In this document: positions 1 through 64,000 of the stretch, in pieces | Layout of the letters: the number at the start of each line of letters is the position of its first letter | How positions within the stretch are numbered: position 1 is the stretch's first letter | DNA from: an uncultured Actinomycetes bacterium | GTDB taxonomy: Bacteria > Actinomycetota > Thermoleophilia > Solirubrobacterales > 70-9 | NCBI GenBank assembly: GCA_946482365.1 | Contig: CAMLQY010000001.1 | Location: 124,001 to 188,000, forward strand | Direction: 5' to 3' | Length of the DNA: 64,000 bases | The notes under the pieces: model-generated | What the model saw: only the letters and a program-made list of their open reading frames with translations | What the model was told of the DNA's origin: nothing | The model's database searches: none | Translations under genes and position numbers: made by a program

Positions 1-2
1 GC

Positions 3-578
3 TGCGACGTCAGCTCCGCGGATGAGGTCGAGGCCGCATTCACCGAGACCCTCGACCGGCTCGGCCGGATCGACTCCTGCTTCGCCTGTGCCGGAGTGGC
101 GGCCGGGGGTCAGCGCTTCCTCGAGATGTCGCCGGAGGAGTTCCAGCGGGTCCTGGCGGTGAACCTCAGCGGGGCCTTCCTGACTTTGCAGGGCGCTGCG
201 CGAAACATGGTCGAGCGCGAAGAAGGCGGCAGCCTGGTCGGGGTCGCCAGCCTCGCGGCGCTCTCCGGACAGCCGCGAGGGCAGAACTACGCGGCCTCCA
301 AGGGCGGGCTCGTCTCGATGGTCAACTCCTGTGCGGTCGAGCTCTCGAAATACGGCATCCGGGCCAACTCGATCCTGCCGGGCTGGGTCGAGTCGGCGAT
401 GACCGAGGAGATCCTCTCCTGGCAGCCGTTCATCGATCGCGTGCTGCCGCGGATTCCCGCCCGTCGCTGGGGTACCCCCGCCGACTTCGCCGGGATCGCC
501 GTCTACCTCGCCAGCCCGGCGAGCGGGTACCACACCGGCGACTCCTTCCTGATCGATGGCGGCTACCGCGCCTTCTGA
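3..578 (+). CDS. SDR-family oxidoreductase (5' end outside window)
   Basis: C-terminal 191 codons of a short-chain dehydrogenase/reductase; the reading frame is open from base 3, so the start and the N-terminal Gly-rich NAD(P) motif lie upstream of the window. Seen: the catalytic YxxxK pair in NYAASKGG, the preceding Ser-containing strand (GVASLAA), the NLSGAF helix and the typical SDR ending, IDGGYRAF. These enzymes oxidise or reduce alcohols/ketones with NAD(P)(H); the substrate cannot be read from sequence. It overlaps the next gene by 23 nt and heads a kinase/DUF6285/acyl-CoA dehydrogenase operon, so a hydroxyacyl-CoA-type step is a reasonable inference. Confidence 0.9.
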   Translation, partial: CDVSSADEVEAAFTETLDRLGRIDSCFACAGVAAGGQRFLEMSPEEFQRVLAVNLSGAFLTLQGAARNMVEREEGGSLVGVASLAALSGQPRGQNYAASKGGLVSMVNSCAVELSKYGIRANSILPGWVESAMTEEILSWQPFIDRVLPRIPARRWGTPADFAGIAVYLASPASGYHTGDSFLIDGGYRAF

Positions 579-1554
579 GCAGCTCGCCGGGCAGCTGCGC
601 GCCGTGGTGGCGGAGGCGTGCTCGGAGCCGGGCGCCGAGGTGCGCAACCTGCGGCGGCTGACCGGCGGCGCCAGCCGCGAGACCTGGGCCTTCGACGCGG
701 TCGCCGGCGGCGTCGAGCGGCCGCTGATCCTGCGCCGCGACCCGCCGAAGGCGGCTCGGGCCGGAGAGGCGATGCGGCGCGAGGCGACCGCGATCGAGGC
801 GGCGGCGCGGGCCGGCGTGCCGGTGCCGAAGCTGATCGCCCACGGCAGCGACGACGCCGCTCTCGACGCCCCCTTCATCGTGATGGACTTCGTCGAAGGC
901 GAGACGGTCCCCCGCCGCATCCTGCGCGACGATGCGTACGCCGGCGCCCGCCCGGGCCTGGCCGAGCGCTGCGGGGAAATCCTCGCCCGTGTGCACGCGA
1001 TCCCTCCCGATGAGGTGGAGGGGCTGGAGACCCCCGACTCCCTGGGGCATTTGCGCGGCGCCCTCGACTTCTTCGAGGAGCGAAGCCCGGCGCTCGAGCT
1101 GGGGATGCGCCGGCTGGAACGGGACCGGCCCGACGCCGGGACCGCCTGCGTCGTCCACGGCGACTTCCGCAACGGCAACCTGCTCATCGGCCCCGACGGC
1201 ATCCGCGCCGTGCTCGACTGGGAGCTCGTCCGCCTCGGCGACCCGATGGAGGACCTGGGGTACCTCTGCGCGCGGTGCTGGCGCTTCGGAGCCGTCGAGC
1301 GCCCAGTCGGCGGCTTCGGCGATTACGCCGACCTCTTCCGCGGCTACGAAAAGGTCTCGGGGCAGCGCGTCGACCCCGAGCTCGTCCGCTGGTGGGAGCT
1401 CTTCAGCAGCGTCTGGTGGGGCGTCGGGTGCATGGTCCAGGCCTCGCGGCACCTCTCCGGGGACGTTCGCTCGATCGAGCTGGCGGCGATCGGCCGCCGC
1501 GTCTGGGAGCAGGAGTACGACGTCCTCCTGTACCTCGACGGGCGGGGCGGCTGA
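556..1554 (+). CDS. APH-family phosphotransferase
   Basis: 332 residues with an aminoglycoside-phosphotransferase/choline-kinase fold. Seen: catalytic loop HGDFRNGN (residues 201-208, Brenner HxDxxxxN type) and metal-binding LDWE (about 220-223), followed by GDPMEDLGYL, typical of the phosphotransferases that sit beside acyl-CoA dehydrogenases. Members of this subgroup are homologous to the kinase domain of ACAD10/11, which phosphorylates 4-hydroxyacyl-CoAs before elimination; that role here is inferred from the neighbouring acyl-CoA dehydrogenase. It is unlikely to be an antibiotic resistance gene. The start overlaps the SDR gene by 23 nt, indicating translational coupling. Confidence 0.88.
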   Translation: MAATAPSEQLAGQLRAVVAEACSEPGAEVRNLRRLTGGASRETWAFDAVAGGVERPLILRRDPPKAARAGEAMRREATAIEAAARAGVPVPKLIAHGSDDAALDAPFIVMDFVEGETVPRRILRDDAYAGARPGLAERCGEILARVHAIPPDEVEGLETPDSLGHLRGALDFFEERSPALELGMRRLERDRPDAGTACVVHGDFRNGNLLIGPDGIRAVLDWELVRLGDPMEDLGYLCARCWRFGAVERPVGGFGDYADLFRGYEKVSGQRVDPELVRWWELFSSVWWGVGCMVQASRHLSGDVRSIELAAIGRRVWEQEYDVLLYLDGRGG

Positions 1555-1555
1555 G

Positions 1556-1972
1556 ATGGCGCGCGGCGTGCCGGGCACGGCCGAGCTGGTCGACGCCCTG
1601 CGCACCTTCCTCGAGCAGGACGTGATGCCCGGCACCGAGGGGCGTCTCAGCTTCATGGCCCGCATCGCCGCCAACGTCGCCGCCACGGTCGAGCGCGAGA
1701 TCGTGCTCGGGCCGGCGCAGGAGCGCGCGCACGCGGAGCGACTCGCGGCGCTGGGATTCGGCGACGACGACGAGCTGGCCCGGTCGATCCGCGACGGCGA
1801 GCTCGACGACCGCCTCGACGAGGTGGCCGAGGTCACGCGGCGGGGCGTGGTCGAGCGGCTCAGCCTCTGGAACCCGCGCTATGTCGAACCCGAGGACGCC
1901 GACCTGATCCTCCAGATGCCCGCTCGTGACGGCGGGGCCCCAGACTCGAACACCACCGGAAAAGGCAGGTAA
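1556..1972 (+). CDS. DUF6285 domain protein
   Basis: 138 residues, mostly helical and acidic, starting one base after the stop of the kinase gene (TGA-G-ATG). Seen: a start MARGVPGTAELVDALRTFLE and an internal MARIAANVAATVERE helix, matching the DUF6285 family as I know it, which occurs almost always next to an APH-like kinase and an acyl-CoA dehydrogenase. No catalytic motif is visible. The tail after about residue 125 (DGGAPDSNTTGKGR) looks disordered. Its fixed position suggests a helper or partner of the kinase, but its function is not established. Confidence 0.8.
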   Translation: MARGVPGTAELVDALRTFLEQDVMPGTEGRLSFMARIAANVAATVEREIVLGPAQERAHAERLAALGFGDDDELARSIRDGELDDRLDEVAEVTRRGVVERLSLWNPRYVEPEDADLILQMPARDGGAPDSNTTGKGR

Positions 1973-1978
1973 GCGCCG

Positions 1979-3223
1979 ATGGACTACACGCTGCCACAGG
2001 ACCTCCTTGACTTCATCGCCGAGCTGGACGCCTTCATCGAGCGCGAGATCGCGCCCCTGGAAGCCGAGAACATGCAGTTCTTCGACCACCGCCGCGAGTG
2101 GAAGCGCACCGACTGGGAGAACGACGGCGTCCACTCGCGGGAGTGGGTCGAGCTGCTTGGGGAGATGCGGCGGCGGGCGGACGCTGCCGGCTTCTACCGC
2201 TACGCGCTGCCGGAGAGGATGGGCGGGCGCGACGGGACCAACCTCGGGATGGCGGTGATCCGCGACCACCTCGCGGCGAAGGGACTCGGCCTGCACAACG
2301 ACCTGCAGATGGAGTCCTCGGTGGTCGGCAACCTCGTCTTCCCGCTGATCCTCGAGCAGTTCGGCAGCGCCGAGCAGAAGGACGCCTTCCTAGAGGGCTC
2401 GATCTCAGGCGAGCTGGCGTTCGCCTTCGGGCTGACCGAGCCCGACCACGGCAGCGACGCGACCTGGCTGCAGACGACGGCGGCGAGGGACGGCGGCGAC
2501 TGGGTGCTCGACGGGGCCAAGCGCTTCATCAGCGGGCTGGGCTTCGCCCACCACGCGATCGTCTTCGCCCGCACCGCCGGCGATCCGGGTGCGGCCGAGG
2601 GGATCACCGCCTTCATCGTCCCCACCGACGCCCCCGGCGTCGAGGTCCCGTACATGCACTGGACCTTCAACATGCCGACCGACCACGCCGAGATGGTGCT
2701 GAGAGACGTGCGGGTGCCCGACGGCGCGATCCTCGGCGAGGAGGGGAGGGGGCTCGCCACGGCGATGTTCTTCGTCCACGAGAACCGCATCCGGCAGGCG
2801 GCCTCGGGGGTCGGCGCGGCCGGCTACTGCGTGACCGAGTCGGTCGCCTACGCGCGCGAGCGCAGGACGTTCGGCAAGCCGCTCGCCGAGCGGCAGGCGA
2901 TCCAGTGGCCGCTGGTCGAGCTGGCGACCGAGATCGAGATGCTGCGCGGCTTGGTGCGGAAGACAGCCCACGAGATGGACAGCGGCGAGGGTCGCGTCAG
3001 CGGCGTCAGCGACAAGGTCTCGATGTGCAACTACCGCGCCAACCGCCTCGCCTGCGACGCGGCGGACCGGGCGATGCAGGTGCACGGCGGCGTCGGCTAC
3101 ACCCGGCACAAGCAGTTCGAGCACATCTACCGCCACCACCGCCGCTACCGGATCACCGAGGGCTCCGAAGAGATCCAGATCCGCAACATCGCCGGCCATC
3201 TCTTCGGCTTCGTCTCGCGCTAG
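1979..3223 (+). CDS. Acyl-CoA dehydrogenase
   Basis: 414 residues, full length for the family. Acyl-CoA dehydrogenases remove two hydrogens from C2-C3 of acyl-CoAs using FAD and pass electrons to ETF. Seen: an N-terminal helical domain (about 1-130), the beta-domain motif FGLTEPDHGSDAT (about 140-153), the C-terminal helical bundle with RQAIQWPLVELATEIE, HGGVGYTRHKQFEHIYR and ITEGSEEIQIRNIAGH, which bind FAD and CoA. The extended N-terminus and operon with APH/DUF6285 resemble the ACAD10/11-like group. Substrate chain length cannot be told. The ATG follows 6 nt after the DUF6285 stop, so it is the last gene of the operon. Confidence 0.93.
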   Translation: MDYTLPQDLLDFIAELDAFIEREIAPLEAENMQFFDHRREWKRTDWENDGVHSREWVELLGEMRRRADAAGFYRYALPERMGGRDGTNLGMAVIRDHLAAKGLGLHNDLQMESSVVGNLVFPLILEQFGSAEQKDAFLEGSISGELAFAFGLTEPDHGSDATWLQTTAARDGGDWVLDGAKRFISGLGFAHHAIVFARTAGDPGAAEGITAFIVPTDAPGVEVPYMHWTFNMPTDHAEMVLRDVRVPDGAILGEEGRGLATAMFFVHENRIRQAASGVGAAGYCVTESVAYARERRTFGKPLAERQAIQWPLVELATEIEMLRGLVRKTAHEMDSGEGRVSGVSDKVSMCNYRANRLACDAADRAMQVHGGVGYTRHKQFEHIYRHHRRYRITEGSEEIQIRNIAGHLFGFVSR

Positions 3224-3253
3224 CCGTCCTGAAGCAGCTCACCGCGGCGCGGC

Positions 3254-3279
3254 CCCGGGCAGCGTGGCTGCTGCCCGGG
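3254..3279. terminator. GC hairpin between convergent genes
   Basis: Ten-base arms CCCGGGCAGC and GCTGCCCGGG separated by six bases lie between the convergent acyl-CoA dehydrogenase and IPT/PASTA genes. There is no U-tract, so it would be a Rho-type or bidirectional stop signal rather than a classical intrinsic terminator. Confidence 0.45.
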
Positions 3280-3313
3280 AGCCGTAGCGTCGACAGGCTC
3301 GAATCTGTGGTGC

Positions 3314-4354
3314 CTACCGACCCACGGTGACGTTGACCTTCGACCCTGACTCGAGCACCTTGCCTGGCTTGGGCCTCTGCTTGATCACCTTGCCGGGCCT
3401 GCCCTCGGCGCGCTTGACCTTGCCGAGCCTGCAGTCGGCCCGGCCCAGTGCCTTCTTGGCCGCCTTCAGCTTCTTGCCCTTCAGCCTGGGAACGGCGCAG
3501 CCTTCGTAGTGGTAACGGTCGGCCCTGGCCGTGGGGCTGGTCCCAGCCAGGGTGGTGACGGTGACGTCGACCGCGCCGACCTTGGTGCTGCGCGGGGCGA
3601 TCGCCGTGATCTGGGTGTCCGATTCAACCGTGAAGCCGGTCGCGGGGACAGTGCCGAACTTGACCGCGCTCGCCGCGTTGAAGTCGGTGCCGGTGATCTT
3701 CACGCTGGTGCCGCCGGCCACCGGCCCGAAGCCGGGCTCGAGCGAGCTGACCGCGGGAGCCGGCTGGACTTCGGCGCTGAGCTCGACCTCCTTGCCGGAG
3801 ACGGTGCCGCTGGGGGCGACGGTCGCCCCGTCGAACGGCGGCGGGAAGACGAAGCCGTAGCTCGCCCCGGCGACGTCGGCGACGCCGATCTTGTCGGTGG
3901 GGTTGCTCGGGTCGACCCCGATCAGGTCTCCCGCGCGGATCGGCAGGTTGGTGCTGAACGTCTGCAGGCCGGCCCCGGACGGTTTGGCCGGGTTGCTGGT
4001 CCCCATCGCGCTGTAGCCGCCGGAGCCGTTGGGCCGGAGGACGCGCAGGAAGAAGGGCCCGCCCTCGGCGCCCTGCAGGCGCCAGCGCACGACCGCGCCG
4101 TTGACCGGCGAGACCAGGTTGACGCCTTTCTCGGGCAGCGCGGTGTTGAAGAAGGTCTGCACCTGCCCGAATTCCGTCGGAGTGGACCCGGGGGGCAGGA
4201 CGCTGCCGACGGTGATGGTCGAAGCCTGCGCGCCGGTTGCGGCGCAGAGCCCGAGCGCGGTCACCGATGCGATGGCCGCAGTGAGAAGCCGTCTGGCCGG
4301 CGCATGCCTGATTTGCGCAGCCGTGTTCGCACGGCCACGATGTGGTCGAAACAT
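3314..4354 (-). CDS. Secreted protein with IPT/TIG and PASTA domains
   Basis: 346 residues from an ATG preceded by a strong TAAGGAGG Shine-Dalgarno; the frame stays open further upstream, but that extension lacks a ribosome site. Seen: a basic N-terminus and hydrophobic stretch LLTAAIASVTALGLCAATGAQAS giving a signal peptide (cleavage near AQAS), a beta-rich middle, an IPT/TIG Ig-like fold (about 200-285, SLEPGFGPVAGGTSVKITG) and a C-terminal PASTA repeat (about 287-345, VPRLKGKKLKAAKKAL ... SKVNVTVGR). PASTA domains often bind peptidoglycan, so an extracytoplasmic wall-associated role is likely; there is no enzyme motif. Confidence 0.82.
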   Translation of the reverse strand: MFRPHRGRANTAAQIRHAPARRLLTAAIASVTALGLCAATGAQASTITVGSVLPPGSTPTEFGQVQTFFNTALPEKGVNLVSPVNGAVVRWRLQGAEGGPFFLRVLRPNGSGGYSAMGTSNPAKPSGAGLQTFSTNLPIRAGDLIGVDPSNPTDKIGVADVAGASYGFVFPPPFDGATVAPSGTVSGKEVELSAEVQPAPAVSSLEPGFGPVAGGTSVKITGTDFNAASAVKFGTVPATGFTVESDTQITAIAPRSTKVGAVDVTVTTLAGTSPTARADRYHYEGCAVPRLKGKKLKAAKKALGRADCRLGKVKRAEGRPGKVIKQRPKPGKVLESGSKVNVTVGR

Positions 4355-4459
4355 TCCCCTTGCCTCCTTAGGTCGTTGCACCCGGGCTCCAGGGTGGAGG
4401 TCCGGACGAGTTCGGATGCAAAAACCGCTACATCGATGGATGTTGCGGTGAGCGGGGCA

Positions 4460-4465
4460 TATACT
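4460..4465 (+). promoter_or_regulatory. Probable -10 box (TATACT) for the DUF1330 gene
   Basis: TATACT about 40 nt before the GTG start of the DUF1330 gene, in the 152-nt divergent spacer shared with the IPT/PASTA gene. No clear -35 hexamer is seen at 16-18 nt. Confidence 0.4.
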
Positions 4466-4506
4466 CGCGCCGTCATTCCAATCCGAGCTGTTTCGAGGGA
4501 GGAAGG

Positions 4507-4893
4507 GTGAGCGCACCAAACGAGGCCGAGCGGCTGAACCAGGAGGGCTTCGCTGCGTTCTCGCAGCGCGCCGGCGACGAGGCGCCCGTGGTGATGCTGA
4601 ACCTCCTCGCCTTCAAGCCCGACGGGGGGCAGAAGCGCTACGAGGAATACGGTGCCGCCGTGGCGCCGCTGCTGGAGAAGGTGGGCGGGAGGATCGCGTT
4701 CGTGGGAGCGCCCGCCACTGCCCTCCTCGGTGACGACTCGTGGGACATGGTGGCCCTGGTCGAATACCCCACCCGGCAGGCCTTCCTGGACATGATCGCT
4801 TCGACCGAGTACCAGGCGATCGGTCACCTGCGAACCGAGGCGCTGGTAAAGGGCGAGCTGCACCCGATGGACGCCGGCGAGGTGCCAAGTTGA
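4507..4893 (+). CDS. DUF1330 (dimeric alpha/beta barrel) protein
   Basis: 128 residues starting at GTG after GGAGGAAGG. Seen: APVVMLNLLAFKPDG, RYEEYGAAVAPLLEKVGGRIAF and VALVEYPTRQAFLDMIASTEYQ, the pattern of DUF1330/ABM-like ferredoxin-fold proteins that form small dimeric barrels. Members are cytosolic and sometimes act on small aromatic or polyketide-like molecules, but no defined activity can be assigned. The stop overlaps a possible TTG start of the following DUF6325-like gene, so the two are probably co-transcribed with the SHOCT gene behind them. Confidence 0.82.
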   Translation: MSAPNEAERLNQEGFAAFSQRAGDEAPVVMLNLLAFKPDGGQKRYEEYGAAVAPLLEKVGGRIAFVGAPATALLGDDSWDMVALVEYPTRQAFLDMIASTEYQAIGHLRTEALVKGELHPMDAGEVPS

Positions 4894-4913
4894 ACGGCGA
4901 AGCGCTCGACGAG

Positions 4914-5333
4914 ATGGGGCCGATCGACTACCTGATCGTCGAGTGGCCGGATCGCCAGCCCACCGGCGAGGCCGCTCCGCACCTGATCGACCTGGTCGAC
5001 CGCGGCCTGATTCGCATCCTCGACCTGGCCTTCATCGCCAAGGGCGAGGATGGCTCCGTCGCCGCTCTGGAGATCGCCGACCTCGGCGACGCAGTGGAAG
5101 CCTTTGCGGCATTCGAGGGAGCCTCGTCCGGCCTCCTCTCTGACGACGACGTCACGGCCGCCGGCGAGGCTCTCGAACCGGGGACCTCGGCGGCGCTGCT
5201 CGTATACGAGAACCGCTGGGCGGCGCCCTTCGCCGCCGCCATGCGTCGCACCGGCGCCCAGCTCGTCGCCAGCGGCCGTATCCCAGTCCAAGACGTGCTC
5301 GCCGCCCTCGACGCGGCCGAGTCGGAATCCTGA
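4914..5333 (+). CDS. DUF6325-like protein
   Basis: 139 residues beginning MGPIDYLIVEWPD, the usual opening of this actinobacterial family (DUF6325, earlier grouped with DUF1269-like membrane-associated proteins). An in-frame TTG at 4890, overlapping the previous stop as TTGA, is an alternative start. Seen: alternating strands and helices, GLIRILDLAFIAKGEDG, and LLVYENRWAAPFAAAMRR near the C-terminus; no transmembrane segment or catalytic motif. In other genomes this family is followed by a SHOCT-domain protein, as here, which suggests the two work together. Function unknown. Confidence 0.75.
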   Translation: MGPIDYLIVEWPDRQPTGEAAPHLIDLVDRGLIRILDLAFIAKGEDGSVAALEIADLGDAVEAFAAFEGASSGLLSDDDVTAAGEALEPGTSAALLVYENRWAAPFAAAMRRTGAQLVASGRIPVQDVLAALDAAESES

Positions 5334-5346
5334 AGGAGGAAGGGTC

Positions 5347-5619
5347 ATGCCGGGACTGCTGCGAGGAGTTGCAAGGACCGCCGCCATCGCCGGAACCGCG
5401 ACGGCGGTGAGCAATCGCGTCTCCAAACGTCAGGGTGAACGCTGGGCCCAGCAGGAAGCCGCTCAGGCCCAGCCCGCGCCGGCGGCACCCGTCGCGCCGT
5501 CCGAAGCCGGCGCCCAGTCGACGATCGACCAGCTCAAGGAGCTCGGCGAGCTGAAAGCCCAGGGGATCCTCACCGAGGAGGAGTTCGCGGCCCAGAAGGC
5601 CAAGCTGCTCGGCTCCTGA
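5347..5619 (+). CDS. SHOCT-domain small protein
   Basis: 90 residues with a strong GAAGGAGGAAGG ribosome site directly before the ATG. Seen: an N-terminal amphipathic or weakly hydrophobic segment (LLRGVARTAAIAGTATAVSN), an Ala/Pro-rich linker and a C-terminal SHOCT motif (IDQLKELGELKAQGILTEEE...AAQKAKLLG), a short two-helix module that occurs at ends of bacterial proteins and may mediate oligomerisation. It lies 13 nt after the DUF6325-like gene and is the last member of this small operon. Confidence 0.85.
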   Translation: MPGLLRGVARTAAIAGTATAVSNRVSKRQGERWAQQEAAQAQPAPAAPVAPSEAGAQSTIDQLKELGELKAQGILTEEEFAAQKAKLLGS

Positions 5620-5664
5620 GCGCAGTCGACCTGGGGTTGGTGGCGCGGGAGACGCCCCCGACGC

Positions 5665-6891
5665 CTACAGCCGCACCGGCAGCGTCTTCAGCTGGTTGAG
5701 GAAGCCCGACTCGACGAACCTGGGCTTGCCGTCCAGTGTGACGTTCGGGTAGCGGGCGAGGGTCTCCTCGAAGAGGATCTTCAGCTCGAGGCGGGCGAGG
5801 GCGGTGCCGAGGCAGAAGTGACGGCCGCCGGCCCCGAACGCCTGGTGCTCGGGATTGCGCAGGACGTCGAAGCGGTCGGGGTCCTCGTAGCGCGTCTCGT
5901 CGCGGTTGGAGGACACGTACCACATCACCACCTTCTCGCCCTCTTTGATCTGCTTGCCGTTCAGCTCGACGTCGCGGGTCGCGGTGCGGCGGAAGTGGGC
6001 GAAGGCGGGGAACATGCGCAGGGACTCCTCGACCACGCCCGGGATCAGGCTCGGGTCGTCGAGGACCATCTGGAGCTGCTCGCGGTCTTCCATCAGCGCC
6101 CGCATGCCGCTGGCGTAGGTCGACCGGGTGCTGTCGTTGCCGGCGGCGACGAGAAGGAAGAAGCCCATCACGATCTCGTGTTCCTCGAGCATCTGGCCTT
6201 CGACCTCGGAGTGGACGAGGACGCTGGTCAGGTCGTCTGTCGGGTTCTCGCGCCGGGCGGCGATCATCTTGTTGCAGCGGGCGAAGATCTCGGGGATGGC
6301 CTGCTCGAGCGCTTCCTCGACCCCGCCGGGGCTGAGATCCGGATCGCCGGCGCCCAGGGTCGAGTTCATCAGCGTCGCCCAGACCTCGTCGTCCTCGGGG
6401 GGGATGCCCATGAAGCTGCCGATCACCCGGGAGACCGCGGGCTGGGCGACGTCGGTTACCAGGTCGCAGGTTTCGCGCCCCTCGAGGCGATCGAGCACGC
6501 CGACGACGATCTCCCGGATCGCCTCCTCGTGCGCGGCTATTCGCTTCGGCGTGAAGCCGGCCTGGAACAGCGCCTTGATCCGGTCGTGCTTGGGCGGGTC
6601 CATGCCGATGAACATCGCCCGCGAGAGCTCGATCGGGAAGACCTCGTTGATCGCGGTGACCCCGCCCAGCTCCGAGGAGTAGGCCTGCCAGTCGCGGCTC
6701 ACCTCGTACACGTCGTCCGCCGTCGTCACCGACCAGAAGCCGGCCGCCTCGGGGAACTCGCTGACGTGTGAGGTCCAGTGGACCGGGCAGCCGCTGCGCA
6801 TCTCCTTGAACAGGGCGTGGGGCGGGCCATCGACCCAGTGCTTGCGCTCCAGTACGAGCTCGTCCTCGAGCTTTGCGGCGGCAGGGTTCAT
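5665..6891 (-). CDS. Cytochrome P450
   Basis: 408 residues, the usual size for a soluble bacterial P450, so it needs separate ferredoxin and reductase partners (none are adjacent). Seen: I-helix oxygen-activation motif AAGNDST (249-255), the ExxR pair in EESLR (288-292) and the haem-binding loop FGAGGRHFCLG with the thiolate Cys at 360. The ATG is preceded by AGGAG. The enzyme would hydroxylate a hydrophobic substrate with O2; the sequence resembles the CYP families for terpenoid, steroid or fatty-acid-like substrates in actinobacteria, but the family cannot be fixed by eye. It is transcribed divergently from the lipoprotein gene. Confidence 0.95.
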   Translation of the reverse strand: MNPAAAKLEDELVLERKHWVDGPPHALFKEMRSGCPVHWTSHVSEFPEAAGFWSVTTADDVYEVSRDWQAYSSELGGVTAINEVFPIELSRAMFIGMDPPKHDRIKALFQAGFTPKRIAAHEEAIREIVVGVLDRLEGRETCDLVTDVAQPAVSRVIGSFMGIPPEDDEVWATLMNSTLGAGDPDLSPGGVEEALEQAIPEIFARCNKMIAARRENPTDDLTSVLVHSEVEGQMLEEHEIVMGFFLLVAAGNDSTRSTYASGMRALMEDREQLQMVLDDPSLIPGVVEESLRMFPAFAHFRRTATRDVELNGKQIKEGEKVVMWYVSSNRDETRYEDPDRFDVLRNPEHQAFGAGGRHFCLGTALARLELKILFEETLARYPNVTLDGKPRFVESGFLNQLKTLPVRL

Positions 6892-6936
6892 CTCTGAGCT
6901 CCTAGTCGGGTTGATCCGGGAATCCTACCGGGCGAA

Positions 6937-6952
6937 CTGGCCAGCTGGCCAG
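6937..6952. promoter_or_regulatory. 16-bp perfect palindrome in a divergent promoter region
   Basis: CTGGCCAGCTGGCCAG, a perfect palindrome, lies 46 bp from the P450 start and 58 bp from the lipoprotein start in the 119-bp divergent spacer. It has the size and position of an operator for a dimeric repressor (TetR-type, for example), but no regulator gene is adjacent. Confidence 0.4.
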
Positions 6953-7010
6953 GATCCTGCGCTGCGTGGGGTGCAAAGATCAACTCAACTGCGACCCGAG
7001 AGGAGCGATT

Positions 7011-7427
7011 GTGTCGAGTAGAGGCTTGAGTTGGCGGGGCGGGAAGTTGGCTCGCCTGGCGGTGCTGGTGCTTGCGATCGGGGCCTTCGGCGGGATCGCG
7101 GCCGGCTGCGGCGACGGCGACGGCGGCGACGGCGTCTCAGAGGCCGAAGACCGGCTCGAACGCGGCCTCGAAGAGGCCCAACAGGGCGTAGAGAAGGCCA
7201 AGGACGAAGTGGGCAAGGGCTTCGACGAAGCCGAAAAGGCCGCCAAGGAGGGTCTCGAAGAGGGCAAGGAGGAAGCCAAGAAAGGGATCGAAGGCGGCAA
7301 GAGCCAGGCCGAAAAGACGATCGAAAAGGCCGAAGAGGAAGCCAAGGAGGGCATCGAAAAGGGCAAGGAAGAAGCCAACGAGGCGATCGAAGAGGCTGAA
7401 GAGCAGGCGGAAAGGTACGGCTACTAG
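7011..7427 (+). CDS. Lipoprotein with repeated charged coiled coil
   Basis: 138 residues from a GTG preceded by GAGAGGAG; an upstream in-frame ATG at 6966 lacks a ribosome site. Seen: basic N-terminus, hydrophobic core LARLAVLVLAIGAFGGIAAGC with a lipobox-like IAAGC, then a Gly/Asp linker and about 90 residues of near-periodic Lys/Glu/Ala repeats (EEGKEEAKKGIEGGK, EKAEEEAKEGIEKGK) with an 11-residue rhythm typical of long amphipathic helices (apolipoprotein- or LEA-like). It is probably anchored to the outer face of the membrane. Such sequences can protect membranes or act as spacers; function unknown. Confidence 0.75.
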   Translation: MSSRGLSWRGGKLARLAVLVLAIGAFGGIAAGCGDGDGGDGVSEAEDRLERGLEEAQQGVEKAKDEVGKGFDEAEKAAKEGLEEGKEEAKKGIEGGKSQAEKTIEKAEEEAKEGIEKGKEEANEAIEEAEEQAERYGY

Positions 7428-7471
7428 GCGGGGGGGGGCCACGCTCGGGCGAACCGTCATCCTCTCCGGGG

Positions 7472-7801
7472 ATGACGGAGCCCCAGGAGACAGACCCCTT
7501 CGAGGCGCTGGTCGCGGACGCGATCGACGCCCTGCCGGAGGAATTCCAACGCGTGCTGGAGGGCGTCGCGGTGGTCGTCTCCGACGGCGGTGCCGAGATG
7601 CACGCCTACGGCCTCTACGAGGGGGACGGGATCGCCCGCGAGCGCTACGAGGACCGGATCGTCATCTACCGCGACACGCTGGAACGCGACTTCGGCCACG
7701 ACCCGGCGCTGCTCCGCAGGCAGGTCGAGCGCACGCTCCGCCACGAGCTCGCCCATCACCTCGGCTGGGACGAGCGTGGAGTCGGCGGCCTTGGGCTTTG
7801 A
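7472..7801 (+). CDS. Zincin-like metallopeptidase (DUF1025 type)
   Basis: 109 residues. Seen: the zinc-binding helix RHELAHHLGWDERG (HExxHxxGxxD/E-like, about residues 90-103) near the C-terminus and the N-terminal EEFQRVLEGVAVVV typical of the small minimal-zincin family PF06262. These single-domain proteins retain the metal site but their substrates are mostly unknown. The ATG has only a weak ribosome site (CTCCGGGG). The stop overlaps the TTG start of the PIG-L deacetylase by 4 nt, so the genes are translationally coupled. Confidence 0.88.
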   Translation: MTEPQETDPFEALVADAIDALPEEFQRVLEGVAVVVSDGGAEMHAYGLYEGDGIARERYEDRIVIYRDTLERDFGHDPALLRRQVERTLRHELAHHLGWDERGVGGLGL

Positions 7802-8502
7802 ACCGCGTCGCCCTGCACTGCTCCCCGCACCCCGACGACGAGGCAATCGGCGCGCCGGCGACGCTGATGGCGCTGCGCGACGCGGGCTGGAGGGTGGTCA
7901 ACCTGGCCTGCGGGCTGGGGGGAGCGGACCAGCGGCGGCGACGCGAGGGCGAGCTGCAGGAGGCCTGCGCCCGGGCCGGCTTCGAGCTGCGCCTCGCGGG
8001 GAGTCGCGACGCGGGGGCGGCGATCCGGGAGGCGATCGCGGAGCTGCGGCCGTCGGTTCTCGTCTCGCCGGGGCCGCACGAGCTGCACCCGGCTCACGCC
8101 CTCCTCGCCGAAGCTGCGCGCGACGCGCTGGCCGCGCCCGGCGACGGCGCTCCTCGCTGGTGGATGTGGGCGCTCTGGGGCTCCCTTCGCCAGCCGACCC
8201 TGGCGACCGCTTTCGGGCCGTCGCGGATGAAGGAGGTCCTCGCCGTGCTCGAGGCCCACGAAGGTGAGCTGAAACGCAACGACTACCGGCGGCTGGTCGA
8301 GGGCCGTGCCGCGATGAGCGCATCGCTGGCCCCGGAGCTCCTCTTCGGCTTCGGCAGCAGGGCAGACCCCGGCACCGACTATGCGGAGCTGCTCACCGAG
8401 GCGGTGCCGAGGGGCGGGCGGTGGCTCTTGGGAAGGCCTCGCTGGCTCGACGCGAAGGCCCCGCTCGCCCCTCCCGGTGAAGCCGAGGCGCTGGTCGAGT
8501 AG
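7798..8502 (+). CDS. PIG-L family deacetylase
   Basis: 234 residues starting at a TTG that overlaps the zincin stop (TTGA). Seen: the zinc/catalytic motif PHPDDEAIG (10-18) and a second metal-ligand region HELHPAHALL (about 99-108). PIG-L/LmbE-like enzymes hydrolyse N-acetyl groups from N-acetylglucosamine derivatives; actinobacterial relatives include MshB (mycothiol) and Mca. With no cysteine ligase or glycosyltransferase nearby the exact substrate is open. The stop abuts the stop of the convergent secreted protein gene with no spacer. Confidence 0.9.
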   Translation: MNRVALHCSPHPDDEAIGAPATLMALRDAGWRVVNLACGLGGADQRRRREGELQEACARAGFELRLAGSRDAGAAIREAIAELRPSVLVSPGPHELHPAHALLAEAARDALAAPGDGAPRWWMWALWGSLRQPTLATAFGPSRMKEVLAVLEAHEGELKRNDYRRLVEGRAAMSASLAPELLFGFGSRADPGTDYAELLTEAVPRGGRWLLGRPRWLDAKAPLAPPGEAEALVE

Positions 8503-9282
8503 CTACCGGACCCTGCAGTTCCCCGGCAGGGTGCTGGTCATGACCCTGTCTTCGGGGAAGGCGAAGGTCGCCTTCGCCAGGTCGTAGACCGCCCCGGGGA
8601 AGCCGGCCGGGGCGGCGCAGCTGGCGCTGAGGAAGCTCCGCTTCCTGCCCGCGTAGCGGTACGTGCGCCCAATCGCCAGCTCGATGTCCGTGACGTATCC
8701 CAGGCCGGTGGCGAGCGTCGGGACCTTGGCCGAGAACACGGTCCCGAACTCGCCCCGGGCCCGGCGCGAGATCTCGAAGGGCAAGACGAAGGCGGCCCGG
8801 ACCGGGGCGGTCCCGTAGAGGTGCAGCACCATCCCCGGGCCCTTGCGGTCGCTGCTGTTGAAGACCAGCACCCTTCCCTTGGCGGGGATCAGCGGCGTCC
8901 CCGGGAAGTCGACGTTGACCGCAAAGCGCCCGTGCCCGACCAGGGCTCCGCGGCAGAGGTCGAGGGCAGTATCGGTGCTCGTCTGCTGGAGGATGGAGGC
9001 GGGGCAGGAGGGCAGCCCCGCGACCGAGAGTCGCCCGGCGCGGTTGACCGCCACGACGAGCTCGCGCAACTGGGGCGGGCGAGTGCCGTCCACGGTGGCG
9101 ACCGAGCCGTCCAGGTGCACCGTCACCGGGGCGAGGCGCTCGCGTGGCAGCGCGCGGGGAGCGAGCCGGCCGTCGAAGGAAACGCGCACGTTCCCCGACT
9201 GCACGATCTGGCGCTGTGCCGCGGCTCCGGCGATCGGCAGGCAGAGAGCGGCGAGGGCGACGGCAATGAGAAGGCGGCGCAT
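8503..9282 (-). CDS. Secreted protein of unknown function
   Basis: 259 residues with a clear signal peptide (MRRLLIAVALAALCLPIAGA, cleavage around AAAQ) and ATG preceded by GGAAGG. The mature part is beta-rich with charged loops (VRVSFDGRLAPRALPRERLAP, VTVHLDGSVATVDGTRPPQL) and three Cys that could form disulfides (ASCAAPAGFPG near the C-terminus). I do not recognise a named domain. Its ending immediately against the convergent deacetylase gene leaves no room for a dedicated terminator. Confidence 0.72.
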   Translation of the reverse strand: MRRLLIAVALAALCLPIAGAAAQRQIVQSGNVRVSFDGRLAPRALPRERLAPVTVHLDGSVATVDGTRPPQLRELVVAVNRAGRLSVAGLPSCPASILQQTSTDTALDLCRGALVGHGRFAVNVDFPGTPLIPAKGRVLVFNSSDRKGPGMVLHLYGTAPVRAAFVLPFEISRRARGEFGTVFSAKVPTLATGLGYVTDIELAIGRTYRYAGRKRSFLSASCAAPAGFPGAVYDLAKATFAFPEDRVMTSTLPGNCRVR

Positions 9283-9334
9283 TTCCCTTCCAAGTCTAGG
9301 TAGGTGGTGTGTTCCCCCGGTTAACCCTGGGGTC

Positions 9335-9340
9335 TAGATT
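9335..9340 (+). promoter_or_regulatory. -10 box (TAGATT) placing the SnoaL-like transcript start at its start codon
   Basis: TAGATT begins 13 nt before the GTG at 9348, so the expected transcription start coincides with the start codon. The purine run GAGGGG directly touching the GTG is too close to act as a Shine-Dalgarno. Confidence 0.4.
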
Positions 9341-9347
9341 TCGAGGG

Positions 9348-9740
9348 GTGGCGAGGGCGGCTCACGCGAGCATCGAGGGATGGGTCGAGGCCTACGAGCG
9401 CGCCTGGCGTACGGCGGGGACCGGGTCGCTGTGTGAGCTGTTCGCCGAGGACGCCACCTACCGGATGTCGCCCTACGAGGACCCCGCCACGGGAATCGCC
9501 GCGATCGCCGAGCTCTGGGAGCGCGAGCGCGAGGGCCCGGACGAGCCGTTCGAGATGCGTCACGCCGTCGTCGCCGCCGAGGGCGACACCGCGGTGATCC
9601 GGGTGGAGGTCCAGTACGGCGGTCCCGAGCGCCTCCAGTACCGAGACCTCTGGATCGTCCGCTTTGCTCCCGACGGCCGCTGCCGCGAGTTCGAGGAGTG
9701 GCCGTTCTGGCCCGGCCAGCAGATCGTCGCTGGCATGTGA
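9348..9740 (+). CDS. SnoaL/NTF2-like small protein
   Basis: 130 residues in the SnoaL-like NTF2 fold: the first helix IEGWVEAYERAWRTAGTGSLCELFAEDATYRMSP followed by strands YRDLWIVRFAPDGRC and the end EEWPFWPGQQIV. Family members are either small polyketide cyclases/isomerases or binding proteins; the conserved D/E in LFAEDATY fits but gives no substrate. A longer GTG start at 9309 exists; 9348 is preferred because a TAGATT box 13 nt upstream would give a leaderless mRNA and homologues begin near here. Confidence 0.75.
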   Translation: MARAAHASIEGWVEAYERAWRTAGTGSLCELFAEDATYRMSPYEDPATGIAAIAELWEREREGPDEPFEMRHAVVAAEGDTAVIRVEVQYGGPERLQYRDLWIVRFAPDGRCREFEEWPFWPGQQIVAGM

Positions 9741-9759
9741 TTCCAGGTGGGCTGGGGGT

Positions 9760-9839
9760 GGAGATGGCGGGTACCCCTCCCCAAAACGCGCGGCAGGAGC
9801 CGCGCTTGAGTGTTTTGGGGAGGGGTACCCGCCATCTCC
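9760..9839. repeat. Palindromic element, family A, copy 1
   Basis: An 80-nt near-perfect palindrome. Outer arms GGAGATGGCGGGTACC/GGTACCCGCCATCTCC flank the family-A core, which begins CCCCAAAACGC, continues CGGCAGGAGCC and ends GAGTGTTTTGGGG. The same core occurs at 27875-27950 and 45518-45595 with unrelated outer arms. Here it lies between convergent genes, where it could also stop transcription. Confidence 0.85.
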
Positions 9840-9852
9840 TCTCAAAGCACCC

Positions 9853-9898
9853 AAGCTTCAAGGCCCCAGCCCTGAAGCGCTGTCCCGGCTTGAAGCTT
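9853..9898. repeat. Inverted repeat next to family-A copy 1
   Basis: Ten-base arms AAGCTTCAAG and CTTGAAGCTT with a 26-nt spacer, just downstream of the family-A element; the rest of the 9741-9944 gap holds no ORF I would support. Confidence 0.5.
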
Positions 9899-9944
9899 TC
9901 CCAAGCTTGGGGACCCTGGACCGGGCTTCGCAATTTCCCGGTGC

Positions 9945-10805
9945 CTAGCGATCCGGGGGGCGGTCGATGTGGGCCACGCGTTCGGCCCGGTGGCGCGCTT
10001 CGGCCACCGCCTCGCGGGTTGCGGCGACCGCCTCCTGCTGGGCCGCGGCGACGCCCTCGCTGGGCTTGCCGCCGACGATGTCCCGGAAGGCGTCCTTGAA
10101 GCGCTCGGTGCGCCGGTCGGGCGGGAAGCGCCCTTCGGCCCGCTCCTGCTTGGCGGGATCGCGCTCGCCGTAGCGCCGGCGGGCCCATGGCGAGGTCGGC
10201 TTGCCGAGCCGCGAGGCTCCGTAGATCGCGAGCGGGAGGAAGAAGAACCCGACCCAGCCGTGCATCAGCCGCTGCTTGGCGAAGCAGACCGCCACCATGG
10301 CGAAGACGAGCAGGGCGCCGGCGACGCTGGCGACGATCTCCGTCGCCGAGCCGGTATCGAAGTCGAACGGCGTGAAGCCGAGCAGGAGCAGGACCATGCC
10401 GGCGGCGGCGATCACGGTCGCGTCGATCGAGCTGCGCCCCTCCTCCGCCCAGTAGACGTCGTCGAGGTAGACCCAGAGCGCGAACTCGTCGATCGTCAGG
10501 CCGGCGCCGATGCCGAAGGCGAAGGCGCAGATCTCGAACCAGGGGCTGGCGCCGAGGGTGCTGAAGCCGAGCGTGCCGGCGACCATCATCGTCACGATCC
10601 CGAAGACGAGGTGGTGCAGGTGGACGCCGCTCTCGCTGACCACGCTGCCCGGCCACCAGGGGACCCTGGGGCTGCGCATCAGCCGCGTGCTCATGCGGAT
10701 GAAGGCGAAGGAGAGGATGAAGCCGGCGAGGACCAGGAAGAGGCCCTGCTCGTCGTGCTCGACGAGGTCGTTCCAGAAGTCGGTGAAGATCGACGCGGCG
10801 GTCAC
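9945..10805 (-). CDS. Integral membrane protein (HLHHL motif)
   Basis: 286 residues from a GTG that overlaps the stop of the upstream gene (GTGA). Seen: about five hydrophobic segments, a conserved-looking SGVHLHHLVFGIVTMM motif around residue 52 whose clustered His could bind metal, acidic LTIDEFALWVYLDDVYW between membrane segments, and a cytosolic C-terminal tail rich in Ala/Glu/Arg predicted to be helical (EGVAAAQQEAVAATREAVAEAR). Proteins with this HLHHLVFG signature are common in actinobacteria but have no assigned activity. Co-transcribed with the membrane protein gene upstream. Confidence 0.75.
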   Translation of the reverse strand: MTAASIFTDFWNDLVEHDEQGLFLVLAGFILSFAFIRMSTRLMRSPRVPWWPGSVVSESGVHLHHLVFGIVTMMVAGTLGFSTLGASPWFEICAFAFGIGAGLTIDEFALWVYLDDVYWAEEGRSSIDATVIAAAGMVLLLLGFTPFDFDTGSATEIVASVAGALLVFAMVAVCFAKQRLMHGWVGFFFLPLAIYGASRLGKPTSPWARRRYGERDPAKQERAEGRFPPDRRTERFKDAFRDIVGGKPSEGVAAAQQEAVAATREAVAEARHRAERVAHIDRPPDR

Positions 10806-11554
10806 TGTCTCGGTCTCGGCTTCGAGTGTAGTTCGACTACCGCACCCTCCTTTGCGTGGATCCGGTCGACGGTGAGCAGCACCGCGGCGACGGCGAAGAA
10901 CGGGGTGAAGGCCAGATTGGACAGCACGTCGGCCAGCCACTTGGAGAGCAGGGTCTCGCCGAGCAGGTCGTGGGCGAGCTCGGTGGCGAGGTTGGTGAGG
11001 GCGTCGCCGACGAGCTCGATCGGGATCATCACCGCCGCGACCAGGAGGAACTTGCCGCGCACGAGCTCCACGCTGCGGGCGAGGGCGGCGCGCACGCCGT
11101 GGTGCTCGATCTCAACCACCGGGGCCGCGAGGGCGAGCCAGACGAAGACGAGCATGCCCGGCACGAAGAAGAGAACCAGCCCGACCGCGACCGCGACGCC
11201 GTAGATCAGGTCGATCGCGATCAGCGGGCCGTAGTTCACCATGCGCGCCGTTTCGCGCAGCGTCGGCGGCTTGCCGTCGTGGGGGTGGGTCAGCGAGATC
11301 GCCACCGCGCCGGTGTAGAAGACCTCGCCGAGCAGCCCGGTGATGGCCAGGGCGATCACGGCCAGCGCGGCGGCGAAGACCTCGACCAGGCTGTCGACGT
11401 CGAAGGAGCCGATCTCGGCCTGCACGGCGACCGCGTGCACGAGCCCGAGCGGGATGAAGACGATCAGCGCCAGCAGCAACAGGGACGGCGCCCACCTGAG
11501 ATAGGTGCGGCCGATCCGCAGGTAGACGGATGCCAGCTCCGCGCGGCGGCTCAC
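10802..11554 (-). CDS. Multi-pass membrane protein
   Basis: 250 residues, GTG start. Seen: about six hydrophobic stretches (PSLLLLALIVFIPLGLVHAV, AAALAVIALAITGLLG, VAVAVGLVLFFVPGMLVFVW and others) in the arrangement of the glycerophosphodiester-phosphodiesterase membrane-domain/YciC-like families; VLFFVPGMLVFVW is typical of them. No catalytic residues. The start lies 1 nt after the zinc-ribbon gene stop, so 12288-9945 probably forms one four-gene operon. Confidence 0.75.
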   Translation of the reverse strand: MSRRAELASVYLRIGRTYLRWAPSLLLLALIVFIPLGLVHAVAVQAEIGSFDVDSLVEVFAAALAVIALAITGLLGEVFYTGAVAISLTHPHDGKPPTLRETARMVNYGPLIAIDLIYGVAVAVGLVLFFVPGMLVFVWLALAAPVVEIEHHGVRAALARSVELVRGKFLLVAAVMIPIELVGDALTNLATELAHDLLGETLLSKWLADVLSNLAFTPFFAVAAVLLTVDRIHAKEGAVVELHSKPRPRQ

Positions 11555-11555
11555 G

Positions 11556-11888
11556 TCAGCGGCGCCGGCGCCGGCCGGAGGGATGGCGACCGCGCTGCTC
11601 CAGCTTCGACTGCGCCGACTCGCCGGCCGGCACGCGGCGCGCCTCGCGCAGTTCGGGGATCAGGATCTCTTCGGCGCAGCGGCGGTGCCAGTGGTGGTGT
11701 TCGGTGCCGCCGAGGCGGAAGACGTACTGGACGACGACGTGCTCGCTGCCGATCTCGATCTCGCCGTGGCAGGAGGGGCAGCGGTAGAGCTTGCGCGAGA
11801 TGCCGCGGATCACCCAGGCCTCGTCGCCCTCTTCGGTCAGCCCCCGCAGGCTCCAGCGCTTGTCTGGCAGCCCGGCGAGGTCCGCCAA
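11556..11888 (-). CDS. Small zinc-ribbon-like protein
   Basis: 110 residues starting at TTG after a good GGAGG site. Seen: CPSCHGEIEIGSEHVVV and HHHWHRRCAEEIL, giving CxxC...HxxHxxC-type metal ligands at about residues 37-75, and an Arg-rich tail (RGRHPSGRRRRR) suggestive of nucleic-acid binding. In databases such proteins are often loosely named ATP/GTP-binding, but there is no P-loop here. Function unknown. Confidence 0.7.
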   Translation of the reverse strand: MADLAGLPDKRWSLRGLTEEGDEAWVIRGISRKLYRCPSCHGEIEIGSEHVVVQYVFRLGGTEHHHWHRRCAEEILIPELREARRVPAGESAQSKLEQRGRHPSGRRRRR

Positions 11889-11892
11889 CGTG

Positions 11893-12288
11893 TTACCTCC
11901 GAGACAGCCAGGCGAAGCCGGCGGCCATCGCCAGGTTCGAGACCCCGGCGAGGCGCAGGCCCAGCTTCGCCCCCGGGCGGCTGACGGCCGACGATTCCGC
12001 CCAGAGCGCGTCGGTGGCGATCTCGGTGCCGCGCAGCCACGCCAGCGCCCACCAGTCGCGCTGCTCGCCGCGCCGGTCGGCCAGTGCGTGGGCCGCCGCG
12101 AAGGTGAGCCAGATCGGCCCGCAGCGACGGAAGAGGTGTTCGGCGTCCGGCGAGGGGTGCTCGTGCCCGAGCACCTTCAGGGTCGTCGCCGGGGCGAGGA
12201 TCGCCGCGCTGCCGAGGACCAGGTCGAAGGCGATCATGTTGCGGTTGGTGAGGCGCAGCGCCTGCTCGAGCGTCATCGCGGCTTCCAT
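11893..12288 (-). CDS. Small membrane-associated protein of unknown function
   Basis: 131 residues (or 127 from the internal ATG at 12276). Seen: three to four moderately hydrophobic helices (MIAFDLVLGSAAILAPATTL, CGPIWLTFAAAHALA, LAGVSNLAMAAGFAWLSRR) as in small DoxX-like or SdpI-like membrane proteins; no recognisable family signature. Transcribed divergently from the RpiR regulator with a 63-bp spacer. Confidence 0.68.
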   Translation of the reverse strand: MEAAMTLEQALRLTNRNMIAFDLVLGSAAILAPATTLKVLGHEHPSPDAEHLFRRCGPIWLTFAAAHALADRRGEQRDWWALAWLRGTEIATDALWAESSAVSRPGAKLGLRLAGVSNLAMAAGFAWLSRR

Positions 12289-12351
12289 CCAACCAGATCC
12301 TTGCGGCGGCCGCCGGAAGGGAAAGCGCGGGGTTCGGCGAATCTGAGGCCC

Positions 12352-13209
12352 GTGACCAAGACCGCAACCAAATCAGCGCCCCAGCTCAAGAGCCTCTCCG
12401 ATTACATCCAGGAGCGCTTCGACGAGTTCTCCCGCTCCCAGAAAGACGTCGCCCGCTACATCGTCGACCACCTCGACGAGGCGGCCTTCCTCACCGCAGA
12501 GGAGCTGGCTCGGAGGGCGAGCACCTCTTCGTCCACCGTCGTGCGCTTCTCCCAGGCCCTCGGGTTCGAGGGGTATCCGGAGCTTCAGCAGGCGGCGATC
12601 GAGGAGTACCGGACGGCCGGGGCGGCGACGAATGGGGCGTCCAGCGCCGGCTCGCTCTTCTCCTTCGACCACTCCGAGCTGGAGGGCTCGCTGGGCGCCG
12701 ACTACGCGAACCTCGAGGAAACCGCGCGCAAGCTGACCCGCGAGCAGGTAGACGGCGCCGTCGCGGCGCTCGCCGAGGCTCAGCGCGTGGTGATCGTCGG
12801 CGTCGACCAGATGGCCTTTTTCGCCAGCTACCTCCGGCACACGCTCAGCCTGCTCGACATCAGGGCCGAAATCGTCGCCAGCACCGGCGGCGAGTCCCTG
12901 CAGCGGCTGGGGCGAATAGACGACGAGACGCTCGTCATCATCCTCTCCTCCGGCCGCGCCCACCCTCTCCTGCTGCGTGCGATGAAGCTGTCGCTGCACC
13001 GCAACGCGCGCACCCTGGCGATCTCCGACGCGTCGATGTCCGAGGTGGGGGAGGACGCCGAGCTGACGCTCTACTACTCCTCCAACAGCCCCTCCTTCGC
13101 CCGCTCCAACACCGCCCTGATGGCTCTCGTCCAGGCTCTGGCTCACGGCTTGTATGCCAGGGACGAAGACACGCACAAAGACCGCATCAGGGCCTACAAG
13201 CTGAAGTAA
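12352..13209 (+). CDS. RpiR-family transcriptional regulator (HTH + SIS)
   Basis: 285 residues from GTG at 12352; the frame is open far upstream but that part is antisense to the membrane gene. Seen: N-terminal RpiR helix-turn-helix (about 8-80, DYIQERFDEFSRSQKDVARY and LARRASTSSSTVVRFSQALG) and a SIS sugar-phosphate-binding domain (about 110-265, VVIVGVDQMAFFASYLRHTL, VIILSSGRAHPLLL). RpiR proteins sense phosphosugars and regulate sugar catabolism. Next to it lies pdxS, whose enzyme uses ribose 5-phosphate, but there is a 290-bp repeat-filled gap between them, so a regulatory link is only a guess. Confidence 0.9.
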   Translation: MTKTATKSAPQLKSLSDYIQERFDEFSRSQKDVARYIVDHLDEAAFLTAEELARRASTSSSTVVRFSQALGFEGYPELQQAAIEEYRTAGAATNGASSAGSLFSFDHSELEGSLGADYANLEETARKLTREQVDGAVAALAEAQRVVIVGVDQMAFFASYLRHTLSLLDIRAEIVASTGGESLQRLGRIDDETLVIILSSGRAHPLLLRAMKLSLHRNARTLAISDASMSEVGEDAELTLYYSSNSPSFARSNTALMALVQALAHGLYARDEDTHKDRIRAYKLK

Positions 13210-13254
13210 GCCACAAGCTCCAAGCAACGAGGGCGTCCCGCGTCCGCTGCTGGC

Positions 13255-13346
13255 GCGGCGGGTCCTGTCGCGGATTTGGTGCCACCAGCCCTGCGGTAGC
13301 TAAAGCTTCCTCGGGCTGGTCCCCCAAATCCACGCCACCCCCCGCG
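13255..13346. repeat. Palindromic element, family B, copy 1
   Basis: Begins GCGGCGGGTCCTGTCGC and ends GCCACCCCCCGCG. Between these conserved ends are copy-specific arms (GGATTTGG/CCAAATCC, ACCAGCCC/GGGCTGGT) around a loop containing CGGTAGCTAAAGCTTCCTC, which is shared with the copy at 54929-55020. With copy 2 it fills the 290-nt gap between the regulator and pdxS. Confidence 0.85.
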
Positions 13347-13371
13347 AGGAACGGGGACCGGAGACGTATCT

Positions 13372-13463
13372 CCCGCGGGTGGCGCTGTAGGGGGGACCGC
13401 CCCTGAGGACGCTTTAGCGACCGGAAGGGGCGGTGGGTCCCCTGCAGCGACAGGACCCGCGGG
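13372..13463. repeat. Palindromic element, family B, copy 2 (inverted)
   Basis: Inverted relative to copy 1: begins CCCGCGGGTGGCGC and ends GCGACAGGACCCGCGGG. Arms pair GGGGGGACCGCCCC with GGGGCGGTGGGTCCCC, and the loop carries GACGCTTTAGCGACCGG, the reverse of the copy-1 loop motif. Confidence 0.85.
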
Positions 13464-13486
13464 CCAAGGCCGCCGCGCCAGAGACG

Positions 13487-13492
13487 TAATAT
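13487..13492 (+). promoter_or_regulatory. -10 box of pdxS (leaderless arrangement)
   Basis: TAATAT starts 13 nt before the pdxS ATG, with 7 nt in between and no Shine-Dalgarno, so transcription would start at or next to the A of the start codon. Confidence 0.5.
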
Positions 13493-13499
13493 CCGGGTC

Positions 13500-14390
13500 A
13501 TGGCTGCTGAAAGAGCTACGTTTCGCTTGAAGACAGGTCTCGCCGAGATGTTGAAGGGCGGGGTGATCATGGACGTGGTCACGCCTGAGCAGGCACGTAT
13601 CGCTGAGGATGCTGGGGCTTGCGCCGTCATGGCCCTGGAGCGGGTGCCGGCGGACATTCGCCGGGACGGCGGGGTGGCACGGATGTCGGACCCGGCGATG
13701 ATCAAGGGGATCCAGGAGGCGGTGACGATCCCGGTCATGGCCAAGGCGCGGATCGGCCACTTCGCGGAGGCCCAGGTGCTGCAGGCGCTCGAGGTCGACT
13801 ACATCGACGAGTCCGAGGTGCTGACTCCCGCCGACGAGCGCAACCACATCGACAAGCTCGCCTTCGAGGTCCCCTTCGTCTGCGGCGCGACCAACCTGGG
13901 CGAGGCCCTGCGGCGGATCGGCGAGGGGGCGGCGATGATCCGCTCCAAGGGCGAGGCGGGCACCGGCAACGTGGTCGAGGCCGTGCGCCACATGCGCGAG
14001 ATCGTCGCCGGGATCAAGCGGCTCGCCCAGCTCGGCCCGGAGGAGCTTGCCGGGGCCGCCAAGGAGCACCAGGCGCCGCTCGAAGTCGTCCATGAGGTCG
14101 CTGCGAACGGCAGCCTCCCGGTGCCCCTCTTCTGCGCCGGTGGCATCGCCACGCCTGCCGACGCCGCACTGATGATGCAGCTCGGCGCCGAAGGCAACTT
14201 CGTCGGCTCGGGGATCTTCAAGAGCGACGACCCCGAGCGACGCGCCAAGGCGATCGTCGAGGCGACCACGCACTTCGACGACCCCGAGCGGGTCGCGGCG
14301 GCCTCGGTCGGGCTCGGCGGCGCGATGCCCGGGCTCGAGATCGCCGAGCTGGCCGCGGCGGACGCCTTGCTGCAAGACCGCGGTGCCTGA
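13500..14390 (+). CDS. pdxS: Pyridoxal 5'-phosphate synthase, PdxS subunit
   Basis: 296 residues, full length. PdxS condenses ribose 5-phosphate, glyceraldehyde 3-phosphate and ammonia (from PdxT) to PLP in a 12+12 complex. Seen: start [21 protein letters not shown], Lys82 in VMAKARIGH and Lys150 in [11 protein letters not shown], the two catalytic lysines, plus the phosphate-binding [19 protein letters not shown] and GSGIFKS. A TAATAT box 7 nt before the ATG and no ribosome site suggest a leaderless mRNA. pdxT follows after a family-B palindrome. Confidence 0.98.
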
Positions 14391-14400
14391 GCGCTTCTGG

Positions 14401-14481
14401 CCCGCGGGTCCTGTCATGGGGCAGGGGGGCCTGCGGGCGAGGTGTACGTCCTCGACCCCCCTGCCCCATGCCACCCGCGGG
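14401..14481. repeat. Palindromic element, family B, copy 3 (pdxS-pdxT spacer)
   Basis: Begins CCCGCGGGTCCTGTC and ends GCCACCCGCGGG, with arms CATGGGGCAGGGGGG/CCCCCCTGCCCCATG and a loop containing CCTGCGGGCGAGG. It occupies almost all of the spacer between pdxS and pdxT and might modulate the ratio of the two subunits. Confidence 0.82.
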
Positions 14482-14498
14482 AGAGGCGGAGTCGCGCG

Positions 14499-15074
14499 AT
14501 GCAGGTAGGGGTCCTTGCGATTCAAGGTGGGTTCGAAGCGCATGTGGTGATGTTCCGGCGCCTGGGGATCGAGGCGTCTGAAGTCAAGGTGCCGGCCGAT
14601 CTGGAGGGCCTGGACGGGCTGGTGATCCCGGGCGGCGAGAGCACGACCATCTCGAAGGGGATCGCGTCGGCCGGGCTGGCCGAGCCGATCCGGGCGCACC
14701 GGGAGGCCGGGAGGACGGTGTTCGGCACCTGCGCCGGGATGATCGTCTGCGACGACGAGCACCTGGGGCTGATCGACGCGACGGCTGCGCGAAACGCCTT
14801 CGGGCGCCAGCTGCAGAGCTTCGAGGCGGACCTCGAGCTCGCCGGGATCGGCGACGAGCCCCTGCGCGCGGTCTTCATCCGCGCCCCCTGGGTCGAGCGC
14901 TGCGGTGCCGGCGTCGAGGTGTTGGCCACCTACGAGGGGCGCCCGGTGGCGATCCGCGAAGGCGCCGTTCTGGCCTGCGCCTTCCACCCTGAGCTGACCG
15001 ACGATCCGCGCCTTCATGCATTGTTCATGGCGATGACGACGAGCGTTCGCGAACGAGAGGAGACAGCGCGGTGA
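14499..15074 (+). CDS. pdxT: Pyridoxal 5'-phosphate synthase glutaminase, PdxT subunit
   Basis: 191 residues. PdxT hydrolyses glutamine and channels ammonia to PdxS. Seen: VGVLAIQGGFEAH at the start, GGEST oxyanion region (45-49), nucleophile Cys78 in FGTCAGM and the His163-x-Glu165 pair in FHPEL. The start at 14499 (GAGAGGCGG upstream) matches the family; the frame is open upstream through the palindrome. The stop overlaps the GTG start of the aminopeptidase (GTGA). Confidence 0.97.
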   Translation: MQVGVLAIQGGFEAHVVMFRRLGIEASEVKVPADLEGLDGLVIPGGESTTISKGIASAGLAEPIRAHREAGRTVFGTCAGMIVCDDEHLGLIDATAARNAFGRQLQSFEADLELAGIGDEPLRAVFIRAPWVERCGAGVEVLATYEGRPVAIREGAVLACAFHPELTDDPRLHALFMAMTTSVREREETAR

Positions 15075-16174
15075 GTGACCCGAGAGCAGAGAGCCTGGCG
15101 AAGATCCTGGTCGGGTACTCGACCAAGGTTGCCGAGGGCGAGGTGGTCTCGATCGACGGGGAGATCGGCGCCGAGCCGCTGCTGCGCGCCGTCTACGAGG
15201 AGGTGCTGAAGGCGGGCGCTCACCCGATCCTCAACGTCTCCCTCGACGGCCTGGCCGCGGTCTACTACAAGAACGCCAGCGACGCCCAGCTGGAGTGGAT
15301 CTCCCCGGTGACGGAATGGATGGCGGAGAAGGCCGACGTGCGCATCGCGATCGGCGCCAGCGCCAACACCCGCGAGCTCTCGGCGATCCCGCCCGAGCGG
15401 CAGACGCGGCGCCAGACGGCGGTCGGCGACCTGCTGGCGAAGATGATGGACCGCAGCGCGGCGGGCGACTTCCGCTGGTGCTACACGCTCTACCCGACCA
15501 ACGCCTACGCCTCGGAGGCCGAGATGAGCCTCGCCGACTACGAGGACTTCTACTTCGGCGCCTGCCTCGCCGACGACCCCGACCCGCTGACCGCCTGGAA
15601 GCGCGCCTCGAAGGAGTGCGAACGGCTGGCCGAGTGGATCGAGGGCCACGAGGAGGTGCGGGTCACCGCGCCGGGCACCGACATCAGGCTGGGCATCGCC
15701 GGGCGCAAGTTCATTCCCTGCGTCGGCGACCACAACATGCCGGACGGAGAGTTCTTCACCGGGCCGGTCGAGGACTCGGTCGAGGGCGAGGTGACCTTTC
15801 ACCTGCCCGCCGTGATCGGCGGTCGCGAGGTCTCGGGCGTGCGCCTGCGCTTCGAGTCCGGGAAGGTCGTCGACGCGAGCGCGGAGAGGGGAGAGGAGTT
15901 CCTGGTCGAGCTGCTCGACACCGACGAGGGCGCCCGCCGCCTCGGCGAGCTCGGCATCGGCACCAACTACGCGATCGACCGCGGCACCCTCGAGGTCCTG
16001 CTCGACGAGAAGATCGGCGGCACCGTCCACATGGCGGTCGGCCGCAGCTACCCCGAGTCCGGCGGCGTCAATGAGTCCGCCGTCCACACCGACCTGGTCT
16101 GCGACCTCCGCCTGGGCGGCAAGCTGGAAGTGGACGGCGTCGTGATGCAGGAAGACGGGAAATTCATCGTCTGA
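15071..16174 (+). CDS. M29-family aminopeptidase
   Basis: 367 residues, GTG start overlapping the pdxT stop by 4 nt. Similar in layout to thermophilic aminopeptidases T/AmpS (M29), which release N-terminal residues using two metal ions. Seen: N-terminal domain AKILVGYSTKVAEGEVVSI, and metal-ligand segments NMPDGEFFTGPVEDSVEG, EFLVELLDTDEGARRLGELGIGTN, and the C-terminal KIGGTVHMAVGRSYPESGG followed by SAVHTDLVCD. The metal-binding Glu, His, His and Asp are all present. Linkage with PLP synthesis is probably only co-transcription. Confidence 0.93.
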   Translation: MSDPRAESLAKILVGYSTKVAEGEVVSIDGEIGAEPLLRAVYEEVLKAGAHPILNVSLDGLAAVYYKNASDAQLEWISPVTEWMAEKADVRIAIGASANTRELSAIPPERQTRRQTAVGDLLAKMMDRSAAGDFRWCYTLYPTNAYASEAEMSLADYEDFYFGACLADDPDPLTAWKRASKECERLAEWIEGHEEVRVTAPGTDIRLGIAGRKFIPCVGDHNMPDGEFFTGPVEDSVEGEVTFHLPAVIGGREVSGVRLRFESGKVVDASAERGEEFLVELLDTDEGARRLGELGIGTNYAIDRGTLEVLLDEKIGGTVHMAVGRSYPESGGVNESAVHTDLVCDLRLGGKLEVDGVVMQEDGKFIV

Positions 16175-16234
16175 CCAGGGCTCTCGAGCGGCGGCCCTTT
16201 CACAGGCCGCAAGTCGCATCTGGCTGGGCGACGA

Positions 16235-17395
16235 TCAAACCCCGGTCCCGCAGACGGGGCACTCCGGCTCCTGCACGACCTCCTCTCTTTTCGCCTCCAT
16301 CGTGCGAAGGTCGTAGATGTTGCTCACGCCGAGGCTCGACGGCGTTGCGAGGCCGGTCAGGAAATGCATGACGTCAAGGGCGATCTGACCGCCGATCAGG
16401 GCGCAGGCCGCCCCCAGCGTGGCCGCCGGGGAGGGCTTGGCACGCTGCTGCTCGACGACCGGGTCGTAGAGGGGGTAGGAGCGTTTGTAGGCGATCTCCT
16501 GGCACGAGTAGCAGCCAGTTTCACCTGGGACATACAGAGGCCCAACGCGGGCAATCGGCGGATAGTGGCTCATCGCTATGTAGGGGATGCCGGCCGCAAA
16601 GCAGGCCGAGTTGACCCAGAGCTCGATGTCGTGAGCCGGCCAGTCGACGGCGTTGACGACGAGGTCGCAGCCCTCGATCGACGCCGCGACCGCCGCCTCG
16701 CTGCCGAGCCGTTCTTCGCGGGTCTCGATGCGAATCGAGGGGTTGAAGTCGTCGAGCCGCTTGGCCGCGAGGCCCGCCTTTGGCTGGCCGACATCGGCCT
16801 CGCCGTAGAGGATCTGGCGGTTGAGGTTGCTCAGCTCGACCGTGTCGAAGTCGACCAGCAGCATCTCGCCTATGCCGCAGCACGCGAGCGTCAACGCGGA
16901 CCACCCGCCGAGGCCTCCGACGCCCAAGACCGCGATGCGGGCTTCCTCCAGCTTCTCCTGGCATTGAGACGGCGTCTGCCCATTCGAGACGTCGCTGAAG
17001 TAGCGGAGCTGGCGGTCGAAGCGGGTCCGGGTATGTGGGTCGATCAGGTCGTCGTCGGATGCGTCCTCTCCCAGCCCCATCTCCTCGAGCTGGCCGATCA
17101 GCTCGCCGACCAGGTCGACCCCGAACTCCTCGTCCAGCTCCCGACGGGTGCGCGTACCGTCCAGCGCGCCAATGAGCTGCCTCAGCTGCGGGCTCGGATC
17201 TTTGATCCGAATGTCCGAAGCTTCGCTCGGCCTACGTAGGTAGAGGTCTCCGCCCGGCGCCTGAAACTGCTCGGTCGTGCGCTTGATCCGCGGTCTTTTC
17301 CACGTGGTTCTAGGCAGCGCGGGCAACGTAGATCGCCTTCGTGTGGGTTGTGTCGTCCAAGGGCTGGCGCGGGATGCCGTCGGTGCTTTGGCCAT
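16235..17395 (-). CDS. MccB-like ThiF/E1 adenylyltransferase with N-terminal RRE-like domain
   Basis: E1-like enzyme that would adenylate the C-terminus of a peptide or carrier protein. Seen, from the conserved start near 17290: a PqqD-like winged-helix segment (DLYLRRPSEASDIRIKDPSP, RTRRELDEEFGVDLVGELI), then the linker HTRTRFDRQLRYFS, the ATP-binding VLGVGGLGGWSALTLACCGIG, the catalytic region DFDTVELSNLNRQIL, GPLYVPGETGCYSCQE, and a C-terminal PECPVCGTG giving a Cys4 zinc site. The order closely matches MccB of microcin C synthesis, where the N-terminal domain binds the precursor peptide. Start uncertain: 17395 is an in-frame ATG that overlaps the methyltransferase by 86 nt; GTG at 17303 would fit the family opening (MERPRIK) only with one A fewer in a run of four. 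Confidence 0.8.
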   Translation of the reverse strand: MAKAPTASRASPWTTQPTRRRSTLPALPRTTWKRPRIKRTTEQFQAPGGDLYLRRPSEASDIRIKDPSPQLRQLIGALDGTRTRRELDEEFGVDLVGELIGQLEEMGLGEDASDDDLIDPHTRTRFDRQLRYFSDVSNGQTPSQCQEKLEEARIAVLGVGGLGGWSALTLACCGIGEMLLVDFDTVELSNLNRQILYGEADVGQPKAGLAAKRLDDFNPSIRIETREERLGSEAAVAASIEGCDLVVNAVDWPAHDIELWVNSACFAAGIPYIAMSHYPPIARVGPLYVPGETGCYSCQEIAYKRSYPLYDPVVEQQRAKPSPAATLGAACALIGGQIALDVMHFLTGLATPSSLGVSNIYDLRTMEAKREEVVQEPECPVCGTGV

Positions 17396-18113
17396 AGACG
17401 CCCAGGCATGTGAGGCCAGCGCGGTCGATGGCGGCAAGGACCTCGGCTTCCGTGAAATGGCGCTGGCGATGGATGGAGACGTTGCAGCGGTCACCCGCCT
17501 GATCCTCGCCGGACTGCTTCTCAAAGCATGAGAACTCATAGATCGAGCCCGGCTCGATCTCATCCATTGCGTTCCCTTGAAAGACGAAGCGGCGGCCGTC
17601 TCGCTCGACCTCGACGCCCTCTGCGTAGAAGGCGTAGACCGGCAGCTCGTTCACGTCGAAGAGCAGCAGGCCCGAGGGCGCCAAGTTGCTCCGCATTCCC
17701 TTGAGCGTCGCTTCCAATTCCTCGACGCTGAGCAGGTAGTTGATCGCGTCGTCCAGCGCCCAAACCAGATCGAACTCGCCAAAGCACGGCAGCTCGCGCA
17801 TGTCGGCGACCTCGAGGCGAACGGCATCGCCGACCTTCTGCTGCGCCATGTCGAGCATGGATGCCGAGATGTCGCAACCCACGGCCCGCCACCCGCGCGG
17901 GAGCATCGGCAGGAAGCTCTTACCCGTGCCGCAGCCGACGTCGAGCAGTCGCTGGCCCTGAAGCCCCTCTCGCTCGAGGACGATGAGGAGCTGCGCGGTC
18001 CAGAACTCGTATTCGTGGTGGGCGGTGAAGTCGTCGTAGAGCGGCGCCATTGCCTCGTAGGCGCGCTCGGCCCAGTCGCCGCCAGGCCCGGCTGTCACTG
18101 CCTCCCCCGTCAC
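17310..18113 (-). CDS. SAM-dependent class I methyltransferase
   Basis: 267 residues, GTG start (an alternative GTG lies 15 nt further in, right after GGGGGAGG). Seen: AYEAMAPLYDDFTAHHEYEFW, motif I LLDVGCGTGKSFLPML (56-71), the acidic post-I segment RAVGCDISASMLDMA, motif II/III region FDLVWALDDAINYLL and FTEAEVLAAIDRAGL near the end. It belongs to the broad small-molecule/peptide methyltransferase class (methyltransferase-25/11 type). Lying between two candidate precursor ORFs and an MccB-like enzyme on the same strand, it may methylate the modified peptide; this is inference. Confidence 0.87.
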   Translation of the reverse strand: MTGEAVTAGPGGDWAERAYEAMAPLYDDFTAHHEYEFWTAQLLIVLEREGLQGQRLLDVGCGTGKSFLPMLPRGWRAVGCDISASMLDMAQQKVGDAVRLEVADMRELPCFGEFDLVWALDDAINYLLSVEELEATLKGMRSNLAPSGLLLFDVNELPVYAFYAEGVEVERDGRRFVFQGNAMDEIEPGSIYEFSCFEKQSGEDQAGDRCNVSIHRQRHFTEAEVLAAIDRAGLTCLGVYGQSTDGIPRQPLDDTTHTKAIYVARAA

Positions 18114-18141
18114 CGCAAGGGCAAAGGCTATCCGAAGCTGA

Positions 18142-18342
18142 TCGACTAGTCGAGTGGCTTCGGCTGTCTGACGACAAGGTCAACGGCGGCCGATACCCGC
18201 CGGGGCCGGGCTCGGCCCGAGCCCCCATTTAGCGGCCGTGAATGTGTCGACCCCCGGAACCACCACCACGACCGTTTCAAGCCAGTCCATAACCCCCCCT
18301 CGCCGTGGCTTAACAATGGGCTAGCCGAAATCCATAAATTAA
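18142..18342. repeat. Diverged tandem duplication, unit 1
   Basis: Unit of about 200 bp opening with the palindrome TCGACTAGTCGA. It can be aligned end to end with 18343-18528: shared blocks include GGCGGCCGAT, the CGACC[G/T]TTTC block and CTA[G/C]CCGA near the end. Both units contain a short minus-strand ORF at the same relative position. Confidence 0.7.
18180..18290 (-). CDS. Candidate precursor peptide 1
   Basis: 36-codon ORF, ATG preceded by a GAGGGGGGG Shine-Dalgarno at proper distance. Translation begins MDWLETVVVVVPGVDT, continues FTAAKWGLGPSP and ends APAGIGRR. It lies 66 nt upstream of the methyltransferase on the same strand and is homologous, codon by codon over its first 20 codons, to the ORF at 18421-18486 (shared L-E-x-V, VVP, T-aromatic, A). 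Too short for standard gene callers. Interpretation as a RiPP-type precursor is inference from the size, ribosome site, duplication and MccB-like neighbour; it does not end in the Asn expected of true microcin-C precursors. Confidence 0.45.
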   Translation of the reverse strand: MDWLETVVVVVPGVDTFTAAKWGLGPSPAPAGIGRR

Positions 18343-18528
18343 TCGAGTAGTTTCAGCTAGTTGACGAAAATCAAGGGCGGCCGATTCCCCCTTTGGGCTG
18401 AGATCGGCCGCTTATGCTTATTAAGCAGGCTTCCATGTAGAGATCGCCGGAACAACGGCATCGACCTTTTCGAGCACGTAAATCACCCCCTCCCGCTGGT
18501 TTTGGGATAACCCAGCTACCGAGGGTAA
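18343..18528. repeat. Diverged tandem duplication, unit 2
   Basis: Second unit of about 186 bp, opening with a degenerate form of the palindrome (TCGAGTAGTTTC) and followed by an intact palindrome at 18529-18540. It is visibly AT-richer than the flanking chromosome (for example CATAAATTAATCGAGTAG across the boundary). Confidence 0.7.
18421..18486 (-). CDS. Candidate precursor peptide 2
   Basis: 21-codon ORF (GTG start at 18486, or GTG at 18477) after a GGGAGGG ribosome site; translation MIYVLEKVDAVVPAISTWK then PA. It aligns with peptide 1 (LEKVDAVVPAISTW against LETVVVVVPGVDTF), but a stop falls where peptide 1 reads Lys, and the conserved downstream GIGR-like codons are out of frame. It is therefore either a shorter true paralogue or a decayed copy. 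It is first in the presumed minus-strand transcript that goes on to the methyltransferase and the MccB-like gene. Confidence 0.4.
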   Translation of the reverse strand: MIYVLEKVDAVVPAISTWKPA

Positions 18529-18541
18529 TCGACTAGTCGAT
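18528..18541. promoter_or_regulatory. Palindromic operator-like site ATCGACTAGTCGAT
   Basis: Perfect 14-bp palindrome located 42 bp before peptide-2 ORF and 115 bp before the divergent winged-helix gene. The inner TCGACTAGTCGA recurs at 18142-18153, and with one central mismatch at 19316-19327, just after that gene. A likely binding site for one of the two local regulators. Confidence 0.45.
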
Positions 18542-18656
18542 CAACCTTGGTAAGTAGTTCTGTGCAGATAGACAGAGCTATCTCAAATACTCGTTTGCAC
18601 CTAATGAAGATCGGCTAAGGTCCGGCGGGTTCAAATTGACCCGAGAGGAGAGGGCT

Positions 18657-19262
18657 GTGGGAAAAACGGTGATGCCGGAGATCCGTATCGACGAGCAGCT
18701 CTTTCGTCTGCTCCATAACCCTGGACAGCTTGCGGCCCTGGTTGCCCTGGGCGAAAGTCCGGCATCAAAGAGTGACATAGCCAGGGAGCTCGGCATAAGG
18801 CTCAACAAGGTGGACTACGACGTCGGAGAGTTGGAGAAGATGGGCTTGGTCGAGCCAGTCGGCACGGAGATGAGGCGAGGGCAAAGAACGACCATCTATC
18901 GGAGCGTGATGCGACCGATATTGAGCAACGAGGAATGGGGCGAGCTGAGCCAAGAGGACCGAGAACGGCTTGTGCTCTGGACTTATCAACTGCTGTTGCG
19001 GGATGCCACGGTCGCTTGGCGCGCGCGGACCTTCCAGGCACGTGCAGAGTCGCATACCAGTCGATCTCCACTCCGTGTCGATGAGCTTGGCTGGCTCAAA
19101 ATCAATGAAGGTCTGGACGATCTACTAGCCCTTTGCCGCGAGGCCGAAGTCGAGAGTGTCGATCGGGTGCGCGATGCCGGCGACGAGGATAAGCTCATCA
19201 ACATCAGGGTTGCGATGTTCTCTTTCGAGATGCCATTGGAAGCAGAGAATCCTGATAAGTAG
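18657..19262 (+). CDS. Winged-helix transcriptional regulator
   Basis: 201 residues from GTG at 18657, preceded by GAGAGGAGAGG. Seen: an ArsR/TrmB-like winged helix at about residues 10-80 (LFRLLHNPGQLAALVALGES, KSDIARELGIRLNKVDYDV, GLVEPVGTEMRRGQRTTIYR) followed by a helical C-terminal region without a recognised ligand domain. It is transcribed away from the candidate peptide/methyltransferase/MccB-like operon and flanked on both sides by TCGACTAGTCGA-type palindromes, so local control of that operon is a sensible hypothesis. Confidence 0.8.
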   Translation: MGKTVMPEIRIDEQLFRLLHNPGQLAALVALGESPASKSDIARELGIRLNKVDYDVGELEKMGLVEPVGTEMRRGQRTTIYRSVMRPILSNEEWGELSQEDRERLVLWTYQLLLRDATVAWRARTFQARAESHTSRSPLRVDELGWLKINEGLDDLLALCREAEVESVDRVRDAGDEDKLINIRVAMFSFEMPLEAENPDK

Positions 19263-19315
19263 CGAAGTGTCAAACTTGATCAACCTCGCCGAGGTAAGCG
19301 AGGCCCCGAAATCGA

Positions 19316-19327
19316 TCGACTTGTCGA
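19316..19327. promoter_or_regulatory. TCGACTTGTCGA palindrome copy
   Basis: Copy of the TCGACTAGTCGA palindrome with one central mismatch, embedded in a longer AAATCGA...TCGATTT symmetry, in the 240-bp gap between the two winged-helix genes. Confidence 0.4.
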
Positions 19328-19502
19328 TTTGACAGGTTCGAAAAATGTGGACGTTTTTCTCGCGCGGCTGTGAAAGCCTCCACTACTCCGACAAAGGATG
19401 AGTGATGAGTCTCTCCCCCGAGTCGAGCAACTGTTCCAACGCCCCTGGGCGGCTTTCAAAAGTGGCCCTTGCCGTCCCAGGGCGTTTGGGGCAGAGAAAG
19501 CT

Positions 19503-19766
19503 ATGCAAGCCGAAAGCAGCCAGCCACCACACATGGACGCGAAAATCCAAATCGTGCTGTCCCACTCCAGGCGCGCGGAGATCTTCGACCGCATACGGAA
19601 AAAGGACGGGACGAGCGAGGACGAGCTGGCCGCCGAGCTCGGCATGGGGATTCGTGCAGTCGAGTACCACCTGAAGGTTCTGCACGACGCCGCTCTGATC
19701 GCGCCCGTTGACGGTGAGCAGGGGCCGGGCGTCGGAGGCTCCTACGTAGCGACATCGACCTCCTGA
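19503..19766 (+). CDS. Small ArsR-like winged-helix protein
   Basis: 87 residues from ATG at 19503 (a longer version of 122 residues from ATG 19398 is possible, but its first 35 residues look non-conserved). Seen: LSHSRRAEIFDRIRKKDGTS, ELAAELGMGIRAVEYHLKVL and ALIAPVDGE...GGSYVAT, a complete ArsR-type winged helix with its wing and no effector domain. No metal-binding Cys motif, so it is not a classic metal sensor. It is probably part of the accessory island with the larger regulator. Confidence 0.75.
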   Translation: MQAESSQPPHMDAKIQIVLSHSRRAEIFDRIRKKDGTSEDELAAELGMGIRAVEYHLKVLHDAALIAPVDGEQGPGVGGSYVATSTS

Positions 19767-19792
19767 TCCCCCCCGCCGGAGAGCGCCAATCG

Positions 19793-20227
19793 CTACTGGT
19801 TCGGCAGCGGTGAGCCGGCGATGAAGAAGAACCAGACGGTCAGGCAGAAGGCCGCGAGCAGCACCGAGCCCATCAGGACCGCCTCGACGACGGTGGTCGA
19901 GCCGGCCCGGGGCGACGTGTCCCGCATGCTCTTCAGCCAGGGGGCCCGCATCGGGGCCAGCCGGTTGGTGCCGGTGATCTGGATGTAGAGGCGGTTGAGG
20001 CGGCCGATCAGCCAGGCGATCAGCAGGACGGAGACGATGATCCCGGCGGCTACGACGAAGTAGGGGCCGGTGCTGGGGAACTGCGTGTGAGAGACCTTGG
20101 ACCCGATGTAGATCCAGGTCAGCGGGATCGCGGTCCAGATCGAGAGAGCGGCGAGCAGCATCGCGACGAAGACGACGCTGGCGACCAATCCCCTGGCCGG
20201 TCTGACGCTGTGCGACTCGGTGACCAT
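19793..20227 (-). CDS. Small three-TM membrane protein
   Basis: 144 residues. Seen: hydrophobic segments LVASVVFVAMLLAALSIWTAI, YFVVAAGIIVSVLLIAWLIG and VVEAVLMGSVLLAAFCLTVWFFFIAG with a basic loop between the second and third. No family recognised. Transcribed divergently from yebC with a 23-bp spacer to its preferred start. Confidence 0.72.
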   Translation of the reverse strand: MVTESHSVRPARGLVASVVFVAMLLAALSIWTAIPLTWIYIGSKVSHTQFPSTGPYFVVAAGIIVSVLLIAWLIGRLNRLYIQITGTNRLAPMRAPWLKSMRDTSPRAGSTTVVEAVLMGSVLLAAFCLTVWFFFIAGSPLPNQ

Positions 20228-20237
20228 GCCCTGTTCA

Positions 20238-20243
20238 TAGAAT
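20238..20243 (+). promoter_or_regulatory. -10 box of yebC (leaderless arrangement)
   Basis: TAGAAT begins exactly 13 nt before the ATG at 20251, the same spacing as in pdxS, and there is no Shine-Dalgarno. This favours 20251 over the ATG at 20242, which overlaps the box. Confidence 0.5.
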
Positions 20244-20250
20244 GGCAGCT

Positions 20251-21003
20251 ATGTCCGGTCACTCGAAGTGGTCTTCGATCAAGCACAAGAAGGGCGCCGC
20301 GGACGCCAAACGGGGAAAGCTCTTCACCAAGCTGGCGCGGTCGATCACGGTCGCGGCGCGCGACGGCGGGGTCGATCCGGACGGGAACCCGGCGCTGGCG
20401 ACCGCGATCCAGAAGGCGCGCGACGCCTCGATGCCGAAGGACAACATCCAGCGCGCGATCGACCGTGGAGGGGGCGTCGGCACGGACGCCGCGGCGATCG
20501 AGCGGATCCTCTTCGAGGGCTACGGGCCCGGCGGCGCGGCGATCCTGGTCGAGGCGCTGACCGACAACCGCAACCGCGCCAGCGCCGACATCCGCCACGC
20601 CTTCACCAAGCACCACGGCAGCCTCGGCGAGCCCGGGTCGGTTGCCTGGATCTTCGAGAAACGTGGCGTGGTGGCGGTCGACGCCGGGCGCTACGGCGAA
20701 GAGGACCTGATCGTCGCGATCGACGCCGGGGCCGAGGACGTGCGCGAGGACGGCGACCGGCTGCGGGTGGTCTGCGAGCCGAGCGACCTCGGCGCGGTGC
20801 GCGGGGCGCTCGAGGCGGCCGGGGTCGAGATCGCCTCGGCCGACGTCGCGATGGAGCCGAAGAGCACGGTCACGGTCAAGGGCACCGACGCGGAATGGCT
20901 GCTGCGCCTGGTCGACACGCTCGAGGAGCACGACGACGTCAACGAGGTCCACGCCAACTTCGACGTGCCCGAGGAGATCATCGAGAGGTTCGCCGCGGCA
21001 TAG
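20251..21003 (+). CDS. yebC: YebC/PmpR-family translation/transcription factor
   Basis: 250 residues, the full family length (TACO1-like). Seen: MSGHSKWSSIKHKKGAADAK, FTKLARSITVAARDGG, and DNIQRAIDRGGG, all hallmarks of the N-terminal domain, then the alpha/beta domains with YGPGGAAILVEALTDNRNRA. YebC proteins were described as regulators; recent work shows they relieve ribosome stalling at polyproline-type sequences. It precedes ruvC, a synteny conserved across many bacteria. Confidence 0.96.
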   Translation: MSGHSKWSSIKHKKGAADAKRGKLFTKLARSITVAARDGGVDPDGNPALATAIQKARDASMPKDNIQRAIDRGGGVGTDAAAIERILFEGYGPGGAAILVEALTDNRNRASADIRHAFTKHHGSLGEPGSVAWIFEKRGVVAVDAGRYGEEDLIVAIDAGAEDVREDGDRLRVVCEPSDLGAVRGALEAAGVEIASADVAMEPKSTVTVKGTDAEWLLRLVDTLEEHDDVNEVHANFDVPEEIIERFAAA

Positions 21004-21009
21004 CTCTCA

Positions 21010-21052
21010 GTGCAACGTCTTACGGTGCCCAGAGGGCCGTAAAACGTTGCAC
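21010..21052. repeat. 16-bp inverted repeat in the yebC-ruvC spacer
   Basis: Arms GTGCAACGTCTTACGG and CCGTAAAACGTTGCAC differ at one position and are separated by 11 nt. No U-tract follows. Could act as a processing or termination site between yebC and ruvC. Confidence 0.55.
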
Positions 21053-21108
21053 CTCGCCCAGCGCGGTCCTCGGGAAGGCATCCGAGGTGAGGCCCAGAAT
21101 CAGTTTCC

Positions 21109-21639
21109 ATGCAAGTCGTGATGGGGATCGACCCCGGTGCAGCCAATCTCGGCTTCGGCGTGGTCAGGATCGAGGGCAGTCGCATGGTCGCGCTCGACGG
21201 CGGCGTCGTCGAGACCTCGTCCGAGCTGCCGATGGAGCTGCGCCTGGAGCGCATCCACGGCGCCCTCTCGGAGCTGATCGAGTGGCATGAGCCAAAGGCG
21301 ATGGCGCTCGAGGACCTCTACTTCGGCAAGAACGTCCACTCGGCGATGGCCGTCGGCCGGGCCAGCGGGGCGGCGATGCTGGCGGCGGCCCAGCGCGGCG
21401 TGAGTTGCTTCACCTACACGCCGCAGGCGATCAAGAAGGCCGTATGCGGGTCCGGTGCCGCCGGCAAGGAGCAGGTGCAGCGGATGGTCGGCACCCTGCT
21501 CGGCTTGCCCGAGCCGCCGGTGCCCGACCACGCCGCCGACGCGCTTGCCGTGGCGATCTGCCACGGCGGCGGCACCGGGCACCAGACGGCCGTCGCGGCC
21601 GCGGGTGCCGCGGCGCAGGGCTCGAGGCCGGCGGCATGA
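21109..21639 (+). CDS. ruvC: Holliday junction resolvase RuvC
   Basis: 176 residues. RuvC cuts Holliday junctions as a dimer with RuvAB. Seen: acidic catalytic residues Asp8 (GIDPGAANLGFG), Glu68 (ALEDLYFGKN) and Asp141/Asp144 region (VPDHAADALAVAICH), plus the DNA-binding QAIKKAVCGSGAAGKEQV. The stop overlaps the ATG of ruvA (ATGA). Confidence 0.97.
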   Translation: MQVVMGIDPGAANLGFGVVRIEGSRMVALDGGVVETSSELPMELRLERIHGALSELIEWHEPKAMALEDLYFGKNVHSAMAVGRASGAAMLAAAQRGVSCFTYTPQAIKKAVCGSGAAGKEQVQRMVGTLLGLPEPPVPDHAADALAVAICHGGGTGHQTAVAAAGAAAQGSRPAA

Positions 21640-22229
21640 TCGCGGCTGTTCGCGGAGAGGTGATGGTGCGCCGTCCCGACCACGTGGTCATCGACGCCGG
21701 CGGCGTCGGCTACCGGCTGGCGGTCTCGGCGGAGACCCTGAAGGCGGTGCCGGCAACCGGGCGCGAGGCCTTCCTGCATGCCGAGCTGATCTCCCGCGAG
21801 GACTCGCTTTCCCTTTTCGGCTTCGCCTCTGAGGAGGAGCGTGACCTCTTCGGCGAGCTGATCTCGGTCAGCGGCGTCGGGCCGAAAGTGGCCCTCGCCG
21901 CGCTCTCGGGCGGGCCCGCCCGAGAGCTCCTGCGTGCGATCGCGGCCGGTGACGCCAAGCGCTTCCAGGCCGTGCCGGGCATCGGCAAGCGGACCTCCGA
22001 GCGGATCATCGTCGAGCTGAGGGAGAAGATCTCCGGCGCGCTGGAGGAAGAGGTGACGCCGGCCGGCGGCGGGGAGGATCCCCGCTCCCTTGCTCGCGAT
22101 GGCCTGGTCAACCTCGGCTACGCGCCGCTGGAGGCGGAGCAGCTGCTCGACGGGATCGACAGCGGTGACGCCGAGGAGCTGATCGCCGCCGCCCTGCGCA
22201 AGGCCGGCGCCTCGCGGAGCAAGGCATGA
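21636..22229 (+). CDS. ruvA: Holliday junction helicase subunit RuvA
   Basis: 197 residues starting [20 protein letters not shown]. RuvA tetramers bind the four-way junction and load RuvB. Seen: N-terminal OB fold (1-62), the paired helix-hairpin-helix motifs [19 protein letters not shown] and [20 protein letters not shown], and the C-terminal RuvB-binding domain ([15 protein letters not shown]). The acidic pin residues Glu/Asp in the [10 protein letters not shown] region are present. Overlaps ruvC and ruvB by 4 nt on each side. Confidence 0.97.
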
Positions 22230-23305
22230 GCGACATCGGCCCGAAGCGAATACGCACGCCCGGCATCGACGACCTTCCGGAGCCCGACGACGACGTGCGG
22301 GTCCACGACGCCCGGGCGGACCTGCCCGACGAGGACCTCGACCGCTCGCTGCGCCCACGCAGGCTCGCCGATTTCGTCAACCAGACCCAGGTCACCGACC
22401 AGCTGGCGATCTTCATCGAGGCCGCGCGCGGTCGCGAGGAGCCCCTCGACCACGTCCTGCTGGCCGGTCCGCCCGGTCTCGGCAAGACCTCGCTGGCCCA
22501 CATCGTCGCCGAGGAGATGGGGGTGCCGATGGTCCAGACCGCCGGCCCGGCGCTGGAGCGCAAGGCCGACGTCGCCTCCTTCCTCACCGCCCTGGAGCCC
22601 GGCAGCGTCTTCTTCGTCGACGAGATCCACCGGCTCGGCCGCGCGGTCGAGGAGACGCTCTACCCGGCGATGGAGGACGGCGAGCTGCCGGTCGTGCTCG
22701 GCCAGGGTGCCGGTGCCCGCACCGTCACCCTGCCGCTGCCGCCCTTCACGCTGATCGGCGCCACCACCCGGGCCGGACTGCTGACGACGCCGCTGCGGGA
22801 TCGTTTCGGTCTCTCCCACCGGCTCGAGCACTACAGCCCCGAGGACCTGGGGGAGATCGTCGTCCGCTCGGCGGGCATCCTCGGCGTCGCGATCGACGCC
22901 GAGGGGGCGCAGACGATCGCCGAGCGCTCCCGTGGCACGCCCCGGGTCGCCAACCGGCTGCTGAAGCGGGTGCGGGACTTCGCCCAGGTCAAGGAGCGCG
23001 GGGCGATCGACGCCGAGGTCGCGGCCTCCGCCCTGGAGATGCTCGAGGTCGACGCCGGCGGGCTCGACCGCAGCGACCGCGCCCTGCTCGACACGGTGGC
23101 CAGCAAGTTCGCCGGGGGGCCGGTCGGCCTCTCGACCCTGGCCGTCGCGATCGGCGAGGAGGCCGACACGATCGAGGACGTGCTCGAGCCGTACCTGCTG
23201 CAGCAGGGCCTGCTGAAGCGGACCCCGAGGGGCCGCGTCATCACCCCGAGGGCCTACGAGCACCTGGGCCTGCAGGTTCCCGATGCCGCAAGAAGCCTCT
23301 TCTAA
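22226..23305 (+). CDS. ruvB: Holliday junction branch migration ATPase RuvB
   Basis: 359 residues, AAA+ motor. Seen: [13 protein letters not shown] (family signature), Walker [11 protein letters not shown] (81-90), Walker B VDEIHRLG (131-138), sensor 1 [11 protein letters not shown] and arginine-finger region, and the C-terminal winged helix ending [16 protein letters not shown]. The N-terminus is about 20 residues longer than E. coli RuvB and acidic ([20 protein letters not shown]). Confidence 0.98.
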
Positions 23306-23332
23306 AAGTCACTCTCAGTAACCTGGCGGGGG

Positions 23333-23821
23333 ATGCCGTTCTTCATCTGCCCCAACTGCGGCCACAGGGAGGCCAGCGCGGAGCGAACCGCGGGCTTCAG
23401 CACGCGTCCCAAGGGCTGCTCCAAATGCGGCTTCGGCTTCGTCTTCGAGCTGCTCGATGACTACTACCCGGCGCCGAACGCGGCCTTCTTCGTCTGCGAC
23501 CAGCAGGCCAGGGTGATCGACGCCGGCCGTGGCAGCTTCGAGCTGACCGGCCTCACCGACGAGGACGTGATCGGCCGGCCGGTGCAGGAGGTGCTCGGGC
23601 TCGAATGGCGCGAGCCGGACGAGCGCCGCGAGCCGCAGGCTGGCAACGGCGGCGACTCGGGCGACCCGATCGAAACATCGCTGGAGTGGGGAGTGCGCTC
23701 GCTGGGCAAGCGGGTTTCGGTGAACGCCGAGGGCGACCTGCCGGCGGAGGCCGTTGCCGATGTGTTCCCCGCCTACGACGACGACGGTGGGCTTCTCATC
23801 GTCCTCACGCCGGAGGGTTAG
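23333..23821 (+). CDS. Zinc-ribbon plus PAS-domain protein
   Basis: 162 residues. Seen: an N-terminal Cys4 ribbon (CPNCG at 6-10 and CSKCGFGF near 29-36) and a compact PAS-like fold (NAAFFVCDQQARVIDAGRGS, FELTGLTDEDVIGRPVQEVLGLEW). No output domain is attached, so it would act as a small sensor or adaptor. The ATG follows GGCGGGGG. It lies 15 nt before secDF, and such placement between ruvB and secD suggests co-transcription rather than a known role in secretion. Confidence 0.75.
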   Translation: MPFFICPNCGHREASAERTAGFSTRPKGCSKCGFGFVFELLDDYYPAPNAAFFVCDQQARVIDAGRGSFELTGLTDEDVIGRPVQEVLGLEWREPDERREPQAGNGGDSGDPIETSLEWGVRSLGKRVSVNAEGDLPAEAVADVFPAYDDDGGLLIVLTPEG

Positions 23822-23836
23822 GACGATGCCGGGGAG

Positions 23837-26794
23837 ATGGGCCAGATGAGGAGGATGGGACGCTGGAACCGCTTCGTCCTCGTCTTCGTGGCGGGCCTGA
23901 TCGCTGCTTCGCTGCTGGTGATCAGCTCGACCTCGACGAAGCTCGGGCTCGACCTGAAAGGCGGGGTCGAACTGATCTACCAGGGCACGCCCACCAACCA
24001 GGTCGAATCGGTCAGCGGCGAGGACATCGAGCGCTCGATCGAGATCATCCGCGAGCGAATCGACAAATTCGGCGTCGCCGAGCCCGAGGTCTCGCGCATC
24101 GGCGAGGACGGGATCGCGGTCAGCCTCCCCGACGTCAGCAACGCGCAGCGGGCGATCGACCAGGTGGGCACGACCGCCCAGCTCTTCTTCTACGACTGGG
24201 AACCGAACCTGATCGGGCAGGAGTACGCGATCGCCGGCCGTCCTGGCTCCCAACCGCCCGAAGGCGCCCTGCGGAAGGCGTCCGAAGAATGGGAAGACGC
24301 CGGCCGCAACATCGCCAAATTCGAAAACCAGCAACTGCTCTACTCCGGTGCCTTCCCCGCCGCCTACAACGCGGCCAAGCTTGCCTCCGAACAGAAGCCG
24401 GTCGAGGACTGCACGACCTGCTCGACGAGCCGGCCGCGCTTCTACCTCTTCACCGAGTCCAAACAGCATGAGCTGATCGCCGGGCCGGAGTTCGCCAAGA
24501 AGGACCTCTACCTGAAGCCGACCGGGGAGGAGCGCCCGCACAAGGGCATCGAGATCGAAGTCCCTCCGGGCACGATCGTCGTCTCCGAGCTGCCCAGCGA
24601 CCGCGGCGGCCAGGTTCTCGAGAACGGCGAGCCCGGCTGGTACGCCCTGAAGGACCGACCGGCGCTCTCGGGCCTCGAGATCACCGACCCCAAGCAGGAA
24701 TTCGACTCGGTCACCAACCAACCCAACGTCAACTTCAAGTTCACCGACGAGGGGCGCCAGGCGTTCCAGGAGGTGACCCGCACGATCGCCCAGCGCGGTG
24801 CCGCGCGGGCGATCGGCCCCGCCGCGGGAGAAGAAGCGGAACAGCTCTCCGGCCGCTTCGCCGTCGTCCTCGACAACGAAGTCAAGACCCGTCCGATCAT
24901 CAACTTCGCCGAAAACCCCGACGGGATCGACGGCCGCACCGGAGCACAGATCTCGGGTGGCTTCACCAGCATCACCGAAGCCCAGGACCTGGCGACCGTG
25001 CTGCAGATCGGCGCGCTGCCGATCAACCTGAAGCTGATCAGCCAGTCGGAGGTCTCGGCGACGCTGGGAGAACAGGCGCTGGAGCAGGGGCTGCGGGCAG
25101 GGATCATCGGGCTGCTCCTGGTGGTCGCCTTCCTGATCGTCTATTACCGCTTCCTCGGTGTGGTGGCGGTGCTCGGCCTGGCGGTTTACGCGATCTTCTT
25201 CTTCGCCCTGATCAAGCTGATCCCGATCACGATGACCCTCCCGGGCATCGCCGGTCTGATCCTGACGATCGGCGTCGCGGCGGACTCCAACATCATCATC
25301 TTCGAGCGGATCAAGGAGGAGGTGCGGGCGGGGCGCAGCATGTCCGCCGCGATCCCGGTGGGCTACAGGCGCGGGATCGCGACGATCGTCGACGCCAACG
25401 TCATCACCCTGCTCACCGCCTTCATCCTCTTCGTCCTGGCCACGGCCGGCGTCAAGGGATTCGCCTTCACGCTCGGCGTCGGCACCCTGGTCTCGCTGTT
25501 CACCGCCGTCGTCTTCACCCAGGCGCTGCTCGCCGCCTTCGGCCGCGGGCGCCTGCTCAACTCTCCGCGCTTCCTCGGCGCAGGCACCGAGGACTCGGGG
25601 CTCAGGTGGCACTTCGACTTCATCGGGGCCAGCCGCTGGTTCTTCTCGGTCTCGGGCGTGATCCTCCTCGTCGGCGCCCTCTCGCTGTCGATCAGTCAGC
25701 TCAACCTGGGAATCGACTTCGAGTCGGGCACGCGGCTCAACTTCGCCCCCGAGCAGAGCGCCACCATCGAGGAAGTGCGGGACACGCTCGACACGGCGGG
25801 GCTCGGCGACGCAGAGATCCAGGAGACCGAGGACGAGGCGTTCGGCGCCGGCTTCCAGATCCAGGCGAGCGAGCTGCAGCCGGGAGGGGTCGCCGACGTG
25901 CGGGCAGCGATCCAGGCGGATTTCGGCGTCCAGCCCGGCAGCTTCGAAAACACCAGTGTGGGCCCGACCTTCGGCGAGCAGGTTGCCCGCAGCGCGATCC
26001 TCGCGATCATCTTCTCGCTGCTGCTGATCTCCGCCTACGTCGCCTTCCGCTTCGAGGCCAAGTACGCGGTGCCGGTCCTGATCGCGGTTGCGCACGACAT
26101 CCTGATCACCGCCGGCGTCTACTCGCTCACCGGTCGCGAGGTGTCCAGCGCCACGGTGGCAGCCTTCCTGACGATTCTCGGCTACTCGCTCTACGACACG
26201 ATCATCGTCTTCGACCGGGTGCGCGAGAACGTGCCGCGCATGCCGCGCGCCGCCTTCTCGCAGATAGTCAACCGCTCGATGAGCGAGGTCTTGACCCGGT
26301 CGCTGATCACCGGCCTGTCGGCGGTCTTCCTGGTCACCGTGCTGCTGATCTTCGGCGGCGCGACGCTGCAGGACTTCGCCTTCGCGATGATGGTCGGGAT
26401 CGCCTCCGGTACCTACTCGTCCATCTTCATCGCCTCGCCGGTGCTCAACGCATGGAAGGAACGCGAGCCGAGCTTCGTGCGCAGGCGCGAGCGGATCGCC
26501 GCTGCGGTTGGGAGCGTTCCCGCCTTCGCCGACGAGCTCGAGGTCGCGCGGCTTGACGAGGAGGAGAAGGAGAGCGACGCCGAGCTCGAGGAGGAGATCG
26601 CGGCAGAGCGGGAGGAGCGACCCAAGGCCAGTGCGGTGGCGACGGTGGAGCCGGAGCCGGCGACAGATGGCGGCAAGCCCTCGAGCAATGGCGAGCCGCC
26701 GACCGCCGACCCGGATGAGGTCGCCCGGCGCGAGCGAAACGAGCGCCGGCGCGAGCGACGCCAGCAGCGACGCAAGCACGGGAGGAACAGATGA
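23837..26794 (+). CDS. secDF: Fused SecD-SecF protein translocase subunit
   Basis: 985 residues: SecD and SecF joined in one chain of about 12 membrane segments. SecDF uses the proton gradient to pull secreted proteins out of SecYEG. Seen: SecD motif GLDLKGGVELIYQ (37-49), P1 periplasmic domain, GSD-type RND motifs (GLILTIGVAADSNIIIFERI), then SecF with LNLGIDFESGTRLNF and SATVAAFLTILGYSLYDTII. A C-terminal tail of about 90 Glu/Arg-rich residues ends ERRQQRRKHGRNR and may contact ribosomes or RNA. ATG choice among 23837, 23846 and 23855 is uncertain. Most actinobacteria have separate secD and secF genes. Confidence 0.96.
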   Translation: MGQMRRMGRWNRFVLVFVAGLIAASLLVISSTSTKLGLDLKGGVELIYQGTPTNQVESVSGEDIERSIEIIRERIDKFGVAEPEVSRIGEDGIAVSLPDVSNAQRAIDQVGTTAQLFFYDWEPNLIGQEYAIAGRPGSQPPEGALRKASEEWEDAGRNIAKFENQQLLYSGAFPAAYNAAKLASEQKPVEDCTTCSTSRPRFYLFTESKQHELIAGPEFAKKDLYLKPTGEERPHKGIEIEVPPGTIVVSELPSDRGGQVLENGEPGWYALKDRPALSGLEITDPKQEFDSVTNQPNVNFKFTDEGRQAFQEVTRTIAQRGAARAIGPAAGEEAEQLSGRFAVVLDNEVKTRPIINFAENPDGIDGRTGAQISGGFTSITEAQDLATVLQIGALPINLKLISQSEVSATLGEQALEQGLRAGIIGLLLVVAFLIVYYRFLGVVAVLGLAVYAIFFFALIKLIPITMTLPGIAGLILTIGVAADSNIIIFERIKEEVRAGRSMSAAIPVGYRRGIATIVDANVITLLTAFILFVLATAGVKGFAFTLGVGTLVSLFTAVVFTQALLAAFGRGRLLNSPRFLGAGTEDSGLRWHFDFIGASRWFFSVSGVILLVGALSLSISQLNLGIDFESGTRLNFAPEQSATIEEVRDTLDTAGLGDAEIQETEDEAFGAGFQIQASELQPGGVADVRAAIQADFGVQPGSFENTSVGPTFGEQVARSAILAIIFSLLLISAYVAFRFEAKYAVPVLIAVAHDILITAGVYSLTGREVSSATVAAFLTILGYSLYDTIIVFDRVRENVPRMPRAAFSQIVNRSMSEVLTRSLITGLSAVFLVTVLLIFGGATLQDFAFAMMVGIASGTYSSIFIASPVLNAWKEREPSFVRRRERIAAAVGSVPAFADELEVARLDEEEKESDAELEEEIAAEREERPKASAVATVEPEPATDGGKPSSNGEPPTADPDEVARRERNERRRERRQQRRKHGRNR

Positions 26795-26840
26795 CCGTCT
26801 CCACGACCCCGCACGCGGCCATGAAGGCGGTCATCTAGCG

Positions 26841-27107
26841 ATGGCAATGGTCGTCTGGTTCACGATGGGTCTCGCCCTCTGGCACTTCACGGTCTTCATC
26901 CCGGACCGCTTCTGGCAGGGAATCGTCGGCGCCCTGCTCGGCGCCACGACGGGAGCCGTGATATTCGGCGCGATCGTCCAGGCCGCCTCGGGTCGGAGCC
27001 TGGGCGACACTGACCTGCTCACCGCGCTGATCGCGATCCCCGGGACGGTGCTCGGCCTCGCCGTCGTCTGGTGGGTCGGGTCGCGCGAAGAGCGGGCTGT
27101 CGAGTAG
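26841..27107 (+). CDS. Small membrane protein
   Basis: 88 residues, starting at ATG 26841. Seen: three hydrophobic segments (MVVWFTMGLALWHFTVFI, IVGALLGATTGAVIFGAIVQ, LIAIPGTVLGLAVVWWVG) and a charged C-terminus (SREERAVE). No family recognised. The 46-nt spacer from secDF holds an imperfect hairpin (GATGACCG...CGGTCATC) and a 15-codon mini-ORF that I do not call. Confidence 0.68.
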   Translation: MAMVVWFTMGLALWHFTVFIPDRFWQGIVGALLGATTGAVIFGAIVQAASGRSLGDTDLLTALIAIPGTVLGLAVVWWVGSREERAVE

Positions 27108-27116
27108 GGATTTGCC

Positions 27117-27184
27117 GGGCGCCGGGGGTGGGTCCCCGGGGCCGGCTTCGCCGGGAGTTCCCCGGGGACCCACCCCCGGCGCCC
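27117..27184. repeat. 25-bp perfect palindrome before recJ
   Basis: Arms begin GGGCGCCGGGGGTGGGTCCC and mirror exactly at 27160-27184; an 18-nt loop contains its own CCGGCTTCGCCGG hairpin. No U-tract, no match to family A or B ends; possibly a third family. Confidence 0.8.
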
Positions 27185-27242
27185 GTCGAAAGCCCTGCTT
27201 TTTACGAGCTTTATGTAGCGGGAATCCGTCTCGGGCGGTTTC

Positions 27243-27248
27243 TAGCCT
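27243..27248 (+). promoter_or_regulatory. -10 box of recJ (leaderless arrangement)
   Basis: TAGCCT begins 12 nt before the GTG start at 27255; no Shine-Dalgarno is present. Confidence 0.4.
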
Positions 27249-27254
27249 GCTTGC

Positions 27255-29744
27255 GTGGCGGAGACCCTGCGCGCATACAAGGCCGAGCCCTACTCCTACG
27301 CGGAGGCGAGAGAGCTTTCGGCTGAGCTGGAGCTGAGCGAGCCGGTGGCGATCGCATTGGTCCGGCGTGGCTACCGCACGCCAGAGGCAGCCCGGACCTT
27401 TCTGGCCGCTGACGAGTCGCACGAGCCCTACGCGTTCGAATCGATGCCCGCTGTGGTTGAGCGGGTGCTCGGTGCCGTAGAGGCTGGTCAGCGCATTACC
27501 GTCCACGGAGACTTCGACGTTGACGGGGTCTGCGCGACCTCGATCCTGGTCGGCACGCTGCGTGAGCTCGGCGCCGATTGCGACTGGCTGATCCCGGACC
27601 GGATGGCCGACGGCTACGGCTTGAGCGCAGACAACGTGCGCAAGCTGGCCGATCGCGGAACCCAGCTCGTGATCACCGCCGATTGCGGCATCACCGCTGT
27701 CGAAGAGGTGAAGCTTGCGAAGGAGCTCGGCCTCGACGTGATCGTCACCGATCACCATCAGCCTGGCGAGGAGCTTCCTGACTGTTCGATCCTCCACCCG
27801 AGCATCGATGGCTACCCGTTCGAGGAGCTCTGCGGGACCGCTGTTGCCTGGAAGTTGGCGTCTGCGTTGCGGGGGGCGCCTCGGGGGGGGTCCCCAAAAC
27901 GCTCGGCAGGAGCCTCGCTGGAGTGTTTTGGGGACCCCCCCCGAGGCGCCTGGCACGACGCTGACCTCGACCTCGTAGCCCTGGCCACAGTCGCTGACGT
28001 GGTGCCGTTGGTGGGGGAGAACCGGGCCCTCGTGAAGAAGGGGCTGGAGGAGGTGCGGCGGGCACGCAGGCCTGGGATGCGGGCGCTGCTGCAGGCGGCG
28101 AAATGCGATCCGAGTCAGTTGGACGAGGGCGATTTGGCGTTTCGGTTGGGGCCACGGATCAACGCCGCAGGGAGGCTGTATCGAGCCGACGCGGGAGTTG
28201 AGCTTTTTTTGACTGAGGACGAGGGGCGGGCCGAGGAGATTGCTGTTGAGCTGAGCAGGGCCAACGGGGAGCGGCGGGCGACCGAGCGTGAAGTCGCCAA
28301 TGAGGCTGAAGCGGCGTTGCGAGATCTGCCCGAGCACCTGCGGGAGGCACCTGGGCTGGTGCTTGCGGGCGAAGGATGGCACCCGGGCGTGATCGGGATC
28401 GTCGCCTCGCGGCTGGTTGAGAAGCACCATCGGCCCGTGGTGGTGATCTCGCTCGATGAGGACGGGAGCGGTCGGGGCTCCGGTCGCAGCATTCCGGGCT
28501 TCGACCTGCTGGCGGGGCTGGAGGCTTGCTCGGAGCATCTGACGGGGTTTGGGGGCCACAAGGCCGCCGCCGGACTGCAGATCGAAGAGTCGAGCCTTGC
28601 TGCCTTCCGCGAGGCGTTTGCCGCGCATGCGGCCAGCGTGCTTGGGCCCGAGGACCTGAAGCGGACGGAGCGGATCGATGCGATGGTGGGGGGGGCCACG
28701 ATCGGGTTGGATTTGGCCGAGGAGCTGCGTCAGCTGGCGCCGTTCGGGATGGGCAATCCCGGCGTGCGATTGCTCGTGCCGTCGGCCCGGGTCAGGGACG
28801 TGCGTTCCATCGGCGAGGGGAAGCACGCGCGCTTCAGCCTGCATAGCGGTGCCCACCGCGCTCTCGGGGTCGCCTTCGGGCGGCCCACGCTGGGGGTGGG
28901 TGAGGAGGACGTGGTTGACGTCGCCGTGCGACTCGAGGTGAACCGCTGGAACGGGGCGGTCGAGCCGCAGGTGGTCCTGCGTGAGGTCTATCCCCGTGAC
29001 AGCGGTGCGGACTCAGTCGAGGCGGAGGAGTGGTGGCGGCGCTTCGAGGCCGAGCTGGCACGCGACCCCGGCGAGTGGCCGCCGGCTCACGAGCCCTCAC
29101 CGGGAATCCACCAGCGCCGAGTCCTCGCCGGCACCAACGCCCCCGCCGCAGTGGTGGGGGAGCTCGCCTCGAGCGGAGAGAGCGTCCTCGCCCTTTGCGC
29201 GGACGCCACGCTGCGGGCGAGCATGGCTCGCGAGGGGGTACGCCTGGCGGACTACCTCGAGCTGGAACGCGATCCGAGCCTCGCCGCCGGCTTTTCCCAC
29301 GTCGTCCTCGTCGACCCGCCGCCCTTCTCCCACCTGGCCGGCCTGGCCTCGCGGGCGACCGCGGAGGGCTGCTACCTGCACCGGGCCTGGGGAGAGGCGG
29401 AGTGGCGTTTCGCCCTCAGCTCGGTCGCCGACCAACTGGCCCAGCGACCGGCTCTGGTCGCCGCCTTCCGCGACCTGCGCGAGGCCGGCGTGGCGAGCGG
29501 GGAGGACCTGCGCGAAGCGTTGCTAGGGAACGGGCCCCACCCGCGGCGGGCCGAGACGGCCGCCCGCTGCTTCCGCGTTCTGGCCGAGCTCGGTCTGGTG
29601 CGGGGAGTGCCGGAGGGGGGCGCGGGTGAGGTCGGGGTCGTATCCTCAGAGGAGACCGATCTCGAGCGCTCGGCGTCGTTTCGCGCCTTCAGCGCCCGCT
29701 ATCAGGAGGCAAGCCGATTCCTCGAAGGACAGAGACAGCCGTAG
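27255..29744 (+). CDS. recJ: Single-stranded-DNA exonuclease RecJ with in-frame palindromic element
   Basis: 829 residues, GTG start. RecJ degrades ssDNA 5'-3' in recombination and repair. Seen: motif I HGDFDVDGVCATS (84-96), TADCG, DHH motif TDHHQPG (165-171), motif IV DLVALATVADVVPL, the DHHA1 part GFGGHKAAAGLQIEE and the OB-fold region (NRWNGAVEPQVVLREVYPRD). Residues about 207-232 (GAPRGGSPKRSAGASLECFG...) are encoded by a family-A palindrome and sit in the loop just before motif IV, so the protein probably tolerates it. Beyond about residue 590 is a C-terminal extension of about 230 residues of unknown role. Confidence 0.95.
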   Translation: MAETLRAYKAEPYSYAEARELSAELELSEPVAIALVRRGYRTPEAARTFLAADESHEPYAFESMPAVVERVLGAVEAGQRITVHGDFDVDGVCATSILVGTLRELGADCDWLIPDRMADGYGLSADNVRKLADRGTQLVITADCGITAVEEVKLAKELGLDVIVTDHHQPGEELPDCSILHPSIDGYPFEELCGTAVAWKLASALRGAPRGGSPKRSAGASLECFGDPPRGAWHDADLDLVALATVADVVPLVGENRALVKKGLEEVRRARRPGMRALLQAAKCDPSQLDEGDLAFRLGPRINAAGRLYRADAGVELFLTEDEGRAEEIAVELSRANGERRATEREVANEAEAALRDLPEHLREAPGLVLAGEGWHPGVIGIVASRLVEKHHRPVVVISLDEDGSGRGSGRSIPGFDLLAGLEACSEHLTGFGGHKAAAGLQIEESSLAAFREAFAAHAASVLGPEDLKRTERIDAMVGGATIGLDLAEELRQLAPFGMGNPGVRLLVPSARVRDVRSIGEGKHARFSLHSGAHRALGVAFGRPTLGVGEEDVVDVAVRLEVNRWNGAVEPQVVLREVYPRDSGADSVEAEEWWRRFEAELARDPGEWPPAHEPSPGIHQRRVLAGTNAPAAVVGELASSGESVLALCADATLRASMAREGVRLADYLELERDPSLAAGFSHVVLVDPPPFSHLAGLASRATAEGCYLHRAWGEAEWRFALSSVADQLAQRPALVAAFRDLREAGVASGEDLREALLGNGPHPRRAETAARCFRVLAELGLVRGVPEGGAGEVGVVSSEETDLERSASFRAFSARYQEASRFLEGQRQP
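27875..27950. repeat. Palindromic element, family A, copy 2 (inside recJ)
   Basis: 76 nt: outer arms GGCGCCTCGGGGGGGGTCCC and its mirror image around the family-A core (CCCCAAAACGC ... CGGCAGGAGCC ... GAGTGTTTTGGGG). It is translated without stop in the recJ frame. Confidence 0.88.
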
Positions 29745-29758
29745 CGAACCGGGAGCTC

Positions 29759-31984
29759 TTGGGCGACCTCTTCGCCGTGGTCGAGGAGTTCGACTTCGTG
29801 CCGGACAGAGACGGCGGCACCGGGAACGGCAGCGCTGAGAGGGGGGAGGCGGCCCCGGAAGTCGACCGCGAGCTGATCACCCGCGCCTTCGACTTCGCCT
29901 GCGATCGTCACGCAGACCAGCTGCGGCGGTCGGGCGACGAGTTCATCACCCACCCCGTGGGCGTCGCCCAGATCTGCGCCGGGATGCGGCTCGACACCCA
30001 GACGCTCTGCGCCGCGCTCCTGCACGACACGGTCGAGGACACCAGTGCCAGCCTGGAGGAGATCAGGGCGGAGTTCGGCGCCGAGATAGCGCAGCTCGTC
30101 GACGGCGTCACCAAGCTGACCGGGATCACCTTCGAGAGCCGCGACGAGCGCCAGGCGGAGAACTACCGGAAGATGATGGTGGCGATGGCCACCGACGTCA
30201 GGGTGATCCTGATCAAGCTGGCCGACCGTCTCCACAACATGCGTACGCTGGGTGCGCTGCCCAAGCAGAAGCAGCTGGCCAAGGCTCGCGAGACGCTGGA
30301 GATCTACGCCCCGCTGGCCCACCGGCTGGGGATCCACGCGATCAAGTGGGAGCTGGAGGACCTCGCCTTCGCCACCCTGCACCCGCGCAAGTACGCCGAG
30401 ATCAAGCAGCTCGTCGCCCAGCAGCGCGACGAGCGCGAGAGCTATGTCGAGGAAGCCGGCAGCTTCCTCGCCGGCGAGCTGCGCCAGGTCGGGATCGAGG
30501 CGGAGATCTCCGGCCGGGCCAAGCACTTCTACTCGATCTACACGAAGATGACCAAGAAGGGGCGCGAGTTCAACGAGATCTTCGACCTCACCGCGATGCG
30601 GGTGATCGTCGGCTCGGTCAAGGACTGCTACGGCGCGATCGGCGTCATCCACTCGCTCTGGAAGCCCCTGCCTGGCCGCTTCAAGGACTGGGTCGCGATG
30701 CCGAAGGCGAACATGTACCAGGCGCTGCACACGACGGTGATCGGTCCCGAGGGCAAGCCACTGGAGATCCAGATCCGCACCGAGGAGATGCACAAGCTCG
30801 CCGAGTACGGGATCGCCGCCCACGTCGCCTACAAGGAGGGCGAGGTCGAGGACCCGCAGCGGGAGAAGATGACCTGGCTGCGGCAGCTGGTCGAGTCCGA
30901 GGGGGACCAGGACCCGGCCGAGTTCCTCGAGTCGCTCAAGGTCGACCTCTTCGAGGAAGAGGTGTTCGTCTTCACCCCGAAGGGCGAGGTGAAGAGCCTC
31001 TCGGCCGGCTCGACCCCGCTCGACTTCGCCTACGCGGTCCACACCGACGTCGGCCACGCCTGCGTCGGCGCCAAGGTCAACGGCGCGATCGTGCCCCTGC
31101 ACTACCAGCTGCGCTCGGGCGACATCGTCGAGGTGCTGACCGCGAAGCAGAAGCGCGGTCCCTCCCGCGACTGGCTGAAGCTGGTGCGGACCAGCCGCGC
31201 ACGCAACAAGATCCGTGCCTTCTTCAAGGAGGAGAGCCGCGAGGACGCCGAGCGCAAGGGGCGGGAAGGCCTCGAGGAAGCGCTGCGCACGCGTGGCTTG
31301 CCGATGCAGAAAGTGGCCGCCTCGCCGCTGCTGGTCGACGTGATCCGCGAGATGGGCTTCCGCAAGGCGACCGAGTTCTACATCGCCCTCGGCCAGGGCA
31401 AGGTCTCGACCAAGGCGGTCGCCAACAAGCTGATGCAGCGGCTGAAAGCTGGGGAGGCGGTCGAGGAGACCGACCCGCTCGGGCTCGCCGGCCACCGGGA
31501 GGAACAGGCGCGGCGCACCAAGGATGCCGCCAACTTCGGGATCAAGGTCAAGGGCGCGTCGGGCAACGTCGCGGTGCGGCTTGCCAAGTGCTGCCGGCCG
31601 GTCCCCGGCGACGAGATCGCCGGCTACGTCTCGCTCGGCCGCGGGATCACCATCCACCGCAAGGACTGCAAGAACATGAAGGCGCTGAAGCGCGCGCCCG
31701 AACGCTTCGTCGACGTCGGCTGGGACGGCGACAACGAGTCCTCCTATCGGGTCGAGCTGCAGATCGACGCATACGACCGCACTCGCCTGCTCGAGGACCT
31801 CTCGCGCACCTTCGCGGAGGCGGGGATCAACATCCTGGGGGCGAGCTGCATGACCAGGGACCCGATGGTGAAAAACCGCTTCGTGGTCGAGGTGGGCGAC
31901 ACCGAGCAGCTGAAGCAGTGCATCGCCCGCCTGCGGAACGTCGAGTCGGTCTTCGACGCCTACCGGATTACGCCGGCGGCTTGA
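29759..31984 (+). CDS. rel: Bifunctional (p)ppGpp synthetase/hydrolase (Rel/SpoT)
   Basis: 741 residues, TTG start. Makes and breaks the stringent-response alarmone. Seen: HD hydrolase domain with RHADQLRRSGDEFITHP, catalytic HD in LLHDTVEDT (about 88-95) and LIKLADRLHNM, so hydrolysis should be active. The synthetase domain has FYSIYTKMTKKG and the RFKD (307-310) form of the RxKD motif that marks bifunctional enzymes. Then come TGS (VFVFTPKGEVKSLSAGSTPL), helical, CC/zinc-finger (AKCCRPVPGDEIAGYVSLGRG) and C-terminal ACT domains. It follows recJ by 14 nt. Confidence 0.97.
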   Translation: MGDLFAVVEEFDFVPDRDGGTGNGSAERGEAAPEVDRELITRAFDFACDRHADQLRRSGDEFITHPVGVAQICAGMRLDTQTLCAALLHDTVEDTSASLEEIRAEFGAEIAQLVDGVTKLTGITFESRDERQAENYRKMMVAMATDVRVILIKLADRLHNMRTLGALPKQKQLAKARETLEIYAPLAHRLGIHAIKWELEDLAFATLHPRKYAEIKQLVAQQRDERESYVEEAGSFLAGELRQVGIEAEISGRAKHFYSIYTKMTKKGREFNEIFDLTAMRVIVGSVKDCYGAIGVIHSLWKPLPGRFKDWVAMPKANMYQALHTTVIGPEGKPLEIQIRTEEMHKLAEYGIAAHVAYKEGEVEDPQREKMTWLRQLVESEGDQDPAEFLESLKVDLFEEEVFVFTPKGEVKSLSAGSTPLDFAYAVHTDVGHACVGAKVNGAIVPLHYQLRSGDIVEVLTAKQKRGPSRDWLKLVRTSRARNKIRAFFKEESREDAERKGREGLEEALRTRGLPMQKVAASPLLVDVIREMGFRKATEFYIALGQGKVSTKAVANKLMQRLKAGEAVEETDPLGLAGHREEQARRTKDAANFGIKVKGASGNVAVRLAKCCRPVPGDEIAGYVSLGRGITIHRKDCKNMKALKRAPERFVDVGWDGDNESSYRVELQIDAYDRTRLLEDLSRTFAEAGINILGASCMTRDPMVKNRFVVEVGDTEQLKQCIARLRNVESVFDAYRITPAA

Positions 31985-32007
31985 GCGCTGTTTTCCTGCT
32001 GACCGTT

Positions 32008-32013
32008 TAGGGT
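32008..32013 (+). promoter_or_regulatory. -10 box of the Vps62-like gene (leaderless arrangement)
   Basis: TAGGGT begins 12 nt before the GTG at 32020; no Shine-Dalgarno. Confidence 0.4.
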
Positions 32014-32019
32014 CACGGC

Positions 32020-33108
32020 GTGCGAAAGTCGATCCTGGCGGCGCTTGCGGTCCTTTCCCTCGTTGCGATCGGCTGCGGTGAGGGCTCATCCACCGGCGAA
32101 GAGGACGTCCCGGTCCCCGTTTCGGAGCGAGTCGACCCGCTTGCCCAGCGCTACGCGCCAGTCGTCTGGATCCACCCCAAGGAGAGGTTCGGGCCGACCG
32201 CGGTCGACCGCTTTCTCACCCGCTCCGAGCTGACCTGGCGCACGGCCCCGCGTCTCAGCCGCGACCCCGATCTCGCCGCTCGCGGCGCCCTGGCGCCCGC
32301 CCGGCTTGGATCCGGCTGCGCGGAGCAGGGGGGCGGCTGCTATCTCCACGCGGGCTTCGCGGCGAGCGAGCTCACCCGTCCCCACCACGAGGATCCCTCC
32401 AGGCCTCCAGGCCTGGGCACCGGGGACGGCTTCTACCTCGACCCCGACGACTCGGTGCGCAGGGGCGAAACGCAGGACCCCGTTCGGGCGCCGGTCTACT
32501 ACGAGATTCGCAAGGGCGCGGCGACGCGGATCGATTTCTGGCTCTTCTTCGGCTACAGCCGGCCGAACGAGACGATCGCCGGGGTCAACGTGGCGGCTCC
32601 CTTCAGCCACGAGGGCGACTGGGAGAACATCGAGGTGGTCCTGGGCGCCCGCGGCAGGCCCCGCGCGGTCCGCTACTTCGGACACGGCCATCCCAGGAGC
32701 TTCCCCTGGGCCGAGATCTGCAAGGAGGTCGAGGGCGGCGAAGAAGCCTGCGGCACGGCCGAGATGGGCCGGCCGGTCGTCTACAGCGCCCTGTTCAGCC
32801 ACGCCTCCTACGCGACCCCGGCGCAGGAGCGCTCGCAGGAGACCAAGGTCTGTGCCAAGGGCCGCCTCGGGTTCCTCTGCTCGCACGACTTCCGCGGCAA
32901 GGGCCTGCGCTGGGACCCGCTCGCCCCCGGCGGCGCCTTGCGCGACGCCCGCCTGCAGCCGTGGTACGGCTTCGGCGGGGCCTGGGGCAGCGCCGGCCTG
33001 ACCGCGGACACCACCGGCCCGCTGGGGCCCTCGCCCTACAAGCTGCCGGGCGAAGCCGAACCGGGCGAACTCGAATCGGTTGCCCCGGAGCAGCCACCCG
33101 CTCCGTAG
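32020..33108 (+). CDS. Secreted lipoprotein, Vps62/DUF946-like
   Basis: 362 residues from GTG. Seen: signal peptide KSILAALAVLSLVAIGCGEG with a lipobox-like AIGC, then a Vps62-like fold: QRYAPVVWIHPKERFGP near the N-terminus, IDFWLFFGYSRPNE in the middle, HEGDWENIEVVLGARGRP, and YSALFSHASYATP. Proteins with this fold occur in plants, fungi (Vps62) and bacteria; HEGDWE is the strongest signature. No enzyme activity is established. It has eight or so Cys after the signal peptide that may pair outside the cell. The tail is Pro/Glu-rich. Confidence 0.75.
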   Translation: MRKSILAALAVLSLVAIGCGEGSSTGEEDVPVPVSERVDPLAQRYAPVVWIHPKERFGPTAVDRFLTRSELTWRTAPRLSRDPDLAARGALAPARLGSGCAEQGGGCYLHAGFAASELTRPHHEDPSRPPGLGTGDGFYLDPDDSVRRGETQDPVRAPVYYEIRKGAATRIDFWLFFGYSRPNETIAGVNVAAPFSHEGDWENIEVVLGARGRPRAVRYFGHGHPRSFPWAEICKEVEGGEEACGTAEMGRPVVYSALFSHASYATPAQERSQETKVCAKGRLGFLCSHDFRGKGLRWDPLAPGGALRDARLQPWYGFGGAWGSAGLTADTTGPLGPSPYKLPGEAEPGELESVAPEQPPAP

Positions 33109-33113
33109 CGGCG

Positions 33114-34082
33114 TCAGGAGACGACCGTGAGCGCGCCGGGGTCGACCTTGAGCGTCAGCTCGGTCTTCTCGCCGATGTAGTCGCCGTCCACCTGGATCGG
33201 GAAGGGCCGCAGGACCCCGTCCCTGGTCTCGGAGATCGAGCCCACGGTCGCCTCGGCGATGCCGGGGAAGTGTTCGATCTGGCGGTGCTTGGCGGCCGGG
33301 CCGCGCTCGCCGAAGAGGCGGGCGATCAGGGTCGGCATGTCGCGCACGGCGGCGCGCTTGAGGACGCCGAGAGCAAGCGTCCCGTCGTCGATCGCCACCC
33401 CCTCGCAGACACGCACCGGGCTGCTGGCGAAGAAGGTGAAGGGGTCGGAGTTCTGGGCCAGGGCGGTGACGCCCTCGGCCTCCCCGCCATCGCCGGTCAG
33501 CACCCGCATCCGCACCGGGTTGATCAGGTAGGAGCGGTAGAAAGCGGAGACCGTCGCCCAGGTGTAGTAGTAGGGCCCGGCCCGGGACTTCAGCTTCGGG
33601 TGGGCGTCGACGCGCTTGACCACAGTGGCGTCGATGCCGACTCCGCAGGAGAAGACGAAGTGGCGGCCGTCGGCCATGCCGAGGTCGATCTTCCGCGGCT
33701 GCCACTCGTCGACCATCGCCAGCAGGTGCTCGGTTGCGTCGACCACGTCGTTGGGGATGCCCAGGGTGCGGCAGACGACGTTGGTGGAGCCCCCCGGCAG
33801 CACCGAGACCGGCACGTCGGTCCCCGCCAGCCCGTTCGCGACCTCGTTCAGGGTCCCGTCGCCGCCGAAGGCGACGACGATGTCGTAGCCGTGGTCCCGA
33901 ACCTCGCGCCCGATCTCGGTCGCGTGGTTCTGCGCCTCCGTGTCGACCGTCTCCACCTCATAGCGCCCCTGCAGCGCGTAGACCACGAGGTTCTTCAGCC
34001 GGTCCGAGACCGTCGTCGCGTAGGGGTTGACGATCAGCAGCATCTGCTTCTTGGCGGAGCGGGACCTACCGGGTCGCCTCAT
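33114..34082 (-). CDS. Diacylglycerol-kinase-family lipid kinase
   Basis: 322 residues (or 309 from the inner ATG at 34043, MLLIVNPYA). Seen: nucleotide-binding GGDGTLNEVANGLAG (about 73-87) and PGGSTNVVCRTLGI, the DAGK catalytic-domain signatures, and IDDGTLALGVL in the second domain. Bacterial YegS/DgkB-type kinases phosphorylate diacylglycerol or related lipids in membrane lipid turnover. The start overlaps the stop of the MBL-fold gene by 17 nt, and these are the last two of a minus-strand operon with the phosphohexomutase and HIT genes. Confidence 0.92.
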   Translation of the reverse strand: MRRPGRSRSAKKQMLLIVNPYATTVSDRLKNLVVYALQGRYEVETVDTEAQNHATEIGREVRDHGYDIVVAFGGDGTLNEVANGLAGTDVPVSVLPGGSTNVVCRTLGIPNDVVDATEHLLAMVDEWQPRKIDLGMADGRHFVFSCGVGIDATVVKRVDAHPKLKSRAGPYYYTWATVSAFYRSYLINPVRMRVLTGDGGEAEGVTALAQNSDPFTFFASSPVRVCEGVAIDDGTLALGVLKRAAVRDMPTLIARLFGERGPAAKHRQIEHFPGIAEATVGSISETRDGVLRPFPIQVDGDYIGEKTELTLKVDPGALTVVS

Positions 34083-35070
34083 ACCGGATCACCTCCCCGT
34101 CGTCGGCTTCGCGTACACGCCCTTCGTTGACCAGCAGGTCGGCGTGGCCGATCACCTCGGAGAGGGTGAGGAAGGCCTGGGTGACGGCAACGTTGCCCCA
34201 GATAGCCTGGGCCAGCTCGTAGCCGCTGCGCGTCTGCTCGGCGATCAGCTCGTGGATCTTCTCCTTGCGGCGCTCGTGCCCGGCGATACGGCTGTCGATC
34301 AAGGCGACGTGGTCGACGATCGGCTCGCCGTGGCCGGAGAGGACGATCTCGGCCGGCATCTCGCGCGTCTCTCGCATCGACTCGATGTAGGTGACCAGGG
34401 CCTGGGGCCGCTCCTTGGACCCGTCGAGCGGAGGGGAGATCAGGGGGTTGGAGGAGATGTGGGCGATCAGGTGGTCGGCGGCGATCAGGATCCTGCGCTC
34501 CTCGTCCCAGAAGACGGTGTCGGAGGGGCTGTGGCCGGGGCGGTGGAATGCCTGCAGGGTGCGGTCGCGGAAGGGGAGGGGCTGGCCGTCCTCGAGCGGT
34601 TTGGTCACCTCGGCCCGCGAGCCCCAGCCGCGGAAGCTCCGCGAAACGCTCTGCAGCGCTCGCGCCACCTCCTCGGGGATGCCGTTTCGCAGCATCAGCT
34701 CGACCGCGAAGGCGTCTTCGCGCTCTGCGTCCTCGCTGAAGTTGGCGAGGCGGCCGGCGGCGATGCCGAGCGCCGCCACCGCGGCGCCGGAGCGATCGGC
34801 GACGATCTCGGCCAGCCCGAGGTGGTCGATGTGCTGGTGGGTGATGATCAGCAGCTCGAGGTCCTCGATCGAGCGATCGCGCTCGGCCAGCTGCGACTGC
34901 AGCTCGTCCAGCGCCTTGCCCGAGTTGGGCCCGGTGTCGACCAGGGTCAGCGGCTCGTCCTCGATCAGGTAGCAGTTGACCCGCCCGACCGCGAACGGGG
35001 TCGGTATGCGCAGGCAGTGGATGCCGGCTAGCGCCGCCTGCTCGAGGGCCTGCTCGGGGGTGAGCGTCAC
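34066..35070 (-). CDS. Metallo-beta-lactamase-fold hydrolase
   Basis: 334 residues from a GTG overlapping the phosphohexomutase stop (GTGA). Seen: zinc motif THQHIDHLG (HxHxDH), FHRPGHSPSDTVFW with the next ligand His, LIAADHLI with the bridging Asp, and SGHGEPI with the final His. After about residue 250 there is a helical C-terminal domain (RRKEKIHELIAEQTRSGYEL) as in the LACTB2-like group, which includes RNA and thioester hydrolases. The substrate is not determined. Confidence 0.9.
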   Translation of the reverse strand: MTLTPEQALEQAALAGIHCLRIPTPFAVGRVNCYLIEDEPLTLVDTGPNSGKALDELQSQLAERDRSIEDLELLIITHQHIDHLGLAEIVADRSGAAVAALGIAAGRLANFSEDAEREDAFAVELMLRNGIPEEVARALQSVSRSFRGWGSRAEVTKPLEDGQPLPFRDRTLQAFHRPGHSPSDTVFWDEERRILIAADHLIAHISSNPLISPPLDGSKERPQALVTYIESMRETREMPAEIVLSGHGEPIVDHVALIDSRIAGHERRKEKIHELIAEQTRSGYELAQAIWGNVAVTQAFLTLSEVIGHADLLVNEGRVREADDGEVIRYEATR

Positions 35071-36449
35071 GCGCGGATGAGCCCCAGGACCTCGTCGCGC
35101 CTGGCCTCCATGTCCTCTCGCGAGACCAGCGACTCGAGGTTGAGCCGCAACAGCGGCTCGGTGTTGGACGGGCGCACGTTGAAATGCCACTCGGGGTAGT
35201 CGACCGAGATCCCGTCGAGGGTCGTCTGCTCCCCGTCGGAGTAGCGCTCGGCGATCTCGGCCATCTTCGCCTCCTGGTCGGCGACCTCGGAGTTGATCTC
35301 GCCGGAGATGAAGTAGCGCGAGCGGAACTCTTCCATCAGCTCGGCGAGCGAGCGGCCCTCGACCGAGAGCAGCTCGAGTATCAGCAGCGCCGGGATCGTG
35401 CCCGAGTCGGCGTTCCAGAAGTCGCGAAAGTAGTAGTGGCCGGAGACCTCGCCGCCGAAGATCGCACCCGCCTCGCGCATCCGGGCCTTGAAGAAGGCGT
35501 GGCCGACGCGCGAGAGGCCGGAGCGCCCGCCCTCGGCGGCGACCAGGTCGGGCACCGCCCGGCTCGATCGCGGGTCGTAGAGGATCGTCGCCCCCGGGCT
35601 CTTCGCCAGCGCCGCCCGGGCGAGCAGGGCGCAGACGAAGTCGCCGTCGCAGAACTCGCCAGTGCCGTCGATGAAGAAGCAGCGGTCGGCGTCGCCGTCC
35701 CAGGCGATGCCGAGGTCGGCGCCGCTGCTGCGCACGCGCTCCATGATCAGCGCACGGTTCTCGGGCAGCAGCGGATTCGGCTCGTGGTCGGGGAACTCGC
35801 CGTCGGGCTGGAAGTACATCTCCTCCAGGTCGAGGCCGAGGCCGTGCAGGGTCGGCCCGACCATCGGCCCGGCCATGCCGTTGCCGCCGTCGACGACGAC
35901 CACCATCGGCTTAATTGACCGTGGTTCGATGAAGGAGAGCGCGTGGGAGCGGAACTCGTCCCAGACGTCGACCTCCTCCAGGGAGCCGCCGCCAGGGGCG
36001 TGGCCAAGCCCAGCTTCGATCTCCGCCTTGACGTCGCCGATCCCGGCGTCGCCGGAGAGGGGCAGGGCGCCCTCGCGGACGAGCTTGACGCCGGTGTAGG
36101 CCTTGGGGTTGTGCGAGGCGGTGACCATCGCGCCCCCGTCGAGCTCGCGCGAGCCGACCAGGTGGTAGAGCATCTCGGTCGCGACCATCCCGGCGTCGAG
36201 CACGGTGGCGCCCTCGAAGATCAGGCCGTCGCGCAGCTCGGCCGCCATCGCCGGCGCGGTGAGGCGCATGTCGCGGCCGAGGCCGATCCGCAGCTCCCCC
36301 GGCTGCTTGCCGCGCAGGCGCGCCAGCACGCGGGCGAAGGCGCGGCCGATCGCGTGCGCGGTCGTCTCGTCCATCTCCTCTCCATAGAGGCCCCTGATGT
36401 CGTAGGCCTTGAAGATCCCGGGAGGCGCCAGGGCGGGTTGCTCGCTCAA
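35067..36449 (-). CDS. manB: Phosphomannomutase/phosphoglucomutase
   Basis: 460 residues, TTG start overlapping the HIT gene stop (TTGA). Interconverts hexose 1- and 6-phosphates for cell-wall sugar nucleotides. Seen: FKAYDIRGLYGEEMDE at the start, phosphoserine loop VTASHNPKAYTG (Ser102), Mg-binding DGDADRC (241-247), sugar-specificity loop GEVSGHYYFRD and phosphate-binding RPSNTEPLLRLNLES. It resembles the ManB/AlgC group rather than PgmB. Supplies precursors for nucleotide-sugar enzymes such as those at 39.9-41.7 kb. Confidence 0.94.
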   Translation of the reverse strand: MSEQPALAPPGIFKAYDIRGLYGEEMDETTAHAIGRAFARVLARLRGKQPGELRIGLGRDMRLTAPAMAAELRDGLIFEGATVLDAGMVATEMLYHLVGSRELDGGAMVTASHNPKAYTGVKLVREGALPLSGDAGIGDVKAEIEAGLGHAPGGGSLEEVDVWDEFRSHALSFIEPRSIKPMVVVVDGGNGMAGPMVGPTLHGLGLDLEEMYFQPDGEFPDHEPNPLLPENRALIMERVRSSGADLGIAWDGDADRCFFIDGTGEFCDGDFVCALLARAALAKSPGATILYDPRSSRAVPDLVAAEGGRSGLSRVGHAFFKARMREAGAIFGGEVSGHYYFRDFWNADSGTIPALLILELLSVEGRSLAELMEEFRSRYFISGEINSEVADQEAKMAEIAERYSDGEQTTLDGISVDYPEWHFNVRPSNTEPLLRLNLESLVSREDMEARRDEVLGLIRA

Positions 36450-36934
36450 AAAGCCCCCTTCAGCGCCTCGTAGCTCTGCTCGAGCGTCTGCGGCATCACT
36501 TTGGTGTCGGCGATCACGGGCATGAAGTTGGTGTCGCCGCCCCAGCGGGGGACGACGTGCATGTGGATGTGGTGCTCGACCCCCGCGCCGGCGACGCGGC
36601 CCTGGTTGAAGCCGACGTTGTAGCCGTGCGGGTCGTAGACGTCTTCGAGCCGGCTCATCGCCCGCTGCGCCAGGGTCATCATCTCGGCGACGGTCTCCTC
36701 GGGCAGGTCCTGGATCCGGCCGATGTGGTCATAGGGGGCGACCATCAGGTGGCCGTTCGTGTACGGGAAGAGGTTGAGGATGACGAAGCAGCTCTCGCCC
36801 CGGTGGACGATCAGGCTCGCCTCGTCGTCGTCCGCCGCCGGCTTGGCGCAGAAGATGCAGTCCTCCTCGATGTCCTTCCCTGCGTCCTTCACGTAGGCGA
36901 GGCGCCAGGGCGCCCAGATTCGAAAGTTGGCCAC
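36446..36934 (-). CDS. HIT-family hydrolase/phosphorylase
   Basis: 162 residues from GTG 36934 (VANFRIWAPWRLAYVK, the usual start of this family); a longer frame from 36997 is not conserved. Seen: CIFC zinc pair at 26-29, NLFPYTNGHLMVAP and the histidine triad HHIHMHVVPR (121-130). Family members cleave dinucleoside polyphosphates such as Ap4A, like Mtb Rv2613c. TAGGAT ends 8 nt before the GTG and there is no clear ribosome site, so the transcript may be nearly leaderless. First gene of the operon through the lipid kinase. Confidence 0.93.
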   Translation of the reverse strand: MANFRIWAPWRLAYVKDAGKDIEEDCIFCAKPAADDDEASLIVHRGESCFVILNLFPYTNGHLMVAPYDHIGRIQDLPEETVAEMMTLAQRAMSRLEDVYDPHGYNVGFNQGRVAGAGVEHHIHMHVVPRWGGDTNFMPVIADTKVMPQTLEQSYEALKGAF

Positions 36935-37037
36935 AGGTTCGCATCCTACGAGGAACAAGTCGCACCTCCTCCGCTCCCGCGCGGGCGCGCTAATCACACC
37001 CGGAGATCTCGCGCCCGCGCTCCCGCGTCCGGGGGTG

Positions 37038-38045
37038 CTAAAGCCAACCGCGACGGCGGAAGTAGCCGACCATGCCCACCAGCATCGCGACCATCGCGCC
37101 GAGCAGGATCCAGAACGCGGTCGAGTCTCCCTCGCCTGGGACGTGGACGTTGGCGCCCCAGATGCTGGCGATCAAGGTCAGCGGCAGGACGATGACGCTG
37201 ATCGAGGTGAGCACGCGGAGGATGTCGTTGACCCGGTGGGAGATCACCGACTCGTTGGTCTCGGCCAGCGCCCCGACCACCTCCTTGTAGTTCTCCAGCA
37301 TGTCCCAGATCCGCTCGTGGGCGTCGACGATGTCGTCGAAGTAGATCTCCAGGTCGAGGTCGGTCGCGAGGTAGCGCTGCTTGACCTTCTCCAGGTCGCG
37401 CAGCACCGGCCGCTGCGGCCGGATCACCTTGCGGAAGTTGATGATCTCCTGCTTGACGTTGGAGATGTCGCGCACGACCTCCTCCGAGCGCCCCTCGAAG
37501 ATGTCGTCCTCGAGCGCGTCGAGCTTGTTGCCGATCTTGCGCAGCATCGGGAAGCAGTAGTCGAAGCTGTCGTCGACCAGCCGGTAGAGCAGGTAGCCCG
37601 AGCCGCGTGAGAAGAGCTGCTCGCGAAGCTCCTCCTTGGCCCGGCAGCGCTCGAAGAGGTACTCGACCGGCTGCAGCGGCTGGTTGGGGATCGTCACCAC
37701 GTAGCCGGGCCCGACGAAGAGGTCGAGCTCGCCGGTGCCCAGCCGCCCGGCGGCGGGGTCGAAGACGGGGAAGTGGAGGACGATGAAGAGGTAGTCGTCG
37801 TAGACGTCGATCTTCGGCCGCTGGTTGCGCGAGAGCACGTCCTCGAGGTCGAGGGCGTGGAAGTCGAAGTTCTCCTCCAGCCACTCGCGCTCCAGCGCGC
37901 CCGGGCGCTCGATGTTGACCCAGCGCAGGCCGGAAGCGTCGATCTGCTCGACGCGCGGTGCCTGCGGCTCAGCCTGCGCAGCGGGGTGAGCCGGCTCGCC
38001 GCGCCGCGGGACCCGCCGCAGCCTCGGCTTCGGAAGGTTCGGCAT
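37038..38045 (-). CDS. corA: CorA-family Mg2+/Co2+ transporter
   Basis: 335 residues. Seen: large N-terminal cytosolic domain with helix-rich ALEDDIFEGRSEEVVRDISNV, the long pore helix (YLATDLDLEIYFDDIVDAHER...LENYKEVVGALAETNESVIS), and two C-terminal membrane helices VLTSISVIVLPLTLIASI and AFWILLGAMVAMLVGMVGYF. The usual YGMN signature after the first helix reads WGANV, so it is a divergent CorA of the GxN type. A Pro/Arg-rich N-terminal extension (about 30 residues) is probably disordered. Confidence 0.9.
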   Translation of the reverse strand: MPNLPKPRLRRVPRRGEPAHPAAQAEPQAPRVEQIDASGLRWVNIERPGALEREWLEENFDFHALDLEDVLSRNQRPKIDVYDDYLFIVLHFPVFDPAAGRLGTGELDLFVGPGYVVTIPNQPLQPVEYLFERCRAKEELREQLFSRGSGYLLYRLVDDSFDYCFPMLRKIGNKLDALEDDIFEGRSEEVVRDISNVKQEIINFRKVIRPQRPVLRDLEKVKQRYLATDLDLEIYFDDIVDAHERIWDMLENYKEVVGALAETNESVISHRVNDILRVLTSISVIVLPLTLIASIWGANVHVPGEGDSTAFWILLGAMVAMLVGMVGYFRRRGWL

Positions 38046-38126
38046 CGGTCTGGCCTATCAGCTGGGCGGGCATGGACGCACTAGGTTAGACAGGCGGGAG
38101 AAAATGCGTGGGCGATCGCTATCAAC

Positions 38127-38144
38127 GGTTGCCGCGCGGCAACC
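38127..38144. promoter_or_regulatory. 18-bp perfect palindrome in the thrC promoter region
   Basis: GGTTGCCGCGCGGCAACC, overlapping the likely -35 element (TTGCCG at 38129-38134, 17 nt before TATCGT at 38152-38157). It could be an operator acting together with the downstream riboswitch. Confidence 0.4.
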
Positions 38145-38173
38145 ATTTCGATATCGTCGTCTTTACATAAGCG

Positions 38174-38290
38174 CCACATCAAGAGGGGTGGAGGGACTGG
38201 CCCGTAGAAGCCCCGGCAACCATCTCGAACCTTCGGGTTCGGGGCAGGTGCCAACTCCAGCAGGTCGTCGTAGAGGCCTGGAAGATGTGG
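38174..38290 (+). ncRNA. SAM-I (S-box) riboswitch aptamer
   Basis: Binds S-adenosylmethionine in the thrC leader. Seen: P1 strands CCACATC (38174-38180) and GATGTGG (38284-38290); the conserved core AAGAGGGGTGGAGGGACTGG (38181 onward), CCCGTAGAAGCCCCGGCAACC, a P3 hairpin CGAACCTTCGGGTTCG, GGTGCCAACTCCAGCAGG and GGAAGATG. These are in the order of the S-box consensus. Followed by an intrinsic terminator with an overlapping antiterminator, so SAM should switch transcription off. Confidence 0.95.
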
Positions 38291-38308
38291 GGGACGTCCG
38301 ATCGGACC

Positions 38309-38337
38309 TCTGCCCCACAAGGCGGAGGTTTTTTTCT
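38309..38337 (+). terminator. Riboswitch expression-platform terminator
   Basis: Stem CCTCTGCC/GGCGGAGG with loop CCACAA followed by seven T. The loop side CCCCACA can pair instead with TGTGGGG at 38285-38291 (3' strand of aptamer P1), an antiterminator that forms only when P1 is open, that is without SAM. Confidence 0.88.
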
Positions 38338-38359
38338 TGGCAACGGAAAGCGAGATCGG

Positions 38360-39592
38360 ATGGCAATCGAGAACCTGAAGTGCAAGGAGTGCGGGGCTAC
38401 GTACGACCTCGGCGCTCATTTCGCCTGTGAGAACTGCTTCGGGCCGCTCGAAGTCGCCTACGACTTCTCCGGCCTCGACCCGCAGGAGACCAAGCGCAAG
38501 ATCCAAGCCGGCTCGCAGGGAATCTGGCGCTACGCCGACTTCCTCCCCTTCGAGGGACGGCCCGGCGACCCGCTGGAGCCCGGCCTGACGCCGCTGCTGC
38601 GCGCCGACCGGCTCGCCGAGCGTCTCGGCCTCGACGCCGAGCTCTGGATCAAGAACGACGCCGCCAACCCGACCCACTCCTTCAAGGACCGGGTCGTCGC
38701 CGTCGCCGTCGCCAAGGCGCAGGAGCTCGGCTTCGACACGGTCGCCTGCGCCTCGACCGGCAACCTCGCCAACGCGGTCGCCGCCCACGCGGCCGCGGCC
38801 GGACTGCGCTCCTACGTCTTCGTGCCCGCCAACCTCGAGGAGCAGAAGCTGCTCGCGACCGGCATCTACGGCACCAACCTGGTCGGCGTCCGCGGCAACT
38901 ACGACGACGTCAACCGCCTCTGCACCCAGCTCGCCGAAACGCGGCCCTGGGCCTTCGTCAACGTCAACCTGCGCCCCTACTACGCCGAGGGCTCCAAGAC
39001 GCTCGCCTACGAGACGGCCGAGCAGCTGGGCTGGGAGCTGCCGGATCGGGTGGTCTGCCCGATCGCCTCGGGGTCGCTCTTCACCAAGGTCGGCCGCGGC
39101 TTCCAGGAGTGGCTGGACATCGGGCTTCTCGAAGGCGGGCAGCCGGTCTTCAACGGCGCCCAGGCGGAGGGCTGCAGCCCCGTCGCCACCGCGTTCGCCG
39201 AAGGCTGGGACGTCTGCAAGCCCCAGCGCCCCGACACGATCGCCAAGAGCCTCGCGATCGGTGACCCGGCCGACGGGCCCTACGCGGTCGACCAGGCCCG
39301 CAGCACCGAGGGTTCGATCGACTCCGTCACCGACGAGGAGATCCGCGACGGGATCAGCCTGCTGGCGGAGACGACCGGGATCTTCACCGAGACAGCGGGC
39401 GGGGTCACGATCGGCGTGCTGGCGAAGCTGGCCGAGCGCGGCGAGATCGCCGCCGGTGAGAGGGTCGTCGTCTACATCACCGGAGAGGGCTTGAAGACGC
39501 TCGACGCGACCCGCGATAGGTTCCAGATGCACGAGATCGACCCCGACCTACAGAGCTTCGAGTCCGAGTTCCGCCAGGAGGTAGCAGCCTGA
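38360..39592 (+). CDS. thrC: Threonine synthase
   Basis: 410 residues from ATG 38360. PLP enzyme converting O-phosphohomoserine to threonine. Seen: an N-terminal zinc-ribbon (CKECGATYDLGAHFACENC, residues 8-26) as in archaeal/actinobacterial forms, the PLP lysine in HSFKDR (Lys109), CASTGNLANAVAAHAA phosphate-binding region and ETAGGVTIGVLAKL. Control by a SAM riboswitch is notable: the enzyme competes with methionine synthesis for phosphohomoserine, so a PLP-dependent role nearer to sulfur metabolism (cystathionine synthase-like) is an alternative. A MoaD/ThiS-like gene overlaps its stop. Confidence 0.9.
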   Translation: MAIENLKCKECGATYDLGAHFACENCFGPLEVAYDFSGLDPQETKRKIQAGSQGIWRYADFLPFEGRPGDPLEPGLTPLLRADRLAERLGLDAELWIKNDAANPTHSFKDRVVAVAVAKAQELGFDTVACASTGNLANAVAAHAAAAGLRSYVFVPANLEEQKLLATGIYGTNLVGVRGNYDDVNRLCTQLAETRPWAFVNVNLRPYYAEGSKTLAYETAEQLGWELPDRVVCPIASGSLFTKVGRGFQEWLDIGLLEGGQPVFNGAQAEGCSPVATAFAEGWDVCKPQRPDTIAKSLAIGDPADGPYAVDQARSTEGSIDSVTDEEIRDGISLLAETTGIFTETAGGVTIGVLAKLAERGEIAAGERVVVYITGEGLKTLDATRDRFQMHEIDPDLQSFESEFRQEVAA

Positions 39593-39864
39593 TGCCAGTC
39601 ACCGTGAAGATCCCGACCCAACTGCGTGCCGCAACTGGGGGCCAGGCAGAGCTCGAGGTCGCAGGCTCGACCGTCGGCGAGGTCCTCGACGCGGTCTTCG
39701 AGACGCACGACGGCCTGCGCGAGCGGATCACCCAGGACGGCGACCTCCGCCGCTTCGTCAACGTCTACGTCAGCGGCGAGGACATCCGCTTCCAGCAGGG
39801 GCTGGCGACCCAGATCGACGACGGCGCAGAGGTGACCATTCTTCCCGCAGTCGCGGGTGGCTAA
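39592..39864 (+). CDS. MoaD/ThiS-family sulfur carrier protein
   Basis: 90 residues ending in the Gly-Gly needed for thiocarboxylation (ILPAVAGG). Seen: ubiquitin-like beta-grasp pattern VTVKIPTQLRAATGG, LEVAGSTVGEVLDAVFE, FVNVYVSGEDIRFQQGL. Overlaps thrC by one base (TGATG), so both are made together. CysO of M. tuberculosis is a similar carrier that donates sulfur to CysM, a relative of ThrC in fold. This suggests the pair may serve a sulfide-transfer reaction to an amino acid; inference only. Confidence 0.9.
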   Translation: MPVTVKIPTQLRAATGGQAELEVAGSTVGEVLDAVFETHDGLRERITQDGDLRRFVNVYVSGEDIRFQQGLATQIDDGAEVTILPAVAGG

Positions 39865-40636
39865 GCCACCGGTCGTCATCCTCTGCGGCGGCCGCGGGAC
39901 GCGGCTGCGCGAGCGGACGGAGACGGTGCCCAAGGCGCTGGTCGAGATCGGCGGGCGGCCGATTCTCTGGCATGTGATCGGGATCTACGCGGCGCAGGGG
40001 TTTGAGCGCTTCCTCCTCGCCACCGGCTACCTGGGTGAGATGGTCGAGGAGTTCGTCGCGGCCGAGGCCTGGCCGGAAGGCGTGAACGTCGAGTGCGTCG
40101 ACACCGGAGTCGACACGCCGACCGGGGGCCGGATCGCCCGGCTCGACGAGCGACTTGGCGACGTGCCCTTCTGCGCCACATACGCAGACGGAGTCGCCGA
40201 CGTCGACCTCGACGCGCTGCTCGGCTTCCACCGGGGGCACGGAGCCCTGGCGACCGTGACGGTGGTCCAGCCCTCGCTTCAGTGGGGCGTCGCGCGACTG
40301 GGCGGCGAGGACCGCGTCGAAGGCTTCGTCGAGAAGCCCCGCAGCGAGCACTGGATCAACGGCGGCTTCTTCTGCTTCGAGCCGGGGGCGCTCGACTACC
40401 TGGACGAGGGCAGCGTCTTGGAGCGCGAGCCGCTCGAGCGCCTGGCCGCGGACGGGCAGCTCCGCGCCCACCGCCACGAGGGCTTCTGGGACTGCATGGA
40501 CACCTACAAGGACGCGGTCGAGCTCAACGACCTCTGGTCCTCGGGCGATGCTCTCTGGCCGACCTTCGCCGATGAGAGAGTTGACCCCTCTAGAGGTGGG
40601 TCAACTCTCTCATCGGCGGTGAGGGGCCGGCCGTGA
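39857..40636 (+). CDS. Sugar-1-phosphate nucleotidyltransferase (RfbF-like)
   Basis: 259 residues, GTG start overlapping the MoaD-like gene by 8 nt. Seen: VVILCGGRGTRLRERTETVPKAL (nucleotide-binding signature), GGRPILWHVIGIYAAQG, ATYADGVADVDL, KPRSEHWINGGFFCFEPG and HEGFWDCMDTYKD. The NGGFFVF/WDCMDT pattern is that of glucose-1-phosphate cytidylyltransferases, which make CDP-glucose. Its last 20 codons lie in a 17-bp inverted repeat (40571-40614), which may have replaced the original end. The stop overlaps the next gene (GTGA). Confidence 0.88.
   Translation: MAKPPVVILCGGRGTRLRERTETVPKALVEIGGRPILWHVIGIYAAQGFERFLLATGYLGEMVEEFVAAEAWPEGVNVECVDTGVDTPTGGRIARLDERLGDVPFCATYADGVADVDLDALLGFHRGHGALATVTVVQPSLQWGVARLGGEDRVEGFVEKPRSEHWINGGFFCFEPGALDYLDEGSVLEREPLERLAADGQLRAHRHEGFWDCMDTYKDAVELNDLWSSGDALWPTFADERVDPSRGGSTLSSAVRGRP
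40571..40614. repeat. Inverted repeat in the 3' end of the nucleotidyltransferase gene
   Basis: Arms GATGAGAGAGTTGACCC and GGGTCAACTCTCTCATC, perfect over 17 bp, around CTCTAGAGGT. Translated as part of the C-terminus. It could pause transcription between the two nucleotide-sugar genes. Confidence 0.8.
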
Positions 40637-41655
40637 GGGCTCTCGTCACCGGTGCCCATGGCTTCGTCGCTTCGCACCTGGCCAAGGCCCTGCTGGAACG
40701 CGGCGACTCGGTGCGGGTGCTCGACCGGCCAGACCCGCGGATCGCCGACGTCGGCGGCCCGCGCCTCTCGGCACTCGACATGCTCGGCCTGCGCGGCGAG
40801 GTGGAGCTCGCCGAGGGCGACCTGCGCGACGCCGATGCCGTGAGCGCGGCTGTGGCCGGTTGCGACGCGATCTTCCACCTGGCGGCGCAGACCATCGTCG
40901 GGGTCGCGCGCGAGTCTCCGGCCGAGACCTTCGAGGTCAACGTGCGCGGCGCCTGGAACGTCTTCGAGGCCTGCCGCGAGCACGACGTCGCCCGGGTCGT
41001 CTTCGCCTCTTCCGACAAGGCCTACGGATCCAGCCCCGAGCTCCCCTACAGGGAGGATTTCCCCCTTCGTGCCTCCTACCCCTACGACGCGAGCAAGGCG
41101 GCCGCCGACGTCATCGCGCGCAGCTACGCCCACGCCTACGGGGTGCCTCTCGCCGTCACCCGCTTCGCCAATATCTACGGCGGCGGTGACCTCAATTTCT
41201 CGCGCCTGATCCCGGAGGCAGTGGTCGCGGCCCTCGACGGTCGTGCGCCGGTCATCCGCTCCGACGGCAGCCCGGAGCGCGACTTCCTTCACGTCGACGA
41301 CGCGGTCTCGGCCTATTTCGCGATCGAGGGAGCGCTCGAAGGCGACGGAGCGAGGGGAGAGGCCTTCAACGCCGGCGGCGAGCGTCCCCACTCGGTGCGC
41401 GAGGTCGTCGATCTGATCGCGACAGCCGCGGGCACCGGGGTCGAGCCCGAATACCTCGGCAGCGGCACGCCCGACGGCGAGATCGACCGCCAGTACGTCG
41501 ACTCGGCCAAGCTGCGTGAGCTGACCGGCTGGCGGCCGCAAGTCGAGCTTCGCGAAGGACTGCGCGAGACCCTCGACTGGTACCGCCGGCACCCCGAGGC
41601 GCGGCCCCTCGCGGGCGAGCACCCCGGGAGCTTGACGGCGAGCGTTGGGGACTAG
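40633..41655 (+). CDS. NAD-dependent sugar-nucleotide epimerase/dehydratase (RfbG-like)
   Basis: 340 residues, GTG start. Extended SDR: GAHGFVASHLAKAL (8-21, dinucleotide loop), HLAAQTIVG, SSDKAYG and catalytic YxxxK in YPYDASKAA, then RFANIYGGGDLNFSRLIP and RDFLHVDDAV. The DKAYG form and the preceding RfbF-like gene point to CDP-glucose 4,6-dehydratase, together giving CDP-4-keto-6-deoxyglucose for surface glycans. GDP-mannose dehydratase-like activity is less likely. No other glycan genes are in the window. Confidence 0.86.
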   Translation: MRALVTGAHGFVASHLAKALLERGDSVRVLDRPDPRIADVGGPRLSALDMLGLRGEVELAEGDLRDADAVSAAVAGCDAIFHLAAQTIVGVARESPAETFEVNVRGAWNVFEACREHDVARVVFASSDKAYGSSPELPYREDFPLRASYPYDASKAAADVIARSYAHAYGVPLAVTRFANIYGGGDLNFSRLIPEAVVAALDGRAPVIRSDGSPERDFLHVDDAVSAYFAIEGALEGDGARGEAFNAGGERPHSVREVVDLIATAAGTGVEPEYLGSGTPDGEIDRQYVDSAKLRELTGWRPQVELREGLRETLDWYRRHPEARPLAGEHPGSLTASVGD

Positions 41656-41667
41656 GAGGACGCCCAG

Positions 41668-42876
41668 GTGGGAACGCCAGGTCGGTGGTCAGGGGTCATC
41701 TGCGGTGCGCTGCTCGCGCTGATCCTCCTGCCTGGCACCGCCAGGGCGGAGAGCACTCGGTGGGTCCACGACCTTTCCTTCGACTCGCGTGGGCGCCTCA
41801 TCGTCGCCGTCTTGGGCGGGCCGAGACTCGAGGTCGTGCGGCTGAATGCGAATGGGGAGCCCGATCCCTCCTTTGGGACGAATGGGCTCCTGCGCCCGCG
41901 GTTTTCCGGAGGCGGCGCGCAGGTGGTCGTCCAGAAGGACGACCGGATCCTCGTCGGGGGGCGAGCCGGGAAACGCACGTTCATGCGCAGGTTCCTTCCC
42001 AGTGGCAAGCCGGATCGCTCCTTTGGAGCCCACGGCAAGGTTCGCCTGCCCGTCTATGCCGTGAAGCGGCTGATGGTCCAGCCCGACGGGCACATCGTCG
42101 TCCTCTCGACGGTCTCCTGTTCGGCAGAGCGCTGCGGCTACGCGTTCACCAGGCTCGTCATCCTCCGCTACACCCGCGGAGGGCAGCTGGCCTCCGCGCA
42201 GCTCCAGTACTCGGAACGCTGGAGCATGAGCGCGGCGGACATGGGCCCCAAGGGGCGGTTCGTCGTTGCGGGTGGAGATTGGGAGCTCGAATTCAGCACG
42301 CTGGCGAGGTTCATGCCGGGCGGCCGCTTCGATCCGAGCCTCGGCGGCAAAGGGGGGCTGACGATCGACAACGAAGATCTGGAAGAAGCCCCCGCCCTGA
42401 CGGGAAGGGCACTGACGGTCCAGTCCGACGAAAAGATCGTGTTTGCGACTGGCTACGGGCCCTCGGAGCTGGTGCGCCGCAACCGGGATGGCTCCGTCGA
42501 CCTCGGATTCGGGAACGGCGGAGTCGTGCAGTGCGGTACGCGCCCCCCGTTCGGAGCTCCGAACCCACTGTTCAGCGCCGTGGAGGCCCTGGCGGGCAAC
42601 TCGCTGCTCGCGGCCGGTGGAAACGCCGAGTGCGGTCTCGTGCGCTATCTCGCCGACGGCACCCCGGACCCCGCCTTCGGCGTGGGCGGGACGGTCGATG
42701 TCGAAGCGGCCGGGATGACCCATCCCCAGGCGATGGCGGTGCGGGCCGGGATCGGCATCGCTCTGGCGGGGTGGGATGCGAGCGCCCGGACGATCCGGGT
42801 GGCTCGCTACACCGACGGCGGTGGCTTGGACCCCGCGTTCGGAGCCGGCGGCATCGTTTCGCTGACGGCTCCCTAG
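41668..42876 (+). CDS. Secreted delta-60-repeat protein
   Basis: 402 residues from GTG with AGGAGG upstream. Seen: signal peptide (VICGALLALILLPGTARA), then repeated strands each ending in G-x-x-D-x-S/AFG-x-x-G (NANGEPDPSFGTNGLL, PSGKPDRSFGAHGKV, GSVDLGFGNGGVV, GTPDPAFGVGG, GGLDPAFGAGGIV), spaced about 55-60 residues, the delta-60 repeat pattern forming a beta-propeller-like surface. Extracellular binding or structural role; no enzyme motif. Confidence 0.85.
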   Translation: MGTPGRWSGVICGALLALILLPGTARAESTRWVHDLSFDSRGRLIVAVLGGPRLEVVRLNANGEPDPSFGTNGLLRPRFSGGGAQVVVQKDDRILVGGRAGKRTFMRRFLPSGKPDRSFGAHGKVRLPVYAVKRLMVQPDGHIVVLSTVSCSAERCGYAFTRLVILRYTRGGQLASAQLQYSERWSMSAADMGPKGRFVVAGGDWELEFSTLARFMPGGRFDPSLGGKGGLTIDNEDLEEAPALTGRALTVQSDEKIVFATGYGPSELVRRNRDGSVDLGFGNGGVVQCGTRPPFGAPNPLFSAVEALAGNSLLAAGGNAECGLVRYLADGTPDPAFGVGGTVDVEAAGMTHPQAMAVRAGIGIALAGWDASARTIRVARYTDGGGLDPAFGAGGIVSLTAP

Positions 42877-42894
42877 CTGCCATCCTGCACTGAC

Positions 42895-43689
42895 ATGTGC
42901 GGGCGCTTCACGGTCACGACGAAGGACACGAAGTCGATCGCCGACCGCTTCCAGGTCGAGCTCGAGAAGGCGCTGGAGCGAAACGCGGCAGGTGACGCGC
43001 CGCCGCCGCGGGCCGAGCGAGTGAAGGAAGTCGAATCGGGCTTGGGGCGCTTCAACGTGGCGCCGACCCAGGAGGTGCTGACGGTGCGCGCCTCTCCCGA
43101 CCCCGAGGAGGCCGCGCGGGGAGAGCGCGAGGCGCGACTGATGCGCTGGGGGCTCGTCCCCCGCTGGGCGAAGGACCTCGAGGTCGGCTACCGGATGATC
43201 AACGCCAAGGCCGAGAATCTCACCTCGAGCCGCGCCTACTCGCCGCTGGTCGGCAAGTTTCGCCACCGCTGCCTGATCGTCGCCGACGGCTTCTACGAGT
43301 GGATGGTGGCGGAGGACCCCAAGCAACCGCGCCAGCCCTGGCGCTTCACCGTCGACGGCGGTGAGCCCTTCGCCTTCGCCGGGCTCTGCACGCGCAAGGA
43401 GTGGGAGGACGAGGAGGACCGGGGCTTCGACGACGGCTGGCTCTACAGCTGCACGATCGTCACCACGACGCCGAACGAGGTTGTCGCCAAGGTCCACGAC
43501 CGGATGCCGGCGATCCTGCCCAGCGCCGAGGCGGAAGCGGCCTGGCTGCATCCGAGTCTCGGGGCCGAGGACGCGGTGGCGATGTGCCTGCCCCTGCCGG
43601 CCTCGCGCATGGAGGGGGCGCCCGCCAACCCGAAGCTGAACAAGGTCGGCAAAGGGATCGAAGGCCCGGAGCTGCTGGTTGCGCCTTAG
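42895..43689 (+). CDS. YedK/HMCES-type SOS-response-associated peptidase
   Basis: 264 residues starting MCGRFTVTT. The Cys2 (after Met removal) crosslinks to abasic sites in single-stranded DNA and shields them. Seen: Cys2, NVAPTQEV, RWGLVPRWAKD, MINAKAENL, FRHRCLIVADGFYEWM and HDRMPAILP, which include the Asn, Glu and His of the active site. An insertion of about 25 charged residues follows the first strand. The gene stop overlaps the stop of the convergent gene by 4 nt. Confidence 0.94.
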   Translation: MCGRFTVTTKDTKSIADRFQVELEKALERNAAGDAPPPRAERVKEVESGLGRFNVAPTQEVLTVRASPDPEEAARGEREARLMRWGLVPRWAKDLEVGYRMINAKAENLTSSRAYSPLVGKFRHRCLIVADGFYEWMVAEDPKQPRQPWRFTVDGGEPFAFAGLCTRKEWEDEEDRGFDDGWLYSCTIVTTTPNEVVAKVHDRMPAILPSAEAEAAWLHPSLGAEDAVAMCLPLPASRMEGAPANPKLNKVGKGIEGPELLVAP

Positions 43690-44399
43690 GACCGGCCGAG
43701 TGTGCCGGTGGTGTCGACCGTCGCCGAGCCGGCGGCGGTCTCGATCGTGCAGGAGATGCGCGCAGCGGGGGTGACCGTGGTGCGCCAGATCGAGACGAAG
43801 GGGAGGCTCAGCGCTTCCTTCGGCTGTCCGCCGGGAAAGCCCAGCCGCCAGGCCTGGCGCCCGATCCGGTAGGGCGCCCACTCGACGACTATCCCGGGCT
43901 CCCGGGTGTAGCGGGAGCTGATCACGTCGCCGATTTCGACCGATGCCAGGTCGGTGCTGTGGGAGCTGAACTCGACCAGCGAGGTGTCGTGGACTTCCTG
44001 GTCGGCGAGGTCTTCGCTGGAGCGCGGGTAGGAGGCCCGGCTGTCGTGGGTCTTGGCGACGATCGTCCGCTTCGGCACCGAGATGACGCAGGTGAGCCGG
44101 CCCTGGCCGATCGCCGATCCCGCGTCGATCGTCAGCAGCGCCGAGGAGCGGAAGAGGGTGTACTCGCCGGCGTTCGGCTCGGTGGAGCGGATCTGCCCTT
44201 CGGAGAGCGTCATGCGCCCGCCTCCCGGGACCTCGACCGGCTTCGGGTCCGGCATGCGCGCTTCCTCGGCCCATTCCAGGCTCGCCGCGCCGAGCGGCTT
44301 GTCCGTGCTGAGCAGCGCCGCGGCAAGCGTGGCGAGCAGTCCCACCGCGATAACGATCAACGCTCCCCGCGGCGGCCGGTTTTGCTTCTCGTCGGCCAT
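43686..44399 (-). CDS. Membrane-anchored protein of unknown function
   Basis: 237 residues. Seen: one N-terminal membrane helix (ALIVIAVGLLATLAAALLS), then an extracytoplasmic beta-rich domain (GRMTLSEGQIRSTEPNAGEY, RLTCVISVPKRTIVAKTHDS, AARISCTIETAAGSATVDT) with two Cys. No family recognised. TACTGT ends 8 nt before the ATG, with no ribosome site. Confidence 0.7.
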   Translation of the reverse strand: MADEKQNRPPRGALIVIAVGLLATLAAALLSTDKPLGAASLEWAEEARMPDPKPVEVPGGGRMTLSEGQIRSTEPNAGEYTLFRSSALLTIDAGSAIGQGRLTCVISVPKRTIVAKTHDSRASYPRSSEDLADQEVHDTSLVEFSSHSTDLASVEIGDVISSRYTREPGIVVEWAPYRIGRQAWRLGFPGGQPKEALSLPFVSIWRTTVTPAARISCTIETAAGSATVDTTGTLGRS

Positions 44400-44464
44400 C
44401 GGCCGCGACAGTATTGGAAGTCCGGGCCCGAGTGCGGGGATCTACGCCGGGCCGCCAGGGTGGC

Positions 44465-44470
44465 TACGGT
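44465..44470 (+). promoter_or_regulatory. -10 box of the alpha/beta hydrolase gene (leaderless arrangement)
   Basis: TACGGT begins 12 nt before TTG at 44477 and supports that start over the ATG at 44414. Confidence 0.4.
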
Positions 44471-44476
44471 GGAGAC

Positions 44477-45397
44477 TTGGCTCAGCGCCCGACATCCCCC
44501 GATCCTGCCGAGGTGACCGTCCAGGCGACTGGGCTGCACGGTCGCGTCATCAGCTACCTCGGCGGCGGAGACGGGCCGGTCCTGCTGTTGGTTCACGGGA
44601 TGGCTGGCAGCTCTGAGAACTGGCGCGAGGTAATCGAGCCTCTGGCGCAACGACACACGGTCATCGCGCCCGACCTCCCGGGTCACGGCGCCTCGACGGC
44701 CGGACCGGGCGACTACTCGCTCGGGAGCCTCGCGTCCTCCCTGCGAGATCTGCTGCTGGTCATGGGCCACGAGCGAGCAACGGTGGTGGGCCACTCGCTA
44801 GGGGGCGGTGTCGCGATGCAGTTCGCCTACCAGTTCCCCGAGATGGTCGAGCGCCTTGTGCTGGTCTCGAGCGGCGGGCTCGGACCTGAGGTCAGCCCGG
44901 TCCTGCGAGCCGCGGCGCTGCCGGGGGCGGAACTGTTCATTGCGGCGACGGCCGGCCTGGGGCAGAGGGCGGGCAGTGCGATCGGCCGGCGTCTCGCGGC
45001 TGCCGGTATCAAGCCATCTGCCGACGTGGCCGAGGTCGCGCGAGGATACGCCTCCCTCTCAGAGCCACTACGCCGCAAGGCCTTTCTGGCGACCCTGCGC
45101 TCCGTGGTCGGCACCAAAGGGCAACGCGTCGCCGCTGTCGACCGCCTCTACCTGGCGGAAGCGGTGCCCGTGCTCATCGTCTGGGGGGCCCGCGACCGGA
45201 TCATCCCGGTGAGTCACGGAAAGGAAGCCCACGACGCGATCCCCGGCAGCCAGCTGGAGATCTTCGAGGACGCCGGGCACCTTCCCCAGGTGGAGCAGCC
45301 GGGACGTTTCGTCGTCCTCCTAGAGGGCTTCGTGGCTGAGTCGGACCCCGCGCATTTCGATCGCGAGGAGTGGCGATCCAGGTTCAAGACCGGCTGA
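44477..45397 (+). CDS. Alpha/beta hydrolase
   Basis: 306 residues from TTG 44477; a longer frame from 44414 has no ribosome site and overlaps the divergent gene's promoter. Seen: oxyanion-hole HGMAGSSENW, APDLPGHGAS, nucleophile elbow VGHSLGGGVAMQ, catalytic Asp in WGARDRIIPV and catalytic His in DAGHLPQVEQP. The cap domain lies between residues about 120 and 205. Substrate unknown (ester, epoxide or C-C hydrolase all possible). Confidence 0.92.
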   Translation: MAQRPTSPDPAEVTVQATGLHGRVISYLGGGDGPVLLLVHGMAGSSENWREVIEPLAQRHTVIAPDLPGHGASTAGPGDYSLGSLASSLRDLLLVMGHERATVVGHSLGGGVAMQFAYQFPEMVERLVLVSSGGLGPEVSPVLRAAALPGAELFIAATAGLGQRAGSAIGRRLAAAGIKPSADVAEVARGYASLSEPLRRKAFLATLRSVVGTKGQRVAAVDRLYLAEAVPVLIVWGARDRIIPVSHGKEAHDAIPGSQLEIFEDAGHLPQVEQPGRFVVLLEGFVAESDPAHFDREEWRSRFKTG

Positions 45398-45413
45398 CCC
45401 GGTAGACGAAGAG

Positions 45414-45487
45414 CGCGCCCGACAGGATTCGAACCTGTGACCTCATGCTCCGGAGGCATGCGCTCTATCCAGCTGAGCTACGGGCGC
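45414..45487 (-). tRNA. tRNA-Arg(CCG)
   Basis: 74 nt. Acceptor GCGCCCG/CGGGCGC with discriminator G, D arm GCTC...GAGC, anticodon stem CATGC/GCATG with loop CTCCGGA (anticodon CCG, codon CGG), variable loop AGGTC, T arm ACAGG TTCGAAT CCTGT. No encoded CCA. A TAGACT -10 box lies 9 nt upstream of the 5' end. Confidence 0.97.
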
Positions 45488-45517
45488 TCGAAAGCCAGTC
45501 TAGATGGCGTCTGGGTA

Positions 45518-45595
45518 GGGGATACCGGTGCCTCTCCCCAAAACGCTCGGCAGGAGCCTCGCTTGAGTGTTTTGGGGAGAGGCACCGGTATCCCC
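45518..45595. repeat. Palindromic element, family A, copy 3
   Basis: 78 nt: outer arms GGGGATACCGGTGCCTCT and mirror image around the same CCCCAAAACGC ... CGGCAGGAGCC ... GAGTGTTTTGGGG core as copies 1 and 2; core differs from copy 2 by a single base. Lies between the tRNA and rnz. Confidence 0.88.
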
Positions 45596-45940
45596 TCGGG
45601 CAGCGCACTAGCTTCGGAAGCTCTTGCCCACGGGACGCCCACCGGCTCCCCGAAAGCTCCAGATGCCTAGGTTCCATTTCGGGCGCCCCCAGCTCTTTTT
45701 AAAAGCTTGGGAGATCTGGGGCGGGTTCGCGGTCTGGGCGGAACTCGGTGACGTGTTGGAAGGAGCCTGGTCGCCCTCCAGGCGAACCTCGCGAAGCGGC
45801 CTATGCAATCTGTCCTGGGGCGCGGCGCAGCCGCGCACGAGGTTCACCCCACGCGCGCAGCGCGTGGGGTGTGGGTTCGAATGGAGGGCGACCAGGCTCC
45901 TCCTAATACCCCGCCTGCTTCGCGTAGGCTCGCAGGCTCC
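45596..45940. other. Gene-free spacer before rnz
   Basis: 345 nt with no ORF I would support. Holds an imperfect AT-rich inverted repeat (CCCAGCTCTTTTTAAAAG then CTTGGG, near 45688-45711), a 19-bp perfect inverted repeat with nested hairpins (45762-45900), and a probable TAGGCT -10 box at 45925-45930, 16 nt before the rnz ATG. Confidence 0.6.
45762..45900. repeat. Long inverted repeat with nested stems
   Basis: Outer arms GGAGCCTGGTCGCCCTCCA (45762-45780) and exact reverse complement (45882-45900). The 101-nt interior carries a second stem GAACCTCG/CGAGGTTC and the hairpin CCCCACGCG-CGCAG-CGCGTGGGG. Could fold as one extended structured RNA or cruciform. Confidence 0.75.
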
Positions 45941-46915
45941 ATGGACCTATCGGCGATCTTCCTCGGCACCGGCGGCTCGGTGCCCTCGGCGCGGCGCTCG
46001 ACCGCGAGCGTGATGCTCGTCCGCGGCGGCAGGCGGATGATGTTCGACTGCGGGGAAGGGACGCAGCGCCAGCTGCAGCGGTCGGTCGGGCTGGCCCAGG
46101 TCGACGAGATCTTCCTCACCCACTTCCACGCCGATCACGTCCTCGGCCTGCCCGGGCTGCTGAAGACCTACGACCTGACCGCGCGGGAGGAGCCGCTGAC
46201 GATCTACGGCCCGCGTGGGCTCCGTGACCTCTTCGTGATCTTGGGCCGCCTGATCGGGCGCACCGACTACGAGATCGACCTGGTCGAAATGGACCCGGGC
46301 GACGCGGTCCCCCACGACGGGGCGAGGGTGGAGGCCTTCGCGGTCGAGCACAGCGTGCGGGCGAACGGATACGCGCTGGTCGAGGAGGAGCGGCCCGGGC
46401 GCTTCGACCCCGAGGCCGCCGAGCGCCTCGGGGTGCCCGAAGGCCCTGCTTTCGCCGCCCTCCAGCGCGGCGAGCAGGTCGACGGCGAATCCGGCACCGT
46501 CCGCCCCGAGGACGTGATGGGCCCCTCCCGCTGCGGCCGCACCGTGGCGATCACCGGCGACACGGCGCCCTGTCACTCGACGGTCTCGGCTGCGGCCGAC
46601 GCCGACCTCCTGGTCCACGACGCCAGCTTCGCCGAGGAGGAGGTCCAGCGGGCCGCCGACACCGGCCACTCGACCGTTGGCCAGGCGGCCGCGGTGGCCC
46701 GCGAGGCCCACGTGAAGATGCTCGCCCTGGTCCACATCTCCTCGCGCTACCACGTCGGCAAGGTCCTCGAGGAGGCCCGCGAGGTCTTCGAGTCGACCCT
46801 GGCCCCCCGCGACTTCGACGTCATCGAGATCCCCTTCCCCGAGCGCGGAGAGCCGGAGCTGGTGCCGAACGGCGCCCGCAGCCAGGGCAATGGGGAGCCG
46901 GAAACAGCGGAATAG
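45941..46915 (+). CDS. rnz: Ribonuclease Z
   Basis: 324 residues from ATG 45941. tRNase Z trims tRNA 3' trailers, needed here since the neighbouring tRNA lacks CCA. Seen: LGTGGSVPSARRSTAS (PxKxRN-like opening), zinc motif THFHADHVLGLPGL (HxHxDH), AVEHSVRANGYAL, AITGDTAPC, HDASFAEEE and GHSTVGQAA. The flexible exosite arm region (GPRGLRDLF) is present. The tail after about 300 is variable. Confidence 0.93.
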   Translation: MDLSAIFLGTGGSVPSARRSTASVMLVRGGRRMMFDCGEGTQRQLQRSVGLAQVDEIFLTHFHADHVLGLPGLLKTYDLTAREEPLTIYGPRGLRDLFVILGRLIGRTDYEIDLVEMDPGDAVPHDGARVEAFAVEHSVRANGYALVEEERPGRFDPEAAERLGVPEGPAFAALQRGEQVDGESGTVRPEDVMGPSRCGRTVAITGDTAPCHSTVSAAADADLLVHDASFAEEEVQRAADTGHSTVGQAAAVAREAHVKMLALVHISSRYHVGKVLEEAREVFESTLAPRDFDVIEIPFPERGEPELVPNGARSQGNGEPETAE

Positions 46916-46960
46916 CCGAGGGCGCCATCTCCCTGCGCTGCTACTCTGACCCCGTCCTTT

Positions 46961-46987
46961 AACCAGGTCCCGCGAGGCCAGGAAGGA
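46961..46987 (+). promoter_or_regulatory. PyrR-binding RNA hairpin overlapping the pyrR ribosome site
   Basis: The leader contains GGTCCCGCGAGGCC (46966-46979), matching the PyrR-binding-loop consensus ARUCCNGNGAGGYU at nearly every position. Flanking CCTT and CC pair with GG and AAGG, so the AAGGAG Shine-Dalgarno at 46982-46987 forms the 3' strand of the stem. PyrR bound with UMP would block its own translation and, by coupling, the operon, as described for mycobacteria. Confidence 0.7.
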
Positions 46988-46997
46988 GCAAACCGAG

Positions 46998-47552
46998 GTG
47001 AGCGACAAGGTCGTGCTGACGCACGACGACCTGAGGCGAACCCTGCAGCGGATCGCCCACGAGATCGCCGAGAAGAACCCCGAGCCCGGGGAGCTGGCGA
47101 TCGTCGGAGTTCACACCCGGGGTGCGCTCCTGGCCCGCAGGCTGAGCGGGTTGCTCGCCGAGCTGACCGGCTCCGAAGTGCCGATCGGCGACGTCGACAT
47201 CTCCTTCTACCGCGACGACGTCGGCGTCAAGCCTCGCTCGGGCCAGCCGGTCGTCCACGCCTCCCACATCGACTTCGACCTGACGGGCAGGACGGTGGTG
47301 CTCGTCGACGACGTGCTCTTCACCGGCCGCACCGTGCGTGCCGCGATCGACGCGCTCTTCGACTACGGGCGCCCCGAGCGGATCCAGCTCGCGGTGCTCT
47401 GCGACCGCGGCCACCGCGAGCTGCCGATCCGACCCGACTACGTCGGCAAGAACCTGCCGACCGCGCGGGAGGAGCGGGTCAACGTCCGCCTCGAGGAGAT
47501 CGACGACTCCGACGAAGTGACGATCTCCGAGCCGGTGGAGGTGACCGCATGA
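46998..47552 (+). CDS. pyrR: Bifunctional pyrimidine regulator / uracil phosphoribosyltransferase PyrR
   Basis: 184 residues from GTG with AAGGAG. Senses UMP/UTP and PRPP and binds pyr mRNA; also has UPRTase activity. Seen: PRPP-binding loop VVLVDDVLFTGRTVRAAIDAL (about 97-117), IVGVHTRGALLARRLSG and SHIDFDLTGRTV. Heads the operon pyrR-pyrB-pyrC-carA-carB-pyrK/D, all joined by overlaps or short spacers. Confidence 0.96.
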   Translation: MSDKVVLTHDDLRRTLQRIAHEIAEKNPEPGELAIVGVHTRGALLARRLSGLLAELTGSEVPIGDVDISFYRDDVGVKPRSGQPVVHASHIDFDLTGRTVVLVDDVLFTGRTVRAAIDALFDYGRPERIQLAVLCDRGHRELPIRPDYVGKNLPTAREERVNVRLEEIDDSDEVTISEPVEVTA

Positions 47553-48514
47553 GGCACCTGCTCTCGATCGATCAGCTCTCCAAGGCGGAGATCGAGGCGA
47601 TCCTCGACCGCGCCGAGAGCTTCGCCGAGGTCGGCCGGCGTGACATCAAGAAGGTGCCGACACTGCGCGGCCGCACCGTCGTCACCCTCTTCTACGAGGC
47701 GAGCACGCGGACGAGCTCGTCCTTCGAGCTGGCGGCGAAGCGCCTCTCGGCCGACCTGGTCTCGGTCAAGGCGGCGGGCTCCTCGGTCGACAAGGGCGAG
47801 TCGCTGAAGGACACCGTCGCCACGCTGTCCGCCTACGAACCGGCGGCGATCGTGATCCGCCATCCGCACGCCGGCGCCGCCCAGCTCGTCGCCGAGTGGG
47901 CCGACGCCGCGGTCGTCAACGCCGGCGACGGCAAGCACGAGCATCCGAGCCAGGCCCTGCTCGACGTCTACACGCTGCGCCGCCGGCTCGACTCCCTGGA
48001 GGGGAAGCGGATCTGGATCGTCGGCGACGTCCTGCACAGTCGCGTCGCCCGCTCCAACCTGATCGCCTTCAGGGAGATGGGCGCCGAGCTCACCGTGTGC
48101 GGCCCGCCGGCCCTGATCCCGCGGGGGCTCGGGGAGCTCGGCTGCCGGATCGAGCACTCGCTGGACCGCCTCGGAGAGGCCGACGTCGTCTACGCCCTGC
48201 GCCTCCAGCGCGAGCGCATGGCCGAGAGCTTCGTCCCCTCGCTGCGCGAGTACGCGGCCCGCTTCCAGATCGACTCCCGCCGGCTCGGGCGGCGCCAGCT
48301 GCTGATGCACCCGGGGCCGGTCAACCGGGGCGTCGAGCTCTCCGGAGAGGTGATCGACTCGCCGCAGTCGCTGATCGCCGAGCAGGTCGCCTCCGGCCTG
48401 GTCGTGCGGATGGCGATCCTCTACGAGCTGCTCGCGGCGCGGGACGACGAGTCCGCGCCAGCGGCCGGGGACGGGGCGGGGCGGCGGCCGACCCCGATAG
48501 GGCAGCCCGCGTGA
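47549..48514 (+). CDS. pyrB: Aspartate carbamoyltransferase, catalytic chain
   Basis: 321 residues, ATG overlapping the pyrR stop (ATGA). Condenses carbamoyl phosphate and aspartate. Seen: carbamoyl-phosphate site FYEASTRTSSSFELAAKRL (STRTS 52-56), SSVDKGESLKDT (the Ser-Lys of the 80s loop), AGDGKHEHPSQALLDVYTL, DVVYALRLQRERM and LLMHPGPVNRG. No pyrI regulatory subunit is present. Confidence 0.97.
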   Translation: MRHLLSIDQLSKAEIEAILDRAESFAEVGRRDIKKVPTLRGRTVVTLFYEASTRTSSSFELAAKRLSADLVSVKAAGSSVDKGESLKDTVATLSAYEPAAIVIRHPHAGAAQLVAEWADAAVVNAGDGKHEHPSQALLDVYTLRRRLDSLEGKRIWIVGDVLHSRVARSNLIAFREMGAELTVCGPPALIPRGLGELGCRIEHSLDRLGEADVVYALRLQRERMAESFVPSLREYAARFQIDSRRLGRRQLLMHPGPVNRGVELSGEVIDSPQSLIAEQVASGLVVRMAILYELLAARDDESAPAAGDGAGRRPTPIGQPA

Positions 48515-49857
48515 GCGGCACGCGAATGGAGATGCGCTCTGCAGGGAGCGCCGACCTCCTCCTGCGCGGGGCCACCGTGCTCGACCCGGTCGCCGGGATC
48601 GAGGGCAGCCACGACGTGGTCGTCCGCGACGGCTCGATCGCGGAGCTGGCGGCGCCCGGATCGGCCGACGCGACCGGCCTGGAGGAGATCGACGCGATCG
48701 GCCTGCACGCCTTCCCCGCCTTCTTCGACCCCCACGTCCACCTGCGTACCCCGGGCCAGGAGCACAAGGAGGACATCGAGACGGGGAGCCGCTCGGCCGC
48801 CGCGGGCGGCTATTGCGGGGTTCTAGCGATGGCGAACACCGACCCGCCGGTCTCCACTCCCGCCGACGTCGAGGCGCTGCGCGAGGACGCCCGCTCGGCC
48901 GCCTCGGTGAAGGTCGGCTTCCTCGCCACGGTCACCGCCGGGATGAAGGGCGAGGAGCTGACCGAGATGGCCTCCCTGCGCGACGCCGGGGCGGTCGGCT
49001 TCAGCGACGACGGGCTTCCCGTCCGCAGCGCGCTCGTGCTGCGGCGCGCGCTCCAGTACCAGCGGCTTTGCGGCGGCACGATCGCGCTGCACGAGGAGGA
49101 CCCGGAGCTCTCGGGCAACGGCGTGATGCACGAGGGCCCCGTCTCCGCGGTCCTCGGCCTCGACGGCATCCCCTCGGTCTCCGAGTCGACGATGATCGCC
49201 CGCGACGCCGCCCTCGCCGGCTACGAGGACGGTCGGATCCACGTCCAGCACCTCTCGGCCGCCGAGTCGGTCGAGGTCGTGCGGCGGGCCAAGGAGGCCG
49301 GCGTGCAGATCAGCTGCGAGGCCTCGCCCCACCACCTCTGCCTCACCGACGAGGCGGTGCGCAGCCTCGACCCGCGCCGCTTCAAGATGAACCCGCCACT
49401 GCGCTCGGAGGTCGACCGCCAGGCGCTGATCGAGGGCCTGCGCGACGGCACGATCGATTGCGTCGCCACCGACCACGCCCCGCACGCGCCAGAGGACAAG
49501 GAGGTCCCCTTCGAGCAGGCGGCGATGGGGGTGACCGGCCTGGAGACCGCTTTTGCCGCGCTCCACACCGAGCTCGTGCTCCCCGGCGTGCTCGACCTCG
49601 GCCTCGTGGTCGAGCGGATGTCGGCCGGGGCCGCCCCCTTCGGCGTCGAGCGCTCCTCGCTTGCCCCCGGGAGCGAGGCGAACATCGCCCTCTGCGACCT
49701 CTCGGCGGAGTGGACGGTGGGGGAGAACGGCTACGAGAGCCGCTCCTCGAACTCCTGGTGCGCCGGCCGCAGGCTCACTGGCCAGGTCGTCCTCACCCTC
49801 GCCGGCGGCCAGGTCGCCTTCCGGCTGCGCTCCTTCAGCCTGGGGGTGGCGGCATGA
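48511..49857 (+). CDS. pyrC: Dihydroorotase
   Basis: 448 residues from GTG 48511 overlapping the pyrB stop (GTGA); the frame is open earlier inside pyrB. Class I (long) dihydroorotase. Seen: HxH metal pair in DPHVHLRTPG, GSRSAAAGGYCGVLAMANT, EASPHHLCLTDE, and TDHAPHAPEDK with the catalytic Asp, then the C-terminal beta-domain SLAPGSEANIALCDL. The gap to carA holds a hairpin instead of an overlap. Confidence 0.95.
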   Translation: MSGTRMEMRSAGSADLLLRGATVLDPVAGIEGSHDVVVRDGSIAELAAPGSADATGLEEIDAIGLHAFPAFFDPHVHLRTPGQEHKEDIETGSRSAAAGGYCGVLAMANTDPPVSTPADVEALREDARSAASVKVGFLATVTAGMKGEELTEMASLRDAGAVGFSDDGLPVRSALVLRRALQYQRLCGGTIALHEEDPELSGNGVMHEGPVSAVLGLDGIPSVSESTMIARDAALAGYEDGRIHVQHLSAAESVEVVRRAKEAGVQISCEASPHHLCLTDEAVRSLDPRRFKMNPPLRSEVDRQALIEGLRDGTIDCVATDHAPHAPEDKEVPFEQAAMGVTGLETAFAALHTELVLPGVLDLGLVVERMSAGAAPFGVERSSLAPGSEANIALCDLSAEWTVGENGYESRSSNSWCAGRRLTGQVVLTLAGGQVAFRLRSFSLGVAA

Positions 49858-49863
49858 CCCCCG

Positions 49864-49911
49864 TTCCGGTGCGCTTTATCCCCCCTATACCGAGTAAAGG
49901 CGCACCGGAAT
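49864..49911 (+). promoter_or_regulatory. Hairpin touching the carA start codon
   Basis: TTCCGGTGCGCTTTA pairs with TAAAGGCGCACCGGAA (one bulged base). The 3' arm ends inside the ATG of carA (49910) and leaves no free Shine-Dalgarno. A TATACC -10-like sequence is in the loop. This is the only non-overlapping junction in the pyr operon besides the pyrK-pyrD one. Confidence 0.55.
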
Positions 49912-51023
49912 GAGTGGGGCGGAGGGCTTCCTGCTGCTCGAGGACGGGGCGCGTTTCGACGGGATCTGCTGCGCCCATGAGGAGCCGGTCACCGGCGAGG
50001 TCGTCTTCAACACGGCGATGACCGGCTACCAGGAGTCGGTCACCGATCCCTCCTACGCCGGCCAGATCATCGTCTTCACCTATCCGCTGATCGGCAACTA
50101 CGGCGTCTCGGCGGAGGCGATGGAGTCGGATCGGGTCCACGCTCGCGGCGTCGTCATGCGCGACCCGAAGAACGGGGAGGACGTCGCCACCTCCGAGGGC
50201 GGCTGGCTCGACTGGCTCGCCGACTGCGGGGTGCCGGGAATCGGCGGGGTCGACACCCGCGCGGTGGTCCGCCACATCCGCGATCGCGGCGCGATGCGCG
50301 GCGGGATCTTCCCCGCGGGAACCTCGGAGCCCGAGGCGCGCGAGCGCGTCGCCGCCGAGCCCTCGATGGACGGGGCCGACCTCGCCCGCACCGTGACCCC
50401 GCCCGAGCCGGTCCGCTTCGAGGGCGCCGGCCCGCACGTCGTCGGCATCGACACCGGCGTAAAGCTCAACATCGTCCGCCAGCTGCGCGAGCGGGGCTGC
50501 CGGGTGACGCTGCTCCCCTGCACCTCCTCGGCCGAGGCGGTGCTCGGCGAGGACCCGGACGTCGTCTTCCTGGCCAACGGCCCGGGCGACCCCGCCGCCC
50601 TCGGCTACGTAGTCGAGACCGTTCGGGACCTGATCGGCAAGCGGCCCGTCTTCGGCATCTGCCTCGGCCACCAGCTGCTCTGCCGCGCCGTCGGCCTGGA
50701 GACCTACAAGCTGCCCTTCGGCCACCGTGGCGCCAATCACCCGGTCAAGGAGCTGGCGACGGGGAGGATCGACATCACCTCCCAGAACCACGGCTTTGCC
50801 GTGCGGGGGCCGGGCGGCGAGCCGCGGATCGAGGCCGACGAGCCGGTCCGCTGGGAGACCGACTTCGGTGCCGCCGAGCTCTCCCACCTCAACCTCTACG
50901 ACCGCACCGTCGAGGGCCTGGTGCTGAGGGACGTCTCCGCGGCGACCGTCCAGTACCACCCGGAGGCCGGCCCCGGCCCGCACGACGCCCGCCACCTCTT
51001 CGACAGCTTCCTGGAGCTGGCGC

Positions 51024-51031
<8 letters not shown>
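49910..51031 (+). CDS. carA: Carbamoyl-phosphate synthase, small (glutaminase) subunit
   Basis: 373 residues. Supplies ammonia from glutamine to CarB. Seen: N-terminal domain with [21 protein letters not shown], class I amidotransferase nucleophile region [35 protein letters not shown], and the HxE pair in [13 protein letters not shown]. Overlaps carB by 8 nt. Confidence 0.97.
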
Positions 51032-54127
<3,096 letters not shown>

Positions 54128-54131
<4 letters not shown>

Positions 54132-55945
54132 CCGCGCCCTTCGGGCGCAGGCTCTGCACCGTCTCCGAGAGCAAGCCCTCGGGCGGCTACAAGCTCTTCT
54201 CGCTGATCGACGAGGAGGGTCCCGAGCCCCAACCGGGCCAGTTCTACATGCTCGCCACCGAGCGTCACTGGGAGCAGCGGGACGGCCGCCCCTATCTCCC
54301 GAGAGCTCTCTCGGTAGCCGAAACCGGCCCAGCCGCATCCGGAATCCGCCTCGACTTCCTGATCGAGGGCATCGGGCCGGGCACCGACCGGCTGTGCGAG
54401 CTGGAGCCGGGCGAGCGGGTTTGGGTGAACGGCCCGCTGGGCAACGCCTTTTCGGCCCCCAAGGAGCTTTCGCCCGATGCCGCTGGCGCAATCCTCGTCG
54501 GCGGCGGCATCGGCATTGCGCCGCTGGCCCTCTTGCGTCGCACCTTTGCAGCTCGCAACATCCCAACCCGGGTTCTCCTGGGCTTCCGCGACGAAACCCA
54601 CTCCGGCGGCCTAGACGACCTCTTCGCCTGCTGCGAGATCAAGCTGGCCAGCGATGACGGTCATGCAGGGCACCACGGCTACGTAACCGACCTGCTGGAG
54701 CAGATGCTCGAAGGCGACGACGCTGGTACGGCAGCTGTCTACGCATGTGGCCCTCCCGCGATGCTGGAGAGCGTTGGAAGCATGTGCCTCGACGCAAGCG
54801 TTCCCTGTGAGCTGGCGATGGAGTCTCCGATGGCCTGCGGCTACGGCGCCTGCTTCGGCTGCGCCGTGCCCAAAGGCGACGGCACCTATCTCCGCCTGTG
54901 TGTGGACGGCCCTGTGTTGCGGGCTGGGCCGGCGGGTCCTGTCGCCGCAGGGGACCCACCGCCCCCTGCGGTAGCTAAAGCTTCCTCGGGGGCGGTCCCC
55001 CCTGCGACGCCACCCCCCGGCAGGGACGGGGGAGAGGGGCCGTCGATGACGGTCGACTTCTGCGGGATCGAGTTGGCGCATCCCGTCATCAACGCATCGG
55101 GCACTTTCGACGCGATTGCGGCGCATCGGGTGTATGGGGATGAGCTTCTGAGGGACTTTCCCTTCTCGGCGTTCGTATCCAAGACGATCACCCCGGAGCC
55201 GCGGGCGGGCAACGAGCCGCAGCGGATCTGGGAGACGCCTGCCGGGATGATCAACTCGATCGGGCTGCCGAACAAGGGCTTGGAGGGGTTCCTGGCCGAG
55301 AGCCTGCCTCAGCTTGCTGAGCTTCCGGTTCCGTTGATCGTTTCCGTCATGGGCACGAGCAAGGAGGAGTTCTCGCGGCTGGTCACGGGCGTCGGGGAGA
55401 GGGACGAGGTCGCTGCGATCGAGCTGAATGTGTCCTGTCCCAACGTCCATTCGGGCCTGATCGTCGGGGAGCAGCCGGGCGAGACGGAGGCGCTGCTGGA
55501 GGCGCTGCGGCCGCTGACGGAGAAGCCGTTGATCGTGAAGCTGACGCCCAACGTGGCCAATCCCGCCGAGGTCGCCGTCGCCGCGGAACAGGGAGGCGCC
55601 GACGCGGTATCCCTGATCAACACGCTGAAGGCGAGCGCGATCGATCCCGCGACCGGAGAGCCGGGGGTAGCTGCGGGCCACGGAGGGCTCTCGGGGAGCG
55701 CCGTGAGGCCGATCGCCGTTGCACAGCTGCGTACTGTCTCGGCTGCGGTCCAGATCCCGATCGTGGGCATGGGGGGAGTCGCCAGCGGTGCCGACGCGAT
55801 GGAAATGATCGCTGCCGGGGCGACGCTCGTTGCCGTGGGAACCGAGAGCTTCCGCGACCCACGGGCGGGACAACGGGTTGTGGGTGAGCTATCCATAGCG
55901 CTCGAGGCAGGTCGAGCAGTGCCCCAGATGCCTTTCCAAAGCTGA
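54128..55945 (+). CDS. pyrK-pyrD: Dihydroorotate dehydrogenase PyrK-PyrD in one reading frame
   Basis: 605 codons. Residues 1-265 are PyrK, the electron-transfer subunit: [18 protein letters not shown] part [14 protein letters not shown], and Fe-S ligands [12 protein letters not shown]...LC. Residues 307-605 are class 1B PyrD with [31 protein letters not shown] (catalytic Cys), IVKLTPNV and [15 protein letters not shown]. The 35-40 residues between are encoded by a family-B palindrome. PyrD could also start independently at ATG 55047 behind GGGGGAGAGGGG. Normal PyrK ends at about the CVDGPV motif, so the fusion probably arose when the element removed the pyrK stop. Many actinobacteria use the class 2 enzyme instead. 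Confidence 0.9.
54929..55020. repeat. Palindromic element, family B, copy 4 (pyrK-pyrD junction)
   Basis: Begins CCGGCGGGTCCTGTCGC and ends GCGACGCCACCCCCCGG; arms CGCAGGGGACCCACCGCCCC and GGGGGCGGTCCCCCCTGCG; loop contains CTGCGGTAGCTAAAGCTTCC, almost identical to copy 1. Translated in frame ([14 protein letters not shown]...). Confidence 0.88.
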
Positions 55946-55995
55946 ACCTCGACTTTAGGTCGAGGTGAATTTCCCCCGAAAAGACCCCGAAGCCC

Positions 55996-56023
55996 TTGCA
56001 CCCGAGCGGCCCGCGGCTATACT
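55996..56023 (+). promoter_or_regulatory. Sigma-70-type promoter of mihF
   Basis: TTGCAC (55996-56001), 16-nt spacer, TATACT (56018-56023). The expected transcription start is only about 3 nt before the mihF ATG. Confidence 0.7.
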
Positions 56024-56033
56024 CGCCGCCCAC

Positions 56034-56366
56034 ATGGTCAGCCCAGTCAAGACCTCCGCCGCGACCCCCGAGCGATCGCTGGACCAGCGGATGGACGCGC
56101 TGAAGCGCGCCAACGACATTCGCACCGCGCGCGCCAAGCTCAAGAAGGACCTCAAGGCGGGCAAGGCCAACATCCACACGCTGCTGCTCGACCCCCCTGA
56201 CTACCTGCTGACCGCGAAGGTCTTCGACATGCTCCTGGCGGTACCCAAGTACGGCAGGGTGAAGACCAACAGGATCCTCAACCAGTGCCGGATCTCTCCT
56301 TCGAAGACGATCGGCGGCATGTCTGAGCGGCAGCGCGGCGAGCTCGTCTCGCAGCTACGCAGATAA
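56034..56366 (+). CDS. mihF: Actinobacterial integration host factor mIHF
   Basis: 110 residues from ATG 56034. Nucleoid protein unrelated to E. coli IHF that bends DNA. Seen: RMDALKRANDIRTARAKLKK, DLKAGKANIHTLLLDPPDYL, and the helix-two-turn-helix VPKYGRVKTNRILNQCRISP followed by IGGMSERQRGELV, all hallmark segments. Lies directly before gmk and rpoZ as in mycobacteria and streptomycetes. Promoter just upstream gives a very short leader. Confidence 0.96.
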   Translation: MVSPVKTSAATPERSLDQRMDALKRANDIRTARAKLKKDLKAGKANIHTLLLDPPDYLLTAKVFDMLLAVPKYGRVKTNRILNQCRISPSKTIGGMSERQRGELVSQLRR

Positions 56367-56476
56367 GCGACCCGGCCGCTGCAAACCGGCGCATATCGCC
56401 GTCCTCGGTCGCTCGCGTGCAGAGCACGCCACGCTCCCTGCGTCCGGGCGATCTGCTTGGTTTTCGCGGCCGTCCT

Positions 56477-57055
56477 ATGTCCAAGGTCTTTGTAATCACA
56501 GGTCCATCTGGCGTTGGCAAGGGAACGCTGATCGCCAGGCTGCTCGAGCGTGTGCCGGGCCTGGAGCTGTCCGTGTCCGCCACCACCCGCGAGCCGCGTG
56601 AGGGGGAGGTCGACGGGCGGGACTACCACTTCCTCACGCCGGAGGAGTTCGACCGCCGGATCGAGGCCGAAGACTTCCTCGAGTTCGCCACCTACAGCGG
56701 CAACCGCTACGGCACCCTGCGCTCCGAGGTCCGCCGCCGGCTCGACGAGGGCCACTCGGTGGTCCTCGAGATCGAGGTGCAAGGAGCACGCCAGGTCCGG
56801 GCGGCGATGCGGGAGTCCGTGCAGGTGTTCATCGCCCCTCCGGATCCAGCCTCGCTGCGACACCGGCTGGAGTCGCGGGGCACCGACAGCCTCGAGGCGA
56901 TCGACTCACGGCTCGAAGTCGCCGAGCAGGAGCTGGCCGCCCAGGACGAGTTCGCGCACCGGGTCGTCAACGACGAGCTGGAGCGGGCCGCCGGCGAGCT
57001 GGAAGGGATCGTGCGCGCCGAGCTCGGCGTACCACTAGACTCCGGGGCCGAATGA
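56477..57055 (+). CDS. gmk: Guanylate kinase
   Basis: 192 residues from ATG 56477; the frame is open to 56417 but the family begins MSKVFVITGPSGVGKG. Phosphorylates GMP to GDP. Seen: P-loop GPSGVGKGTL (9-18), SATTREPREGEVDGRDYHFL (GMP-binding), FLEFATYSGNRYGTLRSEV and the lid region RLESRGTDSLE. The stop overlaps the rpoZ ATG. Confidence 0.97.
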   Translation: MSKVFVITGPSGVGKGTLIARLLERVPGLELSVSATTREPREGEVDGRDYHFLTPEEFDRRIEAEDFLEFATYSGNRYGTLRSEVRRRLDEGHSVVLEIEVQGARQVRAAMRESVQVFIAPPDPASLRHRLESRGTDSLEAIDSRLEVAEQELAAQDEFAHRVVNDELERAAGELEGIVRAELGVPLDSGAE

Positions 57056-57285
57056 TCAAACCACGCGTCGACAAGCTCCTGGACCACACCGACTCCCACT
57101 ACGCGGCCGTCGTCGTCGCCGCCAAGCGGGCCCGACAGATCAACAGCTACTACCACAACCTCGGCGAGGGCAGCTTCGGCGAGTACCCGCCCCCGATGGT
57201 GGACGTGCCCGGCGAGCGGAACTACCTCTCGATCGCCCTCGAGGAGGTCGCCGAGGGCAAGCTCAAGTACGAGTACCGCTCCTAG
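57052..57285 (+). CDS. rpoZ: RNA polymerase omega subunit
   Basis: 77 residues, ATG overlapping the gmk stop. Assists beta' folding. Seen: PRVDKLLDHTDSHYAAVVVA, AKRARQINSYYHNLGEG and RNYLSIALEEVAEGKLKYE, the actinobacterial omega pattern. Position between gmk and coaBC is highly conserved. Confidence 0.96.
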   Translation: MIKPRVDKLLDHTDSHYAAVVVAAKRARQINSYYHNLGEGSFGEYPPPMVDVPGERNYLSIALEEVAEGKLKYEYRS

Positions 57286-57323
57286 CCGCGCCACCGGGCC
57301 CGGCCGGAACGAGGAGACAAGCC

Positions 57324-58571
57324 ATGGCCAGAATCCTGCTCGGGGTCAGCGGAGGGATCGCCGCCTACAAGGCGCTCGAGCTCGCGCGCCTGGCCACCTC
57401 GGCCGGCCACGGGGTGAGAATTCTGATGACCGAGGGCGCCGGCCGCTTCGTCGGCGCCGCCTCCTTCGAGGGCATCGTCGGCGCCCCCGTGCTGACCTCG
57501 GAGTTCGAGCGAGACCCGATGCGCGGCGCATTCCCCGGCGACCGGGCACCCGAGCACGACCCGATCGGCCACCTCGCCCTGGCCGCCAACTGCGACGCCT
57601 ACCTCGTCGCCCCGGCCTCGGCGAACACGCTGGCGAAGCTCGCGGCCGGGGTCGCCGACTCGATGGTCACCACCTCCTTCCTCGCCTGCACGGCGCCGCG
57701 CCTCCTCGCACCGGCGATGAACGACCGGATGTACGCGGACGCTGCGACGCAGGCCAACCTGGCGACCCTGCGCGAGCGGGGGGTCGTCGTGATCGAGCCT
57801 GACGAGGGTGCCCTCGCCTCCCGCGGCGAGCGCGGCAAGGGCAGGCTCCCCGACCCGTCCCGCCTCCTCGCCCTGATCGAATCCGAGCTCCCCACGGGTC
57901 ACCGCCCCTGGGACGGCCTGCGCGTCCTGGTCACGGCGGGCGGCACCAGGGAGCCGATCGACTCGGTCCGCTTCCTCGGCAACCGCTCCAGCGGCCGCAT
58001 GGGCATCGCCCTCGCGGCTGCGGCAGCCCGCCGCGGCGCCGAGGTCACCCTGATCGCGGCCAACGTCAGCCTCCCCGAGCCCCCCGGAGTCCACCGCATC
58101 GACGTCGAGACGACCGCGGAGCTTGCTGCGGCCACGCGCAAGGAGTTCGCCGCCAAGCACGTTCTGCTGATGGCCGCGGCCCCCGCCGACTTCCGCGCCG
58201 CCGAGTCGGCACCGGGCAAGATCGAGCGCACGGCCGAGGGGCTCGAAGTCCCCCTGGAGCCCACCGAGGACATCCTCGCGAGCCTCAAGGCCTCTCGTGC
58301 CGAGGACCAGACCATCGTCGCCTTCGCCGCCGAAGCCGGCGAGAACGTCGACCGGGCAAGGGAGAAGCTCCAGCTCAAGGGCGCGGACCTGATGGTCCTC
58401 AACGACATCTCGAACCCAGAAATCGGTTTCGAGAGCAAAGAAAACGCTGTGACGCTTATTGACCTAACGAGCGAGACCCCGGTCCCACAAGCTCCAAAGA
58501 ACACCATCGCTGAGGCAATCCTCGAGAGAGTCGACCAGCTGAGAAGCAACTCAAGCTCTCGGGCGAGATAA
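57324..58571 (+). CDS. coaBC: Phosphopantothenoylcysteine decarboxylase/synthetase CoaBC
   Basis: 415 residues. Two steps of coenzyme A synthesis. Seen: CoaC flavin domain VSGGIAAYKALELARL, LAANCDAYLVAPASANTLAKL, catalytic-loop APAMNDRMY; CoaB domain VTAGGTREPIDSVRFLGNRS, DILASLKASR, FAAEAGENVDRAREKL and GADLMVLNDIS. Relative to other CoaBCs it has an insertion of about 12 residues after EFERDPMRGAFPG. The ATG follows GAGGAG. Confidence 0.96.
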   Translation: MARILLGVSGGIAAYKALELARLATSAGHGVRILMTEGAGRFVGAASFEGIVGAPVLTSEFERDPMRGAFPGDRAPEHDPIGHLALAANCDAYLVAPASANTLAKLAAGVADSMVTTSFLACTAPRLLAPAMNDRMYADAATQANLATLRERGVVVIEPDEGALASRGERGKGRLPDPSRLLALIESELPTGHRPWDGLRVLVTAGGTREPIDSVRFLGNRSSGRMGIALAAAAARRGAEVTLIAANVSLPEPPGVHRIDVETTAELAAATRKEFAAKHVLLMAAAPADFRAAESAPGKIERTAEGLEVPLEPTEDILASLKASRAEDQTIVAFAAEAGENVDRAREKLQLKGADLMVLNDISNPEIGFESKENAVTLIDLTSETPVPQAPKNTIAEAILERVDQLRSNSSSRAR

Positions 58572-58603
58572 CTGCTGGGGCCCGGCCTGGCGGAAGCGGC
58601 TCT

Positions 58604-58698
58604 CCAGCGGGTGGCGCGATGGCGGGGGTCCCCCATAGCGGAGGACGCCGCAGGCGTCCGAGCACATGGGGGAGGGCCATCGCGACAGGACCCGCTGG
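58604..58698. repeat. Palindromic element, family B, copy 5 (coaBC-rimP spacer, inverted)
   Basis: Begins CCAGCGGGTGGCGC and ends GCGACAGGACCCGCTGG; arms GCGATGGC...GGGGGTCCCCCAT and ATGGGGG...GCCATCGC; loop GGAGGACGCCGCAGGCGTCC has its own small stem. Confidence 0.85.
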
Positions 58699-58717
58699 CC
58701 AGTCACCTCTCCCGAGC

Positions 58718-58723
58718 TATACT
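58718..58723 (+). promoter_or_regulatory. -10 box (TATACT) of the rimP-nusA-infB operon
   Basis: TATACT, the same hexamer as in the mihF promoter; no good -35 seen. Transcription would start near 58730 and pass through the leader terminator. Confidence 0.55.
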
Positions 58724-58758
58724 GGCCCCCAGCTTTTAGTAAGTCCCGATGTACCCGA

Positions 58759-58781
58759 AGTGGGCCTGGCCCACTTTTTTT
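58759..58781 (+). terminator. Leader terminator/attenuator before rimP
   Basis: AGTGGGCC-T-GGCCCACT (usable stem AGTGGG/CCCACT with loop CCTGG) followed directly by seven T. Located between the operon promoter and rimP, so some transcripts should stop here; fits NusA-dependent autoregulation of the nusA operon. Confidence 0.75.
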
Positions 58782-58795
58782 ACGGCCTCACCCAA

Positions 58796-59038
58796 GTGCA
58801 AGATCTTCAGCAAGACATCCAAGGGCAGCTTCGCGAACTCGACGCCGAGCTTGATCTCGTCGCGCTCGAGCAGCCGGGCAAAGAGGTTCTGCGGCTCTTC
58901 ATCGACCACCCCGACGGGGTCGACCTCGCCCTCTGCGAGAAGGTGACGAAGCACCTCAACCATCTCCGGGCCGAGTACTCGCTCGAGGTGTCCTCGCCCG
59001 GTCCCAAGTACCGAAAAGACAAGGAGCTTCCCCAGTGA
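58796..59038 (+). CDS. rimP: Ribosome maturation factor RimP, N-terminal domain only
   Basis: 80 residues from GTG 58796 (in-frame reading upstream runs through the terminator and palindrome and is unlikely to be translated). Seen: LDLVALEQPGKEVLRLFIDH, PDGVDLALCEKVTKHLNHL and YSLEVSSPGP, the RimP N-terminal alpha/beta domain. Family members are about 150 residues with a C-terminal SH3-like domain; here the frame ends right after [15 protein letters not shown] and overlaps nusA by 4 nt. Either a genuine single-domain RimP or a truncated gene. Start weakly supported (no ribosome site). Confidence 0.75.
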   Translation: MQDLQQDIQGQLRELDAELDLVALEQPGKEVLRLFIDHPDGVDLALCEKVTKHLNHLRAEYSLEVSSPGPKYRKDKELPQ

Positions 59039-60681
59039 GCAAGGAGATCGTCGACGCAGTCAAGGCACTGGAGCTGGAGAAGGGGATCTCCGCCGACAAG
59101 CTGATGGACGCGCTCGAGGACGCGCTCCTCTCCGCCTACAAGAAGACCCCGGACGCGGCCAAATACGCCCGCGTCGACCTCGACCACGAAACCGGCGATT
59201 TCCGGGTCTTCGAGCTGATCCTGCCGCCTGAGCTGGAGGAGAAGCTGCTCGCCGAGGCGGCGGAGGCGCAGGAGGCCGAAGAGCGCGAAATCGACCCCGA
59301 AACGGGCGAGCTGCGCGAGCCCGAGGAGCCCGAGCTGGATCCGGAGATGATCGCGCCCTACGAGGACCAGATCTCCACCCGCGACGTCACCCCCGAAGAC
59401 TTCGGCCGGATCGCCGCCCAGACCGCCAAGCAGGTGATCCTGCAGCGGATTCGCGAGGCCGAACGGATGATGATGTTCGACGAGTACCAGGACCGCGTCG
59501 GCGAGCTGATCACCGGGATCATCCAGCAGTCCGACAAGCGCTACACGCTGGTCCAGCTGCGCGAGCGGGTCGAGGCGCTGCTGCCCAAGTCCGAGCAGGT
59601 CTACAACGAGCGCTACGACCACGGGATGCGGGTCAAGGCCGTGATCACCGACGTCTCGGACTCGACCAAAGGGCCGGCGATCGTCGTCTCCCGGCGCAGC
59701 TCCGAGCTGATCAAGAAGCTCTTCGAAATGGAGGTGCCGGAGATCGCCGACAAGCTGGTCGAGATCGTCGGGGTCGCCCGCGAGCCCGGCTACCGCTCGA
59801 AGATCGCGGTGATCTCCCACGCCGACGGGGTGGACCCGGTCGGCGCCTGCGTGGGCCCGCGCGGCTCACGGGTGCGGATGGTCGTCTCGGAGCTGCGCGG
59901 CGAGAAGATCGACATCATCCCCCACAACGAGGAGCCCGCCCGCTTCGTCGCCAAGGCGCTCTCGCCGGCCCGCGTGCGCGAGGTGATCGTCGACGACGAG
60001 GAGCGTCAGGCGACGGTGATCGTCCCCGACGACCAGCTCTCGCTGGCCATCGGCCGCGACGGCCAGAACGCCCGTCTCGCCGCCCGTCTCACCGGCTGGC
60101 GGGTTGACATCAAGTCCGAGACCGAGTTCTCCCAGGAGGACCAGGACGTCGAGTACGAGGGCGAAGAAACCTTCGACGGGCGCTGCATGGCGGTGCTCTC
60201 CAACGGCCGCCGCTGCCCCAACGCGGCGATCGAGGGCTCGACTTACTGCGGCCTTCCCCAGCACCAGGCCCTGAGCCGCTTCGAGACCAGCCAGATGGCC
60301 GTGCTCGGGGCCGTTTCCGAAGCGGAGGTCGAGATCCTCGCGGACCCCGATGCTGATCAGGGGCAGGTCGCGGAGATCGTCGCGCGTGCTGAAGCCGAGT
60401 TCGTCGAGGAGGCTCCCGAGGAGGAAGTCTCAGAGGAATTGGCCGCGGGGCCCGACGAGGCCTCGGAGGGCGATTCCAACGGATCAACCGCGGGTCCTGT
60501 CGCGGAGGAGGACTCCTCGTCCTCGCAAGCTGCGGGCGAGGAGCCCACCTCCACGCCACCCGCGGAAGATGCCGCTGAGAGCGAGCTGTCTCAGGATGGA
60601 GCGGATGAAGAACCCGTCGAGCATGTCGATGCTGAGGAGCCCAACGCGGAGCCTGTTGCCGAGGAGGCAGAGCAGTCCTAG
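59035..60681 (+). CDS. nusA: Transcription factor NusA with extra zinc-knuckle-like motif
   Basis: 548 residues, GTG start. Controls pausing, termination and antitermination. Seen: N-terminal RNAP-binding domain ([20 protein letters not shown]), S1 ([20 protein letters not shown]), KH1 ([20 protein letters not shown]) and KH2 ([20 protein letters not shown]). About residues 384-410 hold [11 protein letters not shown] then [16 protein letters not shown], a Cys3His set not found in typical NusA. The last 120 residues are acidic and low-complexity, and residues about 485-510 come from a family-B palindrome. Insert in the N-domain ([20 protein letters not shown]) is also acidic. Confidence 0.95.
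60488..60565. repeat. Palindromic element, family B, copy 6 (inside nusA)
   Basis: 78 nt, a multiple of three: begins CCGCGGGTCCTGTCGC and ends CGCCACCCGCGG; arms GGAGGAGGACTCCTCG and CGAGGAGCCCACCTCC. Encodes [20 protein letters not shown] and STPP in the nusA tail, sharing AGPVA with the pyrK-D insert. Confidence 0.82.
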
Positions 60682-62939
60682 TGGCGAAAAAACGGGTTCA
60701 TGAGATCGCGAAAGCGCAGGGGCTGACCAGCAAAGAGCTGCTCGCCGCCCTGAAGGGAGCCGGGATCGAAGCGAAAGCAGCGGCTTCGAGCGTCGAGGAG
60801 GCCGATGCGCTGAAGGCGATCGAGGCGGCTAAAGGGGACGGGGGAGCCCCCGCCGCCGCCGAGGAGAAGCCGAAGGCCGCTGCCAAGCCGAAGGCACCGG
60901 CAAAAGCCGCTGCGGAGCCCAAGCCTGCCGCGAAGCCGCCGGCCGCCAAGCAGGCCGGCGCTTCGAAAGGGCCCGTGCGGCCCGCCGCCAAGCCTGCTTC
61001 CGGCGGGGGTGCCGGCGCCGCCGGCGGGAAAAAACGCCGTGTCGTGATCGACTCGCAGGCCGCCAGAAGGGACCAGATGGGCGGCCCGCCGCCTCAGCGC
61101 CCGCCACGCAGGCGCGGAGGCCGTCGCCGCCGGCCGATGCTGGAGGAGCCGCCGCCCAAAGTCGAGGAGGCCGCCGAGCCGGAGGCGACCAAGGTCCCGG
61201 CCGGCGCGACCGTGCGCGAGGTCGCCGAGCTGCTCGGCCTCGGCAGCGCCGAGGTGATCAAGAAGCTGATGATGATGGGGGAGATGGCTACCCTCACCCA
61301 GACCCTCACCGACGAGTCGATCTCGGCGATCGCCGACGAGTACGACCGCAAGGTCGAGATCGTCACCGCGGCTGACGAGGAGCCCGAGGCGCCCGAGTTC
61401 GAGGACGCCGCGGAGAGCCTCGCCGAGCGGCCGCCAGTGGTCACGATCATGGGCCACGTCGACCACGGCAAGACCTCGCTGCTGGACGCGATCCGCGAGA
61501 CCGAGGTCGCCGCGGGTGAGGCCGGCGGCATCACCCAGCACATCGGCGCCTACCAGGTGCACCACGACGAGAAGACGATCACCTTCCTCGACACCCCCGG
61601 CCACGCCGCCTTCACCGCGATGCGCGCCCGCGGCGCCAAGGTCACCGACATCGCGGTCGTCGTCGTCGCCGCCGACGACGGCGTGATGCCGCAGACCAAA
61701 GAGGCGATCGACCACGCTCGCGCCGCCGACGTGCCGATCCTGATCGCGGTCAACAAGATCGACAAGGAGGGCGCCCAGCCCGACCGCGTCCGCAACGAGC
61801 TCGCCGCCGACGGCCTCACGCCCGAGGACTGGGGCGGGGAGACGGTCTACGTCGACGTCTCGGCCAAGACCCGCGAGGGCCTCGACAAGCTGCTCGAGAT
61901 GATCCTGCTCGTCACCGAGCTGGAGGAGCTGGGGGCCAACCCCGACGCTCCGGCGTCCGGCACGGTGGTCGAGTCCCAGCTCGACCCCGGCCGCGGCCCC
62001 GTGGTCACGATCCTGGTCCAGCGCGGGACGCTGAAGGTCGGCGACTCGCTCGTCGCCGGGCCGCAGTGGGGCCGGGTACGGGCGATGCAGGACTTCACCG
62101 GCACGCGGGTCCAGAGCGCCGGTCCGGGGATGCCGGTCGAGGTGCTCGGCTTCGACGGGGTCTGCGACGCGGGCGAGTTCGTGCGGGCGGTGGAGAACGA
62201 CCGCCGCGCCCGCCAGGACGCCCAGGAGCGTGCGAACAGGCTGAAGACGGAGGCGCTGGCGCGCCGCCAGGCGCGCAAGGTCAGCCTCGAGGAGGTCTTC
62301 TCGCGTGTCCAGGAGGGCGACATCAAGGAGCTCAACATCGTCCTCAAGGCCGACGTCGCCGGTTCGCTGGAGGCCCTCCAGGACGAGATCGCGAAGGTGC
62401 CGCAGGAGCAGGTGGCGATCAACATCATCCACTCGCAGACGGGTGGCATCAACGAGTCCGACGTGATGCTGGCCTCGGCCTCAGAGGCGATCATCATCGG
62501 CTTCAACGTGCGCCCGCTCGCCGACGCTCGCCGCGCCGCAGAGCGCGAGGGCGTCGACGTGCGCACCTACTCGGTCATCTACAAGATCACCGAGGACCTG
62601 CGCAACGCGATGGAGGGCATGCTGGAGGCGGTCGAGGTCGAGGAGGTCCTCGGCGAGGCCGAGGTCAAGCAGACGTTCAAGGCCTCCAAGGTCGGCCGCA
62701 TCGCCGGCTGCGTCGTCAGCGAGGGCAAGGTCGCGCGCGACGCCAACGTCCGCCTGATCCGCGAGGGCACGGTCATCTGGGACGGCAAGCTCGGCTCCCT
62801 GCGCCGCTTCAAAGACAACGTGCAGGAGGTCGAGGAGGGCCAGGAGTGCGGTGTCGTCCTCGACGGCTACGCTGACGTCAAGGAGGGCGACGTATTGGAG
62901 TTCTTCAAGACGAAGCAGGTCGAGCAGACGCTGGCGTAA
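60681..62939 (+). CDS. infB: Translation initiation factor IF-2
   Basis: 752 residues, GTG start sharing one base with the nusA stop. Places initiator tRNA on the ribosome. Seen: N-terminal [20 protein letters not shown], an Ala/Pro/Lys-rich linker, IF2_N ([20 protein letters not shown]), GTPase motifs [22 protein letters not shown] and NKID, and the C-terminal domains ending [16 protein letters not shown]. No ylxR gene between nusA and infB. Confidence 0.98.
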
Positions 62940-62940
62940 G

Positions 62941-63282
62941 ATGGCCACTCCTCGCATGCGCCGGATCAACGAGGTGCTTCGCGAGGTCCTCGGCGCTGCG
63001 ATCGCCGAGCTGAGTGACCCCCGCATCGGCTTCGTAACCGTGACATCGGTCGAGACCAGCCCAGATCTGCGCGCCGCCAAGGTGCACGTCAGCGTGCTCG
63101 GCTCCGAGGAGGAGCGGGAGGCGACGCTCGAGGGCCTGCGCTCCTCGCATGGGGTGCTGCAGTCGAAGATCGCCGCCGAAACGCGGATGAAGCGGACCCC
63201 CACGCTGACCTTCCACTACGACGAGACCGTCGAGCAGGGCATGAGGATCTCGCGCCTGCTCGAGGAGGAAGGGGAAGGATGA
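62941..63282 (+). CDS. rbfA: Ribosome-binding factor A
   Basis: 113 residues, ATG one base after the infB stop. 30S maturation factor. Seen: RMRRINEVLREVLGAAIAEL, DPRIGFVTVTSVETSPDLRA, AKVHVSVLGSEEE and the ending RTPTLTFHYDETVEQGMRIS with the LEEE tail: complete KH-like fold. The stop overlaps the nrnA ATG. Confidence 0.96.
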   Translation: MATPRMRRINEVLREVLGAAIAELSDPRIGFVTVTSVETSPDLRAAKVHVSVLGSEEEREATLEGLRSSHGVLQSKIAAETRMKRTPTLTFHYDETVEQGMRISRLLEEEGEG

Positions 63283-64000
63283 GCCAGCTCGGGACGAGGC
63301 CGTCGAGCCTGGAGGACGCCGTCGCCGAGCTGCGGGCGCGCGACCGCTTCCTGCTCACCGCCCACGAGGGCCCCGACGGCGACGCCCTCGGCTCGCTGCT
63401 GGGGATGCACCATCTGCTCACCCAGCTGGGCAAGGACTCGGTGATGTTCATGGCGGCGAAGGAGTTCCCGCTGCCGGTCGAGTACCGCTTCCTCCCCCTG
63501 GAGGAGGTCTTCCACGAGGCCCCGGCGGACATGGCCGACCGCACGATCGTCTTCCTCGACTGCGGCAACGTCGACCGGATGCCGGTCGAGTTCCTCACCG
63601 CCGGCGACAACTTCAGGATCAACGTCGACCACCACCACGACAACACCCTCTTCGGCGACGTCAACCTGCTCGACACCGGTGCCTCGAGCACGGCGGAGAT
63701 CGTCTACCAGCTGGCGATCGCGCTGGGGGCCGAGGTCACCCCCGAGATCGCCTCGGCGCTCTACGTCGGCCTCGTCACCGACACCGGCAAGTTCATGTAC
63801 GAGAACACGAACGCCCACACGCACAGGATCGCCGCCGAGCTGATCGACGCGGGAGTCGCGGTCGACGAGACCTATCGCCGCCTCTACGAGCACGTGCCGA
63901 TCGAAAAGCTGCGGCTGCTCTCCCGGGCGCTCGACGGCATCGAGCGCCACTGCGACGACCAGCTGGTTCTCACCTACATAGCCGAGGCCGACTACGAGGC
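63279..64000 (+). CDS. nrnA: DHH-family phosphoesterase NrnA-like (3' end outside window)
   Basis: First 240 codons; continues past the window edge. Oligoribonuclease/pAp or c-di-nucleotide phosphodiesterase family. Seen: RFLLTAHEGPDGDALGSLLG (motif I DGD), IVFLDCGNVDRM (motif II), NVDHHHDNTLFGDVN (DHH motif III) and ALYVGLVTDTGKFMYEN (motif IV). The DHHA1 substrate domain lies beyond the end. rbfA-nrnA neighbourhood is standard. Confidence 0.95.
   Translation, partial: MSQLGTRPSSLEDAVAELRARDRFLLTAHEGPDGDALGSLLGMHHLLTQLGKDSVMFMAAKEFPLPVEYRFLPLEEVFHEAPADMADRTIVFLDCGNVDRMPVEFLTAGDNFRINVDHHHDNTLFGDVNLLDTGASSTAEIVYQLAIALGAEVTPEIASALYVGLVTDTGKFMYENTNAHTHRIAAELIDAGVAVDETYRRLYEHVPIEKLRLLSRALDGIERHCDDQLVLTYIAEADYE

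Follow-up and report, generated by a model that had tools for sequence, protein, structure and literature searches.

Within the 64,000-nucleotide stretch of DNA that was analyzed (the window), from a soil actinobacterium, we identified an inserted island of ~3.6 kb whose minus strand encodes a peptide of 18 residues, a second, diverged version of it in tandem, a SAM-dependent methyltransferase of class I, and an E1 (ThiF-like) enzyme fused to an RRE (Table 1). We read this island as an RiPP-type peptide-maturation locus, in which the E1 would adenylate the C-terminus of the peptide and a lysine at position -3 would capture the activated group, and we assign this reading as a whole a probability of about 0.55. 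Sequence relatives in two actinobacterial groups suggest a family of modified peptides that has not been described before.

Table 1. Features of the island, with positions in the window
Feature	Position	Strand	Basis or remark
Inserted island	16175..19792		Between M29 aminopeptidase and 144-aa membrane protein/yebC
E1/ThiF-like adenylyltransferase, 363 aa	16235..17326	-	Pfam ThiF 7.8e-54
Class I SAM-dependent methyltransferase	17310..18113	-	Pfam Methyltransf_25 1.8e-17
Palindromic operator-like site	18132..18163		Upstream of methyltransferase
Short ORF 2 (36 aa), diverged tandem duplicate of gene 1	18180..18290	-	DNA alignment
Degenerate operator copy	18325..18346		Upstream of ORF 2; 73% to 19306 copy
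RNA hairpin, attenuator/terminator-like	18377..18411	-	Directly 3' of gene 1 stop; z -2.35
Precursor peptide gene 1 (short ORF 1), 18 aa, MLEKVDAVVPAISTWKPA	18421..18477	-	GTG start, SD GGAGGGGGTGA, Lys at -3
Palindromic operator-like site	18517..18552		Upstream of precursor gene 1
REG1, winged-helix regulator	18636..19262	+	HTH_20 6.2e-5, under cut-off; divergent from peptide genes
Operator-like site	19306..19327		Upstream of REG2
REG2, ArsR-like winged-helix protein	19398..19766	+	HTH_20 6.7e-8

The island and its short ORFs

Nine of 12 relatives keep all three neighboring genes around an empty site; in a tenth (L181), the gap from M29 to yebC spans 495 bases, and the other two could not be judged. 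The GC content at 18.0-19.5 kb is 0.55-0.61 vs about 0.70 around it. An acquired, AT-richer island with two local regulators, as proposed by the first-pass annotation, is supported by the GC dip and the empty sites in relatives, and both regulators were recovered at the positions in Table 1. The sequence TCGACTAGTCGA, with at most one mismatch, occurs three times in the window, always inside the island, with 0.17 occurrences expected. A simple sigma-70 promoter scan of 16-20 kb gave no match, and the island contains neither an exporter nor a protease. A phage origin was rejected, since PHROGs gave no match or matched only general methyltransferases and families without an assigned function, and a scan of viral_contigs found no relative; a role in defense was also discarded, as the matches to defense systems (PADLOC E1-E2, mad2) were confined to the shared domain.

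The peptide encoded by gene 1 ends in Ala, its last three residues being Lys-Pro-Ala, with a Trp at -4, and the hairpin behind its stop codon reached a z of -3.07 when another 60-nt stretch was taken. The whole unit, comprising the operator, SD, ORF, and hairpin, is duplicated in tandem, with a local DNA alignment score of 93 (500 dinucleotide shuffles gave a mean of 20.0 and a maximum of 32), and ORF 2 arose from this duplication. ORF 2 encodes Thr at the Lys position and has AAA in place of the stop codon, which extends it by 16 codons, through its own hairpin. Two short related ORFs had been noted at first pass; both exist and are related, but only the first is an intact member of the family, and ORF 2 is a diverged copy without the Lys(-3) and the stop.

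The E1 enzyme and the methyltransferase

The E1 starts at a TTG codon (17326) that overlaps the methyltransferase stop; close homologues begin LPAxP..W, relatives such as P0002 share up to 94% identity with the enzyme, and the 442-aa ORF from 17563 is merely the mechanical longest frame over the gene. Both GPLYVPGETGCYSCQE and a C-terminal CPVC are found in the protein, which has (i) two Cys pairs, C272/C275 and C356/C359, and (ii) an N-terminal winged-helix, RRE-like domain. It matched MccB (1e-41) and PaaA (3e-39) across nearly its full length, and a Foldseek search with its predicted structure (pLDDT 93.7) returned MccB as the best hit (E 5e-27), followed by PaaA (1e-25). Bit scores were 247 with the PaaA-like reference and 245 with MccB vs 162 with both ThiF and MoeB, where the 'paaA' reference, from the bit scores through to the tree, is a Pantoea ThiF-family protein (L156) that we assumed to be PaaA-like. 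In the tree, window-type E1s formed a clade of their own (34 rows, support 91/95), with six housekeeping E1s separate (100/99); MccB, the PaaA-like protein, and MFS-linked E1s fell into no single clade. Moreover, Arg170, Gln171, Lys183, and Asp228 are invariant in all 37 alignment rows, and the spacing of R170/K183/D228 equals that of R167/K180/D225 in EnfB (PMC12250964), and the spacing of Q171/K183 that of Q167/K179 in IndF (PMC12150305).

The E1 belongs with MccB and PaaA and not with MoeB/ThiF, and its catalytic residues are intact. A housekeeping E1 is ruled out by the tree, the bit scores, and the RRE-like N-terminal domain; the first-pass reading, checked against such a grouping by bit scores, Foldseek, and the tree, stood, and the MccB-type layout it had described was borne out by the MccB/PaaA match, the fold, and the conserved residues. 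MccB, the E1 of microcin C7 (PDB 3h5n, 6om4), has the RRE-like clamp and ThiF domain, the whole-chain fold, the Cys pairs, and a tiny substrate in common with the window system, at 24% identity, and PaaA, the E1 of pantocin A (PDB 5ff5), matches the window E1 over nearly its full length in both sequence and fold. Judged from its sequence, the enzyme is a probable ThiF-like/RRE RiPP enzyme in the broad sense, with an intact ThiF domain, a short precursor gene nearby, and an RRE that is called from the fold and the whole-chain match to MccB/PaaA.

The SAM methyltransferase reported at first pass in the same-strand cluster was confirmed, with a GTG at 18098, straight after GGGGGAGG, as an alternative start. 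Its nearest named kin are indole C-methyltransferases and amine N-methyltransferases, the indole C-type ranking equal or higher; PsmD/SeMT (indole C-) and DesVI/TylM1/CypM (amine N-) are related to it in fold and sequence, but are only about 18-26% identical. An identity as MccD was dropped (21 bits vs MccD), as was that of a daptide methyltransferase (NF041820, 56.9 bits, below the cut-off of 175). The tie of the methyltransferase to the E1 product is loose, because it is also found in 24 E1-less genomes, seven of which carry quite different tiny peptides.

Peptides of the same type at other loci

Homologues of ORF 1 adjoin the same kinds of genes at 23 other loci of one order and at two loci of a second order, the homologous peptides numbering 25 (18-21 aa), the window peptide among them, in the first order and two more in the second. 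The family is marked by a strong SD, Lys at -3, and often Pro(-9) and Gly(-2), with first-order column counts of 20/25 for Pro(-9), 16/25 for Gly(-2), and 13/25 for Ser(-6); the relatives' peptides mostly end in Lys-Gly-x. Position -3 is constant, and the C-terminal residue is variable (G, S, A, N, V, R, F, M), with Asn in 3/25. Cys is absent from all 25 peptides, Trp is present in four, and Asp/Glu are lacking altogether in seven and from the last nine residues in 20. A stable hairpin (z < -1.5) follows the peptide stop in 21 of 24 tested loci (mean z -3.7).

The occurrence of Lys(-3) in 25/25 peptides is partly selection, because several of them were first picked through a Lys(-3) filter. 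With no such filter, Lys(-3) was present in 23 of 34 SD-led ORFs of 17-23 aa near these genes vs 2 of 37 elsewhere; further, an SD-led short ORF was present in 11 of 14 scanned E1-side gaps, and each of these 11 gaps had one with Lys(-3). Lys(-3) peptides occur in 20 of 28 E1-bearing genomes vs none of 24 E1-less ones (there beside the methyltransferase), and near the methyltransferase in 17/28 vs 0/24, comparisons whose Fisher values overstate the association because the genomes are related. The peptide lies between the methyltransferase and the E1, on one strand, at 12 first-order loci and both second-order loci, and REG1 homologues stand beside 15 of the 16 first-order E1 loci with a peptide (that of L060 is weak and downstream). 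An E1 in cis is missing for 8/25 peptides, a ninth locus stopping at a contig end; conversely, no peptide of this type is nearby at 14 of 30 distinct first-order E1 loci, and G612 has a full-length E1 with no Lys(-3)-type peptide beside it. The second order was reached through a phylum-level match (L162/L183) with its own Lys(-3) peptide; E1s of this type occur there in only 2/247 genomes, and both loci have the methyltransferase, a Lys(-3) peptide (..EIIKNI), a hairpin, and the E1 on one strand. The conservation that the first-pass annotation had proposed checking was thus found for ORF 1, at the protein level, across loci. Judged by the same-type genes beside homologues in many loci, peptide gene 1 is more than a chance ORF.

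Proposed chemistry and competing explanations

In the sequence of events that we propose, the regulators would control the 18-aa precursor, which the hairpin would set apart from the enzyme genes; the E1 would grip the N-terminal part of the peptide with its winged-helix, RRE-like domain and use ATP to adenylate the C-terminal carboxylate. The side-chain amine of Lys(-3) would then attack the acyl-adenylate, most likely closing the last three residues into a 13-membered macrolactam, the methyltransferase would methylate the peptide, and the product would probably be a signal or an antibacterial compound. The peptide is very probably the substrate of the E1, and activation of its C-terminal carboxylate is likely; the methyltransferase may well act on the peptide. 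Capture by Lys(-3) has odds just short of even, and use of the product as a signal is doubtful; Lys(-3) could serve binding and not catalysis. The C-terminus is favored as the target because 7/25 peptides are without Asp/Glu and none contains Cys.

Chemistries of the microcin C, pantocin, thiolactone, and TOMM types are unfit for the family, because Cys is absent, Asn ends are few, 7/25 peptides lack Asp/Glu, and a YcaO occurs in just 1/28 E1-bearing genomes. PaaA acts on two Glu side chains, and its precursor PaaP has a core Glu-Glu; membership in the pantocin A class was rejected on the seven peptides with no Asp/Glu and the 20 with none in their last nine residues. GRC/thiolactone systems (C-terminal Cys, internal Glu, radical SAM) do not match either, with no Cys in the peptides and no radical SAM gene among the island's genes, nor does the indolylamide type (IndF; Trp near the C-terminus), given Trp in only four peptides, though the window peptide has Trp(-4). 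NCBI names these E1s as TOMM (azoline) docking proteins, and the window E1 indeed shares the TIGR03882 signature, above cut-off (44.5 vs 36.9 bits); a role of this kind is nonetheless extremely improbable, since the single YcaO (the window's own genome standing outside that count) lies on another contig and not beside the E1, Cys is lacking, and the E1 ATP-site residues are intact. A peptidyl-nucleotide-like cluster was one of the options raised at first pass. A microcin C-like product of this kind, with a P-N bond from the C-terminus to a nucleotide and decoration by the methyltransferase, would suit MccB as the closest solved relative of the E1, the SAM-dependent enzyme of an mcc cluster (L155), and the MFS gene after the E1 in one distant cluster relative (L183). 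We consider it very unlikely, and microcin C membership itself is ruled out by the peptide residues: the microcin C precursor ends in Asn, the residue adenylated by MccB, whereas the window peptide ends in Ala. Moreover, the methyltransferase is no MccD, the window's island has no MFS gene, and the absence of MccC- and MccE-like genes noted at first pass held among the island's genes, as it did for MccD.

Two further explanations concern what the peptide and its lysine do. The peptide could mainly be a ligand or leader for REG1, with the E1 a passenger; REG1 kin do stand beside several peptides with no E1 in cis (L112, L113, L114, L117, L145), but the restriction of Lys(-3) peptides, among the genomes examined, to E1-bearing ones and their position between the methyltransferase and the E1 make this unlikely. 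A possible alternative is that the E1 activates the C-terminus, which is captured by a backbone amide (an EnfB-like imide) or by an external amine, thiol, or protein Lys, with Lys(-3) recognizing or chaining the peptides. The varied C-terminal residue next to a fixed -3 also fits a recognition residue, and EnfB forms a C-terminal imide or amide from a single ATP (PMC12250964). Imide chemistry, however, needs no conserved Lys, and beyond REG1, the E1, the methyltransferase, and a sigma-like gene, no gene family is common to more than 5 of 19 loci compared.

For the reading with capture by Lys(-3), precedents come from PMC12250964 and PMC12150305, where EnfB activates the C-terminus and IndF links Trp to the C-terminal Ile carboxylate, respectively. 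EnfB, IndF, and GrcB (ThiF-like cyclases of Enterococcus and Streptococcus) are RRE-E1 enzymes that adenylate a precursor carboxylate, as we propose for the window E1, with EnfB and IndF acting at the C-terminus and matching its catalytic-residue spacing. Their nucleophiles are a backbone amide, a Trp indole, or a Cys, whereas the window family conserves Lys(-3) and not Cys/Trp, and a Lys nucleophile is not among the reactions of MccB, PaaA, GrcB, EnfB, and IndF described in the consulted sections of the two papers. We tentatively suggest that these loci represent a new RiPP family of actinobacteria: an E1-made Lys-x-x macrolactam would be formed from 18-21-aa precursors and methylated, and a REG1-type regulator would read the signal.

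Carboxylate adenylation is the common first step of ThiF-like RiPP enzymes and the nucleophile is the variable, and a conserved Lys together with a free C-terminus in one family predicts a Lys-based cyclase. Such a family would be missed because genes this short often stay unannotated. The 18-21-aa precursors, recognition part included, are small enough to be made by solid-phase synthesis and assayed directly in vitro, and the 27 natural peptides from two actinobacterial groups make up a ready set for mapping the specificity of the enzyme.

Layout and insertion of the peptide-methyltransferase-E1 cluster

As the first-pass annotation had it, two short ORFs, a SAM methyltransferase, and an E1-like enzyme (an RRE-fused ThiF-like protein, hereafter E1) follow one another in transcription order on a single strand, which is the minus strand.

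Features of the cluster and its regulators (window positions)
Feature	Position	Strand	Remark
Short ORF 1 (gene 1), MLEKVDAVVPAISTWKPA	18421-18477	-	First in transcription order
Short ORF 2	18180-18290	-	Second in transcription order
Class I SAM methyltransferase	17310-18113	-	Third in transcription order
E1-like enzyme	16235-17326	-	Fourth; TTG start overlaps methyltransferase stop
Winged-helix regulator REG1	18636-19262		Opposite in direction to the peptide and enzyme genes (minus strand)
Winged-helix regulator REG2	19398-19766		As REG1

The cluster is an inserted island, because its neighbors are nearly adjacent in most relatives, whereas in the window the gap between the M29 aminopeptidase gene and the gene for a 144-aa membrane protein beside yebC measures 3.6 kb and contains the cluster. 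Among the 12 relatives compared (L176 and L182 not being judgeable), this gap is about 30-500 bases in nine, while a tenth, L181, has an M29-yebC distance of 495 bases and gave no match to the membrane gene. With this empty site, a GC content that dips to 0.55-0.61 at 18.0-19.5 kb (versus about 0.70 in the surroundings), and both regulators in place, the earlier proposal of an AT-richer acquired island with two local regulators holds. At nine loci (L055-L059, L062, L063, L066, and L069; Pfam on one), REG1 is next to a short gene of the sigma-70-region-2 type, where the window has REG2.

The two ORFs, previously called related, indeed arose by tandem duplication of a stretch comprising operator, ribosome site, ORF, and hairpin (alignment score of 93 versus a shuffled maximum of 32). 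In their colinear alignment, the Lys codon AAG of gene 1 is ACG in ORF 2 and the stop TAA reads AAA; neither hallmark therefore survives in ORF 2, whose frame continues through into the hairpin, and it is best read as a decaying or repurposed copy of gene 1. Palindromes (TCGACTAGTCGA, one with a mismatch) precede gene 1, the methyltransferase gene, and REG2, with a degenerate copy upstream of ORF 2; these candidate operators would make up a small regulon if some regulator binds them.

Family and adenylation site of the E1-like enzyme

E1 matches Pfam ThiF at 7.8e-54. When a profile built from 21 relatives was compared with proteins of solved structure, MccB came top (1e-41), PaaA next (3e-39, spanning profile positions 11-353), and ThiF and MoeB after them. 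A 37-row profile scored a PaaA-like protein at 247 bits and an MccB protein at 245 bits, with ThiF and MoeB at 162 each. In the corrected tree, 34 E1 family rows lie on one side of a branch (91/95) and six housekeeping E1s form another group (100/99); the family thus stands apart from the MoeB/ThiF housekeeping enzymes, a grouping with which had been named as a possible refutation. The structure, predicted with confidence (pLDDT of 93.7), has at its N terminus a unit in which strands lead into three helices, and MccB and PaaA rank top in Foldseek, with nearly the entire chain aligned.

Residues N167, R170, Q171, K183, D228, C272, C275, and C356 are invariant in all 37 aligned rows, and position 359 is Cys in 33 of them. 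The spacing of R170-K183-D228 equals that of EnfB R167-K180-D225 (review PMC12250964), and that of Q171-K183 equals IndF Q167-K179 (PMC12150305). Because of this invariance and spacing, the adenylation site looks intact.

A protein search returned 2508 proteins at E <= 0.001 out of 7995 scored; identity to the window E1 was 67-94% among the 120 matches listed, where NCBI names family members "TOMM precursor leader peptide-binding protein." This assignment to the azoline (TOMM) pathway is contradicted by the near absence of YcaO, which occurs in only 1 of 28 E1-bearing genomes.

A lysine-bearing peptide family beside E1 and the methyltransferase

Within the order of the window, 28 of 232 genomes encode E1 (E <= 1e-60), and the methyltransferase (E <= 1e-30) is present in 28/28 of these versus 24/204 E1-less genomes. 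Peptides whose third residue from the end is Lys, Lys(-3), turned up in 20 of these 28; for peptides close to the methyltransferase, the count is 17/28 versus 0/24 for genomes lacking E1 (25 loci, short contigs among them). The counts are uncorrected for kinship; in the other eight E1 genomes, the stretches near methyltransferase, E1, and REG1 genes held no Lys(-3) peptide.

Among 30 distinct E1 loci, 16 have such a peptide at most about 1.2 kb away from where E1 starts (15 of them adjoined by REG1 kin), 14 an adjoining methyltransferase, and 12 the order methyltransferase-peptide-E1 on one strand. No such peptide was seen in the remaining 14, which include the distant members L061 and L065; an MMPL transporter lies upstream in 10 of the other 12, and a uracil-DNA-glycosylase-like gene occurs at the two checked, L003 and L005 (Pfam on L001). 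In the subgroup of L001, L003, L004, L005, and their kin, E1 adjoins this superfamily gene and the MMPL transporter, with no methyltransferase in cis. Separately, a family-5 solute-binding protein, of the class that includes oligopeptide-binding proteins, is encoded within 4 kb of E1 in 5 of 19 loci (L056, L057, L059, L063, and L069; Pfam on L057 only), possibly for uptake of a peptide signal.

The conservation of the short ORFs that the first-pass annotation had wanted to see in homologous loci was found for gene 1, at the protein level, in 25 peptides of 18-21 aa that come from 24 loci of this order, one of them the window. Lys(-3) is present in 25/25, partly through selection, since several were initially found with a Lys(-3) filter; the other columns, namely Pro(-9) (20/25), Gly(-2) (16/25), and Ser(-6) (13/25), and the unfiltered counts are free of it. 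Trp occurs in four peptides, a C-terminal Asn in three, and Cys in none. When any short ORF led by a ribosome site was accepted, 11 of 14 gaps lying upstream of E1 genes contained one, and all 11 had a Lys(-3) ORF (L057 also has an overlapping ORF lacking Lys(-3)); L061, L064, and L065 had none there, the L064 peptide being placed directly after E1. Across 948 kb of DNA, an unfiltered count of such ORFs of 17-23 aa gave Lys(-3) in 23/34 near methyltransferase, E1, or REG1 genes versus 2/37 elsewhere, and both of the latter look like family members (L145, beside a weak REG1 match; L146, about 0.8 kb from a methyltransferase). A hairpin follows the peptide stop (z < -1.5) in 21 of 24 loci (mean z of -3.7), the 25th peptide, at L115, stopping 37 bases short of the contig end; this is the usual layout where a precursor should outnumber its enzymes.

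In a phylum sample, E1 matched at E <= 1e-45 in 11 of 396 genomes, at full length only in G001, G612, and G467. In G467, outside the 232 genomes, one strand carries a methyltransferase, the peptide MDFIKEIEKQVNPAEIIKNI, E1 (33% identity), and an MFS gene, and an HTH_5 regulator is divergent from them; G612 has E1 and no Lys(-3) peptide within the stretch read. Besides G467, only G876 among 247 genomes of that second order has E1 (E <= 1e-40), with methyltransferase, the peptide MTIEKDEKKVQASEIIKNI (ribosome site GGGGGGTG), a stable hairpin (-31.3 kcal/mol, a folding energy and not a z value), and E1 on one strand. Both peptides, listed without a Lys filter (a later rerun for L183 used one), have Lys(-3).

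Other candidate small precursors appeared alongside. In 7 of the 24 E1-less genomes, tiny repeat ORFs with ribosome sites directly follow a same-family methyltransferase (L120, L122, L123, L127, L131, L138, and L140), with IIRP, IIKP, FIRP, and ICRP units, e.g., MQIIRPIIRPIIRPAIIRP; at all of these but L140, the gene that comes after belongs to a single type (Crp-like HTH in the one tested). Microbacterium and Bifidobacterium E1 loci (L022 from 6866, L017 from 433) each have a transporter-like gene after E1 and, before it, short ORFs with ribosome sites ending in YRVGQQ and YRVGGG, which may represent a further family of tiny precursors for E1-like enzymes. An IncX1 plasmid of an Escherichia coli strain isolated from a pig (L155, 2722-5860) has a microcin C-like locus, annotated in general terms only; MRTGNAN can be read upstream of its ThiF-family gene, and genes of the MFS and SAM-dependent kinds come next.

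Possible chemistry

The literature searched, mostly open papers without supplements, held no recognizable description of this peptide family or of a Lys-type ThiF-like cyclase; unannotated clusters in the supplement of PMC12150305 may include this one. The closest PDB kin of the methyltransferase are two unnamed enzymes. Next come indole C-methyltransferases, which score 113 and 108 bits, then sugar N,N-dimethyltransferases, at 103-98 bits, and, at 75 bits, CypM, which methylates a RiPP N terminus.

Known ThiF-like RiPP enzymes adenylate a carboxylate and differ in the nucleophile (PMC12150305). Seven of the 25 peptides lack any Asp or Glu and offer the C-terminal carboxylate only; E1, if it acts on the peptide, therefore acts at the C terminus, which it would adenylate. 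The activated end might then form an EnfB-type imide, be captured by an external acceptor, or yield a nucleotide product, and each of these rivals capture by Lys(-3). The peptides have no Cys and no conserved Trp, and Lys(-3) is their only side-chain nucleophile with a constant position. In such a capture, the Lys(-3) side chain would close a ring of, by our count, 13 members, and a Gly or Pro residue at -2 would suit this ring.
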